From Actinocorallia sp. API 0066 (GTDB taxonomy: Bacteria; Actinomycetota; Actinomycetes; Streptosporangiales; Streptosporangiaceae), in assembly GCF_020991275.1 (NCBI RefSeq), contig NZ_JAJLQY010000001.1:806001-870000 (forward strand): DNA of 64,000 nt, written 5' to 3'. A program made the translations under genes and the position numbers. This document shows, one piece after another, positions 1-64,000 of the stretch (position 1 is the first letter of the stretch; each line of letters starts with the position of its first letter). The notes beneath the pieces are model-generated. The model saw only the letters and a list, made by a program, of their open reading frames with translations. It searched no databases and was not told the origin of the DNA.

Positions 1-41
1 AGACCGTAAACGATCGGACACCGAGGAAGTAGATTCTACTT

Positions 42-560
42 ATGGCCTATCGAAACAAGACCTATGTAGCCTTCGCTAGTGAAGACATTCACTGTTACCG
101 GATGATGCAGGCTTGGCGGAGTAATCAGCACATAGAATTCAATTTCTTCGATGCACACGATATCAATACTGCACGGGATACTAGTCTTGATGAAACGATT
201 AGGAGAAGGCTTAGGGAGCGTTTGATCAACGCGAAGCAGTCTGTCGTCTTGGTTAGCGATACGACGAAGTCCAAATCTGCTCGGTCATCGACATTCCTCG
301 CCTATGAGATGGAGGTAATCGCTCGCCTAGGAATCCCGGTAGTATTTGCGAATCTGAACGGCTCGCGTGATGTACAGCATGCGAAACTTCCCCAGCAGTT
401 GGCCAAAGTCTACTCGGTAAGTGTCTCGTTTCAACCGAAGATTATCAAGTACGCGCTCGATGGCTATGTCGAAAATTTTGCGAAGGTGTCGAAGGAGGAA
501 TATCCCAAGCAAGGTCCACATGTCTATAATGCTAGCGTCTACAAGAGTTTGGGAATTTAG
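42..560 (+). CDS. thsB: ThsB-like TIR protein (MTH538 TIR-like/DUF1863), Thoeris sensor candidate
   Basis: The 172-residue protein reads as the MTH538 TIR-like (DUF1863) family. The strand-opening YVAFASEDI is at residues 8-16, a FNFFDAHDINTARD stretch at about 33-46, VVLVSDTTK at 68-76, and YEMEVIARLGIPVVFANLNG at about 88-107. The glutamates E89/E91 in that last stretch are the likely NADase catalytic position. In Thoeris, ThsB senses infection and converts NAD into a nucleotide signal; the type II version is reported to make a histidine-ADP-ribose signal. The gene starts at an ATG behind a GAGGAAG ribosome site, and its stop lies 2 bases before the next gene, so the pair is an operon. Base composition is visibly AT-richer than the flanking chromosome, which suggests horizontal transfer. 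Function is inferred from domain and neighbour. Confidence 0.8.
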   Translation: MAYRNKTYVAFASEDIHCYRMMQAWRSNQHIEFNFFDAHDINTARDTSLDETIRRRLRERLINAKQSVVLVSDTTKSKSARSSTFLAYEMEVIARLGIPVVFANLNGSRDVQHAKLPQQLAKVYSVSVSFQPKIIKYALDGYVENFAKVSKEEYPKQGPHVYNASVYKSLGI

Positions 561-562
561 TA

Positions 563-1435
563 GTGAAGCACAGCATGGTGGTCCTGTTTCAAACAAAACG
601 TGGACTGCTACTCCTCGCTCAGAGCAGTCTAGTGGCTTTTGGTATTCTCTCTGGTTTTGCTCAAATAGTCTTGGCCATATGGCCAAATCCTCATCTTTCG
701 AGTAATGAGCGCTGGTTTCTACTTGCTGCACTTCTCGTAGCTTCACTTGTTTTTGGGCTGAGTAGAACTTGGCCCCGAAGCGGTGCAGACCGCAGCTTTG
801 ATAGCCCCGACATAACGGTTAGCATTGTTGTTGGTGATCTATTCGATCAGCAAACCCACCTGGTTGTTGGGTTCAATGATGTCTTTGATACCGACACTAC
901 TGACAGTGTGATCATCGCTGCGAGCAGCGTGCAAGGTCAATTCCTCCAGAGGATTTATGGTGGAGACAGGGGGAAACTGGATGCTGATATATCAGACTCC
1001 CTGGCTGGTGTGCAAATATCAGAAGCTGAAGATCGGGCAAATAAATCTGCTGGGAAGCTGGAGCGCTATCCAATGGGTACCGTCGCGGTTTTGGGTGCCC
1101 CGAATCGGCATTACTTCTGCGTTGCCTACACCAAGATGCAGAATAACCTTATCGCACAGTCTGATGTCGATTTGCTCTGGCGAAGCCTTAGTGAAGTATG
1201 GGAATCGGTTTATCTCAGAGGGCAGCAGAAAGCAGTTTCAATTCCGATCGTTGGCTCCGAGTTGGCGAGAATCAATTGCCTGGACCGGGAGAGTCTGCTA
1301 AGGATGATTCTACTCTCATTCGTGGCTCGTTCGAGACAGGGTATCTTCTGCAAAGAGCTCCGGATCGTTGTCCACCCAAAGGACTTTGATCAATTGAACA
1401 TGCTTGAAGTTGCGGCCTTTCTTCGCACCTTGTAA
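563..1435 (+). CDS. thsA: Two-TM macro-domain effector, type II Thoeris ThsA-like
   Basis: The 290-residue protein has two hydrophobic segments (about residues 13-40 and 50-68) followed by a cytoplasmic macro-like domain beginning near residue 83, where ITVSIVVGDLFDQQTHLVVG is visible and conserved family positions continue to the C-terminus. This TM-TM-macro layout is the one described for ThsA of type II Thoeris, where the macro domain binds the signal made by ThsB and the membrane part damages the cell envelope. The GTG at 563 lies 2 bases after the upstream stop; an in-frame ATG at 575 is an alternative start. Tight coupling to the TIR gene is the main support for a defence role. It lacks the SIR2-SLOG layout of type I ThsA. 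Confidence 0.75.
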   Translation: MKHSMVVLFQTKRGLLLLAQSSLVAFGILSGFAQIVLAIWPNPHLSSNERWFLLAALLVASLVFGLSRTWPRSGADRSFDSPDITVSIVVGDLFDQQTHLVVGFNDVFDTDTTDSVIIAASSVQGQFLQRIYGGDRGKLDADISDSLAGVQISEAEDRANKSAGKLERYPMGTVAVLGAPNRHYFCVAYTKMQNNLIAQSDVDLLWRSLSEVWESVYLRGQQKAVSIPIVGSELARINCLDRESLLRMILLSFVARSRQGIFCKELRIVVHPKDFDQLNMLEVAAFLRTL

Positions 1436-1625
1436 TTGATTTGAGTTGCGGATCAATTTGATGAAGAATTGCCTCGCTGCTTTGTGGTCGAGTGCACATG
1501 GAAACATCCGTCGGATATTACCAGTGCTATGCTGGTGGCGGATATCCATCGGTAAAACTACATCGGAACGAGCCGGTAGTTCGTTCTGTTAAGAAGCCGA
1601 ATCCTAGAATTGACAGGAGAAGATT

Positions 1626-2408
1626 TTGGAGCATTTGTACAAAAATCTCGGCAGTTTGAAAAAAGGATCAACGGTGATCGTCACCCTGAGAAACCAAGCC
1701 AACGTACAGGTGATGACGACTAGTGAGTACCGGAACTACAAGTCAGGAAAGAGATACAAGTATTTCGGCGGCCGTGTAACCAAGTCTCCCTTTAGGGTTA
1801 GCGTTCCAAGCGACGGTAACTGGGTCGTTGCCATTGATCTTGGGGGCTATCGCGGGCGAATTAGCGCTTCTATCGCCGTCCAACCACCACCGAGAGGATT
1901 CCTACCTGTGGCACGAGATGTAAAAGATGAACCTGCCCGATCCGTCGCGCTCCGCAATCCAGAGGAGCCTGACGGCGATATTTTGGGAGGGCAGACCTGG
2001 GATGTTTTTATCTCCCATGCCTCTGAAGATAAGGCTACTGTTGCGCGCCCGCTTCGTAATGCGCTGATCAGTCATGGAATAAGTGTATGGCTTGACGAGG
2101 CACAGCTAAAGATCGGGAACAGCCTCCGGCGTAAAATTGACCAGGGAATCCGATCAAGCCGATATGGCATTGTCATATTGTCTGCGCCATTTTTTTCAAA
2201 GGGCTGGACAAACCATGAACTGGACGGACTTGTCACCCGAAATGTATCCGGTGAGCAGTCTCTTCTGCCGATCTGGCATGAGTTGACCGATGCTGATGTG
2301 CGGGGGTATAGCCCGTCGCTGGCCGACAAAGTGGCCTTGAGTACTGATAAGTATTCAATCGAAGATATTGCCGAGCAGATCGCTGAGGTGATCAAGGTTG
2401 GCGGGTAG
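1626..2408 (+). CDS. DUF1883-TIR domain protein, probable second Thoeris TIR subunit
   Basis: The 260-residue protein joins an N-terminal beta-rich DUF1883 module (about residues 1-87) to a C-terminal TIR domain (about 124-260). TIR landmarks are WDVFISHASEDK at 125-136, GISVWLDE at 151-158, and FFSKGWTNHELDGL near 189-202, with E198 as the expected catalytic glutamate. I start it at a TTG because AGGAGA lies 5 bases upstream and the frame gives a complete DUF1883 fold. It follows the ThsB/ThsA pair by 190 bases, in which I see no gene. Thoeris loci often hold more than one TIR gene, so this may be an alternative sensor; it could also act independently. Base composition matches the Thoeris pair rather than the genome. 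Confidence 0.8.
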   Translation: MEHLYKNLGSLKKGSTVIVTLRNQANVQVMTTSEYRNYKSGKRYKYFGGRVTKSPFRVSVPSDGNWVVAIDLGGYRGRISASIAVQPPPRGFLPVARDVKDEPARSVALRNPEEPDGDILGGQTWDVFISHASEDKATVARPLRNALISHGISVWLDEAQLKIGNSLRRKIDQGIRSSRYGIVILSAPFFSKGWTNHELDGLVTRNVSGEQSLLPIWHELTDADVRGYSPSLADKVALSTDKYSIEDIAEQIAEVIKVGG

Positions 2409-2975
2409 TCGTGGGCGGTCGCCCCGCGGATGGCTCCCAGGAACCTGTTCAACCTCGAAGAGGACGCCACCGACTATTTAGTCGATGTGGGCGCGAAGAG
2501 TTCCAGGGTCGCTGCTGCGCTAGTCCGGGCACGGGTGCTCATGTTTTGCCGTTCGCGTGTCCGGCTGAGAGGAAGGCGGGCGGGAGTATCGTTCTGTGGT
2601 CGTTGGCGAACTCGGATTCGATGTGAGCGACTCCGTGTCTGTGAGGTCCGGACCGAGCTTCTAGTTCTCGATCTTGCTGAGCTCCCTCACGGAATTCGCT
2701 CCCGGCTGTTCCCTTCTGAACTGATCGCCGCTGAAGGGCTCAGAGCCCGTTGGAAGCCACTGGCACCCGCTCTCATGCTTCCTGTTCGATGCGAACTATC
2801 GGGATCCGACGTGAGTGTTAGTGGAGTGCCCAAGTCAGTACCGCGTGTCCCGTGCCATGAAGCTTGATCCGCTTTCGCGGCGTCTGCGTATGTCCTGCTC
2901 GCGATGGCTATACGTTCAGCTTCTGTGGTCCATCAGATGCAACATCAGATGGTTGCCCTGGGGTCAGCAAGATAT
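2409..2975. other. 567 bases without a supported gene
   Basis: Open frames here (for example 2430-2867) give arginine- and cysteine-rich translations with no recognisable domain, and no start has a convincing ribosome site. The stretch separates the defence genes from the mobilization genes and may be the promoter and leader side of the oriT region. Confidence 0.5.
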
Positions 2976-3014
2976 GTAAACCGATAAGCGGTTTACCTCG
3001 TCCTGGTGGACGAG
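2976..3014. other. Two tandem perfect hairpins, candidate oriT/relaxosome site
   Basis: GTAAACCG (2976-2983) pairs perfectly with CGGTTTAC (2989-2996) around a 5-base loop. CTCGTCC (2997-3003) immediately follows and pairs perfectly with GGACGAG (3008-3014). Two adjoining hairpins about 100 bases in front of a MobC-like gene and a relaxase are what an origin of transfer would look like. No nic site can be named from sequence alone, and a transcriptional role is possible. Confidence 0.45.
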
Positions 3015-3113
3015 GTATCGCTTCGCGAGAGGTCCTACCGGGGGTGGGCCGCCTCACTGGGACTGCGGGCGGCGTGGTTGGTTGTCACGGTCTGACCCGT
3101 TCGGGTCTTCGCC

Positions 3114-3560
3114 ATGGGTAAGTGCAATCCATGTGCGAAGGGCTGCGAACCCATGGTGGGATCGAGCACGAACGGCGGCGGAGGCGGTACCCAAGGGCGT
3201 CGGCAGAAGCGGGCTCCTGGGGGTCGGACGCGGGCGTTTCTGGTGCGGGTGACCGACGCAGAGCACCAGGCGTTGGTGGAGCGGGCTGGGCGGGTCGGGC
3301 TGAGCGTGCCGCGGCTGATGGTGGAAGCCTCGCTCGCCGATGATGTTCGGACGGTCAGTGAGCGGCGTGGCCTGGTGGTGGAGTTCTCGGGGGCCAAGCA
3401 GCTTGCCGCGGCTATCGGGAACAACCTCAACCAGTTGGCCAGGGCGGCCAATGCGACTGGAGTGATCCCGGAAGAGCTGGCGGTGACTCTGGTGGCCACC
3501 CGCCGGGTGCTCTCGCGCCTGGAGACGGCGGTCGAGGCGATGGGCGGGCGGGGCCGGTGA
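3114..3560 (+). CDS. mobC: MobC-like relaxosome accessory protein
   Basis: The 148-residue protein has a disordered Gly/Arg-rich N-terminus, then a ribbon-helix-helix-like segment (TRAFLVRVTDAEHQALVERA, about residues 39-58, and the following SVPRLMVEASL), then the AIGNNLNQLARAANATG motif near residues 101-117 typical of MobC proteins. MobC proteins bind oriT DNA and help the relaxase open it. Its stop overlaps the relaxase start in a GTGA (3557-3560), so the two are translationally coupled. An ATG at 3153 is an alternative start that removes an unconserved N-terminus. The gene looks intact although the relaxase behind it does not. Confidence 0.75.
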   Translation: MGKCNPCAKGCEPMVGSSTNGGGGGTQGRRQKRAPGGRTRAFLVRVTDAEHQALVERAGRVGLSVPRLMVEASLADDVRTVSERRGLVVEFSGAKQLAAAIGNNLNQLARAANATGVIPEELAVTLVATRRVLSRLETAVEAMGGRGR

Positions 3561-5037
3561 ATAACTTCATCTCACCTAGGCGGGGCAAGAGCACGATCGG
3601 CCTGGTGCGTTACCTGTTCGGGCCTGGTCGGGCGAACGAGCACGCTGGGCAGCGGGTGATCGCTGCGTCGATGGTCCTGGCCATGCCGGATGGGGGCGCG
3701 GCTGGACTACCGGGAGGACAGGAAGCAGGTCACCGAACTGGGTCGGCGCTGGACGGGCATCGCGTAGCGATGGGCATTGAGGTGCCGGACGGGCATGTGT
3801 GGCACTGCTCGATGTCTCTGCCGCCGGAGGACTCCACGCCCCGGCGGAAGCTCACGGACGGACAGTGGGCCGAGAGCGTCCGGGAAGCCGTCAGGAGGCT
3901 GGGCTTCGATGATGGGAAGCAGTCGCCGTATCGGTGGCTGGCGGTGCATCACGGGAAGTCGGTGAACGGGAACGAGCACGTTCACCTGGCGGTGAACCTG
4001 GTACGAGAGGACGGGAGTGTCGCGAGTATCTGGAACGATCGGCGCAAGCTCAGCCGGCTGTGCGCGGAGTTCGAGCAGCTGCACGGATTGCGTGTCGTCG
4101 AGGGGCGCGGCGGCGCGGGGGCGCCGGGGCTTTCGCGGGCCGAGCTTGAGCGGGCCGAGCGTCATCCGTGGCGGGAGCCTGATCGGGTGCTGTTGGCCAG
4201 GATCGTGCGGGCCGCGGCGACTGCCGCTGAAGGCGAAGGCGAGTTCGTCGCGTTCCTACACAGTAGAGGGGTACTGGTTCGGCCGCGGTACGGGCCGGGC
4301 GGCAGAGACGAGGTGGTCGGCTACTCGGTGGCGCTGGCTTCCCGGGCGGCCGGGGAGCCAGTGTGGTTCGGGGGCGGGAAGCTCGATCGCGGTTTGACCT
4401 TGCCCAGGCTGCGGGAGCACTGGCGGGAAAGACCTGTGGAGCGTGGGCAAGCACTCGCCTACTGGGGGCAATCTGTCGAGCCTCGTGGTTCTGTCCCTGC
4501 TGTCCCCGGTGTCCCCGCGACTTACGAAAAGGGGTCTGGGCTGGGGCGGCAAGGATTCTGGAGGAGGTCCGGGTTCAACTCCTGGCTGTCCCCGCCGATG
4601 ACCATGAGGCGTGGGCGGGGGTCGCGCGCGGAGTGTCGGGGATGCTGTCGATGTGGTCTGTGTCCGTCGAGGGCGCGCAGCCCGGTCCGCTGGCGGGGGT
4701 GGCCGATGCGCTCGCCAGAGCTTCCCGCACACGCTACGACGAACGGCCTCCATGTCCTCCCCATTGCGTGCGGGGGTTGAGGAAGGTGGCCAAGGTCGTC
4801 TCGACCTCTACCCGCCAGACATACGGTAACTGGGCAGAGATCGAGCTCCTTAGGAAGATCCTCCGCCTGATTCAGGTCATCGAAGACTGCAATCGCTCCC
4901 AGAGGCGGGCCATGGCGGCGATCGAGAGCGCCAACGCGTCAGTCGAAAGGCTCCGCTCCTTCACCGAGCAGGCGAGCCTCGGAGCGACCTACTCCAGGCC
5001 CACGATGGGACGGGCCGCGGGTTTCGGAATCGGATAG
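3557..5037 (+). pseudogene. MobA/MobL-type relaxase, frameshifted
   Basis: The N-terminal part is a relaxase: VRYLFGPGRANEH holds the likely nicking tyrosine (near residue 19), GHVWHCSMSL follows, and the metal-binding HUH motif is in GNEHVHLAVNLV. Family-like sequence continues through EVVGYSVAL and LTLPRLREHW. The first frame then runs into junk to a stop at 4780, while the +2 frame carries the expected C-terminus (ILEEVRVQLLAVPADD, and PGPLAGVADALARAS), ending at 5037. A frameshift therefore lies between about 4450 and 4545. A second, compensating pair seems to flank 3690-3755, where the neighbouring frame reads GARLDYREDRKQVTELGR. Either the gene has decayed or the assembly has indels at G runs. 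It would start conjugative transfer of the island. Confidence 0.75.
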
Positions 5038-5117
5038 CGAACCAGCCGGCCGCGGCAGCAGCCTGCTCGGAGTAAGGCTCCGTACCGTGACGGTCCGAGT
5101 CTTGCCCTGTAATCGCG

Positions 5118-5156
5118 ACACCTTGCCCACCCTGCTCAGAGGGGTGGGCAAGGTGT
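5118..5156. terminator. Strong hairpin terminator after the mobilization genes
   Basis: A perfect 15-base-pair stem (5118-5132 with 5142-5156) closes a 9-base loop and is followed by TTCG. It lies 80 bases after the relaxase frame ends and before a minus-strand gene, as expected for a bidirectional terminator. The remaining bases between 5038 and 5379 hold no gene apart from the palindrome at 5226-5279. Confidence 0.7.
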
Positions 5157-5225
5157 TTCGTCCCTGGGCTCGGACGGAAGAGCTGGAGGAGATTGCCCGG
5201 TACGGTCAACCCGGTTCCATGCGCT

Positions 5226-5279
5226 GACGCGATGACGATAACCGACCAAATTCTTTGTGTCGGTTATCGTCATCGCGTC
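5226..5279. repeat. Perfect 21-base-pair inverted repeat
   Basis: Bases 5226-5246 are the exact reverse complement of 5259-5279, with a 12-base AT-rich spacer (5247-5258). The arms begin GACGCGATGACG. There is no T run, so a simple terminator is less likely than a protein-binding palindrome, an insertion-element scar, or a structured RNA. It lies between the mobilization module and the regulator/lanthipeptide module. Confidence 0.85.
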
Positions 5280-5379
5280 TTGGGGCAGGGGCTATCTCCG
5301 ACAGTGGTGCCGTGGCGGCGCGGCTCTGCACGCTCGGACCGCGTCTTCCGGGTGCGCGGGCACCGCGCCGCCACGGGTC

Positions 5380-5904
5380 TCAGGCGGTGAGTCCTTGCCG
5401 GGGGTCGCGGCCGTGCGAGGGGCGAATCACGCGTTGACTGCCGCTGGCAGAGCCTGGACGGACATTGCGTTGAGTCGCCATGCCGCCCACACGACCTTGC
5501 CGATGCCGGTGGCGTACCAGCCGACGTGATCGGCCTCGGCCAGCCTCATCGTCTGCCGTGGCGGAGCGGGGAACGGGCGGCGCGGCGGCGGTGTCGCTGA
5601 CTTCGACGATCAGGTGGGTGGCGGTTCGTCGCAGACGGACGGCGAACATTGCCGGCGTCTCGTCATGGAGGGCGGCGTAGCCGTTCGGGGCCTGGTCAGG
5701 GCCAGTGGCTCGGACTGCGTTGGTCGCGTACTCGGAGACCGCGAGGGTGACCTGATCGACCAGATGGCTCAGGCCCCACTGGGGCAGCTGCGCCTGCACC
5801 AGGCGGCGAGACAGGCGCACCGACTGCGGGAGCGCCACGAGTTGCAGTTTGTCGAGATCGAGTGTCTCCCCGGCCAGGTCGGGCCGGAAGTTGTTCGGGG
5901 ACAT
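5380..5904 (-). CDS. HATPase_c-type anti-sigma-like ATP-binding protein, probable frameshift near its end
   Basis: The protein resembles the short RsbW-like kinase-fold ATPases common in actinomycetes. VTLAVSEYATNAVRA (about residues 52-66) is the N-box helix, and LIVEVSDTAAAPP (about 98-110) is the G1-type loop. After DDEAGRG near residue 124 this frame turns arginine-rich, while the next frame reads HVGWYATGIGKVVWAAW, the expected last strand, and stops at 5427. A one-base indel near 5545-5555 is likely. Such proteins bind sigma or anti-anti-sigma factors and are often paired with small regulators. The ATG start at 5904 fits the family. It may be nonfunctional. Confidence 0.6.
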   Translation of the reverse strand: MSPNNFRPDLAGETLDLDKLQLVALPQSVRLSRRLVQAQLPQWGLSHLVDQVTLAVSEYATNAVRATGPDQAPNGYAALHDETPAMFAVRLRRTATHLIVEVSDTAAAPPVPRSATADDEAGRGRSRRLVRHRHRQGRVGGMATQRNVRPGSASGSQRVIRPSHGRDPRQGLTA

Positions 5905-6012
5905 GATGATGGCCGTTCCGGACGTGGAGCCTCAGGCGGGCTCTTGTGCCGATGAATCCCGAAAGTGCCCAGCAGCAGAGCGCGGTGGCCGCGGGGCGGA
6001 AGCGATGAGCGG

Positions 6013-6405
6013 TCAGACGCTGAGTTCGAGCTTGGACCGGAGGACTGCCGCGACGGCTTCGGCCCGCTCCCGCAAGTTGGCGCCCGCGATCGCACGGTGC
6101 CACGACCACCAGTAGGTGACCGCGCCGTCCTTGGCGGTCGCGGTGATGTCCTCGAACAGCTCCTGCGTCTGGGCGTGGGAGATGCGCAGGGCGATGGTCC
6201 TGCCCAGCGGCTGCACGAACGACGTCGTCAAGTCACTGTGGCGGTCCAGTTCGGCCTTGAGCGGCTTGAGCCGCTCGGTCTCGTCCAGCCTCGCGAACAG
6301 GGACGCCCGGGCTTCGGCTGGACGGTCGATCTGGGGTCGTCGGTCAAGGCGGGTTCTGCGCTCAAGCATCAGGTGGGTCCTCAAGGCCGGTGGCGGATGG
6401 GACAT
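6013..6405 (-). CDS. Small actinobacterial protein of unknown function
   Basis: The 130-residue protein is arginine-rich at its N-terminus and has a conserved-looking centre (ETERLKPLKAELDRHSDL, then RTIALRISHAQTQELFEDI) ending in AVTYWWSWHRAIAG. I recognise no domain. Coding quality (normal third-position GC, no odd composition) supports a real gene. It lies about 100 bases upstream of the HATPase gene on the same strand, so the two may be cotranscribed. Starts at 6405 and at 6369 (MLERRTRLD) are both possible, and the second is closer to conserved sequence. Confidence 0.55.
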   Translation of the reverse strand: MSHPPPALRTHLMLERRTRLDRRPQIDRPAEARASLFARLDETERLKPLKAELDRHSDLTTSFVQPLGRTIALRISHAQTQELFEDITATAKDGAVTYWWSWHRAIAGANLRERAEAVAAVLRSKLELSV

Positions 6406-6578
6406 GACACATGTGGGCGAAATGCTGACTTTGCCCCGTACCGGGAAGTTCTTTCATGCATCTCGTATCTCAAACCTGCTCGAAATATGTTCCCGGTTCA
6501 GATTGTGCGCAGGAACATCGGAGTGCGGCAAGTGAAACGGAGGCTTCCGACGTGATGACCGCCTCCCGGAAACGGCGA

Positions 6579-6604
6579 AGGACCAGAGCGCATGCTCTGG
6601 TCCT
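6579..6604. terminator. Hairpin terminator in a 354-base gene-free gap
   Basis: AGGACCAGAGC pairs with GCTCTGGTCCT around a GCAT loop, giving an 11-base-pair stem. It lies downstream of the minus-strand DUF397 gene and probably ends that transcript. The rest of 6406-6759 shows no gene; its left part should hold the promoter of the small gene ending at 6013. Confidence 0.55.
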
Positions 6605-6759
6605 CGGTGTAATTCCTGGTCAGGCGCTAGCTGGGGGTATCTCGGTCAGCTCTGCCGGACCGAACGTTAGGTCCTATCCGGTGGTGCTAGAACCCCGATT
6701 AACTGTCTGACCGTTGTCGTCGGTCGTTCACGCGGGTGGCGAGGGCGCTTGCTGTTGGG

Positions 6760-6966
6760 TCACCCAATCGGGTGGGCGCTGGTCTTGAGGCGCGTTACGA
6801 AAAGGCCCCAGGTCGCGGTGGAGAACTCCAGAACGGGACCCTGTTGGTGCTGCTTGGTGTCGCGGACGCCGACCGTGCGCGCCGCGATGCCGGCTTCGAC
6901 GCACGTCTCGTGGTCTCCGGAGAAGCTCGACTTCCGCCAGCGGGTGAACTGCTTGTCAGTGGTCAT
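6760..6966 (-). CDS. DUF397 family protein
   Basis: The 68-residue protein has the family signature: FTRWRKSSFSGDHETCVEAG at residues 7-26, then VGVRDTKQHQQGPVLEFS and a WGLFV segment. DUF397 proteins are nearly always encoded just downstream of an XRE/DUF5753 regulator, as here, where the gap to the regulator stop is 11 bases. The pair is thought to form regulator and partner modules that influence development and secondary metabolism, but the molecular role is not settled. It neighbours the lanthipeptide operon on the same strand. Confidence 0.85.
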   Translation of the reverse strand: MTTDKQFTRWRKSSFSGDHETCVEAGIAARTVGVRDTKQHQQGPVLEFSTATWGLFVTRLKTSAHPIG

Positions 6967-6977
6967 GGGAGGGCTTC

Positions 6978-7850
6978 CTATGAGGAGGGCAGCGCCAGGG
7001 CCGCCTGGCGCAGGAACTCTTGGCTGTCTTCGATCGGCAGCGTCGCCGCGCGTAGCGCCTCGTACATTTCGAGGTAGCCGGCCACGTGGTCGGCCTCGGT
7101 CAGCACCGTGTCGGTGGTGGGTGATTCGACGCCGACCACGACCGGGTCCTTGGGGTCGGCGTAGTTGTAGATCTGGAAGGAGCAGACCGGCAGGTTGTAG
7201 GACTCGACCTCCGCGCCGAGCGGCAGGACCCGGATCTCGATCGAGTTCTCTTCCGCCGCGACCGCCGCCATGTGCTCGAACTGGGCGCGCATGATCGGTG
7301 CGGGAGCCGTCCGGCGACGGACCGCGAACTCGTCCAGGATGACCTCGTAGGCGGGACCGCCCTTGCGGCGCATCAGCCGCTGGCGGCCGGCCCGGCCCTT
7401 GAGAACGCCCTCGGTCGTCGCGCCGGGAGGCTGCGGCCAGCGCGAGTGCTCCAGTCGGGATCGGGTGAACTCCGGCAACTGGAGCAGGCCGGGAACGAAG
7501 CTCTGCTGGTACTGCCGGATCCTGCGGGCACCGGCCTCCAAGTTGGCGAACAACGCCTGACGCTCACCGATCGCCTTGCTGTTCCCCTCCCACCAACCGC
7601 GCTCGGCGGCCTCGCGGGCGATGGTCATGATCTCCTCCCAGCGCGGGTCGTCGATCCCGACGCCGAGTGCTTCGAGCATCTGCATGATGTCGTCGAGATC
7701 TGGAGGGACGTGCCCCAGTTCGTAGCGGGACATCTGCTGGCGCGTCGGGTCGACCTGCGTGGCCAGCTTCTCCAGGGTCAGGTCTCGCGCCAACCGCAGC
7801 GTCTTCAGCTCGTTCCCGAGTCGAAGGCGCCGCACGAACGGACTGATCAT
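6978..7850 (-). CDS. XRE-family regulator with DUF5753 domain
   Basis: The 290-residue protein has an N-terminal helix-turn-helix (about residues 10-70; LEKLATQVDPTRQQMSRYEL is the DNA-binding core). It is followed by the long DUF5753 domain, with YQQSFVPGLLQLPEFTR near residues 113-129 and VLPLGAE further on. This architecture is among the commonest actinobacterial regulator types and is paired with the DUF397 gene directly downstream. The ATG at 7850 starts just before the HTH, as in relatives. Position beside the lanthipeptide genes suggests, but does not show, that it regulates them. Confidence 0.88.
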   Translation of the reverse strand: MISPFVRRLRLGNELKTLRLARDLTLEKLATQVDPTRQQMSRYELGHVPPDLDDIMQMLEALGVGIDDPRWEEIMTIAREAAERGWWEGNSKAIGERQALFANLEAGARRIRQYQQSFVPGLLQLPEFTRSRLEHSRWPQPPGATTEGVLKGRAGRQRLMRRKGGPAYEVILDEFAVRRRTAPAPIMRAQFEHMAAVAAEENSIEIRVLPLGAEVESYNLPVCSFQIYNYADPKDPVVVGVESPTTDTVLTEADHVAGYLEMYEALRAATLPIEDSQEFLRQAALALPSS

Positions 7851-8203
7851 TCACCAACTCCAGGTTCTGAGCCGCTGAGCAGGAACCGATCTCGGGAAAG
7901 AAGGCTATCCCGGCCTGGCCAGATGCTCGGACAGAACGGAAATTCCCGCCAGGTGTGCAGATGGGACAGGTGAGAATTGGAGCAGAGCATCTCACCCCGG
8001 CATGTTCGAGAGAAGGGGCGTTGGACAGTCCGGGAGCGGCTGGAGACTCCCGTCCGACGCTTCCGCGGAGTAGTCCCGCTGAGAGCCACCGCGGGGCTGC
8101 CAGCAGGACATGGTCTCCTCACGGCACCTCACGCCTGCGGCACTGTGTTGACCGAGAACCGCGAAGGCCGCGTCCAGGGGCGCAAGCTGGATGTCGCGTT
8201 CGG
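7851..8203. other. 353 bases without a gene
   Basis: The gap separates the XRE regulator start from the 3' end of the lanthipeptide operon. It must hold the regulator promoter. I find no coding frame with a known domain and no strong hairpin. Confidence 0.5.
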
Positions 8204-9465
8204 CTAGGACAGCAGGAGAACGGCATCCCATGAGGTGGGAACGGTTGGGGAGGGGATCTTGCCGTGCTCGGCGAGGGCGAGCGCGACACCGGCCGCGCCG
8301 GTCAGCAGGCCGGGGTCATTGGTCGAGGATCCGGCGTGCTGGTGCTGGAAGGCGAAGGCATGGCGCGGATCGAAAGCGGCCTGCGTGGCGGCTGCCGCTA
8401 TGTCATGGGCGGTGCTGCCGCTGGTCGCGGTGCTCTGAAGGACGCCGGAGTAGCCGTGGCAGAGGGTCGAGCCGTGCGTGTCCCATCTGCCGCCGGGGCG
8501 GTTGGCCAAAGCGGCCAAGGAGGAGTCGGCGACCGTGAGGAAGCGACGATCCTGGAGCGCTTGGGCGGCGAGGTGGAGGGCGCGGCTGATGCCGGGGGAG
8601 CCGTAGCACCAGGCGTCGCGTCGCCCAGGTGCGATTGCGGGCTGTTCGTCGTCGAGTTCGTCGCCGGTGATGTGGGGTGGCCAGGTGTGAAGATCGGGGT
8701 TCTGCCAGGTGAGGAGCCATTCAGCGCAGAAGCTGATCGCCGATGTCTGGTTGGGGACGGTCCACCCGGCCGACGCTGCGGCGGACAGGAAGGCGAGGGG
8801 TCCGGCGATGCCGTGGGCCATTCCGGTCTCCGCGCGCCCGGAAGTCGCTGGATGCGCGGTGGAGGCGTGACCGTCAGAGGGGAGCCACCAGCCGGGCCGG
8901 GTGCTGCCGCCAGGTGTTCCGATCATGGTGGTGAGGACGGTCAGGGCCGCGATGAGTCCTTCTTCGGCGTCGGTGTGGCCACTCGCCAGGGCTGCCAAGA
9001 GGATTCGCCCGGTCCCGGACAGGCCGGTGATGGCGTCGTACAAGCCCACGTTGCGGTGACGGCTCCGTCGCGGTGGAGCCGCTCGTGGTAGTCGGTGGCG
9101 TGTGCGGTGGCCTGGGCGGATAGCCAGCGGACGGTCTGCCGGACGGCGCGTCGCTGAGGTTCGGGGTCGGGGAGGTAGCGCTCGCCGAGGATCAGGGAGG
9201 CGGCCAGGCCGCCGGGGGCGGCGAACACGCCGGGGTGGGGAAGTGAACCGTGTGGGGAATGGGTTGCGGCGGCTGTCCAGTGGGCGTGGGCGGCCGTGGC
9301 GAAGACTCGGTCGGTGGCGGCGAGACGCGCGTGCAGCAGCGCCGTGCCGGCGAGGCTCTGGAGACTGGCGCCGGGCCGGGAGGGAACGGCGGTGAGGACT
9401 CGTTCGGGGTCGAGGAGCCGTTCGGCGGCGGTGATCGCCTGCTGGGCGCTGATCGACGGGGTCAT
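8204..9465 (-). pseudogene. lanC: Lanthipeptide cyclase LanC, split by one frameshift
   Basis: Two overlapping frames together make one LanC of about 420 residues, the normal size. The 5' frame (9465 down to about 9050) carries the N-terminal helices, with HPGVFAAPGGLAASLILGER typical of the family. It then goes out of frame after HRDGAVTAT. The 3' frame resumes with VGLYDAITGLSGTGR and holds ETGMAHGIAGPLAFL, WCYGSPGISRALH, and LCHGYSGVLQ; the Cys of WCYG and the Cys-His of LCHG are the zinc ligands. A single missing base near 9050 would explain the break. LanC forms the lanthionine rings by adding Cys to dehydrated Ser/Thr. The start lies 1 base after the lanB stop. It is a true pseudogene or an assembly error. 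Confidence 0.8.
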
Positions 9466-9466
9466 G

Positions 9467-12409
9467 TCACCGGGTTGAGGTCGGTGCCGGGCGGAGGTAG
9501 AGGAGGTCGGCTGCGAGCGCCCGTACGAGCGGTTCCGCGCCGGTCGCTCCGATGATTCGGTTGACGTGCATGTGGATCAGGGAGGATGCGCAGGATCGGG
9601 CGCGCGGTGGGGGCAAGACGTCCCGGTAAGTCGACAGTGCGGTCTCGCGCTGCACCCATTCGGAACGGGTGGCTTCGAGCGCTGGTTCGGCGAGGCCGCC
9701 TGAGGCTGCACGCGTTCGGGGGCGAAGGCCGGTCAGATGTCGGCGGGCGGCCCGGTCGACGTGGCGACCCTCCACCGTGGCGGGGTCGCCGTTCGAGAGA
9801 GCGCGGGAGATCGCCGCAGCCGACAGGGCCGCGATGACGATGCGGTCGCTGGCGTCCGGGGCCGCTGGGAGTGCTGCCAGGACTAGCCGGGAGCCCGCGG
9901 CGAAGACGGCTTCGGCGGCGGCAATGGACTCCGCGCTGCCGCCGTACCGCTCGGTCTCCTGCTCGTATGGCTCGACGGAGAAGCCGCTGGCCAGCCGATC
10001 CCCGATGAGGCGTGTGACGAGGTTCGAGAACGCGGGCAGGATCTCGCCGCAGAGGATCGCGGGGTCGCCGTGGAAGCGCACTCGGAGGTGCGGACCGGCT
10101 TGGTCGGTGTAGCGCAGCCAGAACCATTGCTGGGTCGGCAGTTCGTCTGCGAGGGCGCTGATACGCGCCAGGACCTCGTCCTGGCAGGTTCCGGGAGTTC
10201 GGATCGTCAGAGACAGCCAGTCGCTTCCCGGCAGATGAAGGTCCTCGCCGATCCTGCGGACAGCACCGGGACCACTTGTGTGGGGAGGGGCAGGTGGATG
10301 GGCTCTGGCCAGAGGGACCACGAGTTCCAGCAGATGCCGTCCGGACGGTCCGGCCACGACGTCCTGGACGGCGTCGGGGCCGCCAGGCTGCTCGGTGACG
10401 GCAGGGACGCCACGGCTGACGTAGCGGCGCAGGAGTTCTAGGTCATCGGGTCGCCGTAGGTCGAGCGGCAGCGCCCGGTCGTGCTCGTGGATCACGATGA
10501 CGTCGGGGGGAGTAGGGACGGTCTCCTTCCGCCAACGAGCCACGGCGACGTCCCAGCCGACGGTGTCGCGGGTAGCGCCGGTCAGCGAAGGAGGCAGGAC
10601 CCACCTGGCAGGGGAGAGGATTGTTGAGCGGTGCCGGACACGTGGTTGGAACGGTGTGTCGGCGAGCGGCCCCCAGCTCCACGTCCGCAGCGGGCGGCTG
10701 CCGTGGTTGGACAGCAGCCGCAGCAGTTGGGCGGCTGGAGGCAGCAGCCGGGAGGCCAGCCGCGAATACAGCATCGGAATGACCGGCCGTCCCAGATGCT
10801 GCGACCACAGCCACAGTCGAGGCCCGTCCGACATGAGCATCAGATCGGCCACGTCCAGGTCGCCGGGACGGGCGGGTACACCGAGGGCGATCCGGTGGGA
10901 GGCGAAGCCGGTGGGCGCCGCCAGGGTGGAGCCGTTGGGGGTGCGTGCCCGCACGACCAGCTCCGCAACCAGCGCGTCATCGGCGTGGTCGGGGTAAGCG
11001 AGACCGGGCACCAACGTTGAGAATCGGCCCGTGGACGATCCAGCGTCCTGCGTATTGGAGGCGGAGCAGACCGCCAGCCGGATACGTCCGGCCGCCGCGT
11101 CCTCCAGAGAGTCCGCGATGACCCTCACCTGGATCTCGGCGGTACGCGGAGGGACGGCGTCGCGGCTGCCCGCCGCGGTGGCCAGAGCCTCCACCGTCGC
11201 AGCGCCCAACTCGACTTCGACGCGTCCCGCGCCGGCGGCTTCAGCGATCAGAGTGCCTAGGACCGCGGTCGTCCTCGCGGACATGGCCGACGAGGGCTCG
11301 GGCTCCTCGAAACCGATTCCTGCCACGGGGTCGATCGTGTCCAGCAGCGGCACGAACCGGTGTGGGCCGTAGCGTGCCTTGAAGCGCCGGTGGTAGTCCG
11401 CGAGCGGATCCGGCCTCGGGTTGATCCGCCACAGCACCTCCGCGGCCTGCGCGGCCTCGGAGGCCAGGCGTCGCGGCAGCGCCAGGTCGCCGTCGACGGC
11501 CACATCGACGGAAAGCGTGGAACGGCCCCGCTTATGGGAATCGGTCGAAGGGCTGACGATCTGGTCGGCGAGGTCCCGCGCCTGCGACAGGAACTCCAGC
11601 CTTCCCGCTGCCCCCGGCCTGAGACGATCAGCGTCGGCCAGGCATACGCGGATCTTCTCCAGACGCGCCCGCAGGGCGTCGTTCACGGGGAGCCTGGCCA
11701 GGAGATGAGTCAGCGGATCATCACCGCCCTGCTCGGGAAGCAGATCGGTCACGAGGAACCCGCACCGCACCAGCTCCAGCACCATGGAGCGGACCGGTTG
11801 CTCGGGTGCCACAGGCCAGGCACGGGTCACGGCGGCGAGGAGGTCGCTCCACCGCGCCCCTTGTGCGCATTCCGACATGACGAGGGTGGCTGCGTCCGTC
11901 GCACGGACAGAGATCCGCCGGACGCCCAGGACTCCCGGCTCCGCGGGCTGCTCGTGCTCCCACCGATCGCCCCGCCGAACCGCCAGAGCATTGGTGGACA
12001 GCGTGAGCAGCGGCAGGACGTCAGGGTCGTCCAGGACGAGCGCCGCTACGTCGGCGAGCCAAGAAGGGTGGGGAACGGTCCGGGCACGGTGCGCGTCTCC
12101 GATCGACAGGCTGTCCGAGGCGCTTTCGGTGAACCGGGCGCAGCAGACACCCGCGAACACCCCGTGCGGCGTCGGGCGGCTCCGGGCCCGCAGGGTGTAG
12201 CTGCGCACCGTCGAAGCGGCACGGCCGTCCAGCAGCTGCCGGGGGCTGGAGGCGATCGAACCCGCCTGCCGTGAGGCCAGGAACATACCTTCACGAACCA
12301 GCGAATCGACATCGCCCGCCTTGCCGACAGATGGCCCGCGCAGAGGCAGCAGCGGGATCCGAGCCAACGCGGCGGCACCGGGGAACGGAACGAAGACACC
12401 ACGCCCCAT
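9467..12409 (-). CDS. lanB: Class I lanthipeptide dehydratase LanB, full length
   Basis: The 980-residue protein spans both LanB parts: the N-terminal glutamylation domain (RSYTLRARSRPTPHGVFAG near residues 68-86 is the classic tRNA-Glu-dependent motif) and the C-terminal elimination domain (WFWLRYTDQAGPHLRVRFHG, then SGFSVEPYEQETERYGG). LanB glutamylates Ser/Thr of the precursor with Glu-tRNA and eliminates glutamate to give dehydro residues. The length is that of full-size enzymes, and I see no break. The ATG at 12409 has GAGGAG just upstream. It is the third gene of the minus-strand operon methyltransferase-precursor-lanB-lanC. Confidence 0.92.
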   Translation of the reverse strand: MGRGVFVPFPGAAALARIPLLPLRGPSVGKAGDVDSLVREGMFLASRQAGSIASSPRQLLDGRAASTVRSYTLRARSRPTPHGVFAGVCCARFTESASDSLSIGDAHRARTVPHPSWLADVAALVLDDPDVLPLLTLSTNALAVRRGDRWEHEQPAEPGVLGVRRISVRATDAATLVMSECAQGARWSDLLAAVTRAWPVAPEQPVRSMVLELVRCGFLVTDLLPEQGGDDPLTHLLARLPVNDALRARLEKIRVCLADADRLRPGAAGRLEFLSQARDLADQIVSPSTDSHKRGRSTLSVDVAVDGDLALPRRLASEAAQAAEVLWRINPRPDPLADYHRRFKARYGPHRFVPLLDTIDPVAGIGFEEPEPSSAMSARTTAVLGTLIAEAAGAGRVEVELGAATVEALATAAGSRDAVPPRTAEIQVRVIADSLEDAAAGRIRLAVCSASNTQDAGSSTGRFSTLVPGLAYPDHADDALVAELVVRARTPNGSTLAAPTGFASHRIALGVPARPGDLDVADLMLMSDGPRLWLWSQHLGRPVIPMLYSRLASRLLPPAAQLLRLLSNHGSRPLRTWSWGPLADTPFQPRVRHRSTILSPARWVLPPSLTGATRDTVGWDVAVARWRKETVPTPPDVIVIHEHDRALPLDLRRPDDLELLRRYVSRGVPAVTEQPGGPDAVQDVVAGPSGRHLLELVVPLARAHPPAPPHTSGPGAVRRIGEDLHLPGSDWLSLTIRTPGTCQDEVLARISALADELPTQQWFWLRYTDQAGPHLRVRFHGDPAILCGEILPAFSNLVTRLIGDRLASGFSVEPYEQETERYGGSAESIAAAEAVFAAGSRLVLAALPAAPDASDRIVIAALSAAAISRALSNGDPATVEGRHVDRAARRHLTGLRPRTRAASGGLAEPALEATRSEWVQRETALSTYRDVLPPPRARSCASSLIHMHVNRIIGATGAEPLVRALAADLLYLRPAPTSTR

Positions 12410-12445
12410 ACGGAACTCCTCATCACGAGCTCACCCCGATTTGGG

Positions 12446-12492
12446 CCTCGGGGCCGCCGCCGGGCACACGGCCCGGCGGCGTTTCCCCGAGG
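12446..12492 (-). terminator. Long hairpin between precursor gene and lanB, probable attenuator
   Basis: An outer 8-base-pair stem (CCTCGGGG 12446-12453 with CCCCGAGG 12485-12492) encloses an inner perfect 10-base-pair stem (12456-12465 with 12471-12480). No T run follows on the minus strand. Many lantibiotic operons have a leaky terminator here so that precursor mRNA exceeds enzyme mRNA; that function is inferred from position. Confidence 0.6.
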
Positions 12493-12609
12493 TTCAGCAG
12501 CGAGACCAGCCGCCGCTGGAGTAGTTCTCCGAGGACATGTCCGACGGCGATACGCCGACTGCCCCGGTCCGGGTGCCGCGGCCGAAACGCTCGACCACGG
12601 CGGTATCCG

Positions 12610-12747
12610 TTAGGAGACGCAGCCCGAGCAGGTCTGCGTGCAGGTGTCGCTGGTGCAGTCCTCGGAGTCCAGGGCCTGGGGCAGTTCGTGCAGGGGCCCG
12701 GTCTGAGTGTCCAGCGCGAACAGGTTCACGATCGCATCAGAGTCCAT
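12610..12747 (-). CDS. lanA: Class I (FxLD-type) lanthipeptide precursor peptide, 45 aa
   Basis: Translating the minus strand from the ATG at 12745-12747 gives 45 residues ending in TAA (12610-12612). The leader is MDSDAIVNLFALDTQTGPLH (residues 1-20) followed by ELPQALDSED. It holds FALD at residues 10-13, the FxLD/FNLD box that binds LanB. The core is CTSDTCTQTCSGCVS (31-45), with four Cys and seven Ser/Thr, and no other small frame here looks like this. It lies 67 bases after the methyltransferase and 200 bases before lanB on the same strand. Asp34 is the only Asp in the core and is the likely target of the methyltransferase. The ribosome site is weak. The leader cleavage site is unknown and no dedicated protease gene is present. 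Confidence 0.88.
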   Translation of the reverse strand: MDSDAIVNLFALDTQTGPLHELPQALDSEDCTSDTCTQTCSGCVS

Positions 12748-12814
12748 GGCTCGGACGATACGCGTGAACCTGCACTCAGTATCGGGATGCTCGAAAAGCT
12801 GACCAGGTTCGGAC

Positions 12815-14068
12815 TCAGGTCTGGTCGGAGATCACGAAGACCGTGCTCTCCCGCTTCTCGGCCGTGATCATCGCGGCGAGATCGCTCGGCGCGGCTGCCG
12901 CCGGATGCACCTCGATCCGGAGGGCCGCGCGGTGTGGCTTCGCCTGCTCCCATTCCTGGAGCCGGGAGACCAGCTCGTCCGCCAGTTGCGTGGCCCGGGG
13001 TCCGTAGGCGCAGGCGCCCAGCTCGACCGTCTCGGCGCCACCGGATGTCTCAGTGTCGGCTGCCGGACGGCGGATCAAGTAGGCGAAGCTGTCGTGGGTG
13101 TACAGGCCCATGCTGCCCCAGGAGTAGAGCGGCTTGATCAGGCCCTCCTCGACGGCGTGAGAGGAGACGAGAATCCGGCAGACCTGCGCGGACGCCCCGG
13201 CCAGCCAGTAGTCCAGATGGTCGAACGGCACCCATGGCACGACCACTCCGGACCACGCCTGTGCCGGTGTGGTGTCCACCGCTGCTCCGAGCGCCTGGAG
13301 GTCGACGGGCAGGCCGTCGTCGGCGCGGATCCACATGCCCCGCTTCGGCGGGAGCTCGGCGTTGAACTCCCCGATGGCCTCGGGCCCGCGCATCGGCATG
13401 AACCCGCGCTCCTCGATGGAGACGCTCCGCCACACCTCGCCGTCCAGCTCCAGCGCCACCGACCGGCTGATCCCCTTGACCCGCAGCGGCACGACCAGCC
13501 TTCCGCCCGGTGCCAGCTGTTCCCGCCAGGCCGTCGGGACGTCCCAGGCTCCCGCCGTCACGATGATCCGGTCGTAAGGCGCGCCTTCGGGGTACCCGAG
13601 GTGGCCATCGCCCTGGACAACGCGCACGTCCGGGTAGCCGGCCGCCGCGAGGTGCTCCCGTGCCTCCGCGACGATCTCCGCACCGATGTCGACTGCGGTC
13701 ACCTGCCCCTCCGAGCCAGCCAGCTCCGCCAGGCAGGCGGCGTTGTAGCCGGTGCCCGCGCCGATCTCCAGCACGCGGTGGCCGGGCTGGACGTCCAGTT
13801 GCTCCAGCTGTGCCGCGACGACACCCGGTCCCGACGCCGAACTGATCGCGACGCGACGCTCATCCCGGTGGGTGACCACCGAATCCTGCGCGTAGGCGCG
13901 CTCCAGAGTCGCATCGGGCACGAAGAGGTGTCGGGGCACCGTCCGCATCGCCGCCTCTACCGAGGCCGAGCGGATTCCGCCCCAGCCCAGGCCGGTCAGC
14001 TTCTCCACCATCGCCGTACGCAGCACCTCGGCTTCCGCGGAACCAGCCGCGGTAACAGAAACTCCCAT
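12815..14068 (-). CDS. FxLD-system protein-L-isoaspartate-type O-methyltransferase
   Basis: The 417-residue protein is a PCMT-like methyltransferase of the kind found with FxLD lanthipeptides. VPRHLFVPDATLERAYAQDS is the family entry motif, SSASGPGVVAAQLEQL follows, then VLEIGAGTGYNAACLAEL as the SAM-binding motif I and QVTAVDIGAEIVAEA. A C-terminal extension of about 200 residues, absent from repair PCMTs, is typical of the peptide-modifying type. Such enzymes methylate a core Asp, which cyclises to succinimide and reopens to isoaspartate. I start at the ATG at 14068 because upstream sequence is unconserved. It is the first gene of the lanthipeptide operon. Confidence 0.85.
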   Translation of the reverse strand: MGVSVTAAGSAEAEVLRTAMVEKLTGLGWGGIRSASVEAAMRTVPRHLFVPDATLERAYAQDSVVTHRDERRVAISSASGPGVVAAQLEQLDVQPGHRVLEIGAGTGYNAACLAELAGSEGQVTAVDIGAEIVAEAREHLAAAGYPDVRVVQGDGHLGYPEGAPYDRIIVTAGAWDVPTAWREQLAPGGRLVVPLRVKGISRSVALELDGEVWRSVSIEERGFMPMRGPEAIGEFNAELPPKRGMWIRADDGLPVDLQALGAAVDTTPAQAWSGVVVPWVPFDHLDYWLAGASAQVCRILVSSHAVEEGLIKPLYSWGSMGLYTHDSFAYLIRRPAADTETSGGAETVELGACAYGPRATQLADELVSRLQEWEQAKPHRAALRIEVHPAAAAPSDLAAMITAEKRESTVFVISDQT

Positions 14069-14206
14069 GCGGCCAGCGTATGGTTCGGCGTCCTGGCGGG
14101 CAGGCACATTCGCCCCTGACGAAGAAACCGCATCCGGGCTCCGCGGGCGCTCAGCCCTACGATGTGATGCTAAAGACGCAGCTGAGCGGTTGGAGCCCTG
14201 ACGGTC

Positions 14207-14329
14207 ATGGCGAACATCGGATTTCGGGATATCGCAGGTGACCTGCGTAGGTCCATCGAGCTCGGTGAGATCGGCCAGGGCCTCGCGCTTCCCTCGGAGT
14301 CCGATCTCGTGGAGAAGCACGGGACTTCG
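14207..14329 (+). pseudogene. 5' fragment of a GntR-family regulator
   Basis: The first 41 codons (MANIGFRDIAGDLRRSIELG, then EIGQGLALPSESDLVEKHGT) are the winged-helix start of a GntR regulator. After this point the frame becomes meaningless, and the DUF3987 coding sequence begins in another frame. The fragment marks a deletion or recombination junction near 14320-14330. Confidence 0.7.
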
Positions 14330-15726
14330 TGTTCCGTCTGGCAGAGCAGACCCAGACGCCGATCGACCTCGCTGGATGCCTCGCCTTGGCGGTGCTGGCC
14401 GTCGCAGCGAGCGGAAAGGTCTGGCTCCAGGCCCCTGGCTGGCGGGAACCGCTCTGCCTCTACGTCGTGATCGCGCTACCGCCTGGCAACCGCAAGTCCG
14501 AGGTGTACGCGGTCATGACCGAGCCCATCCGTGCCTACGAGGACGAGCTTCGGGAACTCGCTTCTCCGAGCATCGTCAAGGCGGCCATGGAGCGCAGGAT
14601 GGCCGACGTCGATGCCGAGAAAGCTGAGCGTGACACTCTCGGGGCGGCGGGAGAAGAACGCCAAGTCCTCAAAGAGGAGGCGATTCAGAAGGCGCTGGAC
14701 GCGGAAGCCATCCGCGTGCCGGCGGAGCCCCGCCTGTATTCGGGGAACGTCACCGTCGAAGCCCTGTCAGCGATCATGGCGGCGCAGGGTGGCCGTTACG
14801 CGGTCCTTTCCCCCGAGGGAGAGCTGTTCGACATCGCCGCAGGGCAGTACTCCGGGGGACGGCGCCCGAACTTCGGAATCCTGAAGCACGGTCATGCGGG
14901 GGAGACCGTCCGCGTTGATCGGCTCAGCCGTGAGGGCGAGGACATCCGGAACGCCACGCTCACCTTGGGCATCTGCACGCAGCCGTCGGTCCTGGAGAGC
15001 CTCGCCGACACTCCGGAGTTCCGCGGTCAAGGCTTGCTCGGCCGCATCCTCTACTCGATCCCGCAGTCCCTTCTGGGACGCCGAGACCATCGCAACGCGG
15101 AGAAGGTTCCGGCGCACATCGTTGCTGAGTACACCAGCAACCTCACGGCGCTGCTTAGGACCCTGCACGAACTGCCGGACCATAGCGACCTCACACTCTC
15201 GTCGATGGCGACCAATGCCGCCGAGGATCTGCTCGACGAGCACGAGGCGCGTCTCCACCCGGAAACCGGCGATCTGGCCCACATGGCGGACTGGGCGGCG
15301 AAGTCGGTCGGCGCGACGCTGCGCATTGCGGGCCTGCTGCACCTGGCCGAGCATGTCGGGCGGGGCGCGATTCTCCCGTCGTTGAGTGATCCGATCACGG
15401 TCGAGTCGATCGCCAACGCCCGGGAGACCGGCGACTACTTCACCCACCACGCCCAGGCTGCGTACGACGCCATGGGCGCCGACCCCACCGTAGGTGACGC
15501 CCGCGCCGTCCTCGCCTGGATCAAGACGACTGGCACCGACCGCTTCACCGCACGCGATGTCTAGCGCGGCAACCAGCACCGCTTCAAAAAGGTCACCCGC
15601 GCAGAACCGGCCCTCAACCTGCTGGAAGCCCATGGATGGATCCGCCGCCTCCCCGGCGCCCGCGCGGGACGGGGTCGGCCGGCGGCTCCCTCCTTCGAGG
15701 TCCACCCCACGGCACTCGGCTCATGA
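14330..15726 (+). pseudogene. DUF3987 replication-type protein, 5' truncated and with an in-frame stop
   Basis: The frame from about 14330 reads as a DUF3987 protein: PIDLAGCLALAVLAVAASGK at the left, VVIALPPGNRKSEVYAVMTE as the degenerate P-loop-like region, LYSGNVTVEALSAIMAAQGG, and GRILYSIPQSLLGRR. The N-terminal part usual in element-borne versions (often a prim-pol domain) is missing at the GntR junction. A TAG at 15562-15564 interrupts the frame, but family-like sequence continues in the same frame (HRFKKVTRAEPALNLLEAHG and a winged-helix end) to TGA at 15724-15726. Such proteins sit beside xis/int in actinobacterial integrative elements and are thought to serve replication. This copy is probably dead. 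Confidence 0.75.
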
Positions 15727-15901
15727 CGACGTTCCCCGATTTCTGTCGGCTTTTGTCACCCCGTCATGAGGGTTCGAGGGCCCTGGTGAGGTCGCGAGGC
15801 CCGCCCGGATCCCTCCTCCCTCCGCGAGCTTCGGCGCACAGACCAAGCACACCGCCGAGCCCGCACCCCCCGAACCGGCCTCACGAAAGACAGGTACGAC
15901 G

Positions 15902-16132
15902 TTGGCGAACCCGACGAAAACGACGCGCAGGCGCAAGACGACCGCCTCGGACACCGAGCGGCTGGACCAGCTCTCCCTCAATGAGGTATGCGAGGTGCTG
16001 AGCATCAGCCCGTCCACCTTCTACGACTGGCGCGCCAAGAACCTCGCACCCGCCTGCTTCAAGCTCCCGAACGGACAGCTCCGCTTCTACAGGGCCGAGT
16101 TCCTGCGGTGGCTCGACGGGCTGGAGGGCTGA
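15902..16132 (+). CDS. xis: Excisionase/AlpA-like helix-turn-helix protein
   Basis: The 76-residue protein has a basic N-terminal tail and a MerR-like winged helix (LNEVCEVLSISPSTFYDWRA, then LPNGQLRFYRAEFLRWLDGL). These small proteins bend DNA and direct the integrase toward excision. It starts at a TTG with AGACAGG upstream, and its TGA overlaps the integrase ATG (TGATG at 16130-16134), the usual coupled xis-int arrangement. It appears intact although int is not. Confidence 0.8.
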   Translation: MANPTKTTRRRKTTASDTERLDQLSLNEVCEVLSISPSTFYDWRAKNLAPACFKLPNGQLRFYRAEFLRWLDGLEG

Positions 16133-17631
16133 TGGAAGGCATCAGCTACGACGTCCGCGTCTACGAGATCGAGACTCGCAAGAACGCCCAAGGCAAGACC
16201 ACGTCTTACCGGGTCGTCTGGAAGGTGGAACGCCAGCGCTTCCACGAGTCGTTCAAGACCAAGGCCCAGGCCGACAGCTTCCGTTCCGAGCTGAAGACCG
16301 CCGCCAACAAGGCCGAACCGTTCGACACCGCCACCGGCCGTCCGGTCTCGTGGGCGAAGACCACGGTCACGATGAGCTGGTAAGACCTGGCCGTCGCCTA
16401 CTCCGACCGAAAGTGGAAGGACGCGTCGGCCAAGCACCGGGCCGACATCGCCCGGGTCATGATGCTCACCACCATGGCGATGCTCTCCAGCGAGAAGGGC
16501 AAGCCCGACGACGCCCTGCTCCGCCGCGCCTTGACCCGGTACGCCTTCAACACCAAGCAGAGGGCCGAAGCTCCCCGCGACGTGATCGCCGCGCTGGAGT
16601 GGGCAGCGAAGAACACGGAGAACGTCGACACGCTGGCCGACCTCGACGTCGTCCACACCGTCCTGGACGAGATCACCACCCGCCGCCGGGACAACAAGCG
16701 CATGGCCGCGGTGACGACCAAGAAGTACCGGGGCATTCTCCACAACGCCCTTGAGTTCGCCGTGATCAAGAAGGCGCTGGCTGCCAATCCCCTCACCGGC
16801 CTGACGTGGATCTCGATCAGGACGTCCACCGAGGTCGACCGGCGCTCGGTCGTCAACCCCGCCCAGGGCCGAGCCTTCCTTGCGGCCGTACGCGAGCATG
16901 CACCGAGCGGGCCGAGACTCGTGGCCCTCTACGGCGCGATGCTCTACTGAGGCCTACGGCCCGAGGAAGCCGTCGAGATCACTGAGGACACCCTCCTGCT
17001 CCAGCCCCGCATCTGGAACCCCGAGACCGAGCAGCTTGAGGACCCGCCTGAAGAGGAGGACTGGGGCGAACGCTGGGTCGGAACGGTCGCGCCGGAAGTC
17101 GCCCCCGACTGGACCGACGACGGCGCGAAGCGCGACAGACGCGAAATGCCCAAGCACCGAGCAGAAGGAGAAACCCGAGGCCCGATCCCGGTTCCACCGG
17201 TCCAGAGCAGGCTCTTCCGCGAGCACCTGATCCACCACGGCACCGGCAAGGACGGCCGCCTCTTCCAGGGTGTCCGAGCCGACGTCGTCCCCGGCGACAC
17301 CATCCAGAGGGTTTTCGGGCGAGCCCGCGCCAAGGTCCTGACCCCGAAGGAACTCGACTCACCCCTGGCCAAGCGCCCCTACGACCTACGGCACACCTAC
17401 GTCTCGACCCTCCTGAACGCCGGTGTGTCCCCCAAACAGGTCGCTGAGTGGGCCGGCAACAGCGTCGGGGTTCTCTTGAAGACCTACGCCAAGTGCCTGG
17501 TCGGCGACGCCCACGCCTCCTGCCACCGCATCGCAGAGGCACTCCGCCGAGAGCTGCCCGGGGGAAACCCTATCCGACGGCCTCTGAACTGCTGTTGGGC
17601 AGTTGGGGGGCCATTCTTCTGTTGGCAATAG
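16132..17631 (+). pseudogene. int: Tyrosine site-specific integrase with two in-frame stop codons
   Basis: A single frame from the ATG at 16132 to the stop at 17629-17631 encodes a whole tyrosine recombinase of about 500 codons, interrupted by TAA at 16381-16383 and TGA at 16948-16950. The N-terminal arm (VYEIETRKNAQGKTTSYRVV), the SAM-like core domain (TKKYRGILHNALEFAVIKKA) and the catalytic domain are all present. Catalytic positions seen are Arg in GLRPEEAV just after the TGA, the RHTY box in YDLRHTYVSTLLNAGV, and the tyrosine in LLKTYAKCL. Both stops fall where relatives have ordinary residues, probably Tyr and Trp. It would have integrated the island at the tRNA-Gln site. Confidence 0.88.
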
Positions 17632-17675
17632 CCTCATCTCCGGATCGGATTTCTTTGAACTCTGACGCGAAGAAT

Positions 17676-18674
17676 TTAACCCATTATTGGCGCAAGCCCT
17701 AAGCTTGAGGAAATATGCGGTGGGCTTTTGGGGGCTAGGTGATTCCAGGCGTCGGAGAGAGCGTCGAGCAGCATCGCGCGGTCAAGGTTTGCCGGATAGA
17801 GTTCGAGGATCACCTGGGCGAGTCGCATGGCGGTGGCAACATTCTCTCCGGGGGGAAGGCGGAGTCGCTCCATGGCGTCGCCAGCCGAGATGGGCAGCAC
17901 TTTGACCGTTTCGCTGAGGAGGACGCGATCTATATGGTGCCCTACCATCTCGGCCACGGGACCCATAGCATTCATGATGGATAGGCTTCGATCGAGCCGC
18001 CTCTGGTGCCGCTCCTTGATCGCCCGGAGATCAAGATCGCTGAGGCCAAGGTCGCCAGCCGACAACTGCAGCAGTCCCAGGTAGTCCAGGACGGCACCCG
18101 TCCTACTGAGCCTGCCCTTCCATAGGTCGCTGATTTCGTCACAGTTGCTGTGTTGTTCTATTCCGCGAGATATGGCAACGGCTGCCGATAGATGCGTTTT
18201 GGCTGACGTTAGCAGGGCGATTCGACAACGTATCCATTGCTCGTCGCTGTCTGGGATGCGTGATTCGCAGGCGACCTTGTACCACCGGTAGCACTCGTCG
18301 AGTGTGCGGCGGTCCCTGACATCGGAGGGGTCGAGGTTATGGACTGACCGGGTGCGAAGCCTGCCGAGAATATGGGTGAAATCTTTAGCCTGGCGCTCGT
18401 CTTGGCCGAACAGATTGGCCTGACCGAAGAGGAAGTCTAGGCTTGTTCGCCAAGCCTCAGTGAACCAGGAACTGAGCCATGTCGTTGTTGCCACGAACAT
18501 GTACTCGGGGGTGCCGTCTTGAAAGTCTGGCCGAGGGGCCGTTACCTTGCTGCCGATAGGCAAAGAGGTTAGTGCATCACACAGCTGTTCTAGTTTTTGA
18601 CCCGCGAGCCCAAGGTCGCGCATTAGAGAGTCGATCTGGTCCCTATAGCTGGCCTCGGTGTCGTAAAGGCTCAC
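17676..18674 (-). CDS. Unrecognised partner of the SIR2-like/STAND protein
   Basis: The 332-residue protein matches no family I know. It is soluble and looks mostly helical, with no signal or membrane segment; a charged middle (DLDLRAIKERHQRRLDRSL) and an EWIRC-like cysteine-containing helix near residue 165 can be seen. It starts at a GTG overlapping the TGA of the upstream 1165-aa gene (GTGA, 18671-18674), so the two are translationally coupled and probably act together. Base composition equals that of its partner and is lower in GC than the chromosome. A role as regulator, inhibitor or second effector subunit is inference. Confidence 0.7.
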   Translation of the reverse strand: MSLYDTEASYRDQIDSLMRDLGLAGQKLEQLCDALTSLPIGSKVTAPRPDFQDGTPEYMFVATTTWLSSWFTEAWRTSLDFLFGQANLFGQDERQAKDFTHILGRLRTRSVHNLDPSDVRDRRTLDECYRWYKVACESRIPDSDEQWIRCRIALLTSAKTHLSAAVAISRGIEQHSNCDEISDLWKGRLSRTGAVLDYLGLLQLSAGDLGLSDLDLRAIKERHQRRLDRSLSIMNAMGPVAEMVGHHIDRVLLSETVKVLPISAGDAMERLRLPPGENVATAMRLAQVILELYPANLDRAMLLDALSDAWNHLAPKSPPHISSSLGLAPIMG

Positions 18675-21600
18675 GACCTGTCCGCCCTCTCGGCGACCTG
18701 AGGCTGTGAAATGATCTTCGGGCCGCGGCGGTCTCCGGGTTCGCGAGCTGGTTCGAGGATGGGGCCACGCAGGTTGAAAGCAAGATGGGCCTCGGGCAAA
18801 GCCAGCCCCTTGCGTAGTTCCTCATCGCTGAAGTCCATGCTCTGGAAGGGGACTGTTCGTGACAACTCGCTAACCCAGCACTGACCTTTGCGGTGGTCTT
18901 GGTCCATATGTTGGACAGTCGGGCGAAACTTCCGCGGTCGGCCAGAGGTATCGCTTGCGAGGTAGACGTTGACGATCCTGCGTCGTGATGTATGGGATTC
19001 ACGCTCGGCGTTCCTGAAGGAGTTGAACGCTGCGGAGAACTCGCCGAGATGGAACTGGGCCAGGGCCCGCATGAACTCCACACGCAGCGCCGACAGATCA
19101 TCACCCGATGAAAGGAGGTTAGCCAGTTCCAGGCATTCCAGCCAGTTCTGTTTCGTCAGTGGGAGAGTGAGTCGCTCTTCCGCCATGAATCGGTAGCCAG
19201 TCTTGTCGAGCCAGAATAGGTCGACCAGTAGGCGCAGGCACTTCTTATCCTCGTATGCTGCAGGATGTGTCTGAAGGAATTCTAGTGCCTTGCGGACCCC
19301 CATCTGATGGGGTTCGCGGCGGATGAGGCCGCTGACCCGTAGTGCGTACAGATAGGCGGCGAGCGGCTCATCGATGGCTGCCAGTCGTTGAAGTCTCTCC
19401 TCAGCAATTTGGGCCTCGTCGGCGAGCGCCGCAATGTCGGCGAAGCGGGAGTTGTACTTGGCCTCCTGTCTGGGGCTGAGGTCGGCTACATCGATCAGGA
19501 GCAGCCGTGAGACACATTCTGCGATGAGATCTGCCGAATCAGCCTCGGGAAGGGCTTTCTGCTTTGTGAGCTCGATGGTCACCCAGCACAGGACATCGAC
19601 CGGGTAGTACTCATCCTGTGCGCCCCGCATCGCCCTGGCAGTGATCTGCACGACCCGGTCCAGCATCTCCATGATGCTCTCGGTCGGGGCTGAGGATGGG
19701 AGCGTCCCGTCAGGGCCACTGTGCAATAGTTCGTACAGTTGAGAACCGACGACGCTGGCCTGCTCTACTAGCAGACTGGAATGGATGGCTAGGCCAGTGC
19801 GGGCGCCCTGCCGCGCCACGTGTGTGTGTTCGAGGGCATCCTCCACGACTTCAACGGCCCTTAGTAGCACCTCGCTCCGCTGCTGTGAGTTCGCGGACTG
19901 CGTACGCTGTGCGAACTTGACCCACTCTCGGTAGAGATTCGTCTCCAGCAGTGCGAGCCGGGGGCTTGGGACACCCACGCGACTGTTTGCGTCAGCGATG
20001 GCGTCCGCTAGGAGGAGGTAGTACTCGCTGTACGTTTGGTCTTCATCGCCTCTGGGGCCGATTCGGGCGAGAAGGTCAACGGCGAACTGGACCTCTTCGC
20101 CGCCGAAGGTTGTGGAATCCGGACGAACAAAAGACAGCACGTCGGCCAAAGTCTCGAACTCTGCCCGGTTCGTGATGCGTTCCGCCTCGACTAGGACCCT
20201 GGCCTCGAGTTCGTTACGAGCTGACAGAGTGTAGTTCCCGTTATGGTCTTCCCCCCACTCGATGAGATCGATCTTGTTGAGGAGGTGGGGAAGGTTCTGC
20301 ACACCGTCACGCCCAGCGACGCGCAGCGCCAAGTTGAGTGGTATCGGCTGGCCGTGCCGAGAAGCGATGAGAACTGTATGTACCAACTTTTCGTAGGGGC
20401 CCCGGTAGAATTCGGCGGCATCGTCCTGGTCAGCTGCTTCGCGTAGAGCCAGCTCCAGCTTGTCGATGAGGCCGGCTGCATGCAACGCGCTGGCCATTGC
20501 GGTTGGTGGTCGGTAGTCGGCCTCGTCTCTCGCCGATTGAGTCAAGGTGGTTTCGGCGTGCCTGAGCTCGAGCACCAGACCCTTACTGACGGCACCTCGG
20601 CTATCGGGCAGCAGCCGGTAGAGAGCGCTGAGGAAGGTGTTGTCCCGGAGGATGCGCGTTCGGTCTCGGGCTTGAATGAAGATGCCGAGGCCTTCGAGAT
20701 GCCGCTCGAAGCGGTCGAGCTCGTTTGAGGTCAGCCGTGCCGGCGCGGAGATCTCATTTTTCGGGCGGTCGTCCTTCCTGTTCTTCTTGCCGCTCTCCTT
20801 GCGGAAGTAGCATGTTCCGACTAGGACTGTCCGGCGTCCACGCGAGTCGAGGTACCGTTTAAGGCGGGAGTATTCATCCGGGTCGAGCATGCCGTCCCAG
20901 ACCAACAAGGTTGCTGGTATAGAGGCACCCTCAACCCAAGCGCAGAAAGCGTCGATCACCTCGTAAGATGGTCGGCTCGCTCGTCGCGGGATGTGCATGA
21001 CTGCGTACTGTTTCTTCCCGGCGACCGCATAGGCCAGGGACGCCAGCGCGACCGTCTTGCCGGTACCGGTCTGCCCAATCAGCAAGAATGGCGGGTCTCC
21101 TTGGCTTCGGCCCTCCAGCGCCCGATCGACAAGCGTGCGAAGCGAGTTCTCGTAGTTACGCTGAAAAACAAGGCTGCTGCCGATCGCGGGCCAATACGAC
21201 GACGGTTCACTGGTGCCGAGAAATTCGCGAAAGATGAGGTACCGACGTTCGTCGGACTGAACAGGTGGGGCAGAGAGGAGGTCGATCTCCATGATCTGCC
21301 CGAATGCCGACACTGAGTTCCACAGGGATGTGGGGATATCGTGTAGGTCCAGTCCGCACTGGATCTGGTGACGACCAGAGGAGAAGCGCTGAGGTGCGGT
21401 GAGCCTACCCCGAGCCTTGGCCTCCTCGATAAATGTGGCGAGGTCCTCCTCATGCGGAACGAGAACCTTCTCGTCGATCGCTGCGGCAATGAACTCGTCC
21501 TCGAGCTCCACCTCGGTGGCAGAGAATAGGTGGGCCTGCGCTCGACCGAGTCCGTGCAGGATTCCGTAAAGATCCTCGGAGTCGAACCAGTCATCCAGGC

Positions 21601-22168
21601 TCCATGCCTCGATGACTACGACGCCGCGTGGAGTGATGAGTTCGTCGGGTAGCCTCTTGGCCAGCGCACGTGCCTCGGCGCGGCGGGCGCCTAGCTCACG
21701 GCGGTTGGTGGGTGGCTGGCTCCCGGGCGGCTGGTCAGCGTCGCCGAACAGCAGCAGCGACTGAACTCTCACAGAGCTGCGCGGCGCGATCGGTCGGAAC
21801 TCGGAAGAGCCGACAGGCTGGACCTCCCTCCATTCGCTGCGAAGGGCGCGGATGAGGAGGGAGTCAACGGCTGTGGTGAGGACACCGTTCCACGGGAGCT
21901 CGGATACGACCTGGAGCCATTCCGGGATCGCCAGACGGGAAGAGGCATCCTTAAGCGCTTGCAGCGCGGCGGGTTTCCGCTCGGACGGGATGCGTTGAAG
22001 GAGCCGGTAGACGTCGTCTGCATCGGATGTGATGCTGACTGCCCGTGCGACCGGACCTGCGAGGGGGTCTTTGCCGGTCTCCAGCAAGAGGTGTTTCTGG
22101 CCGAGAAGCAGGTACGCGGGGCCCTGCTCGAGTCTGGTGATCAGGTCCTCAGGATCGGCGTTCATCAC
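18671..22168 (-). CDS. Large NTPase with degenerate SIR2-like N-domain and STAND-like core, candidate defence protein
   Basis: The 1165-residue protein has three regions. Residues 1-230 follow the SIR2 fold: LLLGQKHL (21-28) at the GAG loop, WNGVLTTAVDSLL (93-105) where SIR2 enzymes have TTNYD, LLLFGDADQP near 138-147 where they have a KLHG loop, and EAWSLDDWF near 187-195. The catalytic Asn and His are not at their usual places, so NAD cleavage is doubtful. A P-loop GQTGTGKT lies at 365-372, with TLLVWDGMLD (420-429) as Walker B-like and a STAND-type helical region behind it. The rest is TPR-like helices (ALAQFHLGEFSAAFNSFRNA) and a short beta tail. SIR2-STAND-TPR proteins are known anti-phage sensors (Avs-like). 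I cannot place this one in a named family. Confidence 0.75.
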   Translation of the reverse strand: MMNADPEDLITRLEQGPAYLLLGQKHLLLETGKDPLAGPVARAVSITSDADDVYRLLQRIPSERKPAALQALKDASSRLAIPEWLQVVSELPWNGVLTTAVDSLLIRALRSEWREVQPVGSSEFRPIAPRSSVRVQSLLLFGDADQPPGSQPPTNRRELGARRAEARALAKRLPDELITPRGVVVIEAWSLDDWFDSEDLYGILHGLGRAQAHLFSATEVELEDEFIAAAIDEKVLVPHEEDLATFIEEAKARGRLTAPQRFSSGRHQIQCGLDLHDIPTSLWNSVSAFGQIMEIDLLSAPPVQSDERRYLIFREFLGTSEPSSYWPAIGSSLVFQRNYENSLRTLVDRALEGRSQGDPPFLLIGQTGTGKTVALASLAYAVAGKKQYAVMHIPRRASRPSYEVIDAFCAWVEGASIPATLLVWDGMLDPDEYSRLKRYLDSRGRRTVLVGTCYFRKESGKKNRKDDRPKNEISAPARLTSNELDRFERHLEGLGIFIQARDRTRILRDNTFLSALYRLLPDSRGAVSKGLVLELRHAETTLTQSARDEADYRPPTAMASALHAAGLIDKLELALREAADQDDAAEFYRGPYEKLVHTVLIASRHGQPIPLNLALRVAGRDGVQNLPHLLNKIDLIEWGEDHNGNYTLSARNELEARVLVEAERITNRAEFETLADVLSFVRPDSTTFGGEEVQFAVDLLARIGPRGDEDQTYSEYYLLLADAIADANSRVGVPSPRLALLETNLYREWVKFAQRTQSANSQQRSEVLLRAVEVVEDALEHTHVARQGARTGLAIHSSLLVEQASVVGSQLYELLHSGPDGTLPSSAPTESIMEMLDRVVQITARAMRGAQDEYYPVDVLCWVTIELTKQKALPEADSADLIAECVSRLLLIDVADLSPRQEAKYNSRFADIAALADEAQIAEERLQRLAAIDEPLAAYLYALRVSGLIRREPHQMGVRKALEFLQTHPAAYEDKKCLRLLVDLFWLDKTGYRFMAEERLTLPLTKQNWLECLELANLLSSGDDLSALRVEFMRALAQFHLGEFSAAFNSFRNAERESHTSRRRIVNVYLASDTSGRPRKFRPTVQHMDQDHRKGQCWVSELSRTVPFQSMDFSDEELRKGLALPEAHLAFNLRGPILEPAREPGDRRGPKIISQPQVAERADRS

Positions 22169-22590
22169 ACACCTTGGAGCTATGAGTGGGGGTGAAGGTC
22201 TAAGGTAGCTAACGGCCGCACCTGGAGTGCGTTAATTATCCCAATAGAGACATGTTGGGTGGCAGGTCATTCTTGGTTGGCTCGAGCAGAGGAGCCACCT
22301 CGCGTGGCTGTGGGGGCGACGGTGTGTCGGAGAAGCGAGGCCCAAGGCTGATCCGTAGGGGGCCTCACTTCCGCTCCGTCAGCGAGTCTCGGCGGCGTAT
22401 CGCGGGCGCGCTTCGTAGATGGTGGCCAGAGTTGGGGACGTATTGGGGACAGGCGCCCGTCGTTCTCCGATGCGCCCCGCAGTCAACCGGGCGGTTGGCC
22501 AACGGTCTCTGATCCACTTACGAGCAGGTCGGTGGTCGTTTTCCCTCCTGGGAGGGACCTTCCGCCGTGGGCCGATTGTGAGCCATGTTC
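22169..22590. other. 422-base gap at the island end, no gene supported
   Basis: The gap holds the promoter of the minus-strand NTPase operon and the DNA between it and the attachment site. One frame near 22400-22512 ends in PELGTYWGQAP, reminiscent of C-terminal tails of some actinobacterial integrases, but this is too short to call. Confidence 0.45.
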
Positions 22591-22635
22591 GGATTCTGGT
22601 TCAGTTATTCTAGGTTCGAGTCCTGGTACCCCAGC
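22591..22635 (+). other. 3' fragment of tRNA-Gln(CUG), distal attachment site of the island
   Basis: The bases GATTCTGGTTCAG and onwards are the anticodon loop (anticodon CTG), variable region, T arm (GGTTCGAGTCC) and acceptor strand of a tRNA-Gln gene. Identity to a tRNA stops on the left at the anticodon loop: upstream bases do not form the D arm or the acceptor partner. The fragment is followed directly by a terminator. Tyrosine integrases commonly use the segment from anticodon loop to 3' end as crossover site, leaving an intact tRNA at one end and such a fragment at the other. The intact gene should lie left of the window. Confidence 0.85.
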
Positions 22636-22651
22636 TCAAACCCTGACCTAC

Positions 22652-22677
22652 GGCGCGTCCCTCCCAGAGGACGCGCC
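22652..22677. terminator. Terminator hairpin of the former tRNA-Gln gene
   Basis: GGCGCGTCC (22652-22660) pairs perfectly with GGACGCGCC (22669-22677), and TTCGTCATT follows. It lies 17 bases after the tRNA 3' end and fits as the natural terminator left behind at this chromosomal site. Confidence 0.65.
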
Positions 22678-22711
22678 TTCGTCATTCCCGGCCCCCTGCG
22701 GGAGCGCATCG

Positions 22712-23278
22712 GTGGACCGGCGCAAGACCAGGAAGGTCGCGCTCCAGCACCTGTCCTGGGCCGAGGTCGCGCATGAGGCCCGGCTGCTGTGCCACCACGA
22801 GGGCGTCGCCAACCCGGTGCATGCCTGGCTGCTCGGCGAACTCCTGCACTACCTCGAACAGGACAACGCCGGATGCGGGGGATTCCAGAACATGGGCGGC
22901 TCCTGGGTGCCGGTGCGCAACGCGATCGCGGAGGGCACGTTGCCCTCGGCGGCGCGGGCGCGGGTCTTGACCAGGATCACCTGGCTGCTCCGGCAGCTCA
23001 CCGACGCGCCCGGCGAACTCCGGGTCGAAGCCCTCGCCGAGGGCAGGACCAGCGGGCCGTGCGAGCTGCTCAAGAACCTCAGGGCTGAGCCCGGCCTCCT
23101 CGTCCCCTCGGGCGAAGGCGAGGTCGTCTCGTTCCGGCTGAGCCTGCCGACGAGCCTGGGCACCAAGCGAGGCACCGGGGAGGCCGGTTTCATCCGCGGC
23201 ATCGACGCCGCCGTCAACCGCTTCCACGCCGAGGTCCTCACCTCCCTGAAGCTCGCGACCTCCCCAACCAGCCCGTGA
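22712..23278 (+). CDS. Hypothetical protein, possibly N-terminally truncated
   Basis: From the GTG at 22712 the frame gives 188 residues, with HLSWAEVAHEARLLCHHEGV near the start and LLGELLHYLEQDNAGCGGFQ, NMGGSWVPVRNAI, then a mixed alpha/beta C-terminus. The pattern resembles the C-terminal half of a longer actinobacterial protein family that I cannot name. The frame is open further upstream across the tRNA fragment, which cannot be coding, so the N-terminal part of the original gene may have been lost. It lies between the attachment site and a relaxase relic, in a debris zone. Confidence 0.45.
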   Translation: MDRRKTRKVALQHLSWAEVAHEARLLCHHEGVANPVHAWLLGELLHYLEQDNAGCGGFQNMGGSWVPVRNAIAEGTLPSAARARVLTRITWLLRQLTDAPGELRVEALAEGRTSGPCELLKNLRAEPGLLVPSGEGEVVSFRLSLPTSLGTKRGTGEAGFIRGIDAAVNRFHAEVLTSLKLATSPTSP

Positions 23279-23340
23279 CGGACATGTTCCCGACCGGGGG
23301 CGGCCGCGTGAAGCTCCCCGTCGTGTAGGGCGATCTGCTG

Positions 23341-23530
23341 ATGTGGCCTCGTTACGCGTCCGACGGGAGGGGCGAGGTGGTCGGATACTCGGTGGCTTGG
23401 GGCCGACCCGCGACGCCGCCGGGCCGGGATGGGCGGATCGGCCGGGAGTCGACCTTGCCCTGGCTGCGGCGGCGCCGGCGGGACGGGCCCGGCCGGCGGA
23501 GGCAAGCTGTCGCCGAGTGGCGAGGAGCCG
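23341..23530 (+). pseudogene. Relaxase C-terminal fragment, relic of a second mobile element
   Basis: The translation WPRYASDGRGEVVGYSVAWG and the following ESTLPWLRRRRRDGPG match the island relaxase at 4256-4443, which has RPRYGPGGRDEVVGYSVALA and GLTLPRLREHWRERP. At the DNA level GAGGTGGTCGG followed by TACTCGGTGGC is shared with one mismatch between them. Only this short piece remains, with no upstream motifs. It lies outside the tRNA-Gln fragment, so it belongs to another, older insertion rather than to the island. Confidence 0.75.
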
Positions 23531-23615
23531 CAGGTCGGAGGGGTGCCCACCGAGGCATCACGAGTAGTAGGGGGTGTCCTCGTGATGGTGGGCGGGTGGG
23601 GTTGGGGAAGTGGTT

Positions 23616-23643
23616 TTGCGTTGGGTCGGGAAGCCGGTATCGT
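23616..23643 (+). promoter_or_regulatory. Possible promoter of the tRNA-Glu pair
   Basis: TTGCGT (23616-23621) and TATCGT (23638-23643) are spaced by 16 bases and lie about 53 bases before the first tRNA-Glu. They are reasonable -35 and -10 elements for a housekeeping sigma factor, and no other gene starts nearby. Confidence 0.35.
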
Positions 23644-23695
23644 TTGTCTCGCTGGAGGGGTTGCCGGGGTTCATCGGGAACGGCCTTCGGTCTTT

Positions 23696-23768
23696 GCCTC
23701 CGTCGTCTAGTGGCCTAGGACGCCGCCCTCTCAAGGCGGTAGCGGCGGTTCGAATCCGCTCGGAGGTA
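23696..23768 (+). tRNA. tRNA-Glu (anticodon CTC), first copy
   Basis: The 73-base gene folds as a tRNA. The acceptor GCCTCCG pairs with CGGAGGT, the anticodon arm CCGCC-CTCTCAA-GGCGG has anticodon CTC, and the T arm is GCGGTTCGAATCCGC. The 3' CCA is not encoded. It lies 39 bases before a near-identical copy. Confidence 0.97.
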
Positions 23769-23807
23769 CGCTTCTTTTTGGAAGTGCGTTAACTGCATAG
23801 GTGGCCT

Positions 23808-23880
23808 GCCTCCGTCGTCTAGTGGCCCAGGACGCCGCCCTCTCAAGGCGGTAGCGGCGGTTCGAATCCGCTCGGAGGTA
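23808..23880 (+). tRNA. tRNA-Glu (anticodon CTC), second copy
   Basis: The sequence is identical to the first copy except for one base in the D loop (GGCCCAGG here, GGCCTAGG there). The anticodon is CTC and the length is 73 bases. It is followed by a terminator, so both copies are probably one transcript. Extra tRNA-Glu copies supply Glu-tRNA for translation, heme synthesis and, in this genome, LanB. Confidence 0.97.
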
Positions 23881-23890
23881 CTCGCTTCAC

Positions 23891-23920
23891 AAGCCCCGAT
23901 CCCTGATGGGATCGGGGCTT
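23891..23920. terminator. Terminator after the tRNA-Glu pair
   Basis: AAGCCCCGATCCC pairs perfectly with GGGATCGGGGCTT (13 base pairs, TGAT loop), and CTTCGGCGTT follows. It starts 10 bases after the second tRNA. Confidence 0.85.
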
Positions 23921-23956
23921 CTTCGGCGTTGGGCGACACGTGGGGAGGCCAGGCGG

Positions 23957-26215
23957 GTGGCGAGCGCGATCCAGGAAGAGCAGGCGAAGATCAGCTGGCT
24001 GTACGGGCTGCTCGACGCGGCGCGGCGCAGCGCCGAAGGGTCGGCGCGGGCCGAGGCCGGCGGCGGCGCCGGATTCCAGCAGCGCGCCGACCGCGAAACC
24101 GCCGAACACGAACGGCACCGCAGGCTCACCCAGCTCGCCGCGGTGGAACGCGGCCTGTGCTTCGGCCGGACCGACGCCCGCGACGACACCCTCTACATCG
24201 GCAGAATGGGCCTTCGTGACGAAGAGGGCGAACCCGTCCTGATCGACTGGCGGGCGCCCGCCGCGCGGCCCTTCTACACCGCGACGTCCTTCGACCCCGG
24301 CAGCCTGACCCGGCGCCGCCACATCCACACCCGCGGCCGCACCGTCGTCGACCTCGACGACGAGGTCTTCGACCTGGAGGGCATGCGCCCCGACGACAGG
24401 GCGAGGCTCGTCGGGGAAGCGGCGCTGCTGTCCACGCTGCGCAAGGGCCGCACCGGCAGGATGAGCGACGTCGTCGCGACGATCCAGGCCGAGCAGGACG
24501 AGGTGGTCCGGGCGGCCTTCCAGGGCGTCCTGGTGGTCCAGGGCGGGCCGGGCACGGGCAAGACCGTCGCCGCGCTCCACCGGGCCGCCTACCTGCTCTA
24601 CACGCACCGCGACGCGCTGAGCCGGCGCGGCGTCCTCGTGATCGGGCCGAACCCGACGTTCCTGCGGTACATCGAACGGGTCCTGCCGGGGCTCGGCGAG
24701 ACCGACGTGGGCCTGGCGACGCTCGGCGAGCTGTTCCCCGGCGTCCACGCGACAGCCGTCGACGCGCCTGACACCGCCGTCGTCAAGGGCGACGCCTCCA
24801 TGGCGGACTTCCTGGCCGCCACGCTCGCCCGCCTACGGCCCGTCCCGGATGAGGACATCACGATCGAGGCGGATGGCATGCCCGTCACGCTCTCCGCGCA
24901 GGCCGCCCTACGCGCCCACGAGCATGCGCTCGCCCTACGCGCCCCGCACAACGTGCAGAGGCGGATCTTTGTGCACGAGGTCCTGGCGGCGCTTGCCGAA
25001 GACCAGTTGGAACGCCTGGAGAAGAGCGCCGACGAGCCCTTGCTGAAGCTCCTGGAGGAGGGAGCCCTCGGCAAGGAACTCCAGGAGATCCTGGCTGACG
25101 ACTCCTCTCTGCTGCGTGACGAGCACGACGTCGAACTCGCCAAGGAGACGCTCTGGCAGGACCCCGCCGTGCGCGCGCTCATCGACGGGCTCTGGCCGGA
25201 GCTCGCAGCGGAGGAGTTCGTCACCGACGTGTACGCCGACCGGGAGTACCTCGCTGAGAGCGGCCGGGAGGCACTGCACCGTAAGCCGGGATCACCTTGG
25301 ACGATCGATGACGTTCCCCTTCTGGACGAGGCGGCGGAGCTGTTGGGCCACGACGACAGGGAGGGCCGCGCGCGTGACCGCGAGCAGGAGGCGCGTAGGC
25401 AGGAGGAGGTCCGCTACGCGCTCGGCGTCCTCCAGGTGACGGGCGTCGAGGGCGTCACCGCCGCCGACCTCGCCGAACGGCAGCGCGCGGAGCGCGGCCC
25501 CGTCACCGCGGCCGACCGGCTCGCCGACCGCGAGTGGGCCTACGGCCACGTCATCGTCGACGAGGCGCAGGAGCTGTCGGCGATGGCCTGGCGGGCCGTC
25601 ATGCGGCGCGTGCCGACCCGCTCGCTGACGATCGTGGGCGACCTCGCCCAGACGGGCAGCGCGGCCGGAGCGCGCACCTGGGACGCGATGCTCTCCCCGT
25701 ACGTGCGGGAGCGCTGGCGGGAGCTGCGGCTGCTCGTCAACTACCGGACCCCGGCGGGCATCATGCGGCTCGCCGAGGACGTGTTGGAGGCCGTCGATCC
25801 GGGGGCCGAGGCACCCGCGTCGGTGCGTGAGGAGGGCGACCCGCCTGTCGCGGTCGCCTTGGACTCGCCAACCGGTCTGCGCGCGCTGGTGGACGCCGAA
25901 CGGGCACGGATAGGCGAGGGACGGGTAGCGGTGATCGCGTCGCGGTCGTGGCACGGGCCCGCCTCCGACGCGCTGCCTGACGTGCCCACGGGCGTCACCC
26001 CCGAGTCGCTGGACGAGCCCGTGGTCCTGCTCACCGCCACCGAGTCCAAGGGCCTGGAGTTCGACTCCGTGATCGTCGCCGACCCGGCGGGCATCCTCAC
26101 CGCGTCACCCACCGGTGGGCACGACCTCTACGTCGCCGTCACCCGGGCCACCCGCCGCCTCACCGTCGCCCACAACGGCCCGCTCCCGACCTGCCTGGAA
26201 CGCCTGCACCACTGA
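23957..26215 (+). CDS. helR: HelR/HelD-like RNA polymerase recycling ATPase
   Basis: The 752-residue protein is a UvrD/HelD-type superfamily 1 ATPase without DNA helicase features. The N-terminal coiled arm (EEQAKISWLYGLLDAARRSA) and the YIGRMGL ... LIDWRAPAARPFYTA block are typical of actinobacterial HelD. Walker A is GGPGTGKTVAALH, Walker B is VIVDEAQELS, and the C-terminal motifs are ATESKGLEFDSVIVADP and DLYVAVTRATRRL. HelD/HelR proteins pry stalled RNA polymerase from DNA, and the HelR group also gives rifamycin tolerance. I use the GTG at 23957 because earlier in-frame starts lie inside the tRNA terminator. It reads away from the tRNA genes. Confidence 0.85.
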   Translation: MASAIQEEQAKISWLYGLLDAARRSAEGSARAEAGGGAGFQQRADRETAEHERHRRLTQLAAVERGLCFGRTDARDDTLYIGRMGLRDEEGEPVLIDWRAPAARPFYTATSFDPGSLTRRRHIHTRGRTVVDLDDEVFDLEGMRPDDRARLVGEAALLSTLRKGRTGRMSDVVATIQAEQDEVVRAAFQGVLVVQGGPGTGKTVAALHRAAYLLYTHRDALSRRGVLVIGPNPTFLRYIERVLPGLGETDVGLATLGELFPGVHATAVDAPDTAVVKGDASMADFLAATLARLRPVPDEDITIEADGMPVTLSAQAALRAHEHALALRAPHNVQRRIFVHEVLAALAEDQLERLEKSADEPLLKLLEEGALGKELQEILADDSSLLRDEHDVELAKETLWQDPAVRALIDGLWPELAAEEFVTDVYADREYLAESGREALHRKPGSPWTIDDVPLLDEAAELLGHDDREGRARDREQEARRQEEVRYALGVLQVTGVEGVTAADLAERQRAERGPVTAADRLADREWAYGHVIVDEAQELSAMAWRAVMRRVPTRSLTIVGDLAQTGSAAGARTWDAMLSPYVRERWRELRLLVNYRTPAGIMRLAEDVLEAVDPGAEAPASVREEGDPPVAVALDSPTGLRALVDAERARIGEGRVAVIASRSWHGPASDALPDVPTGVTPESLDEPVVLLTATESKGLEFDSVIVADPAGILTASPTGGHDLYVAVTRATRRLTVAHNGPLPTCLERLHH

Positions 26216-26240
26216 GCGGAGCCTTGGCGCGCGGCCGGGC

Positions 26241-27827
26241 TCAGTCGGAGACGAAGGAGCCCGAGGCTTCTCCGGCCGTGTAATTGACGATGTCGAGGGT
26301 GACGCTGGTGAGGGTGAGCCGCACCCCGTCGGCGCAGATGCCGGAAGGGGTGCCTTCGGTGACGCTGACCCGCACCTCGATCTCGTAGGGCGCGGCCCGC
26401 ACGAGGTCGGCGACCGCCTCGCAGTCGACGCCGCCGACCTCGGTGCGGAGGTCGCCGACCCGCTCGCCGACGTCGCCCTCGTCGATCTCGAGCCGGATCC
26501 GGTCGCCGTTCGTCTGGTCGTTCCGCCAGGTGCCGGAGAAGCGGTCGGGCACCGAGGTCGGTGGGACGGAGACGGGCGCCGCGGCCTGCTCCGTGCCGGG
26601 CGTCGTCGGCTTGGCGCCGCCCGCGCCGGAGGGGTCGTCGTCGCGGAGCGCGGAGAAGAGCGCGAACCCGGCGACGAAGGCGAGGGTCGCGGCCGCCGCC
26701 CGGACGTGACGCCCGTACCCGCGCCGTCGCGGGGGCGGCACCCGGGTCCCGCCGTCGTCGATCACGGTCGGCGGCGCGTAACGCACGCCCGTCACCGGCT
26801 CCGGCCCCGGCGGAGGCACTCGCGCCCCTCCCACCGACGCCCGCGAAAGCACGTCCCCGGAAGACGCGGCATCCGCAGGCACAACGTCTGAGGCCCCTCC
26901 GGGTGATGCCGCCTCCGCGGTGGTCTCAGGCACGCCACCCGAGGCCCCGGAGAGCAACGCCTCAGATGACGCCGCGTCAACAGCGGTTCCGGCTATGGCG
27001 GGCTCAGGAGGGGGCGGTGAGGCGGTGAGTTTGAGGAGGGCGGCGGCTTCGGCGGCGTTGGGGCGGTCTTCGGGGTTCTTGCTGAGGAGGGCGGTGAGGG
27101 CCGGAGCCAGGGGGCCCGCGTTGGTGGGCGGTGTGGGGGTGCCGTGGGCTATGGCGAGGAAGACGGCGCTGGCGGTGGGGGCGGAGAACGGGGGGCGGCC
27201 CTCGACGGCGTGGTAGAGGGTCGCGCCCAGCGACCACAGGTCGGACGCCGGGGTGACCGGCGCGGCGGCGACCTGCTCGGGCGACATGAAGTGCGGCGTG
27301 CCGAGGACCGAACCCGTCTGGGTGAGCTGCCCCTCGCCCTCGACGGCGGCGATGCCGAAGTCCGTGAGGACGACCCTGCCGTCCTCCAGCAGGATGTTCG
27401 CGGGTTTGATGTCCCGGTGCACGACGCCGCCCGCGTGCGCGGCCCCCAGCGCCGCCAGGACGGCCGCGCCGATCTCCGCCGCCCGTTCGGGTGCGAGCGG
27501 CCCCTCGGCGGCCACCAGGTCCGCCAGGGAGCGTCCGTGCACGAGCTCCATGACGATCCAGGGGATGCCGTCGGCGTCCGTCACCAGGTCGTGCACGGTG
27601 ACGATGCCGGGGTGCCGCAGCACCGCGGCGGCGAGGGCCTCCCGCTCGACCCGCGCGACGAGCCGGGCGCGGGCCGCGTCGTCCAGGCCCGGAGGCAGGA
27701 CGAGCTGCTTCAGGGCGACCTCGCGGCGCAGCCGTTCGTCGGTGGCGCGCCACACCACGCCCATGCCGCCCCTGCCGATGACGTCGGCGAGCCGGTACCG
27801 GTCCGCGACGAGCGTGCCCTGGTCCAT
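26241..27827 (-). CDS. Membrane serine/threonine protein kinase
   Basis: The 528-residue protein begins with a Pkn-type kinase domain: GRGGMGVVWRATD glycine loop, EVALKQL with the ATP-binding Lys, HRDIKPANILLEDG catalytic loop, LTDFGIA, and GTPHFMSPEQVAAAP. A Pro/Ala/Ser-rich linker leads to one TM segment (AAAATLAFVAGFALFSAL, near residue 375-395). A small extracytoplasmic domain of about 110 residues follows, lacking PASTA repeats, which may sense a signal. It is convergent with the HelR gene. Targets cannot be told from context; the neighbouring HATPase gene 46 bases upstream on the same strand may be cotranscribed. Confidence 0.9.
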   Translation of the reverse strand: MDQGTLVADRYRLADVIGRGGMGVVWRATDERLRREVALKQLVLPPGLDDAARARLVARVEREALAAAVLRHPGIVTVHDLVTDADGIPWIVMELVHGRSLADLVAAEGPLAPERAAEIGAAVLAALGAAHAGGVVHRDIKPANILLEDGRVVLTDFGIAAVEGEGQLTQTGSVLGTPHFMSPEQVAAAPVTPASDLWSLGATLYHAVEGRPPFSAPTASAVFLAIAHGTPTPPTNAGPLAPALTALLSKNPEDRPNAAEAAALLKLTASPPPPEPAIAGTAVDAASSEALLSGASGGVPETTAEAASPGGASDVVPADAASSGDVLSRASVGGARVPPPGPEPVTGVRYAPPTVIDDGGTRVPPPRRRGYGRHVRAAAATLAFVAGFALFSALRDDDPSGAGGAKPTTPGTEQAAAPVSVPPTSVPDRFSGTWRNDQTNGDRIRLEIDEGDVGERVGDLRTEVGGVDCEAVADLVRAAPYEIEVRVSVTEGTPSGICADGVRLTLTSVTLDIVNYTAGEASGSFVSD

Positions 27828-27873
27828 GCGTTCATCGTGTCACGCTCCGGCCACGACGGAATCATCACTTTCC

Positions 27874-28245
27874 TCAGTGGGCCAGGGGGATGCGCGCCTC
27901 CACGATCTTGCCTACGGGAAGCGGGGTGGTCGTCAGCTCGGCTAGCGCGGTGAGCACGGTGAGGCCGAAGCCGCCTGTCTCGTCTCCCGGACGGGGCTCG
28001 GGAGGGTCGGGCAGCGCGTCGCGGACGCCGACGTTCAGCGCGCCGTCGCGCACCGCGAGGGTGAGCCGCACCGGCGGCTTGCCGTGCCGTACCGCGTTGG
28101 TGACGAGCTCGGACACGAGCAGGGCGGCGGTGTCGACGAGCGCGGTCAGCCCCCACTCCGTGAGCGTGCTCACGGTGGCGCTGCGCGCGTGGCGGACCGG
28201 CGCTGGCACGTCGTCGAGATTCCAGGTACGCGATCGGGCGTACAT
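27874..28245 (-). CDS. RsbW-like HATPase_c anti-sigma-type protein
   Basis: The 123-residue protein is a stand-alone kinase-type ATPase. The N box is LLVSELVTNAVRHG, the G1 box is NVGVRDALPDPP, and GGFGLTVLTALAE is the G2 box, followed by the last beta strand. It has all parts, unlike the damaged homologue at 5380-5904. Actinomycetes encode dozens of such proteins that bind anti-anti-sigma factors or other regulators. It lies just upstream of the Ser/Thr kinase gene on the same strand. Confidence 0.85.
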   Translation of the reverse strand: MYARSRTWNLDDVPAPVRHARSATVSTLTEWGLTALVDTAALLVSELVTNAVRHGKPPVRLTLAVRDGALNVGVRDALPDPPEPRPGDETGGFGLTVLTALAELTTTPLPVGKIVEARIPLAH

Positions 28246-28529
28246 GCGGGCTCCTTCCCTCGGGCTCCTCCTGACAGACGTCCCAACTCGCCGCCCATGA
28301 CGCGGTTTCTACGGGCTTTCCCGTGGAGGTACAGGCATGTCCCCTCGAAGTCCCGAGGGGGGTCCCGGATACGTCCCGGTTCGTGGCGGGACGGGGAGGG
28401 GACGTCCGTCCTTCGTCCGGGGTCTTCCGGGGACACGAACGTTGCCCCTGGTAGACGGGACTGGCGGGCAGGGATCGTCTCCGGTAGGGCGCCGCGTCGT
28501 GGCGCACGAAAGAAACGGGGCGGAAGCCG

Positions 28530-29213
28530 ATGAACATGACCGGAACCTGGGAGAACAGACCCGCGGAAGCGGAGCCGCGCACCGAAGGCGGTGTCCTGTG
28601 GGCGTGGGCGGGCGCGGCGGCGGGGGCCGCCGGTGTCGCGGGCATCCAGGCGAGCCTCGCGATCAGCGCCGCCTACGACCCGGACAACCGGGGCGACGTG
28701 GTGAAGATCGCCGAGGAGTTCGCCACCACGACGACGCAGCTGACCGTCATGCACGTGACGCTGATGCTGGCGACGGTGCTGCTGCCCGTCTTCGCGGCGG
28801 GCCTTTACCGGCGGCTGCGCGCGCGCGTCCCGGCCGACAGCCTCCTCCCGTCGGTGGCGGCGCTCGGCCTTGTCCTGACGTCCGTGGCGACGCTCATGGG
28901 CACCGGCCTGGACACCGAGCTCATCTTCGGCGCCGCTGACGACGCGGCGGTCTCGCCGGAGTTCCTCACCTTCGGCTCGCACTGGGTGGGCACGATCCCG
29001 TGGCTGTGGGTCGGCTCGGGCCTCACCGGGGTGGCGCTGGCCGCCGCGAGCTTCCGCTACCGTGCCGTCCCCCGCTGGCTCGGCGCCGTCGCCGCCCTGT
29101 TCGGCGGCCTCACCCTCCTCACGGGTATCTCGCCCCTGCAGTACATGGCGGGCTTCCCGGGCCCGGTCCTGGTGCTCATCGCAGGGCTCGGCCTCGCCTT
29201 CAGCCGCCGCTGA
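28530..29213 (+). CDS. Multi-pass membrane protein of unknown function (DUF4386-like)
   Basis: The 227-residue protein has about six hydrophobic segments. The first is AWAGAAAGAAGVAGIQASLA, followed by MHVTLMLATVLLPVFAAGLY, then VAALGLVLTSVATLMGTGL, and the last ends VLVLIAGLGLAFSRR. The pattern resembles actinobacterial DUF4386-type membrane proteins; I would not assign a function. It has its own 284-base upstream region (28246-28529), with no gene, shared divergently with the HATPase gene. Confidence 0.7.
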   Translation: MNMTGTWENRPAEAEPRTEGGVLWAWAGAAAGAAGVAGIQASLAISAAYDPDNRGDVVKIAEEFATTTTQLTVMHVTLMLATVLLPVFAAGLYRRLRARVPADSLLPSVAALGLVLTSVATLMGTGLDTELIFGAADDAAVSPEFLTFGSHWVGTIPWLWVGSGLTGVALAAASFRYRAVPRWLGAVAALFGGLTLLTGISPLQYMAGFPGPVLVLIAGLGLAFSRR

Positions 29214-29312
29214 CCCGCGTGCGGTCCACCGCCCCGGCCGACGTGTGCCGGGGCGCAGCCTTTCGGTCGTCCGAGCAGGCAGGATGGTGGACGCGAAGGG
29301 AAGGGGGCGCGG

Positions 29313-29921
29313 GTGCTTCGAGTGGTGGTGGCCGAGGACATGGATCTCATCCGGGGGGCGCTGGTGGCGCTGCTCGGGCTTGAGGGCGACCTGGAGGTCG
29401 TCGGGGAGGCGCGGTCGGGGCGGGAAGCGGTGGAGGTCGCTGTGACGGCGCGCGCTGACGTCGCCGTGCTGGACGTGCACATGCCGGGGGAGATGGACGG
29501 GATAGCGGCTGCGGGTGCGATCGCCGAGCGGGCTCCTGGATGCCGCGTCCTCATGCTGACTTCGGCGGGTCGCCCTGAGACGCTGCGCCGGGCGCTCGCC
29601 TCCCGGGCCGACGGGTTCGTGCTCAAGGACATGCCGCCGGAGGAGCTCGCGGCGGCGGTCCGCAGGGTCGCGGCGGGGGAGCGGGTCGTCGATGCGGGGC
29701 TCGCGGCGGAGGCACTGGCGCTGGGCGCGAACCCGCTGACCGGCCGCGAGACGGACGTCCTGCGGATGGCCGCGTCCGGGGCGGAGAACGACGAGATCGC
29801 GGCGGCGCTGTTCCTGTCGAAGGGGACGGTCCGGAACTACCTAGCGGCCGTCGTGACCAAGCTGGGCGCCCGCAACCGCCTCGACGCCGTCCGCATCGCC
29901 ACCGAGGCGGGCTGGCTGTAG
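29313..29921 (+). CDS. NarL/LuxR-type response regulator
   Basis: The 202-residue protein has a receiver domain (VVVAEDMDLIRGALVALL at residues 4-21; phospho-acceptor Asp54 in VAVLDVHMPG; FVLKDMPPEEL with the conserved Lys) and a C-terminal LuxR helix-turn-helix (LTGRETDVLRMAASGAENDE, then LFLSKGTVRNYLAAVVTKLG). This is the DesR-like type. The GTG start has AAGGGAAGGGGG upstream. The cognate kinase is probably the oppositely oriented gene ending inside this one, an unusual layout because such pairs normally form an operon. Confidence 0.9.
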   Translation: MLRVVVAEDMDLIRGALVALLGLEGDLEVVGEARSGREAVEVAVTARADVAVLDVHMPGEMDGIAAAGAIAERAPGCRVLMLTSAGRPETLRRALASRADGFVLKDMPPEELAAAVRRVAAGERVVDAGLAAEALALGANPLTGRETDVLRMAASGAENDEIAAALFLSKGTVRNYLAAVVTKLGARNRLDAVRIATEAGWL

Positions 29922-31577
29922 GACGAGCAGCTCGAAGCCCTCCGGGACGGGCCCGGAGGTCAGGGTGCCGCCTTCGGCCGCGACGCGTTCCGCGGTGTTC
30001 GTTGTGCCTTGTCCTGGTCTTGGGTGCCGGCCCGGTTCGTCCTCGGGAAGGTCGTTGACGACGCGCAGCCGGGCCGTCCCGGCGTCCAGGGAGACCTCGA
30101 CGCGGCAGAACCGGCCGCCGCCGTGCCTGAGCGCGTTCGTGACGGCCTCGCGCAGCACCGTCGCGAACAGGGCGTCCACACTCGCGGGCAGGGCGCGGGG
30201 GGCGGCCACGGCGGCGGCGACGCCCGCCGCGGTCAGGATCTCCTTCGCCGAGGCCAGCTCCGCGGCGAGCGACGGCGGGCGCGCGGTGTCGCCGGGGATG
30301 GCCGCGAGGTCGGTGAGGGCGCCGCGCGCGATCCTGACGACGTCCGCGAGCTCGGCCTCGGCGCGGCCGGGGGCGCGCCGCGCCAGCTCGCCCTTCACCA
30401 CGATGGCCGAGAGGCTGTAGCCGAGCATGTCGTGCACGTCGCGGAAGATCCGGCGGCGCTCCCCGGCCAGCGCGACGTCGGCGAGGTCCTGCCTGACGCG
30501 TTGCAGCCTGCCGACGAGCTCGGTGTGCAGGGCGAGGCCGTGGAACATGACCGCGATGGCGAGGGCGTTGGCCGTCCAGTAGAGGGTGTCCGGCCAGGGG
30601 ACGTCGCGGGCCGCCAGGACCGTCGCCGTGGCGACGAGCACGACGGCGACCGCTGGGTAGGCGGCGCGGGGCGGCCACCGCACGAGCAGGGCGCCCGCGC
30701 CGAGCCCGACGAGCTGGGGGTGGGGCGTGCCCGGCAGGAACAGCGGGCCGAGCGCGAGGGCGAGCTGGAGCGGCAGCGTGAGCGCCGCGTGCGCGGGAGG
30801 GATCCCGGACGGTCTGGGGAGCGAGTGGCGGATCTGGAGGGCGGCGACACCGAACACCCACATAAGCGCGCCAGCGAAAGGCAGCGGATGAAGGCCGGCC
30901 TGCCACAGGTACACGGCGGCGACGCAAGAGAAGCCGACGTGCACGACGATGAGGACGGGGATGGCCAGCCTCGGGGCGAGCGCGGGGGCTTCGGGGCGGC
31001 CGGGATGCGGGGGAGGGCGCCGCGCGCGCTCGGCCGCCTGCCGCGCGACGGCGACGGCCTCGGCGGCCCGGCCCCGTTCGGCGAGGGCGACGACGGCGGC
31101 GAGCGCCGAGCCCAGCACCCCCGCCAGCTCGCGCGAGCTGCGTGCGCGTTCCGCCGCCACCGTCGCCTCCGCGAGCTCGTAGCGGGCCGCGTCCAGCTCC
31201 GCGCCAAGGTCGCGCAGCCGGGTGACGGCGAAGACGATCAGCCCTTGGATGAGGGCGTTCATCGCGGCGTTGGCGACGGTGTAGGGGTCGCCCGCGCCCA
31301 GCGCGCCCGCCGCCACGACGACGGCGCCCAGCAGCGCCCAGCGCGCCGGTCCGGGCACGACGAGCAGGACCGAGGCGGCCACCAGGCCGGGCGCGCCCGG
31401 ACCCGCCCAGGGGCTCAGGAGCGCCTGCGCGCCGAGCGTCAGCGGGCCGAACCGCCTTCGCCACGCGGGGACGGCCGTGGCGAGCTGGAGCAGGACGACG
31501 GCGATCCACGCGGCGCCCGGCACGGGGTCGAGCGGATCGACCATCACCCCCGCGAGCACCATCAACAGGACGGCCAC
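29841..31577 (-). CDS. DesK/NarX-type sensor histidine kinase
   Basis: The 578-residue protein has two blocks of hydrophobic segments (from LLMVLAGVMV at the start, and a second set near residues 220-350). Then comes a HisKA_3 H box (ERRRIFRDVHDMLGYSLSAI) and an HATPase domain with the N box LREAVTNALRHGG. The kinase ends convergently and overlaps the response regulator gene by 81 bases; the last 25 or so residues (LGGDADGVEAVAGAQLGHDG) are antisense to the regulator helix-turn-helix and look like read-through rather than conserved protein. A duplicated sensor region with two TM sets is unusual. Confidence 0.85.
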   Translation of the reverse strand: MAVLLMVLAGVMVDPLDPVPGAAWIAVVLLQLATAVPAWRRRFGPLTLGAQALLSPWAGPGAPGLVAASVLLVVPGPARWALLGAVVVAAGALGAGDPYTVANAAMNALIQGLIVFAVTRLRDLGAELDAARYELAEATVAAERARSSRELAGVLGSALAAVVALAERGRAAEAVAVARQAAERARRPPPHPGRPEAPALAPRLAIPVLIVVHVGFSCVAAVYLWQAGLHPLPFAGALMWVFGVAALQIRHSLPRPSGIPPAHAALTLPLQLALALGPLFLPGTPHPQLVGLGAGALLVRWPPRAAYPAVAVVLVATATVLAARDVPWPDTLYWTANALAIAVMFHGLALHTELVGRLQRVRQDLADVALAGERRRIFRDVHDMLGYSLSAIVVKGELARRAPGRAEAELADVVRIARGALTDLAAIPGDTARPPSLAAELASAKEILTAAGVAAAVAAPRALPASVDALFATVLREAVTNALRHGGGRFCRVEVSLDAGTARLRVVNDLPEDEPGRHPRPGQGTTNTAERVAAEGGTLTSGPVPEGFELLVLQPARLGGDADGVEAVAGAQLGHDGR

Positions 31578-31678
31578 GGAGAGGAATCCTAGCTATATGT
31601 CCGGTTCGTGCGTTCCGCATGCCGGGGTGGTGCGCCGGGCACTGGCCGGGCCGCACCCTGCGCGGACAGGCTTGCCGC

Positions 31679-33616
31679 ATGCCTCCGCACCGCCTCCTGT
31701 GCCTGCTTGCCTGCGCGCTCTCCCTTGTCCTGGGGTTCCCGGCCCCGACGTCCGCTCGTGCCGTGCCGGACGGACCGTCCTTCACGGGAGTGGGGGAGTT
31801 CGTCGCCGACGTAGTGCATAGGCAGCTTCGTAGGGACGCCATACCGGGGGCCGCCGTGGTGGTGGTCTCCGGCGGGCGGACGGTGCTCGCCGAAGGCTAC
31901 GGGGTCGCGGACATCAGTACCGGGCGCGCTGTTGACGCCCGTACAGGGTTCTTCACCGGATCACTCGCCAAGGCGTTCACCGCGACGGCGGCGCTCCAGC
32001 TCGTCAAGGCCGGAAAGCTGGACCTCGACGCGGACGTCAACCGGTACCTGAAGTCCTTCAGCATCGCCGACGCCTACCCGGGGCGTCCGGTGACGCTAGG
32101 GCACCTGCTGACCTACACGGCCGGTTTTGACGAGGACCTTGTGGGGCTCGCGGCGGAGGACCCCAACGACGTCGTCACTCTGGCGGAGAGCCTGGCCGAC
32201 CGGCAGCCGCCCAGGGTGCGGCCGCCCGGAGAGCACGCGGCGTACGACAACTACGGGGTCGCGCTCGCGGGCCACCTTGTGGAGCTCGCCTCCGGGATGC
32301 CGTATGCGCGGTACGTCGAGGAGCACGTCCTCCGGCCGCTCGGGATGCGATCCACCAGCATGGCCGTACCGCACCCCGGGAGGCTCGACGCCGCCCTGGC
32401 CGGGGCTTACCGGCCGTCCGGCGGCGGGCAGACGCCCGTGCGCGGCCAGTACGGGCCGTGGGCGCCGTCCGGCACCGGGCCGGTGACCACACCCTCGGAC
32501 ATGGCGCGCTTCCTCGTCGCCCAGCTCGCCGATGACCCCCGGCTGGGCGACGGGGTGCCCGCGCTGCTGCGCGCCCGGCAGCGGACCGAGCACCCCGCGC
32601 TGCCCGGCATGGGCCACATCCTGGAGGAACGTCCCCGGAACGGCCGTGCGCTGCTGTACAAGAACGGCGACGTTCCAGGGCACCACTCCGCTTTCGCGCT
32701 GCTGCCTGAGAGCGGCACAGGCATCTACGTCGCTTACAACGGTGACGGGACGGCGGGCTCCGCGGCCGCTGACGTGGAATCCCTTATCGACGCTTTTGTT
32801 GACCGCTACTTCCCGGCCGAAGGCTCATCGGCTGCTCCGACTCTCAGCGGGAGCCCTGAGGACGTGTCAGCGTATGCGGGCACCTACCGCTCACTCCGGA
32901 CGAGCCGCAGCAGCCTCATGAAGGCCGCCTCGCTCTTCTCCGCCCCGACCGTCGAGGCGCACGAGGACGGCTCCCTCACCACCACGGGCCTGTCCGCCGA
33001 CCCCGCGCGCGCCACCCAGCACTGGGACCCCGAGGGCGGGGGCGTCTTCCGCGAACGCGACGGCCAGGACCGTCTCGCCTTCACGCCGGACGGCACCCTC
33101 GCCACCACGATGAACCCCGCCGAGACGTGGGAGCGACTCGCCTGGTACGCCGCGCCCTTCCCCCACGTCCTCCTCCTCGGCGTCTCCGCCCTACTCCTCG
33201 CCCTCATCGTCTTGCTCACGCCCCTGGCAGCCGTGGCCCGAGCCGTCCGCCGCCGCCCCGTCCCGACCCCGTTCCCGCACATGCCGACCAGTGCCCGCCG
33301 TGTCCCGGCATTCCCGGCGATGTCCCGCGCCGCGTCCCTCCTGACGTGGACGGCCGCCGCCCTGTGCACCGCCTTCATCACCGGGATCGCCGTGGTGATG
33401 GCCGATCCCAACGCCGTCAACGAACTCCTCGCCCTCGGCGCCCCGCCCCTCACCGCCCTGCCCTGGCTGCCTACCGCCGCCCTCCTCTGCGCCCTCCTGG
33501 GCACCGTCCCCACCGCCTTCTCCCTCCGCCGCCGCACCCCCACCATCACCCTCGCCTCGTTCATACCCTTCCTCCTGATTTGCCACCACTACCACCTGGT
33601 CGCCCTGCCCTTCTGA
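31679..33616 (+). CDS. Secreted, membrane-anchored serine hydrolase of the beta-lactamase family
   Basis: After a signal peptide (RLLCLLACALSLVLGFPAPT, cleaved near ARA) the 645-residue protein has a class C beta-lactamase/PBP4*-like domain. SLAK in TGSLAKAFTATAAL holds the catalytic Ser and Lys, YDN in AAYDNYGVALAG is the second motif, and a HHSAFALLP segment lies where the third motif is expected. The C-terminus adds four hydrophobic segments, the first VLLLGVSALLLALIVLLTPL. I prefer the ATG at 31679 because it begins the signal peptide; an in-frame ATG at 31619 adds 20 unconserved residues. Substrate is unknown; peptides or esters are usual for this group. Confidence 0.85.
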   Translation: MPPHRLLCLLACALSLVLGFPAPTSARAVPDGPSFTGVGEFVADVVHRQLRRDAIPGAAVVVVSGGRTVLAEGYGVADISTGRAVDARTGFFTGSLAKAFTATAALQLVKAGKLDLDADVNRYLKSFSIADAYPGRPVTLGHLLTYTAGFDEDLVGLAAEDPNDVVTLAESLADRQPPRVRPPGEHAAYDNYGVALAGHLVELASGMPYARYVEEHVLRPLGMRSTSMAVPHPGRLDAALAGAYRPSGGGQTPVRGQYGPWAPSGTGPVTTPSDMARFLVAQLADDPRLGDGVPALLRARQRTEHPALPGMGHILEERPRNGRALLYKNGDVPGHHSAFALLPESGTGIYVAYNGDGTAGSAAADVESLIDAFVDRYFPAEGSSAAPTLSGSPEDVSAYAGTYRSLRTSRSSLMKAASLFSAPTVEAHEDGSLTTTGLSADPARATQHWDPEGGGVFRERDGQDRLAFTPDGTLATTMNPAETWERLAWYAAPFPHVLLLGVSALLLALIVLLTPLAAVARAVRRRPVPTPFPHMPTSARRVPAFPAMSRAASLLTWTAAALCTAFITGIAVVMADPNAVNELLALGAPPLTALPWLPTAALLCALLGTVPTAFSLRRRTPTITLASFIPFLLICHHYHLVALPF

Positions 33617-33747
33617 CTCCCGGAGGGCCGCTGTCTCCGTTGTGGTCCTCAGGGCGGCGCTGGCCGTTTGAGCTCCGAGAGCCGCTCGCCTCGGGGCTTC
33701 GACGGGGTGGTCGCTCAGGGCCTTGGCGCTGCCCGGCGTGGGGTGGG

Positions 33748-36700
33748 TCAGCGGCGGCCGATGGTTCGGGCGGCGGCGGCGGCGATGGTGGTGGCGAGGA
33801 TCCAGCCTGCCGCGACGAGCACGTAGGAGAACCACTGGTGGGCGCCTTCGGGGTTGAAGGCGTGTTCCTGGCCCAGGTCGACGATCGGTAGGAGGAGGTC
33901 GACGGTGTAGGTGACGGGGTTGAAGTGGGGGGCCTCGTCGTCCTTGAGGGGGGCGGGTTCGGAGATCGCGAAGACGAGGGAGCCGATGGCGACGAGTACG
34001 GCGAGCCACGCGGCGGAGCGTAGGGGGAGGTAACCGAAGCCGACGGTGGCGTCCTGGAGGCGTCCCCAGAGGCGTCCCGCCCAGGGGGAGAGGTCCGTCT
34101 CGCGGCGCTCGCGGGCCAGGAGGACGGTCTGAGCCTCGCGCTCCTGGCCGGTCGTCGTGTAGTAGGCGGCGAGCTGCTCGTAAGGCTGGGGCTGGAAGCC
34201 GTCGTCGTCGCGGCGCAGCCAGTCCAGGCGCTGCGCGGCCGGAAGCCGGGGTTCCAGCGCCTCGTAGGTGAGGCCGTTGAGGCCGATGACCTCCGGCCAC
34301 GACGCGGGATCGTCCTGGAGAACGCCGAGCCTTGCGTGTTCGAGGTCGAGGGAGCCCTTGACGGTGTCCGGGCGCAGCGTGAGCCGACCCGCCTGGAGGC
34401 CGCGCGCCTCCAGGAAGTTGCCTCCGGGGTTGTCCAGGTCGGCGTCGCTCAGTTCGAGGACGCGGCCGATCCGCGCCTCCGCCACCCGGACGGCGCCCCG
34501 CACCGTGGCCCTGCGCAGGAACACGTCACCGGTGACCTCCGCTATCGACATCCGTAGGGCGACGTCTCCGGGGCAGCTGAAGACGGCGTCGCGCCCGTCC
34601 ACCATGTCGGCGATCCGCGCGCCGCGCAGCGTGGTCTCCCCTTCCACGCTGGCTCCCCGCAGCCGTACGGACCCCGCGCTCATGCCCTCCGCGACGATCG
34701 CCTTGGCGCCGTCGCCCTTGACCTTCGCGCCTTCCAGGTTGATCTCTCCGTTGACCTGCGCGCCGCGTAGGAGGATGCGTCCCTCGACGGTCAGGCCGGG
34801 CGCCCAGACGGCGCCCGCCGTGAGCCAGCCCGCGCTGAGCGCGATCCGTTCCGGCGCGCTCAGGTTCGCGTCGGTCAGGTCGATGATGCCGCTGACCGTC
34901 GTCGCGCGCACCGACACGATCCCGCGCCCGGTGAACCTGGTCAGCGAGATGTTCACCGCGCTCGCGCCCTCGGCGGTGAACGCGTAGCCCTTCTCGTCGG
35001 CGGCGGCGTGGGCGTCCTTGGCGCTGATCTCCCTGGCGATCTGGCTGTTGCGCAGCGAGATCCGGCCGCCCGCGCGCAGCTCGTCGAGCACGACGCGGGC
35101 CGCGCTCAGCCCGCCCGCCACCAGCGACACGCCGCCCGCGCCCGCGGCGATCCGGGCGGCCCGCAGGTCGAGGTCGCTGACGATCTGGGCGCCGCGCAGC
35201 GAGATCCGCCCGGCGAACCCGGCGTCCCAGCCGATGATGTGCACGGCCTGGAGGCCGTCGGCGGACAGCGAGCGCCCCTCCAGGTCGGCGCCCACCGCGG
35301 CGGCCGCCAGGTTGACGTCTCCGTCGATCTGGGCGCCGCGCAGCGAGATCCGGCCGGCGACCGCGGAGGACTCGGCGCTGATGCCGCCCGCGCTCAGCCC
35401 GTCGGCCGACAGGCACAGGCCCGTGCCGTCCGGGGAGAGCGAGGAGGACGAAAGGTCGAGTTCCCTGACGATCTGGGCGTCGTCGAACGTGACGAGGCCC
35501 TCCGCGCGCAGGCGGCCCGCCCGGACGCCGCCCGCGTGCAGCCCGGCCGCGGTGAGCGTCTCGTCCGCGCCGGGGGCGCACGCCAGGCGGATCGCGCGCA
35601 GGTCCACCTCGCCGGTGACGCGGGCGTCGTCGAGGGAGACCAGGCCGGTCGTGCGCGCCCCGCCGAGCGAGAGGTTCGCCGCGTCCATGCCGTCGGCGGC
35701 CAGCGCCAGGCCGTCCTCGCCCGCGGTGAGGACGGCTTCGGGGAAGCGCACGTCGCCGGAGAACGTCGCGCCGCGCAGGGTGATCCTGCCCTCCGCGGTG
35801 AGGCCCTCGGCGGTCAGCGCGCCCGCGTGCGCCCGGTCGGCGCGCAGCGCGTACCCGTCCGGGCCCGCGACGAGGACGGCCTGGTCGAAGCCGACCTCGC
35901 CGATCCGCGCGTTGCGCAGCGACACCCTGCCGTGCGCGTTGAGCCCGTCGAGCTTGACGGTCGCGGCGGCCATGCCGTCGGCGGCGAACGCGACACCGCC
36001 CTCGCCCGCGGTGATCCGCGCGGAGGGGAGCACGACGTCGCTGATGAGCTGGGCGTTGACGAGCCTGACCTGGCCTTGCTCCACGACGATCCCGCGCCCT
36101 TCGAGGCCCGACATCACGGCGCCCTCCAGGTTCAGCGACGCCCCTTGCAGCCGGGCTTCGTTGAGCGTGAGGTGGCCGCGCAGCGTCGCGCCGATGAAGC
36201 GGACCTCGCCTTCGGCGGTGAACCCCTGGTTCATCCAGACGGAGCCGTGGGCGGTGACGCCGCCCGCGCTGAGCGCGACCGCGCCGGGGTTGCGCAGCCG
36301 GGCGCCGGACAGCACGAGCGGGCCCTCGATCTGCGCGTTGTCGACCATGAGGGCGCCCCACTGGCCGTCGGCGGTGACGGCCGCCCTGGCGAAGTCGAGC
36401 CTGCCGCCGAACCGCGCATGGGTGAGCCGCACGCCTCCCTCGGCGGCGAAGCCGCGGTTGAAGTTGGCGGCGCCGGTGACGCGCAGCCCCTCGGCGTAGA
36501 GGGCGACCTTGTCGGGGCCGCCGCCGATCGCCGCGCCGGTGAGGTGGACCTCGCCGTCGATCCTGGCGTGGTCGAGCCTGACCTCGCCGGGGATGATCGA
36601 GCCGCGCAGCGACAGCAGCCCCTCCAGGTGGAGCCGCGCCAGGCCGAGCCCCGGCATCTGGCAGCGCACGAACCGGAGCGTCTTGGTCGTCGACTCCATC

Positions 36701-36975
36701 ATCTGCGGGGCCTGCTCGAAGACGCAGTCGGTGACGACGACGGGGCACGTGATCGTGGCGGCCCGCAGTTCGAGCCGGCCGGTGATCCGCGCGCCGCGCA
36801 GCCGCACCCCCGGCACCCGGCCGGACCGCGCCTCCGTGGCTCCCAGCAGCAGCGCCGCGAGCACCTGGGCCCGCACCGTGCGATCCCCCGCCTCACGGGA
36901 CAGGTCCAGCGGCCTCCCCTCCGGATAGCACTCCCAAAGCCGCCGCTCCGCCTCCGTCAGCCCCTCCGGAACCAT
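33748..36975 (-). CDS. Very long pentapeptide-like repeat protein with C-terminal membrane segments
   Basis: The 1075-residue protein consists mainly of about 40 short repeats with the pattern GRISLRGAQIDGDVNLAAA. These should fold as a right-handed beta-helix like pentapeptide-repeat proteins. Near the C-terminus are an RLDWLRRDDDGFQPQPYEQL region and two TM segments (SAAWLAVLVAIGSLVFAI and VLVAAGWILATTIAAAAA). Database entries for such actinobacterial proteins often read membrane-associated oxidoreductase, but I see no cofactor motif. I start at the ATG giving MVPEGLTEAERRLWE, which is conserved-looking; upstream frame is not. It stands alone between convergent and divergent neighbours. Confidence 0.7.
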   Translation of the reverse strand: MVPEGLTEAERRLWECYPEGRPLDLSREAGDRTVRAQVLAALLLGATEARSGRVPGVRLRGARITGRLELRAATITCPVVVTDCVFEQAPQMMESTTKTLRFVRCQMPGLGLARLHLEGLLSLRGSIIPGEVRLDHARIDGEVHLTGAAIGGGPDKVALYAEGLRVTGAANFNRGFAAEGGVRLTHARFGGRLDFARAAVTADGQWGALMVDNAQIEGPLVLSGARLRNPGAVALSAGGVTAHGSVWMNQGFTAEGEVRFIGATLRGHLTLNEARLQGASLNLEGAVMSGLEGRGIVVEQGQVRLVNAQLISDVVLPSARITAGEGGVAFAADGMAAATVKLDGLNAHGRVSLRNARIGEVGFDQAVLVAGPDGYALRADRAHAGALTAEGLTAEGRITLRGATFSGDVRFPEAVLTAGEDGLALAADGMDAANLSLGGARTTGLVSLDDARVTGEVDLRAIRLACAPGADETLTAAGLHAGGVRAGRLRAEGLVTFDDAQIVRELDLSSSSLSPDGTGLCLSADGLSAGGISAESSAVAGRISLRGAQIDGDVNLAAAAVGADLEGRSLSADGLQAVHIIGWDAGFAGRISLRGAQIVSDLDLRAARIAAGAGGVSLVAGGLSAARVVLDELRAGGRISLRNSQIAREISAKDAHAAADEKGYAFTAEGASAVNISLTRFTGRGIVSVRATTVSGIIDLTDANLSAPERIALSAGWLTAGAVWAPGLTVEGRILLRGAQVNGEINLEGAKVKGDGAKAIVAEGMSAGSVRLRGASVEGETTLRGARIADMVDGRDAVFSCPGDVALRMSIAEVTGDVFLRRATVRGAVRVAEARIGRVLELSDADLDNPGGNFLEARGLQAGRLTLRPDTVKGSLDLEHARLGVLQDDPASWPEVIGLNGLTYEALEPRLPAAQRLDWLRRDDDGFQPQPYEQLAAYYTTTGQEREAQTVLLARERRETDLSPWAGRLWGRLQDATVGFGYLPLRSAAWLAVLVAIGSLVFAISEPAPLKDDEAPHFNPVTYTVDLLLPIVDLGQEHAFNPEGAHQWFSYVLVAAGWILATTIAAAAARTIGRR

Positions 36976-37173
36976 CCGGCCAATCTCGCAGAATCCTCCC
37001 CCAGAGTCCACAACTCCGAAAAAAACCAACACACGCCCCCAACAAGCGCACATCGCGGACGCCACCCCCACGGGCCGGGCCCAGACGGCTTCAGGACCCG
37101 AGGCCGCCGCGTCCCCGCTCCCGGCCCCCGAGCGGACGGCGCGCGAGCTCGTGGCGCGTGGTGTCGGAGGGGG

Positions 37174-37818
37174 TCAGGGAGTGCGGGCGCGGGTGGTGAT
37201 GTGGGCGGGGGGTTCGGTGGGGGAGGTGAGGCGGGGGTCGGGGATGGGCGGACCAAAGGTGGTGGTGAGGGGGAGGACGCCGGCCCAGAGGGGGAGGGCG
37301 TAGTCGGCTTCGTCGTCGACCGGCGGGCCGGTTCGGGTCTTGACGGAGGATTCGGTGAGGGGGAGGGCGACGACCAGGGTGGCGGCCAGTTCCTTGCGGG
37401 TGGGGGTGCGGACGACGTCCCACTGGCCGGGGGCCAGGTGCTCGGTGATGGCGCGGAGCGCGGCGAGGTGCTCCTCGGGGTCGGTGACCTTGCGGGGCGC
37501 GCCGTAGATCATCGCGGAGCGGTAGTTCATCGAGTGGTGGAAGGCCGAGCGGGCCAGGACGATGCCGTCCAGGTGGGTGACGGTGACGCAGACCTCGCCC
37601 CCCGCGCGGAGGGAGAGGGCGCCCGTCGAGCCGTGGAGGTAGAGGGTGTCGTCGATGCGGCCGTAGCCCGTGGGGACGACCATCGGCGCGCCGTCCGGGC
37701 GCACGACGCCCAGGTGGCAGATGAGCCCGGCGTCCAGGATCGAGTACAGGTCGGCCCGGTCGGTGCCCGCCCGGTCGCGCGCGCGGCCGAGGCGGGTGCG
37801 TTCTGTGGTGGAGAGCAT
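37174..37818 (-). CDS. Pyridoxamine 5'-phosphate oxidase-family FMN protein
   Basis: The 214-residue protein has the split-barrel flavin fold of the Pyridox_ox_2 type. ILDAGLICHLGVVRPDGAPM is the first strand pair, VVPTGYGRIDDTLYLHGSTG holds flavin-contacting residues, and SMNYRSAMIYGAPRKV follows. Such proteins bind FMN or F420 and act as oxidases or reductases; the substrate is not clear. It is divergent from a MocR/PdxR-type gene 127 bases away, a pairing seen often and suggesting control by it and a link to vitamin B6. Confidence 0.8.
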   Translation of the reverse strand: MLSTTERTRLGRARDRAGTDRADLYSILDAGLICHLGVVRPDGAPMVVPTGYGRIDDTLYLHGSTGALSLRAGGEVCVTVTHLDGIVLARSAFHHSMNYRSAMIYGAPRKVTDPEEHLAALRAITEHLAPGQWDVVRTPTRKELAATLVVALPLTESSVKTRTGPPVDDEADYALPLWAGVLPLTTTFGPPIPDPRLTSPTEPPAHITTRARTP

Positions 37819-37945
37819 GGCCCTTATCCTTCAGCGAAGTGGACTGCGGGAACATGACCACTTCACCCGGAAAACCGGCGACCACTTTCCGGTACCGCCC
37901 CGACGCCGGACCCCGGTCGCCCGGCTCCGAGACGAGGAGGAGCTG

Positions 37946-39355
37946 ATGGCACGAACCCACGCCGACCTGCGCATAGTGCTTGACCGTACGCCGGGTACGC
38001 CCCTGCACGTCCAGCTCGCCGGGGCGCTGCGCGCCATGATGCGGGCCGGTGCCCTCCCGGCCGGGGAGCGGCTGCCGTCGAGCCGCGTGTTCGCCGCCGA
38101 CCTCGGGGTGAGCCGCACCGTCGTCACCGAGGCGTACCAGCAGCTCTATGCCGAGGGCTGGCTGGAGGGCCGCCACGGCTCCGGCACCTACGTCGCCGAG
38201 ATCGGCCCCCACCCCGCCACGGACGGGCTCGCCACGGGTGCGGGCCTCGGGGCGGGCGGAAAGAAAGAGGGGCCGATCGGGCGGGGGGAGGCTCGGCGGC
38301 GGGGGCTGGTGGACCTGCGGCCGGGCGGGTCCTGGGTGGGGGACTACGACGTGGCGGCGTGGAAGCGGGCCTGGCGGGCGGCGGGAGAGCACGGGCCGGG
38401 GGACGATCCGGATCCGCGCGGGCTGCCCGTGCTGCGCGCGCTGCTGTGCGAGCACCTGCGCCGGGCGCGCGGGGTGGTGGCCGGGCCGGAGAACGTCGTC
38501 GTCACCCGGGGGACGGGCAACGGGCTGGACCTCGTGGCGGCGCTGCTGGCCACCGGACGCAGGGCGGGGGTGGAGGACCCCGGCTACGCGCGGGCCAGGG
38601 GTATCTTCGCGGCGCGCGGAGCCGAGACGGTGCCGTGCCCGGTGGACGACGACGGCATCGTCGTCGACGGGCTGCCGGACGACCTCGCCGTGCTGTACAC
38701 GACGCCCGCGCACCAGTACCCGCTCGGCGGCAGGCTGCCCATCGCGCGCCGGGAGCGGCTGCTGGAGTGGGCGCGCCGCACCGGCGCGTTCATCGTGGAG
38801 GACGACTACGACGCCGAGTTTCGGTACGACGTGGCGCCGCTGCCCGCGCTGTACGGCCTCGACCCCGCGCGGGTGATCCTGCTCGGCACGCTCTCCAAGA
38901 CGCTCAGCCCCGATCCCGGCATCGGCTGGATCGTGGCCGCGCCGGAGACGGCCGACCGGATCGCGGCGCTGCGCGGCGCCCTCGTGGACCGGACGAGCGT
39001 GCCCGTCCAGCACGCGATGGCGACGCTGCTGGAGCGCGGCGACCTGGACCGCCATCTGCGCCGGATGCGGCTGGAGTACGCGCGCCGCCGCGCCCTCGTG
39101 GTGGAGATCCTCGGCGACCGCGTCACCGGCGACACCGCCGGACTGCACGTGATGGTGCCGGTGGCGCGAGAGCGGCTCGGCCCGCTGGCCGAGGCGGCGT
39201 TGGCGCGCGGTGTGCTCGTGGACGACACCCGCCGCCACACCCTGGGCGAGCACGACAACCACGGGCTTGTGCTCGGCTACGCCACCGCCACCGTGCAGGA
39301 CCTGCGGCGCGGCTGCGCCGTGCTGGCCGCCCTGCTCGCGGACGGGCACGGCTGA
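37946..39355 (+). CDS. MocR/PdxR-family regulator with aminotransferase domain
   Basis: The 469-residue protein joins a GntR winged helix (residues 1-80; LPSSRVFAADLGVSRTVVTE) to a class I aminotransferase-like domain with the PLP-binding Lys in LLGTLSKTLSPDPGIGW. MocR proteins sense PLP or an amine and control neighbouring genes, here most likely the divergent PNPOx-family gene. The ATG at 37946 has a GGAGGAG ribosome site 5 bases away; the longer upstream frame is antisense to the neighbour. The shared 127-base region probably contains the operator. Confidence 0.88.
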   Translation: MARTHADLRIVLDRTPGTPLHVQLAGALRAMMRAGALPAGERLPSSRVFAADLGVSRTVVTEAYQQLYAEGWLEGRHGSGTYVAEIGPHPATDGLATGAGLGAGGKKEGPIGRGEARRRGLVDLRPGGSWVGDYDVAAWKRAWRAAGEHGPGDDPDPRGLPVLRALLCEHLRRARGVVAGPENVVVTRGTGNGLDLVAALLATGRRAGVEDPGYARARGIFAARGAETVPCPVDDDGIVVDGLPDDLAVLYTTPAHQYPLGGRLPIARRERLLEWARRTGAFIVEDDYDAEFRYDVAPLPALYGLDPARVILLGTLSKTLSPDPGIGWIVAAPETADRIAALRGALVDRTSVPVQHAMATLLERGDLDRHLRRMRLEYARRRALVVEILGDRVTGDTAGLHVMVPVARERLGPLAEAALARGVLVDDTRRHTLGEHDNHGLVLGYATATVQDLRRGCAVLAALLADGHG

Positions 39356-39481
39356 CCGCGCCGCCGTGCGACGTGCGCCGGCCCGACGGCGGCCGGGCCA
39401 GGCCGACGGCGCGGCTGCGCGCCCCGCCTCGGTTCGCCTCGTCTCGGGCGGGGCTGACGGCGGCGTGCGGGACGTGGTGGG

Positions 39482-39928
39482 ATGGCCGGTGTGAACAGGG
39501 CCGTGGAGGACTCGAACCGCAGGATGCTGCGGGCGCGGGACGCGATGGACCGCGCCTACGCGCAGCCGCTCGACGTGCCCGCGCTGGCGCGGATCGCGCA
39601 TGTCTCCGAGGCGCACTTCACCCGCACCTTCCGGGCGACCTTCGGCGAGACGCCGCACCGGTACCTGCAGCGGCGCCGGGTGGAGCGGGCGATGTTCCTG
39701 CTGCGCGACACCGACCGGCCGGTGACCGACATCTGCTTCGAGGTGGGCTTCAACAGCCTGGGCACGTTCAGCCGGACGTTCCGCGAGATCGTCGGCAGGT
39801 CGCCGCGCGAGTACCGGAGGACGGCGGTGTGGGCGGGCGTGCCGACCTGCTTCACCATGGCCTGGACCAGGCCGAGCCAGGGCCCGCCCGAGGGCCCGCC
39901 GGACGGCGCGCGGGAGCCGGGCGACTGA
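39482..39928 (+). CDS. Short AraC-family regulator
   Basis: The 148-residue protein is essentially the two-helix-turn-helix DNA-binding domain alone: LDVPALARIAHVSEAHFTRT is the first and VTDICFEVGFNSLGTFSRTF the second, followed by FREIVGRSPREYRR. There is no ligand-binding part. AraC regulators of this short type are typically encoded next to a VOC gene, as here (48 bases downstream), and both are probably cotranscribed. Confidence 0.88.
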   Translation: MAGVNRAVEDSNRRMLRARDAMDRAYAQPLDVPALARIAHVSEAHFTRTFRATFGETPHRYLQRRRVERAMFLLRDTDRPVTDICFEVGFNSLGTFSRTFREIVGRSPREYRRTAVWAGVPTCFTMAWTRPSQGPPEGPPDGAREPGD

Positions 39929-39976
39929 GCAGTTTTGGAGAAGTACGCGCGGGCGCCGCGCCCTAGCGTTGTCCCC

Positions 39977-40402
39977 ATGTTCAACGCCATCACGCAATCG
40001 CAGATCTTTGTTCTCGACCAGGACGAGGCCCTGGACTTCTACGTCGGCAAGCTCGGGCTTGAGGTCGCCGTCGACGTGGACCTGGGCTTCATGCGCTGGC
40101 TGACCGTGTGCGTTCCGGGGCACCCCGAGCGCCAGATCCTGCTGGAGAAGCCGGGCCCGCCCGCGATGTCGGAGGAGACGGCCGCACAGGTGCGCGACCT
40201 GCTGACGAAGGGGGCGATGGGCGGCTGGCTGATCCTCAGCACGGACGACTGCCGCAAGACCTACGAGACGCTGCTCGCCCGCGGCGTGGAGTTCACCGAG
40301 GAGCCGACCGAGCGGCCCTACGGGATCGACTGCGGGTTGCGCGACCCGTTCGGCAACCGCGTCCGCCTCGGCCAGTCGAACGCGTTCGGGACGGACGCCT
40401 AG
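39977..40402 (+). CDS. VOC/glyoxalase-fold protein
   Basis: The 141-residue protein has two beta-alpha-beta-beta-beta units: SQIFVLDQDEALDFYVGKLG at the start, and GWLILSTDDCRKTYETLLAR and GIDCGLRDPFGNRVRLGQ in the second half. Metal ligands of classical members are only partly evident. It could be a glyoxalase, a dioxygenase-like enzyme or a small-molecule binding/resistance protein. The ATG at 39977 gives the usual N-terminus. It follows the short AraC gene, which may respond to its substrate. Confidence 0.85.
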   Translation: MFNAITQSQIFVLDQDEALDFYVGKLGLEVAVDVDLGFMRWLTVCVPGHPERQILLEKPGPPAMSEETAAQVRDLLTKGAMGGWLILSTDDCRKTYETLLARGVEFTEEPTERPYGIDCGLRDPFGNRVRLGQSNAFGTDA

Positions 40403-40413
40403 CGGACGGGGAC

Positions 40414-40443
40414 GCGCCGCGGCGGCTCGGGACGCCGCGGCGC
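40414..40443. terminator. Terminator after the AraC-VOC pair
   Basis: GCGCCGCGGCG (40414-40424) pairs perfectly with CGCCGCGGCGC (40433-40443) around an 8-base loop, 12 bases after the VOC stop. The remaining bases to 40693 hold no gene and should include the promoter of the acyl-CoA ligase genes. Confidence 0.65.
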
Positions 40444-40693
40444 CCCCGTTCATGATCTGTGTGTTCATGACCTCAGCATTGCCCCGCTGACCTGGACATT
40501 CCGGGCCGCCGACCAATCTGTGGATAACTTTTTTCGCGGTGGGACGGGCCGGTAATGGCCGGGCGCGATGCCCGGACAGCGGTGGATTTATGGTGACTCT
40601 TACGGTGTTGTCGGCCTAGGGTGACCCGCGGCTTCTGCGTGCGAGGTAAGTGATGATTTACTACGCGGAAGGCTGACGAAGGAGGCTTGGCCC

Positions 40694-42298
40694 ATGCGGC
40701 TGGACCTGGCGACCCTGTTCGACGCGATCGCCGCCGCGGTGCCGGAGCGGGAGGCGGTGGTCTGGCGCGACACGCGCCGGACCTTCGGCCAGACCGCCGA
40801 CCGGGTGCGGCGGCTGGCCCGCGTGCTGGAGGCACACGGCCTGGGCCCGGCGGGCGCGCCGGGCGACCCCTGGACGTCGCACCACGACCACCTCGCGCTC
40901 TACCTGTACAACGGCCCCGCCTATCTGGAGGGGATCGTCGGGGCGCACCGCGCGCGGGTGGCGCCGTTCAACGTCAACTACCGGTACGTCGACGACGAGC
41001 TGCTCTACCTCTTCGGCGATGCCAAGCCCAAGGCGATCCTCTACCACGCGGCCTTCGCACCCGTGTTGGAGCGCGTCCTGCCGTCCCTCGCGCACCGGCC
41101 GCTGCTGCTGCAGGTCCCGGACGACTCCGGCAACGCCCTCCTCCCGGACGCCCTCGACTACGAGGAGGCCCTGGCCGCCGCCCCCGACGGTGCGCCTTCG
41201 GCCGTCCCGGAGGCCGACGACCTCCACATCCTCTACACGGGCGGCACGACGGGCATGCCCAAGGGCGTCCTGTGGCGTATCGAGGACCTCATCGAAGGCC
41301 CCCTGGGCCTGCTGCGCAGGGACGGCTCCCGCTATGAGTCGGTGGAGGAGATCGTCACGGTCGCGGCGGGCCGGAGCGCCGCCAAGGTACTGGCGCTCCC
41401 GCCGATGATGCACGGCTCGGGCACCTGGACGGCCCTGGCCGGCTGGCTGAGCGGCGCGACCGTGCTCGTGCCCGACACCGTCGACAGGTTCGACCCGGTG
41501 ACCACCCTCGACCTGGTGGAGCGCGAGGGCGCGACCCGCGTCCCGGTCGTCGGCGACGCGTTCGTCAGGCCACTCGTCGCGGAGCTGGAGCGCCGCCCGC
41601 GCGACACCTCGAGGATCCGCCACCTCATCAACTCGGGCGCGGCGATCAACCCGGCCACCAAGGCGCGCCTGGCCGAGCTGATGCCGCACACGAAGATCTT
41701 CGACGTGGTCGGGTCCTCCGAGAGCGGCCTGCACATCACCCGGTTCGGCGCGGCGGAGACGTCCTTCCAGGCGACCCCCGGCGCCGCCGTGGCCAGCGAG
41801 GACCGCACCCGCCTGCTGCCGCCCGGCTCCGCCGAGATGGGATGGCTCGCCAAGGGCGGCTCCATCCCACGCGGCTACCTGGGTGACGCCGCCAAGACCG
41901 CCGCCACGTTCGTCGAGATCGAGGGACGGCGCTGGGTGCTGCCCGGCGACAGGGCCGAGCACCTCGCTGACGGCACCTTCGCGATGCACGGGCGCGACTC
42001 CCTCACCATCAACACGGGCGGCGAGAAGGTCTTCGTCGAAGAGGTCGAGGCCGTGGTGCGGGCCGTCCCGGGCGTCGCGGAGGCGCTCGTGCTGGGCCGC
42101 GCGTCGGAGCGCTGGGGCACCGAGATCGTCGCGGTGGTCCGGCTCACCGCGGAGCTCACCGACGACCAGCTGAAAGCCGCCTGCGCGGACCGCCTCGCGC
42201 GGTACAAGATCCCCAAGACGTTCGTGCGGACCGACCGCGAGCTGCGCCTGCCCAACGGGAAGGCCGACTACGGAACCGCGCGGACCCTGCTCAAGTGA
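40694..42298 (+). CDS. Acyl-CoA synthetase (AMP-binding)
   Basis: The 534-residue protein has the ANL adenylation motifs. LHILYTGGTTGMPKGVLWRI is the P-loop-like A3 motif, VVGSSESGLHITRFG the A5 region, VLPGDRAEHLADGT the A7 aspartate, NTGGEKVFVEEVEAV the hinge, and Lys in LPNGKADYGTA the catalytic lysine. It activates a carboxylic acid, probably a fatty or branched acid, to an acyl-CoA through an acyl-AMP. A second ligase follows 61 bases later on the same strand. It has AAGGAGG upstream of the ATG. Confidence 0.9.
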   Translation: MRLDLATLFDAIAAAVPEREAVVWRDTRRTFGQTADRVRRLARVLEAHGLGPAGAPGDPWTSHHDHLALYLYNGPAYLEGIVGAHRARVAPFNVNYRYVDDELLYLFGDAKPKAILYHAAFAPVLERVLPSLAHRPLLLQVPDDSGNALLPDALDYEEALAAAPDGAPSAVPEADDLHILYTGGTTGMPKGVLWRIEDLIEGPLGLLRRDGSRYESVEEIVTVAAGRSAAKVLALPPMMHGSGTWTALAGWLSGATVLVPDTVDRFDPVTTLDLVEREGATRVPVVGDAFVRPLVAELERRPRDTSRIRHLINSGAAINPATKARLAELMPHTKIFDVVGSSESGLHITRFGAAETSFQATPGAAVASEDRTRLLPPGSAEMGWLAKGGSIPRGYLGDAAKTAATFVEIEGRRWVLPGDRAEHLADGTFAMHGRDSLTINTGGEKVFVEEVEAVVRAVPGVAEALVLGRASERWGTEIVAVVRLTAELTDDQLKAACADRLARYKIPKTFVRTDRELRLPNGKADYGTARTLLK

Positions 42299-42359
42299 CG
42301 CCCCGGCCACGGCCGGACCCTCCCCGACACGCCCGCCCCCACACCCCCGGAGCGAGTCC

Positions 42360-44093
42360 ATGCCCCATCCGAAGACCCTGGTCGAGGCGTTCCAGCGGAC
42401 GGCCGCCGAGATCCCTGAAGCCGTCGCCCTGCGCACCCCCGGAGGCGCGCAGTCCTACACATGGGCTGAGTACGCGGAGAAGGTGGAGCGCACAGCGCGC
42501 GCGCTGCACCGGCTCGGCCTACGGCGCGGAGACCGCGTCGCGCTGATGCTCACCAACCGTCCCGAGTTCCACATCGTGGACACCGCGGCGCTGCACCTCG
42601 GCGCGATCCCCTTCTCGATCTACAACACGAGCGCGCCCGAGCAGATCGCCTATGTGATCGGGCACGCCGGGCCGAAGATCGCCATCGCGGAGCGGCAGTT
42701 CATCGCCCGGATCACCGAGGGCGGCGCGGCCTCGCTCGACCATCTGATCGACGTCGCCGACCTCGACGCGCTGGAGCCCGACGCGGAGTTCGACTTCGCC
42801 GCCGCCTGGCGGGCCGCCGACCCCGACGCGGTGATCACCCTCATCTACACGTCCGGCACGACCGGCCCGCCCAAGGGCGTCGAGACGACCCACCGCGCGG
42901 CCCTGGCCAACGCCGAGGCGCTGGCGCGCGGCGGCTACGAGGTACGGCGCGGCGACCGGGTGACGTCCTATCTGCCGTCCGCCCACGCGGTGGACCGGAT
43001 GGCCTCGCACTGGATGCAGATGGTCCACGGCACCGTCGTGACGTCCGTGGCGGACCTGACGCAGATCCTGGGCGCGCTCACCGAGGTCCGGCCGACGGTC
43101 TGGGCGGCGGTGCCGCGCGTCTGGGAGAAGATGAAGAACGGCATCCAGGCGCTGATCGCCGGGGCCGACGAGGAGAAGCGCAAGGGCGCGGAGTGGGCGT
43201 TCGACGTCGGGTTGCGCAAGGTGCGGCTGGAGCAGGCGGGCGAGCCGGTCCCGGCCGAGCTGGCCGGCGAGTACGAACTGGCCGACCAGTTGGTGTTCGC
43301 CACGATCCGGCAACTGCTCGGCCTCGACGAGATGCGCTACGCGTTCTCCGGCGCGGCCGCCGCCCCGAGGGAGACGCTGGAGTTCTTCCTCGCGCTCGGC
43401 CTGGAGATCGTCGAGGCGTGGGGGATGACGGAGGCGACGTCCGTGGCGATCGCCAACCCGATCGGCGCGAGCCGCGTCGGCACCGTCGGCAAGCCGCTCC
43501 CGGGCCTGGAGGTGCGCCTCGCCGAGGACAGCGAGCTGCTGGTGCGCGGCCCCTGGGTGATGAAGGGCTACCGGAACGACCCGGACAAGACGGCCGAGAC
43601 GATCGACCCCGAAGGCTGGCTGCACACGGGTGACGTCGCGACGATCGACGCGGACGGCTACGTCACCCTGGTGGACCGCAAGAAGGAACTCATCATCAAC
43701 GCGGCGGGCAAGAACATGTCCCCGTCCAACATCGAGAACACGCTGCGCGCGCAGAGCCCCCTGCTCGGCGGGATCATCGTGGTCGGGGAGGGCCGTCCCT
43801 ACAACGTCGCCCTCTTCTCGTTGGACCCTGACGCCGCCGCCGCGTTCGCCGCCCAGCACGGCCTGCCTAACGATCCGTCCGTGCTGGCCAAGGAACCCGT
43901 CCTCATCAAGGCCGTGCAGGACGGCGTGGACAAGGCGAACGCGCGGCTGTCGCGGGTGGAGCAGATCAAGAAGTTCGCCGTGGTGAGCGGCTTCTGGGAG
44001 CCGGGAGGCGACGAGCTGACCCCGACGATGAAGCTGCGCCGTAAGCCGATCCACACCAAGTACGCCGAGGAGATCGAAGCGCTCTACGCCTGA
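42360..44093 (+). CDS. Long-chain fatty acid-CoA ligase (FadD-like)
   Basis: The 577-residue protein is an ANL enzyme of the long-chain (FadD15/ACSL-like) branch. TLIYTSGTTGPPKGVETTHR is the A3 motif, the internal SYLPSAHAVDRMASHWMQM is typical of the branch, EAWGMTEATSVAIANP and GWLHTGDVATIDADGYV follow, then DRKKELIINAAGKNMSPSNI and TPTMKLRRK. It makes acyl-CoA for degradation or lipid synthesis. It is probably cotranscribed with the ligase before it; why two lie in tandem is not visible, though substrates may differ. Confidence 0.9.
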   Translation: MPHPKTLVEAFQRTAAEIPEAVALRTPGGAQSYTWAEYAEKVERTARALHRLGLRRGDRVALMLTNRPEFHIVDTAALHLGAIPFSIYNTSAPEQIAYVIGHAGPKIAIAERQFIARITEGGAASLDHLIDVADLDALEPDAEFDFAAAWRAADPDAVITLIYTSGTTGPPKGVETTHRAALANAEALARGGYEVRRGDRVTSYLPSAHAVDRMASHWMQMVHGTVVTSVADLTQILGALTEVRPTVWAAVPRVWEKMKNGIQALIAGADEEKRKGAEWAFDVGLRKVRLEQAGEPVPAELAGEYELADQLVFATIRQLLGLDEMRYAFSGAAAAPRETLEFFLALGLEIVEAWGMTEATSVAIANPIGASRVGTVGKPLPGLEVRLAEDSELLVRGPWVMKGYRNDPDKTAETIDPEGWLHTGDVATIDADGYVTLVDRKKELIINAAGKNMSPSNIENTLRAQSPLLGGIIVVGEGRPYNVALFSLDPDAAAAFAAQHGLPNDPSVLAKEPVLIKAVQDGVDKANARLSRVEQIKKFAVVSGFWEPGGDELTPTMKLRRKPIHTKYAEEIEALYA

Positions 44094-44154
44094 CGTTACG
44101 GACGGTACGCCGTCCGAGTGGCATGTCCGTCACCCAGGGTGTACGAATCGTGCC

Positions 44155-44928
44155 ATGTCCTTTACGCAGCGTCAGCGGTCGAGTCTCCTGTTCCAGGTCG
44201 GGTACGCGATGCGCAATCCGTCGCGTATCCGGCCGTACCTCAGCCGGTACGCCCGCGACCTCGTGCTGCGCGCGGGCGCGCCGGACCACATCTCCTACTA
44301 CAGGGAGGTGATGCGGGCGGAGGTCGCCGACAAGAGCCCGTTCGACGCGGTGGGCAGCCCGAGCCACGGGCACTGGCTGCGCAACGGGCGGCGCCAGTTC
44401 GAGTACCTGCGCGCGCACGGGCTGCGGCCCGACCACACGGTCCTGGAGATCGGGTGCGGGAACCTGCGGGCGGGCTGGCGGCTGATCCGGTACCTGGAGA
44501 CGGGCCGCTACCACGGGGTGGACATCTCGCCCGACATCCTGCTCGCGGCGGCGGACACGGTCGTCCAGTACGGCCTCCAGGAGAGGCTGCCGCATCTGAT
44601 GCTGGTCGCCGACCTGACGTTCTCCAGCCTCCCCGACGATCACTTCGACGTGGTCCACGCGCACAGTGTGTTCAATCACACACCGATCGAGGTCATCGAC
44701 GAGTGCTTCGCCCACGTGGGACGGATCATGAGGCCGTCGGCGTTCTTCGACTTCACCTTCGACCGCACGGAGGGCGCCGACCACCAGGTGCTCCAGGAGG
44801 ACTTCTACTACCGCACCGACACCCTGACCGCGCTGGCCTCCGCGCACGGCCTGACCGCGAGGTTCATGGACGACTGGGAGCAGTCGCCGTCGCCGCACAG
44901 CAAGATCCGGTTGACCCGCCGCTTCTGA
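44155..44928 (+). CDS. SAM-dependent class I methyltransferase
   Basis: The 257-residue protein has the SAM-binding motif VLEIGCGNLRAGWRLIRYL, then YHGVDISPDILLAA and DDHFDVVHAHSVFNHTPIEV. The N-terminal 90 residues contain a helical region of unknown role (YAMRNPSRIRPYLSRYARDL). The substrate is unknown. It has its own start after the ligase genes, 61 bases away, and converges with the IclR gene. It could belong to a small lipid or natural-product operon with the ligases, but context is thin. Confidence 0.85.
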   Translation: MSFTQRQRSSLLFQVGYAMRNPSRIRPYLSRYARDLVLRAGAPDHISYYREVMRAEVADKSPFDAVGSPSHGHWLRNGRRQFEYLRAHGLRPDHTVLEIGCGNLRAGWRLIRYLETGRYHGVDISPDILLAAADTVVQYGLQERLPHLMLVADLTFSSLPDDHFDVVHAHSVFNHTPIEVIDECFAHVGRIMRPSAFFDFTFDRTEGADHQVLQEDFYYRTDTLTALASAHGLTARFMDDWEQSPSPHSKIRLTRRF

Positions 44929-45007
44929 CCCGATGACGAGCCCCGATCCGGGAGGCGCCACGCACCCCGGGCGCGTCCCCACCGAACCCCGACAAACCCC
45001 ACGGAAC

Positions 45008-45724
45008 CTAGGACGAGCGCCGCATCGCCTCGGAGATCTTCTCGGCCGCCGCCACGACGGGCCCCGCGTGCACCCGTCCGGGGGAGCGGGTGAGCCGCTC
45101 CAGCGGCCCGGACACCGAGATCGCGGCGATCACCCGGCCGCCGTTGCCGCGCACCGGCGCGGAGACCGAGCCGACGCCGGGCTCGCGCTCGCCGATCGAC
45201 TGGGCCCAGCCGCGCCGCCGGACGGACGCCAGTGTCGCGGCGGTGAACTTGGCGCCGCGCAGCCCCCGGTGCAGCCGGTCGGGCTCCTCCCAGGCCAGCA
45301 GGACCTGGGCGGCCGAACCGGCCGTCATGGGCAGGGACGCGCCGACGGGTACCGTGTCGCGCAGGCCGCTGGACCGTTCCGCGGCGGCGACGCAGACGCG
45401 CGCGTCGCCCTGCCTGCGGTAGAGCTGGGCGGACTCGCCGGTGAGGTCGCGCAGCTGGGTGAGCACCGGCTGGGCGATGGCCAGGAGCCTGTCCTCGCCC
45501 GCCGCGACGGCGAGTTCGGCGAGGCGGGGGCCGAGGATGAACCTGCCCTGCGTGTCGCGGTGGACGATCCTGTGGTGCTCCAGGGCGACGGCGAGACGGT
45601 GGGCGGTAGGACGGGCCAACCCGGTCGCGGTGACGAGCTGGGCCAGGGAAGCGGGACCGGCTTCGAGGGCGTTGAGCACGAGAACTGCTTTGTCCAGTAC
45701 GCCGACTCCGCTAGAGTTGTCCAT
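45008..45724 (-). CDS. ndgR: IclR-family regulator of leucine biosynthesis (NdgR-like)
   Basis: The 238-residue protein has an IclR winged helix (GVLDKAVLVLNALEAGPASL, then LARPTAHRLAVALEHHRIV) and an effector domain (GSAAQVLLAWEEP, VSAPVRGNGGRVIAAISVSG). It is divergent from leuCD, the conserved location of NdgR/AreB in actinomycetes, which controls leuCD and other amino acid genes in response to leucine or related signals. The ATG at 45724 begins just before the DNA-binding domain, and the 89-base gap to leuC holds likely operator palindromes. Assignment relies on both family and synteny. Confidence 0.88.
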   Translation of the reverse strand: MDNSSGVGVLDKAVLVLNALEAGPASLAQLVTATGLARPTAHRLAVALEHHRIVHRDTQGRFILGPRLAELAVAAGEDRLLAIAQPVLTQLRDLTGESAQLYRRQGDARVCVAAAERSSGLRDTVPVGASLPMTAGSAAQVLLAWEEPDRLHRGLRGAKFTAATLASVRRRGWAQSIGEREPGVGSVSAPVRGNGGRVIAAISVSGPLERLTRSPGRVHAGPVVAAAEKISEAMRRSS

Positions 45725-45737
45725 ACCTCGATATTGC

Positions 45738-45756
45738 CGTCTCGATAGGTGAGACG
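45738..45756. promoter_or_regulatory. Probable NdgR operator
   Basis: CGTCTC and GAGACG form a 6-base inverted repeat with a 7-base spacer (45738-45756), centred in the ndgR-leuC divergent region. Two tandem GATCTCAAT copies (45779-45787 and 45789-45797) lie between it and the leuC ribosome site. Either could bind the regulator; the binding role is inference. Confidence 0.45.
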
Positions 45757-45813
45757 CAACTCGGTGGGGCATGACGAGGATCTCAATCGATCTCAATGGA
45801 GAGAGGTGCAGCG

Positions 45814-47211
45814 ATGGGCCGCACACTGGCCGAGAAGGTTTACGACGCGCATGTCGTGCGTCGAGTCGAGGGCGAGCCCGACCTCCTCTACATCGACCTG
45901 CACCTGGTCCACGAGGTGACGTCCCCGCAGGCGTTCGACGGCCTGCGCATGACGGGCCGCAAGGTGCGCCGCCCGGACCTGACGATCGCCACCGAGGACC
46001 ACAACGTCCCCACCCTGAACATCGACCAGCCGATCGCCGACCCCGTCTCCCGCACCCAGGTCGAGACGCTCCGCAAGAACGCCTCGGAGTTCGGCGTCCG
46101 GCTGCACCCGATGGGCGACCGGGGCCAGGGCATCGTGCACGTGATCGGCCCGCAGCTGGGCCTGACCCAGCCCGGCATGACCGTGGTCTGCGGCGACTCC
46201 CACACCTCCACGCACGGCGCGTTCGGCGCGCTCGCCCACGGCATCGGCACCTCCGAGGTGGAGCACGTGCTGGCCACCCAGACGCTGCCGCAGATCAAGC
46301 CGAAGATGATGGCCGTGACCGTCGACGGGCGGCTGCCCGCCGGCGTCACCGCCAAGGACCTGATCCTGGCGATCATCGCCGAGATCGGCACCGGCGGCGG
46401 CCAGGGCCACATCATCGAGTACCGGGGCGAGGCCATCCGCGGCCTGTCGATGGAAGGCCGCATGACGGTCTGCAACATGTCCATCGAGGCGGGCGCCCGC
46501 GCCGGGCTGATCGCCCCCGACGAGACGACCTTCGCCTACCTGAAGGGCCGTGACCACGCGCCCCAGGGCGCGGAGTGGGACAAGGCCGTCGAGTACTGGA
46601 AGACCCTGAAGACCGACGACGACGCGGTGTTCGACAAGGAGGTCGTCATCGACGCCTCCACGCTGGCCCCGTTCGTCACCTGGGGCACCAACCCCGGCCA
46701 GGGCGCGCCGCTCAGCGCCGTCGTCCCCACGCCGGAGGACTTCACCGACCCGGCCGAGCGGCAGGCCGCCGAGCGCGCCCTGGAGTACATGGGCCTGGAG
46801 GCGGGCACCCCGCTGCGCGAGGTCAAGGTCGACACCGTCTTCGTCGGCTCCTGCACCAACGGCCGCATCGAGGACCTGAGGGCCGTCGCGGAGGTCCTGA
46901 AGGGCCGCAAGGTCGCCGACGGGCTGCGCGCGCTGATCGTGCCCGGCTCGGTCAAGGTCAAGATCCAGGCCGAGGAGGAGGGCCTGCACGAGGTCTTCAC
47001 CGCGGCCGGGGCCGAGTGGCGTGAGGCCGGGTGCTCGATGTGCCTGGCGATGAACCCGGACAAGCTGGTCGCGGGCGAGCGCAGCGCCTCCACCTCGAAC
47101 CGCAACTTCGAGGGCAGGCAGGGCAAGGGCGGCCGCACCCACCTGGTGTCGCCCGCCGTCGCCGCCGCGACCGCCGTCAAGGGCCGCCTGGCCGCCCCCG
47201 CCGACCTCTAA
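45814..47211 (+). CDS. leuC: 3-isopropylmalate dehydratase large subunit
   Basis: The 465-residue protein matches LeuC throughout. It begins [16 protein letters not shown] and has [19 protein letters not shown]. The three [4Fe-4S] cluster cysteines fall in [13 protein letters not shown] and in [12 protein letters not shown]. With LeuD it isomerises 2-isopropylmalate to 3-isopropylmalate in leucine synthesis. I use the ATG at 45814 with GAGAGG upstream; an in-frame ATG at 45796 would add 6 residues. leuD follows 26 bases later. Regulation is expected through NdgR. Confidence 0.97.
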
Positions 47212-47237
47212 TCGCACGGCCGCGAAGGAGAACCACG

Positions 47238-47825
47238 ATGGAGAAGTTCACCGTCCACACGGGCCGCGCGGTGCCGCTGCGGCGCAGCAACGTCGACACC
47301 GACCAGATCATCCCGGCCGTCTGGCTGAAGATGGTCTCGCGGACCGGCTTCGACGAGGGCCTGTTCTCGGTCTGGCGCGAGGACCCGTCCTTCGTCCTGA
47401 ACGACCCCGCCTACGCGGGCGCCTCGATCCTCGTCGCGGGCCCCGACTTCGGCACCGGCTCGTCCCGCGAGCACGCGGTGTGGGCGCTGCAGCAGTACGG
47501 CTTCCGGGTCGTCATCGCGCCGCGCTTCGGCGACATCTTCCGGAACAACTCCACCAAGATGGGCCTGCTGCCGGTCATCCTGGACGAGAAGATCGTCGAG
47601 GAGCTGCAGGCCGCCGCCGAGCAGGACCCGACGACCGAGATCACCGTCGACCTGGAGGCGCGCGAGGTGCGCTGCGGCGAACTCGTCGCCTCGTTCGACC
47701 TGGACGACTACACGCGTTGGCGCCTCATGGAGGGCCTGGACGACATCGGCCTGACCCTCCGCCATGCCGACGACATCACGTCCTTCGAGGCGTCCCGTCC
47801 GGCCTGGCTGCCCGTCACCCAGTAG
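47238..47825 (+). CDS. leuD: 3-isopropylmalate dehydratase small subunit
   Basis: The 195-residue protein is the swivelling small subunit of isopropylmalate isomerase. [26 protein letters not shown] and [19 protein letters not shown] are the family signatures. The ATG at 47238 has AAGGAG nearby. It forms the enzyme with LeuC from the gene just upstream. Confidence 0.97.
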
Positions 47826-47838
47826 GCCAGCGGACCCC

Positions 47839-47883
47839 GGCCCAGGCGCTCCCGACGAAGTCGGCTCGTAAAGCGCCTGGGCC
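47839..47883. terminator. Terminator after leuCD
   Basis: GGCCCAGGCGCT (47839-47850) pairs with AGCGCCTGGGCC (47872-47883). The 21-base loop holds an inner CCGAC-GAA-GTCGG hairpin. It starts 13 bases after the leuD stop. Confidence 0.65.
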
Positions 47884-47954
47884 CCATGAACACGGCCCGC
47901 ACCAAGGCCGAGAGATAGGCGGTCGCATCACCACGTCGTGGCCGCCGTACGTCC

Positions 47955-47998
47955 GAGCGCGCGCCCTCCGAACACACAGGTTCGGGGGGCGCGCGCCC
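47955..47998. terminator. Second long hairpin downstream of leuCD
   Basis: A 19-base stem (47955-47973 with 47980-47998) with two imperfect positions and a 6-base loop follows the first terminator. It may be a backup terminator or a leader structure in front of the gene at 48049. Confidence 0.5.
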
Positions 47999-48048
47999 GT
48001 CTCCGGGGCGCGGGACGGGCGCGGGACGGGGGCTGCGACAATAAGCCC

Positions 48049-48366
48049 ATGGGCGCTGAGGATGACCGGTCTGGACCGGCCTGGGACGATCCGGTGCTGA
48101 TGCTGCTCGCGGCCCGGCTGCGCACGGCCCACCAGCGGATCGCCCCGCTGCCGCGCGACACCAGGCAGCGGCTGCACCGCCAGCTGCTGGCGATCACCGA
48201 CCTCGCCAAACGCGACCACGAGCTCGCCGCGCGGCGGCTGGCGGCCTTCCTCGCCGACACCGACCTGCCCGGCGGCACCGACCACGCGGGGGCCGCCGCG
48301 ACGGGCGCGGACGGCGCCGCCACGGGGCAGCGGCGCGACGCGGACGCGGGACGGCACCGGGCCTGA
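48049..48366 (+). CDS. Small hypothetical protein
   Basis: The 105-residue protein has a helical core (PVLMLLAARLRTAHQRIAPL and QLLAITDLAKRDHELAARRL) and a Gly/Ala-rich tail. I know no domain for it. Coding bias is normal and its position between leuCD and the HU gene is compatible with a small conserved actinobacterial gene. No obvious ribosome site is seen. Confidence 0.55.
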   Translation: MGAEDDRSGPAWDDPVLMLLAARLRTAHQRIAPLPRDTRQRLHRQLLAITDLAKRDHELAARRLAAFLADTDLPGGTDHAGAAATGADGAATGQRRDADAGRHRA

Positions 48367-48526
48367 ACGCCCCGGCGACTTCTCCCAACGAATCACCATA
48401 AGCAGGCTGGTTTCCGCCTTGGGATTCCCCCATGACATGGGAAAACTCGCGACAAGGTGATTGTGCGGGTGCGGTGATGCCCTTAGTTTCAGGGGCGCAA
48501 CGGGGGAAGCCGGAGGAGTAAACCCT

Positions 48527-48805
48527 ATGAACAAGCGTGAGCTGGTCGACGCGATCGCCGAACGGCTGAACGGCAGCAAGAAGGACGCCGCCGAAGCCGT
48601 CGAGGCGTTCCTCGACACGATCCAGACGACGGTGGCGAAGGGTGAGAAGGTCGCCATCACCGGATTCGGTTCGTTCGAGAAGGCGCACCGCCCCGCCCGT
48701 ACCGCGCGGAACCCCGCGACGGGCAAGACGATCGAGGTCGCCGCGACCTCGGTGCCCAAGTTCAAGGCCGGCGCCGACTTCAAGAACCTGGTCGCCGGCA
48801 AGTAG
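48527..48805 (+). CDS. hup: Nucleoid-associated protein HU
   Basis: The 92-residue protein is HU along its whole length: MNKRELVDAIAERLNGSKKD dimer helices, VAITGFGSFEKAHRPARTAR arm with the DNA-intercalating region, NPATGKTIEVAATSVPKFKA. It is the short type, without the lysine-rich tail of HupS. The ATG at 48527 follows GGAGGAGT. HU compacts and bends DNA, and is a possible host factor for integrase reactions. Confidence 0.97.
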   Translation: MNKRELVDAIAERLNGSKKDAAEAVEAFLDTIQTTVAKGEKVAITGFGSFEKAHRPARTARNPATGKTIEVAATSVPKFKAGADFKNLVAGK

Positions 48806-48845
48806 GACGCGGGCCCCGGGCCGCGCGTCCACACAGGCGGACGAT

Positions 48846-48873
48846 GCGCCCGCACGGTTCCCCGTGCGGGCGC
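48846..48873. terminator. Bidirectional terminator between hup and the cold-shock-like gene
   Basis: GCGCCCGCACGG pairs perfectly with CCGTGCGGGCGC (12 base pairs, 4-base loop). It lies between two convergent gene ends. Confidence 0.75.
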
Positions 48874-48889
48874 TTCCGCGTCCCCGGGG

Positions 48890-49099
48890 TCAGGGCAGAG
48901 GCAGCGTCGCCAGGGTGATCGCGGTGATCCGGTCGCCGTCGTGGGCGAGGTTGACGCGCTGGCCGAAGCGCAGCAGGCGCAGGCCGCCGGCGTCGAACGC
49001 GGCGGTGTCGAACGAGAGCTCGCTCCCGTCGTCGAGCAGCACGCTGCCCGAGCGCGACGAGGCGTCGAAGTCCTTCACTGTGCCCTGCATGGCCGCCAC
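48890..49099 (-). CDS. Cold-shock-domain-like small protein
   Basis: The 69-residue protein resembles the CspA OB fold: MQGTVKDFDASSRSGSVLLD, then DGSELSFDTAAFDAGGLRLL and RFGQRVNLAHDG. The classical RNP aromatic residues (GYGF/ FVHF) are largely replaced, so RNA binding as in CspA is uncertain. Homologues are typical of the hup-cofC interval in actinomycetes. The ATG at 49099 or the one at 49090 (MQGTV) may be used. Confidence 0.65.
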   Translation of the reverse strand: MAAMQGTVKDFDASSRSGSVLLDDGSELSFDTAAFDAGGLRLLRFGQRVNLAHDGDRITAITLATLPLP

Positions 49100-49139
49100 C
49101 CTAGCCGGGCGGCCCGGCCGCTTTCGACCCCGGCACGGT

Positions 49140-49787
49140 TCAGCCGGACGCCCCCGCGAGGATCAGCGCGGCGACGGACTCCGTGCGCGGCCCGACCCCC
49201 AGCGCCAGGGCGGCGCGCAGGTCGTCGAGGGTGTCCACGTCGGTGCGGACGCTGTCTCGTCCGGCGCGGGGCAGCTCGGTGACGCCCAGCGCGAGGTGCC
49301 GCGCGCGGGAGGCGCCGCCGAACGCGGGGAAGAAGGGCGCGTCGGAGCGGGCCGTGTACAGGACCGTCCCGACGCCCTCGCGGTCGGCGAGGAACGCGCG
49401 GGGGAAGGCGAGCGCGTCCGAGAGCGCGCAGGCCAGTTCGTCCGGGCGGAGCGCGGGCAGGTCCGCCTGAAGGGCCGCCCGGTGCGCGCCGGGCGGCACC
49501 GCGAGCGCCCCGTGCCGCAGCGCCGCGTTCAGCCCGCGCGGCGGCCCCTCGGCGACGATCCGGGCGCCGAGCCCGGTGAGATCGGCGGCCGCCTCCGGGT
49601 CCCCGGTCACCACGACGACCTCGGTGACCGCGGGGCAGGCGAGCGCGGCCGCGACGGTGTCGGCGGCGACGGCGCGGGCCAGCGCGGCGCGGTGCGTCCC
49701 GGCGGCCCCGGCGATCCGGGACTTGCCGAGCCGTGGCGGTTTCACCGGAACGATCAGTGTCCACCCGGTGACAACGGTGTTCGACAT
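49140..49787 (-). CDS. cofC: 2-phospho-L-lactate guanylyltransferase
   Basis: The 215-residue protein is the CofC nucleotidyltransferase: WTLIVPVKPPRLGKSRIA is the nucleotide-binding entry, EVVVVTGDPEAAADL and GLNAALRHGA follow, ALQADLPALRPDEL holds the metal-binding aspartates, and FLADREGVGTVLYTA comes later. It makes the guanylylated lactate/PEP precursor of coenzyme F420, a deazaflavin used widely in actinomycetes. It is divergent from plsC with a 69-base gap. Confidence 0.92.
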   Translation of the reverse strand: MSNTVVTGWTLIVPVKPPRLGKSRIAGAAGTHRAALARAVAADTVAAALACPAVTEVVVVTGDPEAAADLTGLGARIVAEGPPRGLNAALRHGALAVPPGAHRAALQADLPALRPDELACALSDALAFPRAFLADREGVGTVLYTARSDAPFFPAFGGASRARHLALGVTELPRAGRDSVRTDVDTLDDLRAALALGVGPRTESVAALILAGASG

Positions 49788-49856
49788 GACAAAGACGACA
49801 TTAAGGTGTTCCGGTCGTCTCCTCTTCGTCCGCCCCGCCAGGAAAGGAAGCGGCCC

Positions 49857-50597
49857 ATGGCCCCTGGTTCCTCCGCCATGACGGCGCGCTACCGGTACTC
49901 GCCTGCCTGGCGCACCTTCGCGCAGCTCCTGCTGCGCCCGCTGCTGTTCGCCCTGATGGCGCGCGGGTGGCGGGGGCGGAGCCACATCCCTCGGTCCGGC
50001 GGCGTGATCATCGCGGCCAACCATGTGTCGGAGGCCGACCCTCTGGCACTCGCCCACTTCGTCTACAAGGCGGGCAGGTTCCCTGTGTTCCTCGCCAAGG
50101 ACGTCCTGTTCCGGCTGCCGGTGCTCGGGCCGCTGCTCACCGCCGTCGGGCAGATCCCGGTGGCGCGCGGCACGGCGGGCGCGGCGCGCTCGCTGGCGGA
50201 CGCGCGGGAGGCGCTCGAAGCGGGACAGTGCGTCGTCTTCTATCCTGAGGGCACCTGTACCCGCGATCCGCGCCTGTGGCCGATGCGCGCCAAAACCGGC
50301 GTCGCCCGCCTGGCGCTGGAGACGGGGGCGCCGGTGATCCCGGTGGCCCAGTGGGGCGCCCATGAGCTGCTGCCTTACGCGTCGGGGAAGCTCAGCCCGC
50401 TGCCGCGCAAGGCAATGCGGGTGGCGGCCGGTGCGCCGGTCGACCTGACCGCCTATGCGGACGGGGCGGCCGACGCCGATACGCTCAGGGCGGCGACCGA
50501 TGAGATCATGCGGACGATCACGGCGCTGCTGGGCGAGCTGCGCGGACAGGAACCGCCCGAGAGACCGTACGTCCATGAGGAGCGTAGACAGTCGTGA
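49857..50597 (+). CDS. plsC: 1-acylglycerol-3-phosphate acyltransferase family protein
   Basis: The 246-residue protein has the PlsC motifs: IIAANHVSEADPLALAHFVY with the HX4D catalytic site adapted as NHVSEADP, GQIPVARGTA, and VVFYPEGTCTRDPRLWPMRA. It transfers an acyl group to lysophosphatidate in phospholipid synthesis. Its stop overlaps the gpsA start by a GTGA, so the two genes for glycerophospholipid precursors are translationally coupled. The ATG at 49857 follows AAGGAAGCGG. Confidence 0.9.
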   Translation: MAPGSSAMTARYRYSPAWRTFAQLLLRPLLFALMARGWRGRSHIPRSGGVIIAANHVSEADPLALAHFVYKAGRFPVFLAKDVLFRLPVLGPLLTAVGQIPVARGTAGAARSLADAREALEAGQCVVFYPEGTCTRDPRLWPMRAKTGVARLALETGAPVIPVAQWGAHELLPYASGKLSPLPRKAMRVAAGAPVDLTAYADGAADADTLRAATDEIMRTITALLGELRGQEPPERPYVHEERRQS

Positions 50598-51601
50598 CGC
50601 GCGTTGCGGTGATGGGGGCCGGGTCCTGGGGGACCGTTTTCGCCAAGGTCCTGGTGGACGCCGGGAGCGACGTCGTCCTGTGGGGCCGCAGGCCCGAGGT
50701 GGCCCGGGAGATCAACGAGCGGCACGAGAACAGCGAGTACCTGCCCGGGGTGACGCTGCCCGCCGCGCTGCGCGCCACCACCGACCTCGCCGAGGCGCTG
50801 GCCGGCGCGGAGTTCGTGTGCCTCGCGGTGCCCGCGCAGACGCTGCGGGAGAACCTCGCCGCGTGGGCGCCGCTGATCCCCGAGGGCGCGGTGCTCGTCA
50901 GCCTGATGAAGGGCATCGAGTCCGGCACGAGCCTGCGCATGTCCCAGGTGATCGCGGAGGTGCTGGGCGTCGGGCCGGAGCGGATCGGCGTGGTGTGCGG
51001 GCCGAACCTCGCGCCGGAGATCGCCCGCGGCGAGCCGGGAGCCGCCGTCGCGGCCTGCGCGGACGAGGAGACGGCGCTCCGCCTTCAGTCCGCCTGCATG
51101 AACCCGTACTTCCGCGTCTACACCAGCACCGACGTGATCGGCTGCGAGGTGGGCGGCGCGGTCAAGAACGTCATCGCGCTGTGCGTGGGCATCGCGACCG
51201 GCCTGGGGTTCGGCGACAGCACCAAGGCACTGCTCATGACCCGTGGCCTGGCTGAGATCATCCGCCTTGGTGTCACGCTGGGCGCGCAGGAGCCCACGTT
51301 CGCCGGCCTCGCCGGGCTCGGCGACCTCGTGGGCACGTGCAGCTCCCCGTTCTCCAGGAACCGGACGTTCGGCGAGAACCTCGGCCGTGGCATGACGCTG
51401 GCGGAGGTCATCGGCGTGACCAAGCAGACGGCCGAGGGCGTCAAGTCGGCGCTGCCGATCCTCACGCTGGCCCGCGAGCACGGGGTGGAGATGCCGATCA
51501 CCGAGGTGGTCGCCGCCGTCATGCACGACGGGGTGCCCATCGAGGAGGCGTACCTCAAGCTGATGTCCCGGTCGCCCAAACCCGAGCGGTACGGGGTCTA
51601 G
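50594..51601 (+). CDS. gpsA: Glycerol-3-phosphate dehydrogenase [NAD(P)+]
   Basis: The 335-residue protein matches GpsA: VAVMGAGSWGTVFAKVLVDA is the Rossmann loop, VVCGPNLAPEIARGEPGAAV and GCEVGGAVKNVIALCVGIAT hold the catalytic lysine, and TFAGLAGLGDLVGTCSS is typical. It reduces dihydroxyacetone phosphate to glycerol 3-phosphate for lipid synthesis. It starts with a GTG overlapping the plsC stop. Confidence 0.96.
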   Translation: MTRVAVMGAGSWGTVFAKVLVDAGSDVVLWGRRPEVAREINERHENSEYLPGVTLPAALRATTDLAEALAGAEFVCLAVPAQTLRENLAAWAPLIPEGAVLVSLMKGIESGTSLRMSQVIAEVLGVGPERIGVVCGPNLAPEIARGEPGAAVAACADEETALRLQSACMNPYFRVYTSTDVIGCEVGGAVKNVIALCVGIATGLGFGDSTKALLMTRGLAEIIRLGVTLGAQEPTFAGLAGLGDLVGTCSSPFSRNRTFGENLGRGMTLAEVIGVTKQTAEGVKSALPILTLAREHGVEMPITEVVAAVMHDGVPIEEAYLKLMSRSPKPERYGV

Positions 51602-51651
51602 CCTCCCGAAAGGCCCGAGGTGGCCTCACGTTTCGTGACATCATTGTCGCG

Positions 51652-52917
51652 ATGTGTAAGAAGAGTAGAGGCGAGAACACGAGGGCGGTCCAGTTGCCCG
51701 ACCCTCCCGTCCCCGCCCAGCGCCCCGCCGGGCTTCCCGTCTACCGCACCGCCGGGTTCGTCTTCGCCGACGCGGCCGAGCACGCCGACCTCGTCCACGA
51801 GGGCGGCGGCTACCTGTACGGACGGGTGGACAACCCCACCTGCGACGCGTTCGCCGACGCGGTGGCGGCGCTGGAGGGCGTGACGGTCGAGGGGGTGCGC
51901 GGGCAGGCGTTCGCCTCCGGGATGGCCGCCATCAGCGCCGTCCTCCTGGCGTTCACCCGCTCCGGAAGCCACGTGGTCGCCCCTCTGGCGCTGTACGGCG
52001 GCGCGTACGAACTGCTCGTGGGGCTGATGTCCAGATTCGGGGTGACGGCCGACTTCGTGGACTTCGCGGATCTTGAGCAGGTCCGAGCGGTGTTGCGCCC
52101 TTCGACCCGCCTCGTGTGGGCCGAGACCCTCGCGACGCCCGGCATGGCCGTCGCGGACCTGCCCGGCCTCGCCTCGCTCGCGCATGGAAGGGGCGCCCTC
52201 CTCGTCGTCGACTCCACCGCCGCGACGCCGGTGCTGTGCCGTCCGCTGGAGTACGGGGCGGACCTCGTCGTCCACTCGGCCACCAAGTACCTGGGCGGGC
52301 ACGGCGACGCGCTCGGCGGGGTCGTCGCGGGGCGGGCCGACCTCGTCGCGGAGGTCAGGGGCGTGCGGGTCGCGACGGGCGCCGTCCTCGGGCCCGACGA
52401 GGCGTTCCTCCTGAGGCGCGGCCTGGAGACGCTGCCCCTGCGCGTCCGGAGGCAGTGCGACACGGCGGCGCAGTTCGCCGCCGCGATGGCCAGACACCCG
52501 GCCGTCCGCGCGGTCGACTATCCAGGGCTGCCCGGACACCACGGGCACACGCTCGCGCGGCGGCTGTTCGACCGAGGCCCTGAGGGCACCCGCTTCGGCG
52601 CGCTGGTCACCGTCACCCCGCACGGCGGCCGGGTCGCGGGGCTCGCGCTGTGCGACGCGCTGCGCCTCGCGGGCACCGCGACGTCCTACGGCGGCACCCG
52701 CACCACCGTCGCGCACGTCGGCGCGACGGCGCTCACCGGCCGCGACGACGTGCTCCTGGCGGGCGGCGGCGTCGATCCGGGCGCCGTGCGCTTCTCCATC
52801 GGCCTGGAGGACGCCGAGGACCTCATCAGGGACGCCGTGGAGGCGCTCGACACGCTCTCCGCCGACCTCCGCCGGCCCGCCGCGCCCGGCGCCGCGCACG
52901 AGGCGGTGCCCGGCTGA
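51652..52917 (+). CDS. Cys/Met metabolism PLP enzyme (cystathionine gamma-synthase/lyase family)
   Basis: The 421-residue protein belongs to the trans-sulfuration family. YLYGRVDNPTCDAFADAVAA is the substrate-loop start, ASGMAAISAVLLAF binds phosphate, and LVVHSATKYLGGHGDALGGV carries the PLP lysine. RLAGTATSYGGTRTTVAHVG and VRFSIGLEDAEDLI follow. Reactions in the family include cystathionine synthesis or cleavage, methionine gamma-lyase and homocysteine synthesis; the sequence does not decide which. It lies 50 bases after gpsA and probably shares its transcript. Confidence 0.88.
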   Translation: MCKKSRGENTRAVQLPDPPVPAQRPAGLPVYRTAGFVFADAAEHADLVHEGGGYLYGRVDNPTCDAFADAVAALEGVTVEGVRGQAFASGMAAISAVLLAFTRSGSHVVAPLALYGGAYELLVGLMSRFGVTADFVDFADLEQVRAVLRPSTRLVWAETLATPGMAVADLPGLASLAHGRGALLVVDSTAATPVLCRPLEYGADLVVHSATKYLGGHGDALGGVVAGRADLVAEVRGVRVATGAVLGPDEAFLLRRGLETLPLRVRRQCDTAAQFAAAMARHPAVRAVDYPGLPGHHGHTLARRLFDRGPEGTRFGALVTVTPHGGRVAGLALCDALRLAGTATSYGGTRTTVAHVGATALTGRDDVLLAGGGVDPGAVRFSIGLEDAEDLIRDAVEALDTLSADLRRPAAPGAAHEAVPG

Positions 52918-52960
52918 GCGGCGGCTGAGCGGCCGCGGAGGGCGATAGAGTCGGAGCATC

Positions 52961-54061
52961 ATGCCGGAAAAGATCACAGTCGCCGTGGTGTTCGGCGGCC
53001 GAAGCTCAGAACACGCCATCTCCTGCGTCACCGCGGGCAGCGTCATGGCGGCCATCGACACCGACCGCTACGACGTGCTGCCCATCGGCATCGCCAAGGA
53101 CGGCCGCTGGGTCCTCGCGGGCGAGGAGCGCCTGGCGATCACCGACGGCGCGCTGCCCGAGGTGTCGGGCGCGGGCACCGCGCTGGCGCTGCCGTTCGAC
53201 CCCGACGGCCCCGGCCTGATCACCGTCGCGCCGGAGGAGGTGCCGCGCGCGCTCGGCCGGGTGGACGTGGTGCTGCCGCTGCTGCACGGCCCCTACGGCG
53301 AGGACGGCACGATCCAGGGCATGCTGGAGCTCGCCGGGATCCGGTACGTGGGCGCGGGCGTGCTGGCCAGCGCGGTCGGCATGGACAAGGCGTTCATGAA
53401 GCTCGTGTGGCAGGCGCAGGGGCTCCCGGTCGGCCCGTACGTGATCATCACCGACCGCGAGTGGCGGTTGGAACGCGACCGCAAGCTCGACGAGGTCAAG
53501 CAGCTCGGCTGGCCCGTGTTCGTCAAGCCCGCGCGCGCCGGGTCCAGCATGGGCATCTCCAAGGTGAGCCGGGCCGAGGACCTCGTGCCCGCGATCGAGG
53601 CGGCCCGCGAGCACGACCCGAAGCTCATCGTCGAGGCGGGCGTGGACGGCGCCGAGGTCGAGTGCGGCGTCCTGGAGGGCGTCGGCGACGGGCCCAACGA
53701 GGCGAGCCTGCCCGCCCGGATCGTCATGACGGGCGAGCACGACTTCTACGACTTCGAGACCAAGTACCTGGACGGCACCTCCGAGCTGGAGATCCCCGCC
53801 GACCTGCCGCCCGAGGTCGTCGCCCGGCTGCGGGCCACCGCCGTGCGCGCGTTCGACGCGCTGGGCTGCGAGGGCCTGGCCCGCGTCGACTTCTTCGTGA
53901 CGCCGGGGCACGAACTCGTGCTCAACGAGATCAACACCATGCCGGGCTTCACCCCGACGTCGGCGTTCCCGCAGATGTGGGCGGCGACCGGGCTCGACTA
54001 CCCGGCGCTGGTGGACCGGCTCCTGCGGACGGCGCTGGCCCGCCCGCTCGGCCTGCGCTGA
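52961..54061 (+). CDS. ddl: D-alanine-D-alanine ligase
   Basis: The 366-residue protein is an ATP-grasp Ddl: VAVVFGGRSSEHAISCVTAG is the N-terminal motif, LHGPYGEDGTIQGMLELAGI the substrate site, WPVFVKPARAGSSMGISKVS the ATP grip, and LVLNEINTMPGFTPTSAFPQ the metal site. It makes the D-Ala-D-Ala end of peptidoglycan precursors. The active-site pattern suits D-Ala rather than D-Lac. The ATG at 52961 is 43 bases after the PLP enzyme. Confidence 0.96.
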   Translation: MPEKITVAVVFGGRSSEHAISCVTAGSVMAAIDTDRYDVLPIGIAKDGRWVLAGEERLAITDGALPEVSGAGTALALPFDPDGPGLITVAPEEVPRALGRVDVVLPLLHGPYGEDGTIQGMLELAGIRYVGAGVLASAVGMDKAFMKLVWQAQGLPVGPYVIITDREWRLERDRKLDEVKQLGWPVFVKPARAGSSMGISKVSRAEDLVPAIEAAREHDPKLIVEAGVDGAEVECGVLEGVGDGPNEASLPARIVMTGEHDFYDFETKYLDGTSELEIPADLPPEVVARLRATAVRAFDALGCEGLARVDFFVTPGHELVLNEINTMPGFTPTSAFPQMWAATGLDYPALVDRLLRTALARPLGLR

Positions 54062-54114
54062 GCCCGCGCGGGACGCCCGCCGCCCGGACGTGCCGGGCGG
54101 CGTGCCGGGTTCCG

Positions 54115-56001
54115 TCAGTCTCCGGGCAGGGTGATCCAGGCCCGCTGCTTCAGGGTCTTGGCGTCGCTGAGCCGGATGCCGCCGTAGGAGACCGTCCACA
54201 GGGTGCCGTCGATGTAGAGGGCGCGGGAGATCATGTCGTGGCGCTTCTCGTGGCGGATCTCACCGAGCTGCGTGATGGCGTTCTCCGTGACGGTGAGGAC
54301 CAGCGCGCTCTCCATGGCGGGCAGCACGGTCAGGCCCGTCTCCGGCCAGTACAGGAAGCCGTGGGCGTCGTTCTCCACCTCGGTGGAGTAGGTGTCGGGC
54401 AGGTGCAGTTGGGAGAGGCGCGCGGGCTGGTCGCCGGAGACGTCGAACAGGGAGATGAGCGCGCCCTTGCGGCGTCCCTTGAGGTCGGCCTCCTGACCGA
54501 CGCCCAGGAGCCTGCCTTCGGCCGTCGGATGCAGGTAGGCGGAGTAGCCGGTGATCTTCAGCTCGCCCAGGGCGCGCGGAGCCTTCGGGTCGGCTAGATC
54601 GATCGTGTACAGCGGATCCACCTGCCGGAACGTGACGACGTAGCCGCGCGGTCCGATGAAGCGCACCGAGTAGATCTGCTCGCCCTTGCCCAGGCCGCCG
54701 AGCGAGCCGACCTTCTTCAGCTCGGCCCCGTCGGTGGTGAGCACGTGGACGCTGCTCTCCTCCTTGGTGTGGTCGGTCACCGCGACCCGTAGATGGCCGT
54801 CGTGCTCGGACATCGAGTACTGGTTGAGCAGTTGCCCGACGACCTCGCCGGAGCCGGTGTAGCGCGGCGTCAGCCCGTCGAAGGCGAACCTGTGCACGCG
54901 GGTGCGCACCGGCGCGGGCCGGGAAAGCCGGGTGGGCAGCGGGTCGAAGCCGCGGGTCTCGGTGACGTAGAGGCTGTCGGCGGTGCCGTAGACGGTCTCG
55001 CCGCCGCCCACCACCGAGGTGGTCTCCGCTTTGCCCAGCGGCTTGGCGAGGTCGAAGGCGAAGACGCTCACCATCGCGATGCCGTCCTCGTCGTCGGCGG
55101 GATGGCTGATCCGCTCGCACGGCACGCTGTGCTCGGCTGACGAGCCGTCCGCGCCCGTCACCTTGTACGCGGGGAGGAAGGACTCCAGGGGCGCCCGGCG
55201 GACGATCTCCTTGTTGCGCGCGATGAGGCGGGGCTCGCTCTTCTTCCAGTCCTCGTAGTCCTCCTCGGTCGGGTGTGGGATGTCGATGCGCGGGGTGCTG
55301 CGGACGACGAGCCGGACCGCCGAGCCGACCTGTCGGGCGTCCACGAGGCCGCCGGGCAGTTCCAGTTCGGCGACCGTCTCGCGGGTCTTCAGATCGACCT
55401 GGACGGCCCGCAGCCCGCCGTGCCCGGGGTAGGGGAGGAGGACGTCCGACGCCGCGTCGGTGGGCATCGGCATCGGGCCGCCGAAGCCGCCGCCCAGGAC
55501 GAGGGCGGTGTCGCCGTGCAGGAGCAGCCGGGAGCCGCGGCCGAAGCCCTTGGGCAGCTCGACCTTGCCGACGGTGGCGCCGGTGCGGCCGTCCAGGATG
55601 AGGAGCGCGCCGTCGGCGACGAGCAGGACGCGGCCGCCGTCGGTCTTCACCTCGTCGGGCTCGTCCACGCCCGCGGTGTGCGTGTTCGTGGTGGAGTGTG
55701 CGGGCGGGGCGGCGGAGGCGGCGGCCGGGGCTCCTCCGGCGTCCTGGGCCGTGTTCCGCTCGAAGAGGCCGCCTCCCTCGGCGCGGTAGGCGAGGTGGTC
55801 GTCCGCGGTGACGAGGCCCGAGGCGTCCACCCGCTTCAGGGCGGCGGCGCGCAGCGAGTCGAGGAGGGCGTCGCATCCGTCGTAGGCGACGAGGCGGATG
55901 TTGGAGAGGTCCGCGGGAGGCGGTGCGGACGCACCGGTGCAGGCGGTCGCGAGGAGGACCGGCACGAGGAGGAGGGAGGCCAGGGGGAGGGCATGTCGCA
56001 T
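54115..56001 (-). CDS. Beta-propeller lipoprotein (first of a tandem pair)
   Basis: The 628-residue protein starts with a lipoprotein signal (SLLLVPVLLATACTGAS; the lipobox ends at Cys) and continues as a secreted beta-propeller. Blades carry GGRVLLVADGALLILDGRTG, RFIGPRGYVVTFRQVDPLYT and DLADPKAPRALGELKITGYS. Such C-terminal beta-propeller proteins are found on actinobacterial surfaces; their role is unknown, possibly protein-protein contact or a scaffold. It is paralogous to the next gene upstream in the operon direction, sharing blade order and the ERNKDVV/ARNKEIV region. Confidence 0.85.
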   Translation of the reverse strand: MRHALPLASLLLVPVLLATACTGASAPPPADLSNIRLVAYDGCDALLDSLRAAALKRVDASGLVTADDHLAYRAEGGGLFERNTAQDAGGAPAAASAAPPAHSTTNTHTAGVDEPDEVKTDGGRVLLVADGALLILDGRTGATVGKVELPKGFGRGSRLLLHGDTALVLGGGFGGPMPMPTDAASDVLLPYPGHGGLRAVQVDLKTRETVAELELPGGLVDARQVGSAVRLVVRSTPRIDIPHPTEEDYEDWKKSEPRLIARNKEIVRRAPLESFLPAYKVTGADGSSAEHSVPCERISHPADDEDGIAMVSVFAFDLAKPLGKAETTSVVGGGETVYGTADSLYVTETRGFDPLPTRLSRPAPVRTRVHRFAFDGLTPRYTGSGEVVGQLLNQYSMSEHDGHLRVAVTDHTKEESSVHVLTTDGAELKKVGSLGGLGKGEQIYSVRFIGPRGYVVTFRQVDPLYTIDLADPKAPRALGELKITGYSAYLHPTAEGRLLGVGQEADLKGRRKGALISLFDVSGDQPARLSQLHLPDTYSTEVENDAHGFLYWPETGLTVLPAMESALVLTVTENAITQLGEIRHEKRHDMISRALYIDGTLWTVSYGGIRLSDAKTLKQRAWITLPGD

Positions 56002-56055
56002 ACCGTCCAGACGGGTCCCTGGGCCTTGCGCGTTGCTCCGGGAGCCGTTCGGGAG

Positions 56056-57753
56056 CTAGAAGGCCGTCCAGGCGCGGCGCTTCAGCCTCGCCGCGTCGCT
56101 GACCATGACGCCCGCCGACGAGAACGTCAGCAGGGTGTCCCCGACGAGGAGGGCGCGGGTGATGGGCGCCGACCGGTGGCGGAGCGTGCCGAGCCGGGTG
56201 ACGCCCTGCGGCGTCACGGACAGGACGGCAGCCGCGTGCGGGACGGTCGGCAGCACCGTCAGGCCGGTGGCCGGGTCGTGCAGGTAGGCGCGCGGGTCGT
56301 GTTCGACGCGGGCGCCGGGGAGGCCGGGTCCGCGCAGGTCGGCCAGAGGGCCGTCGGCGGAGGGGCCGAACAGGGAGACGCGCAGCCCTTGCGGGCGTCC
56401 CCTTCCGGTGCGCGGCTGGCCCACCGCGACGACCCTGCCTTCGGCGGACGGAAGCAGCGACGTGGACGCCGCCGGGAAGGGCAGCTCACCCAGGCGGCGC
56501 GGATGGGCGGGGTCGGACAGGTCGAGGGCCGGAAGCGGGCCCTTCGCCCGGTCCGTCGTGACGTAGGCGCGGTCCCCGAGGAAGCGCACCGCGCGGATGC
56601 CGCTGTCTCCGCTCACGTCGATGAGCCTCCCGATCGTGTCCAGGCGTGGCCCTGACGTCTCCAAGACGTACAGGTCGCCTACGGTGCGGCCGGGGTCGCC
56701 GACGGCCACCCGCAGATGGCCTTTGTGCTCCGACAGCCCGCCCGGCCCCAGCACCTCGCCCACGACCGATCCGGATCCGACGTAGAGGGGACGGTCCGGG
56801 GTGAGGTCGATCCTGTGCACGCGGGTGGTCGCGGTGCCGGGAGGCGTCTCCGCGACGTACAGGCTGGTGGCCGTGCCGTGCACGGCCGCGTGGCCTCCGG
56901 CGACGGCCAGGGGGGCGCCGTCTCCGAGCGGCTTGGACAGGTCGAAGGTGAACACGGTAAGGACGGACTCGGCCACGTCGTCCCGAGGCCGGTTGATCCG
57001 GTTGCAGGGCACCCGGTGCCTGACGGTCTCGCCGGACACCGTCACGTCGTAAGCGGGATGGAACGCCTCGGCGGGCGCGTCACGGACGACGTCCTTGTTC
57101 CGCTCGACGGCGCGGGGCGCGTAGTCGTTCCAGGCGCTGTCGTCCTTCGAGGGCGGGGCGGCGAAGTCGAGCCGGGGGAGCGCCCGGACGGAGACCCTGA
57201 CGAGGGGGCCCGATCTGCGCGCGTCCACGAGGACGCCCGGCATGCGCAGCTCACCGAGGGTGCCGCCGGTCGCCAGGTCGACGAGCAGAAGCCGGGCCAC
57301 GGGAGCGCCGGGGCCCGTCCCGTCGGGGTCATGGCCGGTGAGCAGGAGGGCGCGGGAGCCGTCGCTGAGGACCCGCGCGGTCTCGTAGCCGCGCGGCAGC
57401 CTTATCCGCCGCTGGACGGAGCCGTCGCGGCCGTCCAGGACGAACAGGCGGCGTCCGGCGGCCGCGAGCGCCCGTGGCGCGCCTCCGGGGAGGAGCTCCA
57501 CGGTGTCGGGCAGGTCGGCGGCGGCCGAGGGGTCGTCGGCTGGGACGGGCGCCACGGCCGCAGGGCCGCCGCCCGAAGGGTCCAGCGACCCCTCGACGCC
57601 GAGGGGCCCGGTGCGGGCGAGCGTAGCCGTCCGCAGGGACTCCAGCAGCGCCGCGCAGTCCTGCCTGCCGACGAGGCCCGGTGGGGCGTCGGCGGCCGAG
57701 GGGGAACAGGCCGTGACCAGAAGGAGCACGGTCGGAGTGATCATGCGTCGCAT
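56056..57753 (-). CDS. Beta-propeller lipoprotein (second of a tandem pair)
   Basis: The 565-residue protein has a short lipoprotein signal (MITPTVLLLVTACSPS) and the same beta-propeller plan as its neighbour: RRLFVLDGRDGSVQRRIRLP, AVRFLGDRAYVTTDRAKGPL, and DLSDPAHPRRLGELPFPAAS. It is shorter in its N-terminal spacer. It lies 54 bases upstream of the other copy on the same strand, so a tandem duplication and probable operon. Starts at 57753 (MRRMITP) and 57744 (MITP) are both possible. Confidence 0.83.
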   Translation of the reverse strand: MRRMITPTVLLLVTACSPSAADAPPGLVGRQDCAALLESLRTATLARTGPLGVEGSLDPSGGGPAAVAPVPADDPSAAADLPDTVELLPGGAPRALAAAGRRLFVLDGRDGSVQRRIRLPRGYETARVLSDGSRALLLTGHDPDGTGPGAPVARLLLVDLATGGTLGELRMPGVLVDARRSGPLVRVSVRALPRLDFAAPPSKDDSAWNDYAPRAVERNKDVVRDAPAEAFHPAYDVTVSGETVRHRVPCNRINRPRDDVAESVLTVFTFDLSKPLGDGAPLAVAGGHAAVHGTATSLYVAETPPGTATTRVHRIDLTPDRPLYVGSGSVVGEVLGPGGLSEHKGHLRVAVGDPGRTVGDLYVLETSGPRLDTIGRLIDVSGDSGIRAVRFLGDRAYVTTDRAKGPLPALDLSDPAHPRRLGELPFPAASTSLLPSAEGRVVAVGQPRTGRGRPQGLRVSLFGPSADGPLADLRGPGLPGARVEHDPRAYLHDPATGLTVLPTVPHAAAVLSVTPQGVTRLGTLRHRSAPITRALLVGDTLLTFSSAGVMVSDAARLKRRAWTAF

Positions 57754-57928
57754 ACATCTCAGATGTTCGGAACACCGCACGGGTTGGGGTGGCGATCTGA
57801 CAGCGGAGAGTGAGAAGGCACTTACCGAGTTGTAAAAGCAGAGAAACGGGTCCGAAACAGCGCGGTGTGCACTATCTCCTTGGCTACGTGTTTCTTCCGT
57901 CGACAAGACAAGTCTGAAAGGGGCCTCC

Positions 57929-58534
57929 GTGCCGCTGCTGTCGTACGGCGCCCAGGCGGTGCCCGGGCACACCCGGTGGCACCCCGAGATCCCCGCCGTC
58001 GCCGAGGTCATCTCCGGGGGGTCGGTGCGGATGGAGTGCCGCGGCTTCTGGGGCGCCCGCGAGGCGCTGCTGTGCGGGCCGATCGCCGTTGTCGGCGCGG
58101 AGCCCGGCGACGTGATCGTCGTCGACGTGCTCGGCATCGGCCGCGCCGACGGCGGCCCCGCGCTCGACGCGCACCCCGGCGTGCTCGGCTGCGCCCCCGG
58201 CGACGACGCGCTCCCGGTCGAGGTCGAGCCGGACGGGCCGCTGCTGGGCCGGGTCCGGCCGGGCCTGGCCGACTACCAGCCGGTCGCGGCGCGGGCGCTG
58301 CGCTCGGCGGCGCTGGCCGGGCAGATCGTCGGCTCCTGCGCGGACGCCAGGCTGACCGCGGGCTCGCGGATCGTGCTTCCGGTGCACGTGCGCGGCGCCA
58401 AGCTCTCGGCGGGCGACCTGCACTTCGGTGACGGCTGCACCACCCTGGACGGCTGGATCGACCTGCGCGTCAACCTCACCAAACGCGGCGTCGAGCGGTT
58501 CCACGTGACGGGCCCGCTCCTGATGCCCGCCTAG
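57929..58534 (+). CDS. Acetamidase/formamidase-like protein, about half length
   Basis: The 201-residue protein resembles the FmdA/AmdA amidase family: WHPEIPAVAEVISGGSVRME at the start, GAEPGDVIVVDVL, and AGDLHFGDGCTTL, the best preserved motif. Full family members exceed 300 residues and have further metal-binding regions that are shortened here. It may be a minimal member or a derived protein without amidase activity. The start is a GTG after AAAGGGG. Gene-free bases 57754-57928 should hold divergent promoters for this gene and the lipoprotein operon. Confidence 0.65.
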   Translation: MPLLSYGAQAVPGHTRWHPEIPAVAEVISGGSVRMECRGFWGAREALLCGPIAVVGAEPGDVIVVDVLGIGRADGGPALDAHPGVLGCAPGDDALPVEVEPDGPLLGRVRPGLADYQPVAARALRSAALAGQIVGSCADARLTAGSRIVLPVHVRGAKLSAGDLHFGDGCTTLDGWIDLRVNLTKRGVERFHVTGPLLMPA

Positions 58535-58538
58535 CGCG

Positions 58539-59012
58539 CTAGAACTGTCCCTCGGGGAGGCTCGGCAGCCCTTGGAGCGTCGAAGTGAACTCGGTGAGGA
58601 GCTCGCCGGGAGGGCTGCCCGCGGGTGTGTACTTCTGCGGGATCGTCACCTCGACGTAGGCGGCGCGGCCCACGAGCGTCCAGGTGGAGGGCCGGTCGCC
58701 TTCGGCGGGCAGCCATGCGAGCCCGTCCACGGTGACGACGCGTTCGATGAGCCCGGAATCCGGGTCGGCGGGCCGGGTGACGCCGCAGCGCACCGCGATG
58801 GCCGGGCTGCCCCACGCCGCCACGTAGGGCGACGCCGGGTCCGTCTCGCGCCGCTCCAGGCCGTTCACCCGCTCCGGATAGGACAGGGCGCGGCACGCGG
58901 AGGCGGCCTCCGCGTCCGGGGACGGGACGGGCACCTGCACGGAGCCCTCCGCGCAGCCCGCGGCCAGCAGCAGCGGGACAGCGCAGAGCACGGCGGATCT
59001 GGCGAACCTCAC
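58539..59012 (-). CDS. DUF3515 family lipoprotein
   Basis: The 157-residue protein starts with a lipoprotein signal (FARSAVLCAVPLLLAAGCAE) and continues as DUF3515: ACRALSYPERVNGLERRETD, then PYVAAWGSPAIAVRCGVTRP, and RAAYVEVTIPQKYTP. The family is restricted to actinobacteria and usually lies between ddl and thiL, as here. Its function is unknown, probably at the cell envelope. The GTG start at 59012 overlaps the end of the Lrp-like gene by 4 bases. Confidence 0.88.
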   Translation of the reverse strand: MRFARSAVLCAVPLLLAAGCAEGSVQVPVPSPDAEAASACRALSYPERVNGLERRETDPASPYVAAWGSPAIAVRCGVTRPADPDSGLIERVVTVDGLAWLPAEGDRPSTWTLVGRAAYVEVTIPQKYTPAGSPPGELLTEFTSTLQGLPSLPEGQF

Positions 59013-59242
59013 AAATGCACGATAGGGCAGGTCAGTGTACGGGTGATCCCGGGGACCCCCTGGATGCGGGCGACGACGAGCTTGCCCAGGTCGTCCATGT
59101 TCGGTGCCTCCGCTTTGACGATCACATCGTAGGGTCCGGTCACGTCGTCGGCCTCGACGGCGCCGTCGATGACCGCGATCGTCCGAGCCACCTCGGCGGC
59201 CCTGCCGACCTCGGTCTGGATCAGGATGTAGGCCTGCACCAT
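59009..59242 (-). CDS. Lrp/AsnC ligand-binding (RAM) domain protein
   Basis: The 77-residue protein is a stand-alone RAM domain: QAYILIQTEVGRAAEVARTI, then DVTGPYDVIVKAEAPNMDDL and a final LTCPIVHL. It lacks the helix-turn-helix of Lrp, so it may bind amino acids and form oligomers or pair with a DNA-binding partner. Such stand-alone domains are conserved beside thiL in actinomycetes. It is divergent from thiL, and its end overlaps the start of the DUF3515 gene. Confidence 0.9.
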   Translation of the reverse strand: MVQAYILIQTEVGRAAEVARTIAVIDGAVEADDVTGPYDVIVKAEAPNMDDLGKLVVARIQGVPGITRTLTCPIVHL

Positions 59243-59344
59243 CGCGTCTCCCCGAGTGGGGTGGGAGAAAGAGCGTCCGATCGCTCACCGTACCTTGGTT
59301 CTCCCGGGAACTTGAGAGGGAGGGCCGTCATAGAGATCGGTGAG

Positions 59345-60241
59345 ATGGGCGAGTTCGGGCTGATCCGCAGGGTGACCGCGCGGTTCCCCCAGGGCCCGCT
59401 CGTGGAGCTCGGGCCGGGCGACGACGCGGCGGTGGTCCGCACCCCGGACGGCAGGGTCGTCGCGACGGCGGACATGCTCGTCGAGGGCAGGCACTTCAGG
59501 ACCGACTGGTCCTCGGCCTACGACGTGGGGCGCAAGGCGGCGGCGCAGAACCTCGCCGACGTCGTCGCGATGGGCGCCCGGCCGACGGCGCTGCTCATCG
59601 GCTTCGGCGCGCCCGCCTCCCTCGACGTCGCCTGGGCCGACGGGCTCACCGCCGGGCTGCGCGACGAGTGCGCGCTCGTCGGGGCCTCGATCGTCGGCGG
59701 CGACACGGTGCGCACCCCGGGCATCACCGTCGCGGTGACGGCGCTCGGCGATCTCGGCGGCGCGCCGCCGCTCACCAGGTCCGGCGCGCGCCCAGGAGAT
59801 CGTGTGGCGGTCCGCGGGCGGCTCGGGTGGGCGGCGATGGGGCTCGCCGCGCTGGAGGTCTCCTCGGCCGTCTCAGGGCCTTTTGTGGAGGCGCACCGGC
59901 GTCCCGCGCCGCCCTACACCGCGGGCGCGGAGGCGCGGGCGCTCGGCGCGACGGCGCTCGTGGACGTCTCGGACGGCCTCGTGCAGGACCTCGGCCACGT
60001 CGCGCGGGCCAGCGGGGCGGGCATCGCGCTGGAGGCGAAGCTGATCCCGCTGGATCCCGGCGTCACCCTGGAGGCGGCGCTCACGGGCGGCGACGACCAC
60101 GCGTTCGCGGCCGCGTTCCCGCCGTCGGCGGAGCTGACACCCGAGTGGCGGGTGATCGGCGCGGTGACGGCCGACGTGACGGGTGTGACGGTGGACGGCG
60201 CGCGGGTCACCGGCGGCGGCTGGGATCATTTCGGTGGTTGA
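59345..60241 (+). CDS. thiL: Thiamine-monophosphate kinase
   Basis: The 298-residue protein matches ThiL: MGEFGLIRRVTARFP at the start, ELGPGDDAAVVRTPDGRVVA with metal-binding Asp, ADMLVEGRHFRTDWSSAYDV, KAAAQNLADVVAMGA and SIVGGDTVRTPGITV. It phosphorylates thiamine monophosphate to the pyrophosphate. I use the ATG at 59345; a TTG at 59312 would add AVIEIGE, which also fits the family and is a fair alternative. Confidence 0.95.
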   Translation: MGEFGLIRRVTARFPQGPLVELGPGDDAAVVRTPDGRVVATADMLVEGRHFRTDWSSAYDVGRKAAAQNLADVVAMGARPTALLIGFGAPASLDVAWADGLTAGLRDECALVGASIVGGDTVRTPGITVAVTALGDLGGAPPLTRSGARPGDRVAVRGRLGWAAMGLAALEVSSAVSGPFVEAHRRPAPPYTAGAEARALGATALVDVSDGLVQDLGHVARASGAGIALEAKLIPLDPGVTLEAALTGGDDHAFAAAFPPSAELTPEWRVIGAVTADVTGVTVDGARVTGGGWDHFGG

Positions 60242-60363
60242 GCGGCATTCCGTGAATCTTAGAGTTATGTAAAAAGAAGGGACTTCGCGGCGGTCGCCTT
60301 GGTCATCCGGTAGGCGCACTTGGTGTGGTTTTGGTATACATCCCAGGAACGAAGAGGATTGGG

Positions 60364-60990
60364 ATGGGACGACACACCAAGTTCTGGGACCGGCCGCGTT
60401 TCGCGGACGCGCCCCCAGCGCCCTCCCCCGCTGGGAAGGTGCGGATGGCCTGGATCGGACGGACCCCGCTGATGCCGGTGCTCGCCGGGGTCGGCGCCGT
60501 CGGCGTCGTCGTTGCTGCCTACCTGACGCAGCAGATCACCCTGAACCTCGCAGGCCCCGGCGCGGGCCCGGAGTCGGCGGCCTGCGCCGGCTGTGAGCCG
60601 CTGCGCGCCGAGGTGCCGGGATACGCGACCGCCGAGGACCCCCCGACCCAGGGGACCGAGGCGGCGGACCGTTCCCTCACGCCCCCCGGCCTGCGCGCCG
60701 CCTTCAAGCTGCGCGGGACGACGGGAAGCGGCTTCACCGCGACGGTCACCCTGCGCAACACGGGCGAGGAGGCGGTCTCGGCCTGGAAGCTGCGGTTCCG
60801 CATCCCCAACGCCGAGGTGCACGGCGCGGAGGGCGCCACGGTGCAGACCCTCGCGGCCAACGGGGGCACCACGCTGCTCACCGGCGCCGCCCCCATCGGG
60901 CCCGGCGCGACGCTGAGGCTCGTCCTCACCGGCCAGGGCGCCTGGTCGGAGCCCGTGGGCTGCCGCGTCAACGGGCAGAAGTGCCGCTGA
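60364..60990 (+). CDS. Membrane-anchored protein with a CBM2-like domain
   Basis: The 208-residue protein has a cytosolic head of about 35 residues, one TM segment ([20 protein letters not shown], near residues 39-58), a linker with CAGCEP, and a C-terminal beta-sandwich that resembles a family 2 cellulose-binding module: [20 protein letters not shown] and [20 protein letters not shown]. Trp of AWKLRF is a known binding position. The role could be cell-surface carbohydrate binding, but no catalytic domain is attached. It lies between thiL and thiD. Confidence 0.72.
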
Positions 60991-61014
60991 CCGGTTTCCA
61001 TTAGGCTGCCCCGT

Positions 61015-61809
61015 ATGGCTACCGCTCCACCCCGTGTGCTGACCGTCGCCGGCTCCGACTCCGGCGGAGGCGCGGGCATCCAGGCAGACCTGAAAACGAT
61101 GCTCGCCCTGGGCGTGCACGGGATGAGCGTGATCTGCGCGGTGACGGCGCAGAACTCCCTGGGGGTCCAGGGCTACTGGGAGCTGCCTCCCGAGGCGGTG
61201 ACGGCGCAGATGGACTCGGTGCTGTCCGACATCGGCGCACAGGCCGTCAAGACCGGCATGCTCGCCTCGACGGTCCTGGTGGAGACGGTGGCCGAGCGCC
61301 TGTCACACCATGACGCGCCCCTGGTGGTGGATCCCGTCGGCGTCAGCAAGCACGGCGACACCCTGCTCGCGCCCGACGCGGTGGACGCCGTCAGGACGGC
61401 CCTGCTGCCGCTCGCCACGGTCGTCACGCCCAACCTGTGGGAGGTGGAGCTCCTCACGGGAGTGAAGGTCGAGTCCGAGGACGACCTGATCCGCGCGGCG
61501 GAGGCCGTCAAGGAGTTCGGGCCTCGGTGGGTGCTCATCAAGGGCGGCCACCTTCCGACCGCTCCGGTGGACCTGCTCTACGACGGCTCGGAGCGGCACC
61601 TGTTCTCCGACGAGCGTTACGACAACCGGCACACGCACGGCACGGGCTGCACGCTCGCCTCGGCCATCGCCTCGCACCTGGCGCTCGGCCTGTCCGTGCC
61701 GGACGCGGTGGCCGCGAGCAAGACCTACATCTCCGGCGCGATCCGGGGCGGCTTCCCGCTCGGCTCCGGCATCGGCCCGGTGGACCACGCCTGGCGCTGG
61801 CGCGTCTGA
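61015..61809 (+). CDS. thiD: Hydroxymethylpyrimidine/phosphomethylpyrimidine kinase
   Basis: The 264-residue protein is Thi[21 protein letters not shown] at the start, [39 protein letters not shown] and [20 protein letters not shown] with the catalytic Cys/Asp region. It phosphorylates HMP and HMP-phosphate in thiamine synthesis. The ATG at 61015 lies 24 bases after the CBM2-like gene, so they may share a transcript. Confidence 0.96.
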
Positions 61810-61841
61810 CCGGCCGCCCGACGGCCCGGGGTGAGACGCCA

Positions 61842-61878
61842 GAAGACCCGGCGGGCCGCGCGGGCCCACCGGGTCTTC
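61842..61878. terminator. Bidirectional terminator between thiD and rpmB
   Basis: GAAGACCCGG (61842-61851) pairs with CCGGGTCTTC (61869-61878), and the loop can form a further GGGCC/GGGCCC stem. It lies between two convergent genes. Confidence 0.75.
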
Positions 61879-61890
61879 GAGAAGCTTCGG

Positions 61891-62088
61891 CTAGCGGGCC
61901 AGCGGACGCTGGATCTTGCCGGCCTTCAGGCAGGAGGTGCAGACGTTCACGCGCTTGGTCGTGCCGGCGACCACCGCGCGCACGCGCTGGATGTTCGGGT
62001 TCCAGCGGCGCGGGGTGCGACGGTGCGAGTGGGACACGCTCATACCGAAGCCGGGGCCCTTGCCGCACACTTCGCAGTTGGCAGCCAC
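61891..62088 (-). CDS. rpmB: Ribosomal protein L28, zinc-binding type
   Basis: The 65-residue protein is L28. VAANCEVCGKGPGFGMSVSH and VNVCTSCLKAGKIQRP carry two CxxC pairs, so it is the zinc-containing (C+) paralogue; actinomycetes often also encode a C- form made in zinc starvation. The start is the GTG at 62088, which gives the usual N-terminus; a longer frame exists but is not conserved. It is divergent from the DAK2 gene. Confidence 0.95.
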   Translation of the reverse strand: MAANCEVCGKGPGFGMSVSHSHRRTPRRWNPNIQRVRAVVAGTTKRVNVCTSCLKAGKIQRPLAR

Positions 62089-62367
62089 GGTAACTCCAAA
62101 CAGTCGAGAACTCGGGCACCCCAGGCGGATTCCAGCCGGGGCGCTCACACGGAAAAGGTCCCCGCGCAGGGGGACGCTCGGAACAGGGTAGCGGAACCCG
62201 CCGCTGGTAGGCGAATCGAGGCCGGGTCCGGTTCCGGCGAGGCCGTCGGGTCTGTTGGGGAATGCCGGAATCGCCGGTTCGACACTACGCTCTGGGAGGC
62301 GGGCGTCGCGCGGCGTCCGCGCTCAGCCCTCCCCGGGGAGACCCGGAAAAGTCGGGAAAGGGGTCTC

Positions 62368-63987
62368 GTGCGCGACACCCTGGACGCCCCCGCCGTGCGC
62401 CGCTGGGCGCGCCTCGCCGCCGACGCGCTCGGCAGGTCGCGGACCGAGATCGACGCGCTCAACGTCTTCCCGGTGCCCGACGGGGACACCGGCACCAACC
62501 TGCACCTCACCGTGCTCGCGGCGGCCGAGGCCGTCGAGGAGCTCGCCGCGTCCGCGCCGCTGGAGGAGGTCTGGCGCACGCTCGGTAGGGCCGCGCTGGT
62601 CGGCGCGCGCGGCAACTCGGGGGTGATCGTGAGCCAGGTGCTGTGCGGGCTCGCCGAGACGCTCGGGCCGCGCTCCGCCGCGACCGGCGCCGACCTCGCC
62701 GAGGGGCTGGAGCGCGCGGCGGGGCTGGCGCGCGGCGCGGTGTCCCGGCCGGTCGAGGGCACGATCCTCACCGTGCTCCAGGCGGCCGCCGCCGCGGCTG
62801 TGCGGCCCGAGGCGCCGTTCCCGCCGCGCGACCCCGCTCCGGGCGCCGAACTCGCCGAGACGGTCCGGGCGGCCGTCAGGGGGGCGCGCAGGGCGCTGCG
62901 GGAGACGCCGGGCGGCCTGCCGGTGCTCGCCGAGCACGGTGTGGTGGACGCGGGCGGCGCGGGCCTGTGCGTCCTGCTGGACGCGCTCGCCGCGGTGATC
63001 ACCGAGGAGTACCCCGAGCGGTGGGAGGTGCCCGCCCGCACCGAGCCGAGGGCGTCCCTGAACCTGCCGAAGCAGCGGGTCGAGGACCCCGGCTACGAGG
63101 TGATGTACCTGCTGGAGGCGGAGGACACCGTCATCCCGGCGCTGCGTGAGTCACTCGACGCGCTGGGCGACTCCCTGGTCGTGGTGGGCGGCGACGGCCT
63201 GTGGAACGTCCACGTCCACGTGGACGACGCGGGCGCGGCCATCGAGGCGGGCCTCGCGGCCGGAAAGACCAGGCGTATCCGCGTCACCTATCTCGCCGTC
63301 GATTCCGGACGGCCGAAGCCGCCCTGCACAGGGCGCGGCGTGGTGGCGGTGACGGCGGCGGACGGGCTCGCCGCGCTGTTCGAGGAGGCGGGGGCGACGG
63401 TGGTGCGCCGCCCGTCCGGCGGGATGCCGCATCTGGCGGTGCTCGTGGAGGCGATCCTCGCGGCGGGCGACGAGGTCGCCGTGTTGCCCAACGAGCCGGA
63501 GGTGCTGGCGCTCGCCGAGGCGGCGGCGGTGCGGGCCCGCGAGAGCGGCGTGCGCATCTCGGTGGTGCCGACCAAGGCGTCGGTGCAGGGCCTGGCGGCG
63601 CTCGCGGTGCACGACCCCCTGCGGCACTTCCGCGACGACGTGATCGCGATGACGGGCACGGCACTGGCCACGCGCTTCGGTGGACTGCGCGTGGCCAGTG
63701 GGGAGGCGATGACGACGGTGGGGTTCTGCCGCGAGGGTGATGTGCTCGGCCTCATCGAGGGCGACGTCGCGTTGATCGGCGATGACCTGGAGGACGTCGC
63801 GTGGCGGGTGCTCTCCCGCATGCTCTCCGGGGGCGGCGAGGTGGTCACCGTGGTCACCGGGGCCGGGGTGCCCGACGGGTTCGCCGCCGGGATCGCCGGG
63901 AGGTTGCGGGCCCTACGGCCCGACGTGGAGGTGACGTTCTACGACGGCGGCCAGGTGCTGTACCCGGTGCTCCTCGGCGTCGAGTGA
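62368..63987 (+). CDS. DAK2-domain protein (FakA/YloV-like)
   Basis: The 539-residue protein begins with a DhaL/DAK2 domain: LNVFPVPDGDTGTNLHLTVL has the Mg-ADP-binding aspartates, ALVGARGNSGVIVSQVLCGL is the phosphate loop, and EHGVVDAGGAGLCVL follows. The C-terminal part is the FakA-like domain (GDSLVVVGGDGLWNVHVHVD and a long tail). In Firmicutes FakA phosphorylates fatty acids bound by FakB; in actinomycetes this gene conservedly precedes recG and its function is less clear. The GTG at 62368 follows AAAGGGG. It is complete before the window ends. Confidence 0.9.
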   Translation: MRDTLDAPAVRRWARLAADALGRSRTEIDALNVFPVPDGDTGTNLHLTVLAAAEAVEELAASAPLEEVWRTLGRAALVGARGNSGVIVSQVLCGLAETLGPRSAATGADLAEGLERAAGLARGAVSRPVEGTILTVLQAAAAAAVRPEAPFPPRDPAPGAELAETVRAAVRGARRALRETPGGLPVLAEHGVVDAGGAGLCVLLDALAAVITEEYPERWEVPARTEPRASLNLPKQRVEDPGYEVMYLLEAEDTVIPALRESLDALGDSLVVVGGDGLWNVHVHVDDAGAAIEAGLAAGKTRRIRVTYLAVDSGRPKPPCTGRGVVAVTAADGLAALFEEAGATVVRRPSGGMPHLAVLVEAILAAGDEVAVLPNEPEVLALAEAAAVRARESGVRISVVPTKASVQGLAALAVHDPLRHFRDDVIAMTGTALATRFGGLRVASGEAMTTVGFCREGDVLGLIEGDVALIGDDLEDVAWRVLSRMLSGGGEVVTVVTGAGVPDGFAAGIAGRLRALRPDVEVTFYDGGQVLYPVLLGVE

Positions 63988-64000
63988 GCGGGCACGCCCA

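Follow-up and report, generated by a model that had tools for sequence, protein, structure and literature searches.

A 45-codon frame on the minus strand of Actinocorallia sp. API 0066, lying between genes for a methyltransferase and a LanB-type enzyme, raises the question of whether it encodes a lanthipeptide precursor and, if so, whether the cluster around it could still turn that peptide into a modified product. The frame is considered here within a window of 64,000 nucleotides, the whole stretch of DNA that was analyzed (contig NZ_JAJLQY010000001.1, positions 806,001 to 870,000), and the genomes and loci used for comparison are designated by G and L numbers, respectively. The sequence-only reading of the window had described a FALD leader followed by a core with four Cys and seven Ser/Thr, and the translation, MDSDAIVNLFALDTQTGPLHELPQALDSEDCTSDTCTQTCSGCVS, agrees with this description. 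The core region, CTSDTCTQTCSGCVS, holds four Cys, seven Ser/Thr, and one Asp (D34), and this Ser/Thr/Cys-rich core together with an FxLD-like leader is the make-up expected of the precursor class. The frame had also been called too short for usual gene callers, which is mistaken, as 45 codons lie above the usual gene-finder limit; the lower gene limit of Prodigal is 90 bases. Its G+C content at the three codon positions is 0.57, 0.48, and 0.89, and the third-position value is similar to those of LanB (0.80) and the methyltransferase (0.83).

Table 1. Features of the putative lanthipeptide cluster and its surroundings (window coordinates).
Feature	Coordinates	Strand	Remarks
LanA, putative FxLD-type class I lanthipeptide precursor	12610..12747	minus	45 aa; FALD at residues 10-13; proposed core from C31; candidate aspartate D34
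LanSA, PIMT/PCMT-like methyltransferase, FxLD system	12815..14068	minus	TIGR04364, PF01135
34-aa frame after precursor	12497-12598	minus	ends SSENYSSGGWSRC
Strong inverted repeat, possible attenuator	12446..12492	minus	8- and 11-bp stems; located between the genes for precursor and LanB; no T-run
LanB, full-length dehydratase	9467..12409	minus	980 aa; PF04738 and PF14028
LanC N-terminal piece	8941..9465	minus	in another frame than the rest; no family match of its own
LanC C-terminal piece	8204..9049	minus	PF05147; WCYG and CHG motifs
Recombinase-like frame	16132-17631	plus	stops TAA 16381-16383 and TGA 16948-16950; follows a small HTH gene (15902-16132) as well as a DUF3987 gene

Enzyme Genes Adjoining the Precursor

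The methyltransferase gene ends 67 bases before the precursor ATG, and its product scores 433 bits against TIGR04364 ("methyltransferase, FxLD system"; cut-off 320), which places the precursor directly beside an FxLD-system enzyme. The start codon of this gene was assigned from the sequence at 14066-14068, while the open frame extends to 14320. On the other side, 200 bases separate the precursor stop from the ATG of LanB, in which the N-terminal (glutamylation) and C-terminal (elimination) domains lie within a single open frame, so that the dehydratase is full-length, as expected of a class I cluster. The family matches of both neighbors agree with the identification of the frame as an FxLD-type class I precursor flanked by an FxLD-system methyltransferase and LanB. 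Further downstream of LanC are genes for a DUF5753 regulator and a DUF397 protein. Neither a transporter nor a leader protease was found among the family-identified genes from about 6.7 to 14.1 kb, a region whose small frames were partly covered, and a sigma-70 scan of 12380-14400 did not find a promoter.

The spacer between precursor and LanB is longer than its counterparts in L080, L081, L082, L084, and L085, and it contains a hairpin with a z value of -4.71 (0/200 shuffles as stable) that is absent from the terminator-like listing. Read-through attenuators occur between other lanA and lanB genes, and this hairpin could be one of them, although the shorter spacers of the relatives make that no more than a guess. 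The same spacer carries the 34-aa frame listed in Table 1, which was considered as a further peptide and rejected. Its best outside matches in 338 genomes (E 0.005 and 0.007) lie within open frames of about 500 residues in G008 and G078, and the best foreign match among the compared loci (E 0.008) is in L096; it is probably a chance frame.

Conservation of the Precursor with Its Enzymes

The 45-residue peptide was used as query against 341 genomes of the family, and matches at E ≤ 1 occur in 61 of them. At E < 0.01, relatives are present in 6 of the 340 other genomes, each with a LanB gene or an FxLD-type methyltransferase gene as neighbor. The closest are in G006 (71%), G180 (58%), and G334 (57%), followed by the more distant G124 and G126 (40% each) and G028 (38%, E 0.0066). 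A search for an orthologous precursor near LanB in relatives, proposed in the sequence-only reading, thus finds such precursors beside their cognate enzymes. In addition, the genome of the window itself encodes a relative at L093 (46%, E 0.028) beside another methyltransferase and LanB, on a stretch that ends at the contig end and in which LanC was not found.

The window methyltransferase matches proteins in 220 of the 341 genomes at E ≤ 1e-40 and has orthologs at 67-69% identity in four other genomes. The precursors of G006, G180, and G334 directly follow three of its four closest relatives. At the fourth (L083, on contig C42 of G028), LanC fragments stand immediately after the methyltransferase, and a search up to the contig end found no LanB and no precursor. 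In the methyltransferase tree, the window groups with L080-L083 (support 100/100), and a wider set of 23 rows (100/98) adds L084, L085, L093, and L095, the rest being loci whose precursors were not seen. A count of five label changes on this tree was set aside since the copies of L084 and L085 were unlabelled under other locus ids. The order methyltransferase-precursor-LanB-LanC is common to the window, L080, L084, and L085; LanB of the window is 58% identical to that of L080, and the precursors of these two loci share the identical stretch DSEDCTSDTCTQTC. At L095 (7324-9091), what follows the precursor is the first ~168 residues of LanB continuing straight into the last two thirds of a methyltransferase, an arrangement like that left by a deletion.

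Synonymous and non-synonymous differences per site, over 36 codons of the precursor, are 0.28/0.15 against L080 and 0.24/0.23 against L081. By these values, purifying selection is either weak or unproven for the peptide as a whole. What the sequences do demonstrate is the presence of the gene, its place in the order of the enzyme genes, its co-conservation with those genes, and, as discussed below, its agreement with the family pattern.

Proposed Maturation of the Peptide

Taken together, the frame is most probably the lanA of a class I FxLD-type cluster, whose peptide would be matured by LanB, LanC, and then the PIMT-like methyltransferase acting at D34. The chemical steps, the cleavage site, and the ring pattern are modelled on the family. 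First, LanB would bind the F-A-L-D leader and dehydrate Ser/Thr of the core. A LanC would then close thioether rings at C36, C40, C43, and perhaps C31. After cyclization, the methyltransferase would methylate D34, and the methyl ester would form an aspartimide, which could either stay or hydrolyze to isoaspartate (isoAsp) or Asp. These last steps would take place only if another LanC of the genome substitutes for the one of the cluster or if the frameshift described below is an assembly error.

The earlier claim that D34 is the only core Asp stands within CTSDTCTQTCSGCVS and depends on the cleavage site beyond it, as D30 immediately precedes C31. Likewise, the prediction of up to four rings was too strong. 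Since C31 has no Ser/Thr before it within the proposed core, three rings would be the more natural expectation; a fourth would call for leader cleavage at a site further upstream or for a ring that runs in the opposite direction.

The Broken LanC and Signs of Possible Decay

That LanC is broken had been implied in the sequence-only reading, and it is indeed split over two frames that meet near 9043. The C-terminal piece retains the WCYG and CHG motifs, which serve as zinc ligands. A LANC_like domain (PF05147) can be recognized, although the split gene is not the intact cyclase gene of a class I cluster. LanC lies in one open frame in L080, L084, and L085, and LanB or LanC is interrupted, truncated, or absent in L081, L082, L083, L093, and L095. 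The damage across relatives may point to frequent decay, or it may stem from draft assemblies and contig ends.

It is a serious possibility, if one that falls somewhat short of an even chance, that the frame is a true lanA in a decaying, non-producing cluster that has lost its LanC and is surrounded by a degenerate mobile element. Besides the split LanC, this is suggested by the two in-frame stops of the recombinase-like frame, by a GntR-like start at 14207 (identified by eye) that is cut short before the DUF3987 gene, and by the broken or missing LanB/LanC in L081, L082, L083, and L095. However, LanB and the methyltransferase are open and conserved, four stop-free LanC frames exist elsewhere in the genome (L096-L099), and the LanC frameshift could be a sequencing error. 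Decay of this kind is compatible with the identity of the gene as lanA and denies only its present function. On balance, the surroundings favor some decay, with draft errors and contig ends as the alternative in the relatives.

The recombinase-like frame resembles, by eye, a tyrosine recombinase; its two later pieces have no Pfam match. A few kb from LanC, the C-terminal part of a HATPase_c_2 gene (5380-5904, minus) seems to continue in another frame (5427-5549), perhaps a second frameshift. A MobA/VirD2-like relaxase (3557-4780, plus) is possibly cut or frameshifted as well. The window also holds a Thoeris anti-phage pair (42-1435, plus), consisting of a TIR-like ThsB (PADLOC, 237.6 bits) and then a ThsA with a Macro domain (315.9 bits), directly followed by a gene (1626-2408, plus) that combines DUF1883 and a TIR domain in one protein. 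On the other side of the cluster, a 1165-residue protein with a STAND NTPase domain (nSTAND_NTPase5; 18671-22168, minus) adjoins a 332-residue protein that has no Pfam or PADLOC match.

For the preferred reading as a lanA whose peptide is matured by the cluster enzymes, the state of LanC matters at the last step. The methyltransferase homolog OlvSA acts only on dehydrated and cyclized OlvA (PMC13001092), so that with LanC broken, modification of D34 is uncertain here unless another LanC of the genome helps. This leaves three readings: one of the other LanC enzymes stands in for that of the window, the frameshift reflects a mistake in the assembly, or the cluster is being lost. A broken LanC alongside at least four other LanC frames in one genome makes this locus a natural case in which to ask if LanC enzymes can work for foreign clusters.

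The Fate of D34

The sequence-only reading had predicted one isoaspartate, which is too definite, as isoAsp is one of three possible end states, Thr (T35) follows D34, and the homolog needs a cyclized substrate. Among 38 distinct candidate precursors gathered by pattern from 200 loci, 24 have Gly directly after the Asp, 8 have Asn, 5 have Thr, and 1 has Lys. The same scan of the reversed sequence gave 2 matches in 1,479,741 bases. The Thr group consists of the window (D34-T35), L080, L081, L082, and L099, the last from the same genome as the window.

In the lasso peptide lihuanodin, the aspartimide is water-stable, and a Thr following it directs its hydrolysis to Asp (PMC13001092). Isoaspartate is therefore not assured for the window peptide, and the end product might instead be a stable aspartimide or restored Asp, an outcome that we hold possible while leaning against it. 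The presence of Thr at the same position in L080, L081, and L082 is in line with such an outcome. However, hydrolysis in OlvA yields 70-80% isoAsp, a change to Thr in the pamtide NmaA raised the methylated species and lowered the aspartimide, and Thr, like Asn and Asp, has previously been observed after the modified Asp in lanthipeptides, all as described in PMC13001092. The effect of Thr in lihuanodin may also depend on the lasso fold. In any case, an aspartimide or Asp product would be a variant of the maturation proposed above in its final step.

It is also imaginable, and in our view unlikely, that in the window and L080-L082 the Thr after the Asp is itself dehydrated by LanB or becomes a ring member. 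The aspartimide would then form on or next to the nitrogen of a dehydrobutyrine or methyllanthionine, leaving a stable aspartimide or restored Asp. Were this true, it would be to lanthipeptides what the Thr-controlled aspartimide of lihuanodin is to lasso peptides. The small set of precursors with Thr after Asp offers a testbed for how PIMT-type modification ends in lanthipeptides.

Placement Within the FxLD Family

The window peptide has no match to TIGR04363 (cut-off 30 bits) and none up to E 10 to NF038155 (cut-off 20 bits). Against a profile of 16 standard precursors it reaches an E value of about 1 and is outscored by three chance frames of the window. In the same genome, seven methyltransferases exceed the TIGR04364 cut-off and four precursors exceed that of TIGR04363, and the window precursor is outside those four. 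Divergent FxLD precursors can thus evade the curated models even though their enzymes are recognized.

The core had been said not to resemble any known lanthipeptide, a view that does not hold, as it fits the family pattern T-x-D-[G/N/T]-C-x-x-[S/T]-C and intermediates exist. Most members of the window group follow the pattern D/N-C-T-[S/N/D]-[D/N]-[T/G]-C-T-x-[S/T]-C, with L093 and L082 deviating near the end; standard FxLD precursors have C-x-T-x-D-[G/N]-C-x-x-[S/T]-C. The window motif is T-S-D-T-C, and the Asp stands at the same place in 7 of 8 group members, being shifted by one in L095. A conserved core Asp in a T-x-D-G-C-like motif is the mark of a lanthimiditide (a PIMT-modified lanthipeptide), to which the window peptide would belong by its sequence. 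Two intermediates link the group to the family below the TIGR04363 cut-off of 30, namely L062 (26.1 bits, E 6.5e-6), whose EDCTSDNC is one residue off the EDCTSDTC of the window, and L077 (EDCTNDGC; 24.4 bits, E 2.1e-5). The L082 ortholog passes NF038155 (21.9 and 20.3 bits in two runs), L080 and L081 fall under its cut-off (16.3 and 16.1 bits, and 14.9 each in the other run), and the orthologs of G124, G126, and G028 had no listed match in this search. A profile-to-profile comparison of the 8 group precursors with 18 standard FxLD precursors gave a probability of 93.4% and an E value of 2.6e-7, a result that is partly circular since the pattern used to choose the 18 standards is one to which most of the 8 likewise conform. 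On this sequence evidence, the window precursor belongs to the known FxLD/FDLD-type class I lanthipeptides as a divergent member that lies beyond both curated precursor models.

A search for frames with F-x-L-D, then 15-60 residues, and at least four Cys within the last 20 found 1 in the window, 0 in 60 shuffles of it (3-base blocks; mean 0.0), and 11 in loci selected for clusters of this type (611,654 bases). That the precursor is a chance open reading frame, as its shortness, the missing family-model match, and the failure to see a ribosome-binding-site-like stretch upstream of its ATG might suggest, is highly improbable and was rejected given the relatives beside cognate enzymes in 6 genomes, the core stretch identical in L080, and the empty shuffles.

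Comparison With Known Systems

The window cluster shares with the FxLD family (TIGR04363/TIGR04364) the F-x-L-D leader, the T-x-D-x-C-x-x-[S/T]-C core, LanB, LanC, and the PIMT-type methyltransferase. It differs in that its first core Cys stands three residues before the Asp, compared with four in the family, and in that the leader past FxLD reads T-Q-T-G-P-L-H-E-L-P, where the family usually has V-x-V-x-E. The NCBIfam model NF038155 ("FDLD family class I lanthipeptide") includes the ortholog L082; the peptide of the window carries FALD and is outside it. The locus is otherwise ordinary, as a methyltransferase over the TIGR04364 cut-off is present in 25 of 60 related genomes, and its remaining points of interest are the broken LanC and the Thr that follows the Asp.

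A characterized parallel is OlvA/OlvSA from Streptomyces olivaceus (Acedo et al., 2019, as reviewed in PMC13001092). Both are class I systems in which, by prediction for the window, a PIMT homolog methylates an Asp that proceeds to aspartimide and isoAsp. In contrast, Thr follows the Asp in the window where Gly is typical of the family as reviewed there, and the window LanC is broken. A search of the literature for the core sequence strings returned only papers unrelated by title. The wider family has been documented for some time: TIGR04363 was among the antiSMASH profiles in 2014 (PMC3930743), and 1305 lanthipeptide clusters with such methyltransferases, most of their precursors carrying T-x-D-G-C, are reported in PMC10787088. 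The class I families I 1-4 of Walker et al. (2020; PMC7268733) likewise share with the window an origin in Actinobacteria, a conserved core Asp, and a PF01135 methyltransferase in the cluster. Precursors that combine a conserved Asp with a PIMT-type methyltransferase are already in print (PMC7268733, PMC10787088, PMC13001092), and it is among these that the window precursor would take its place.
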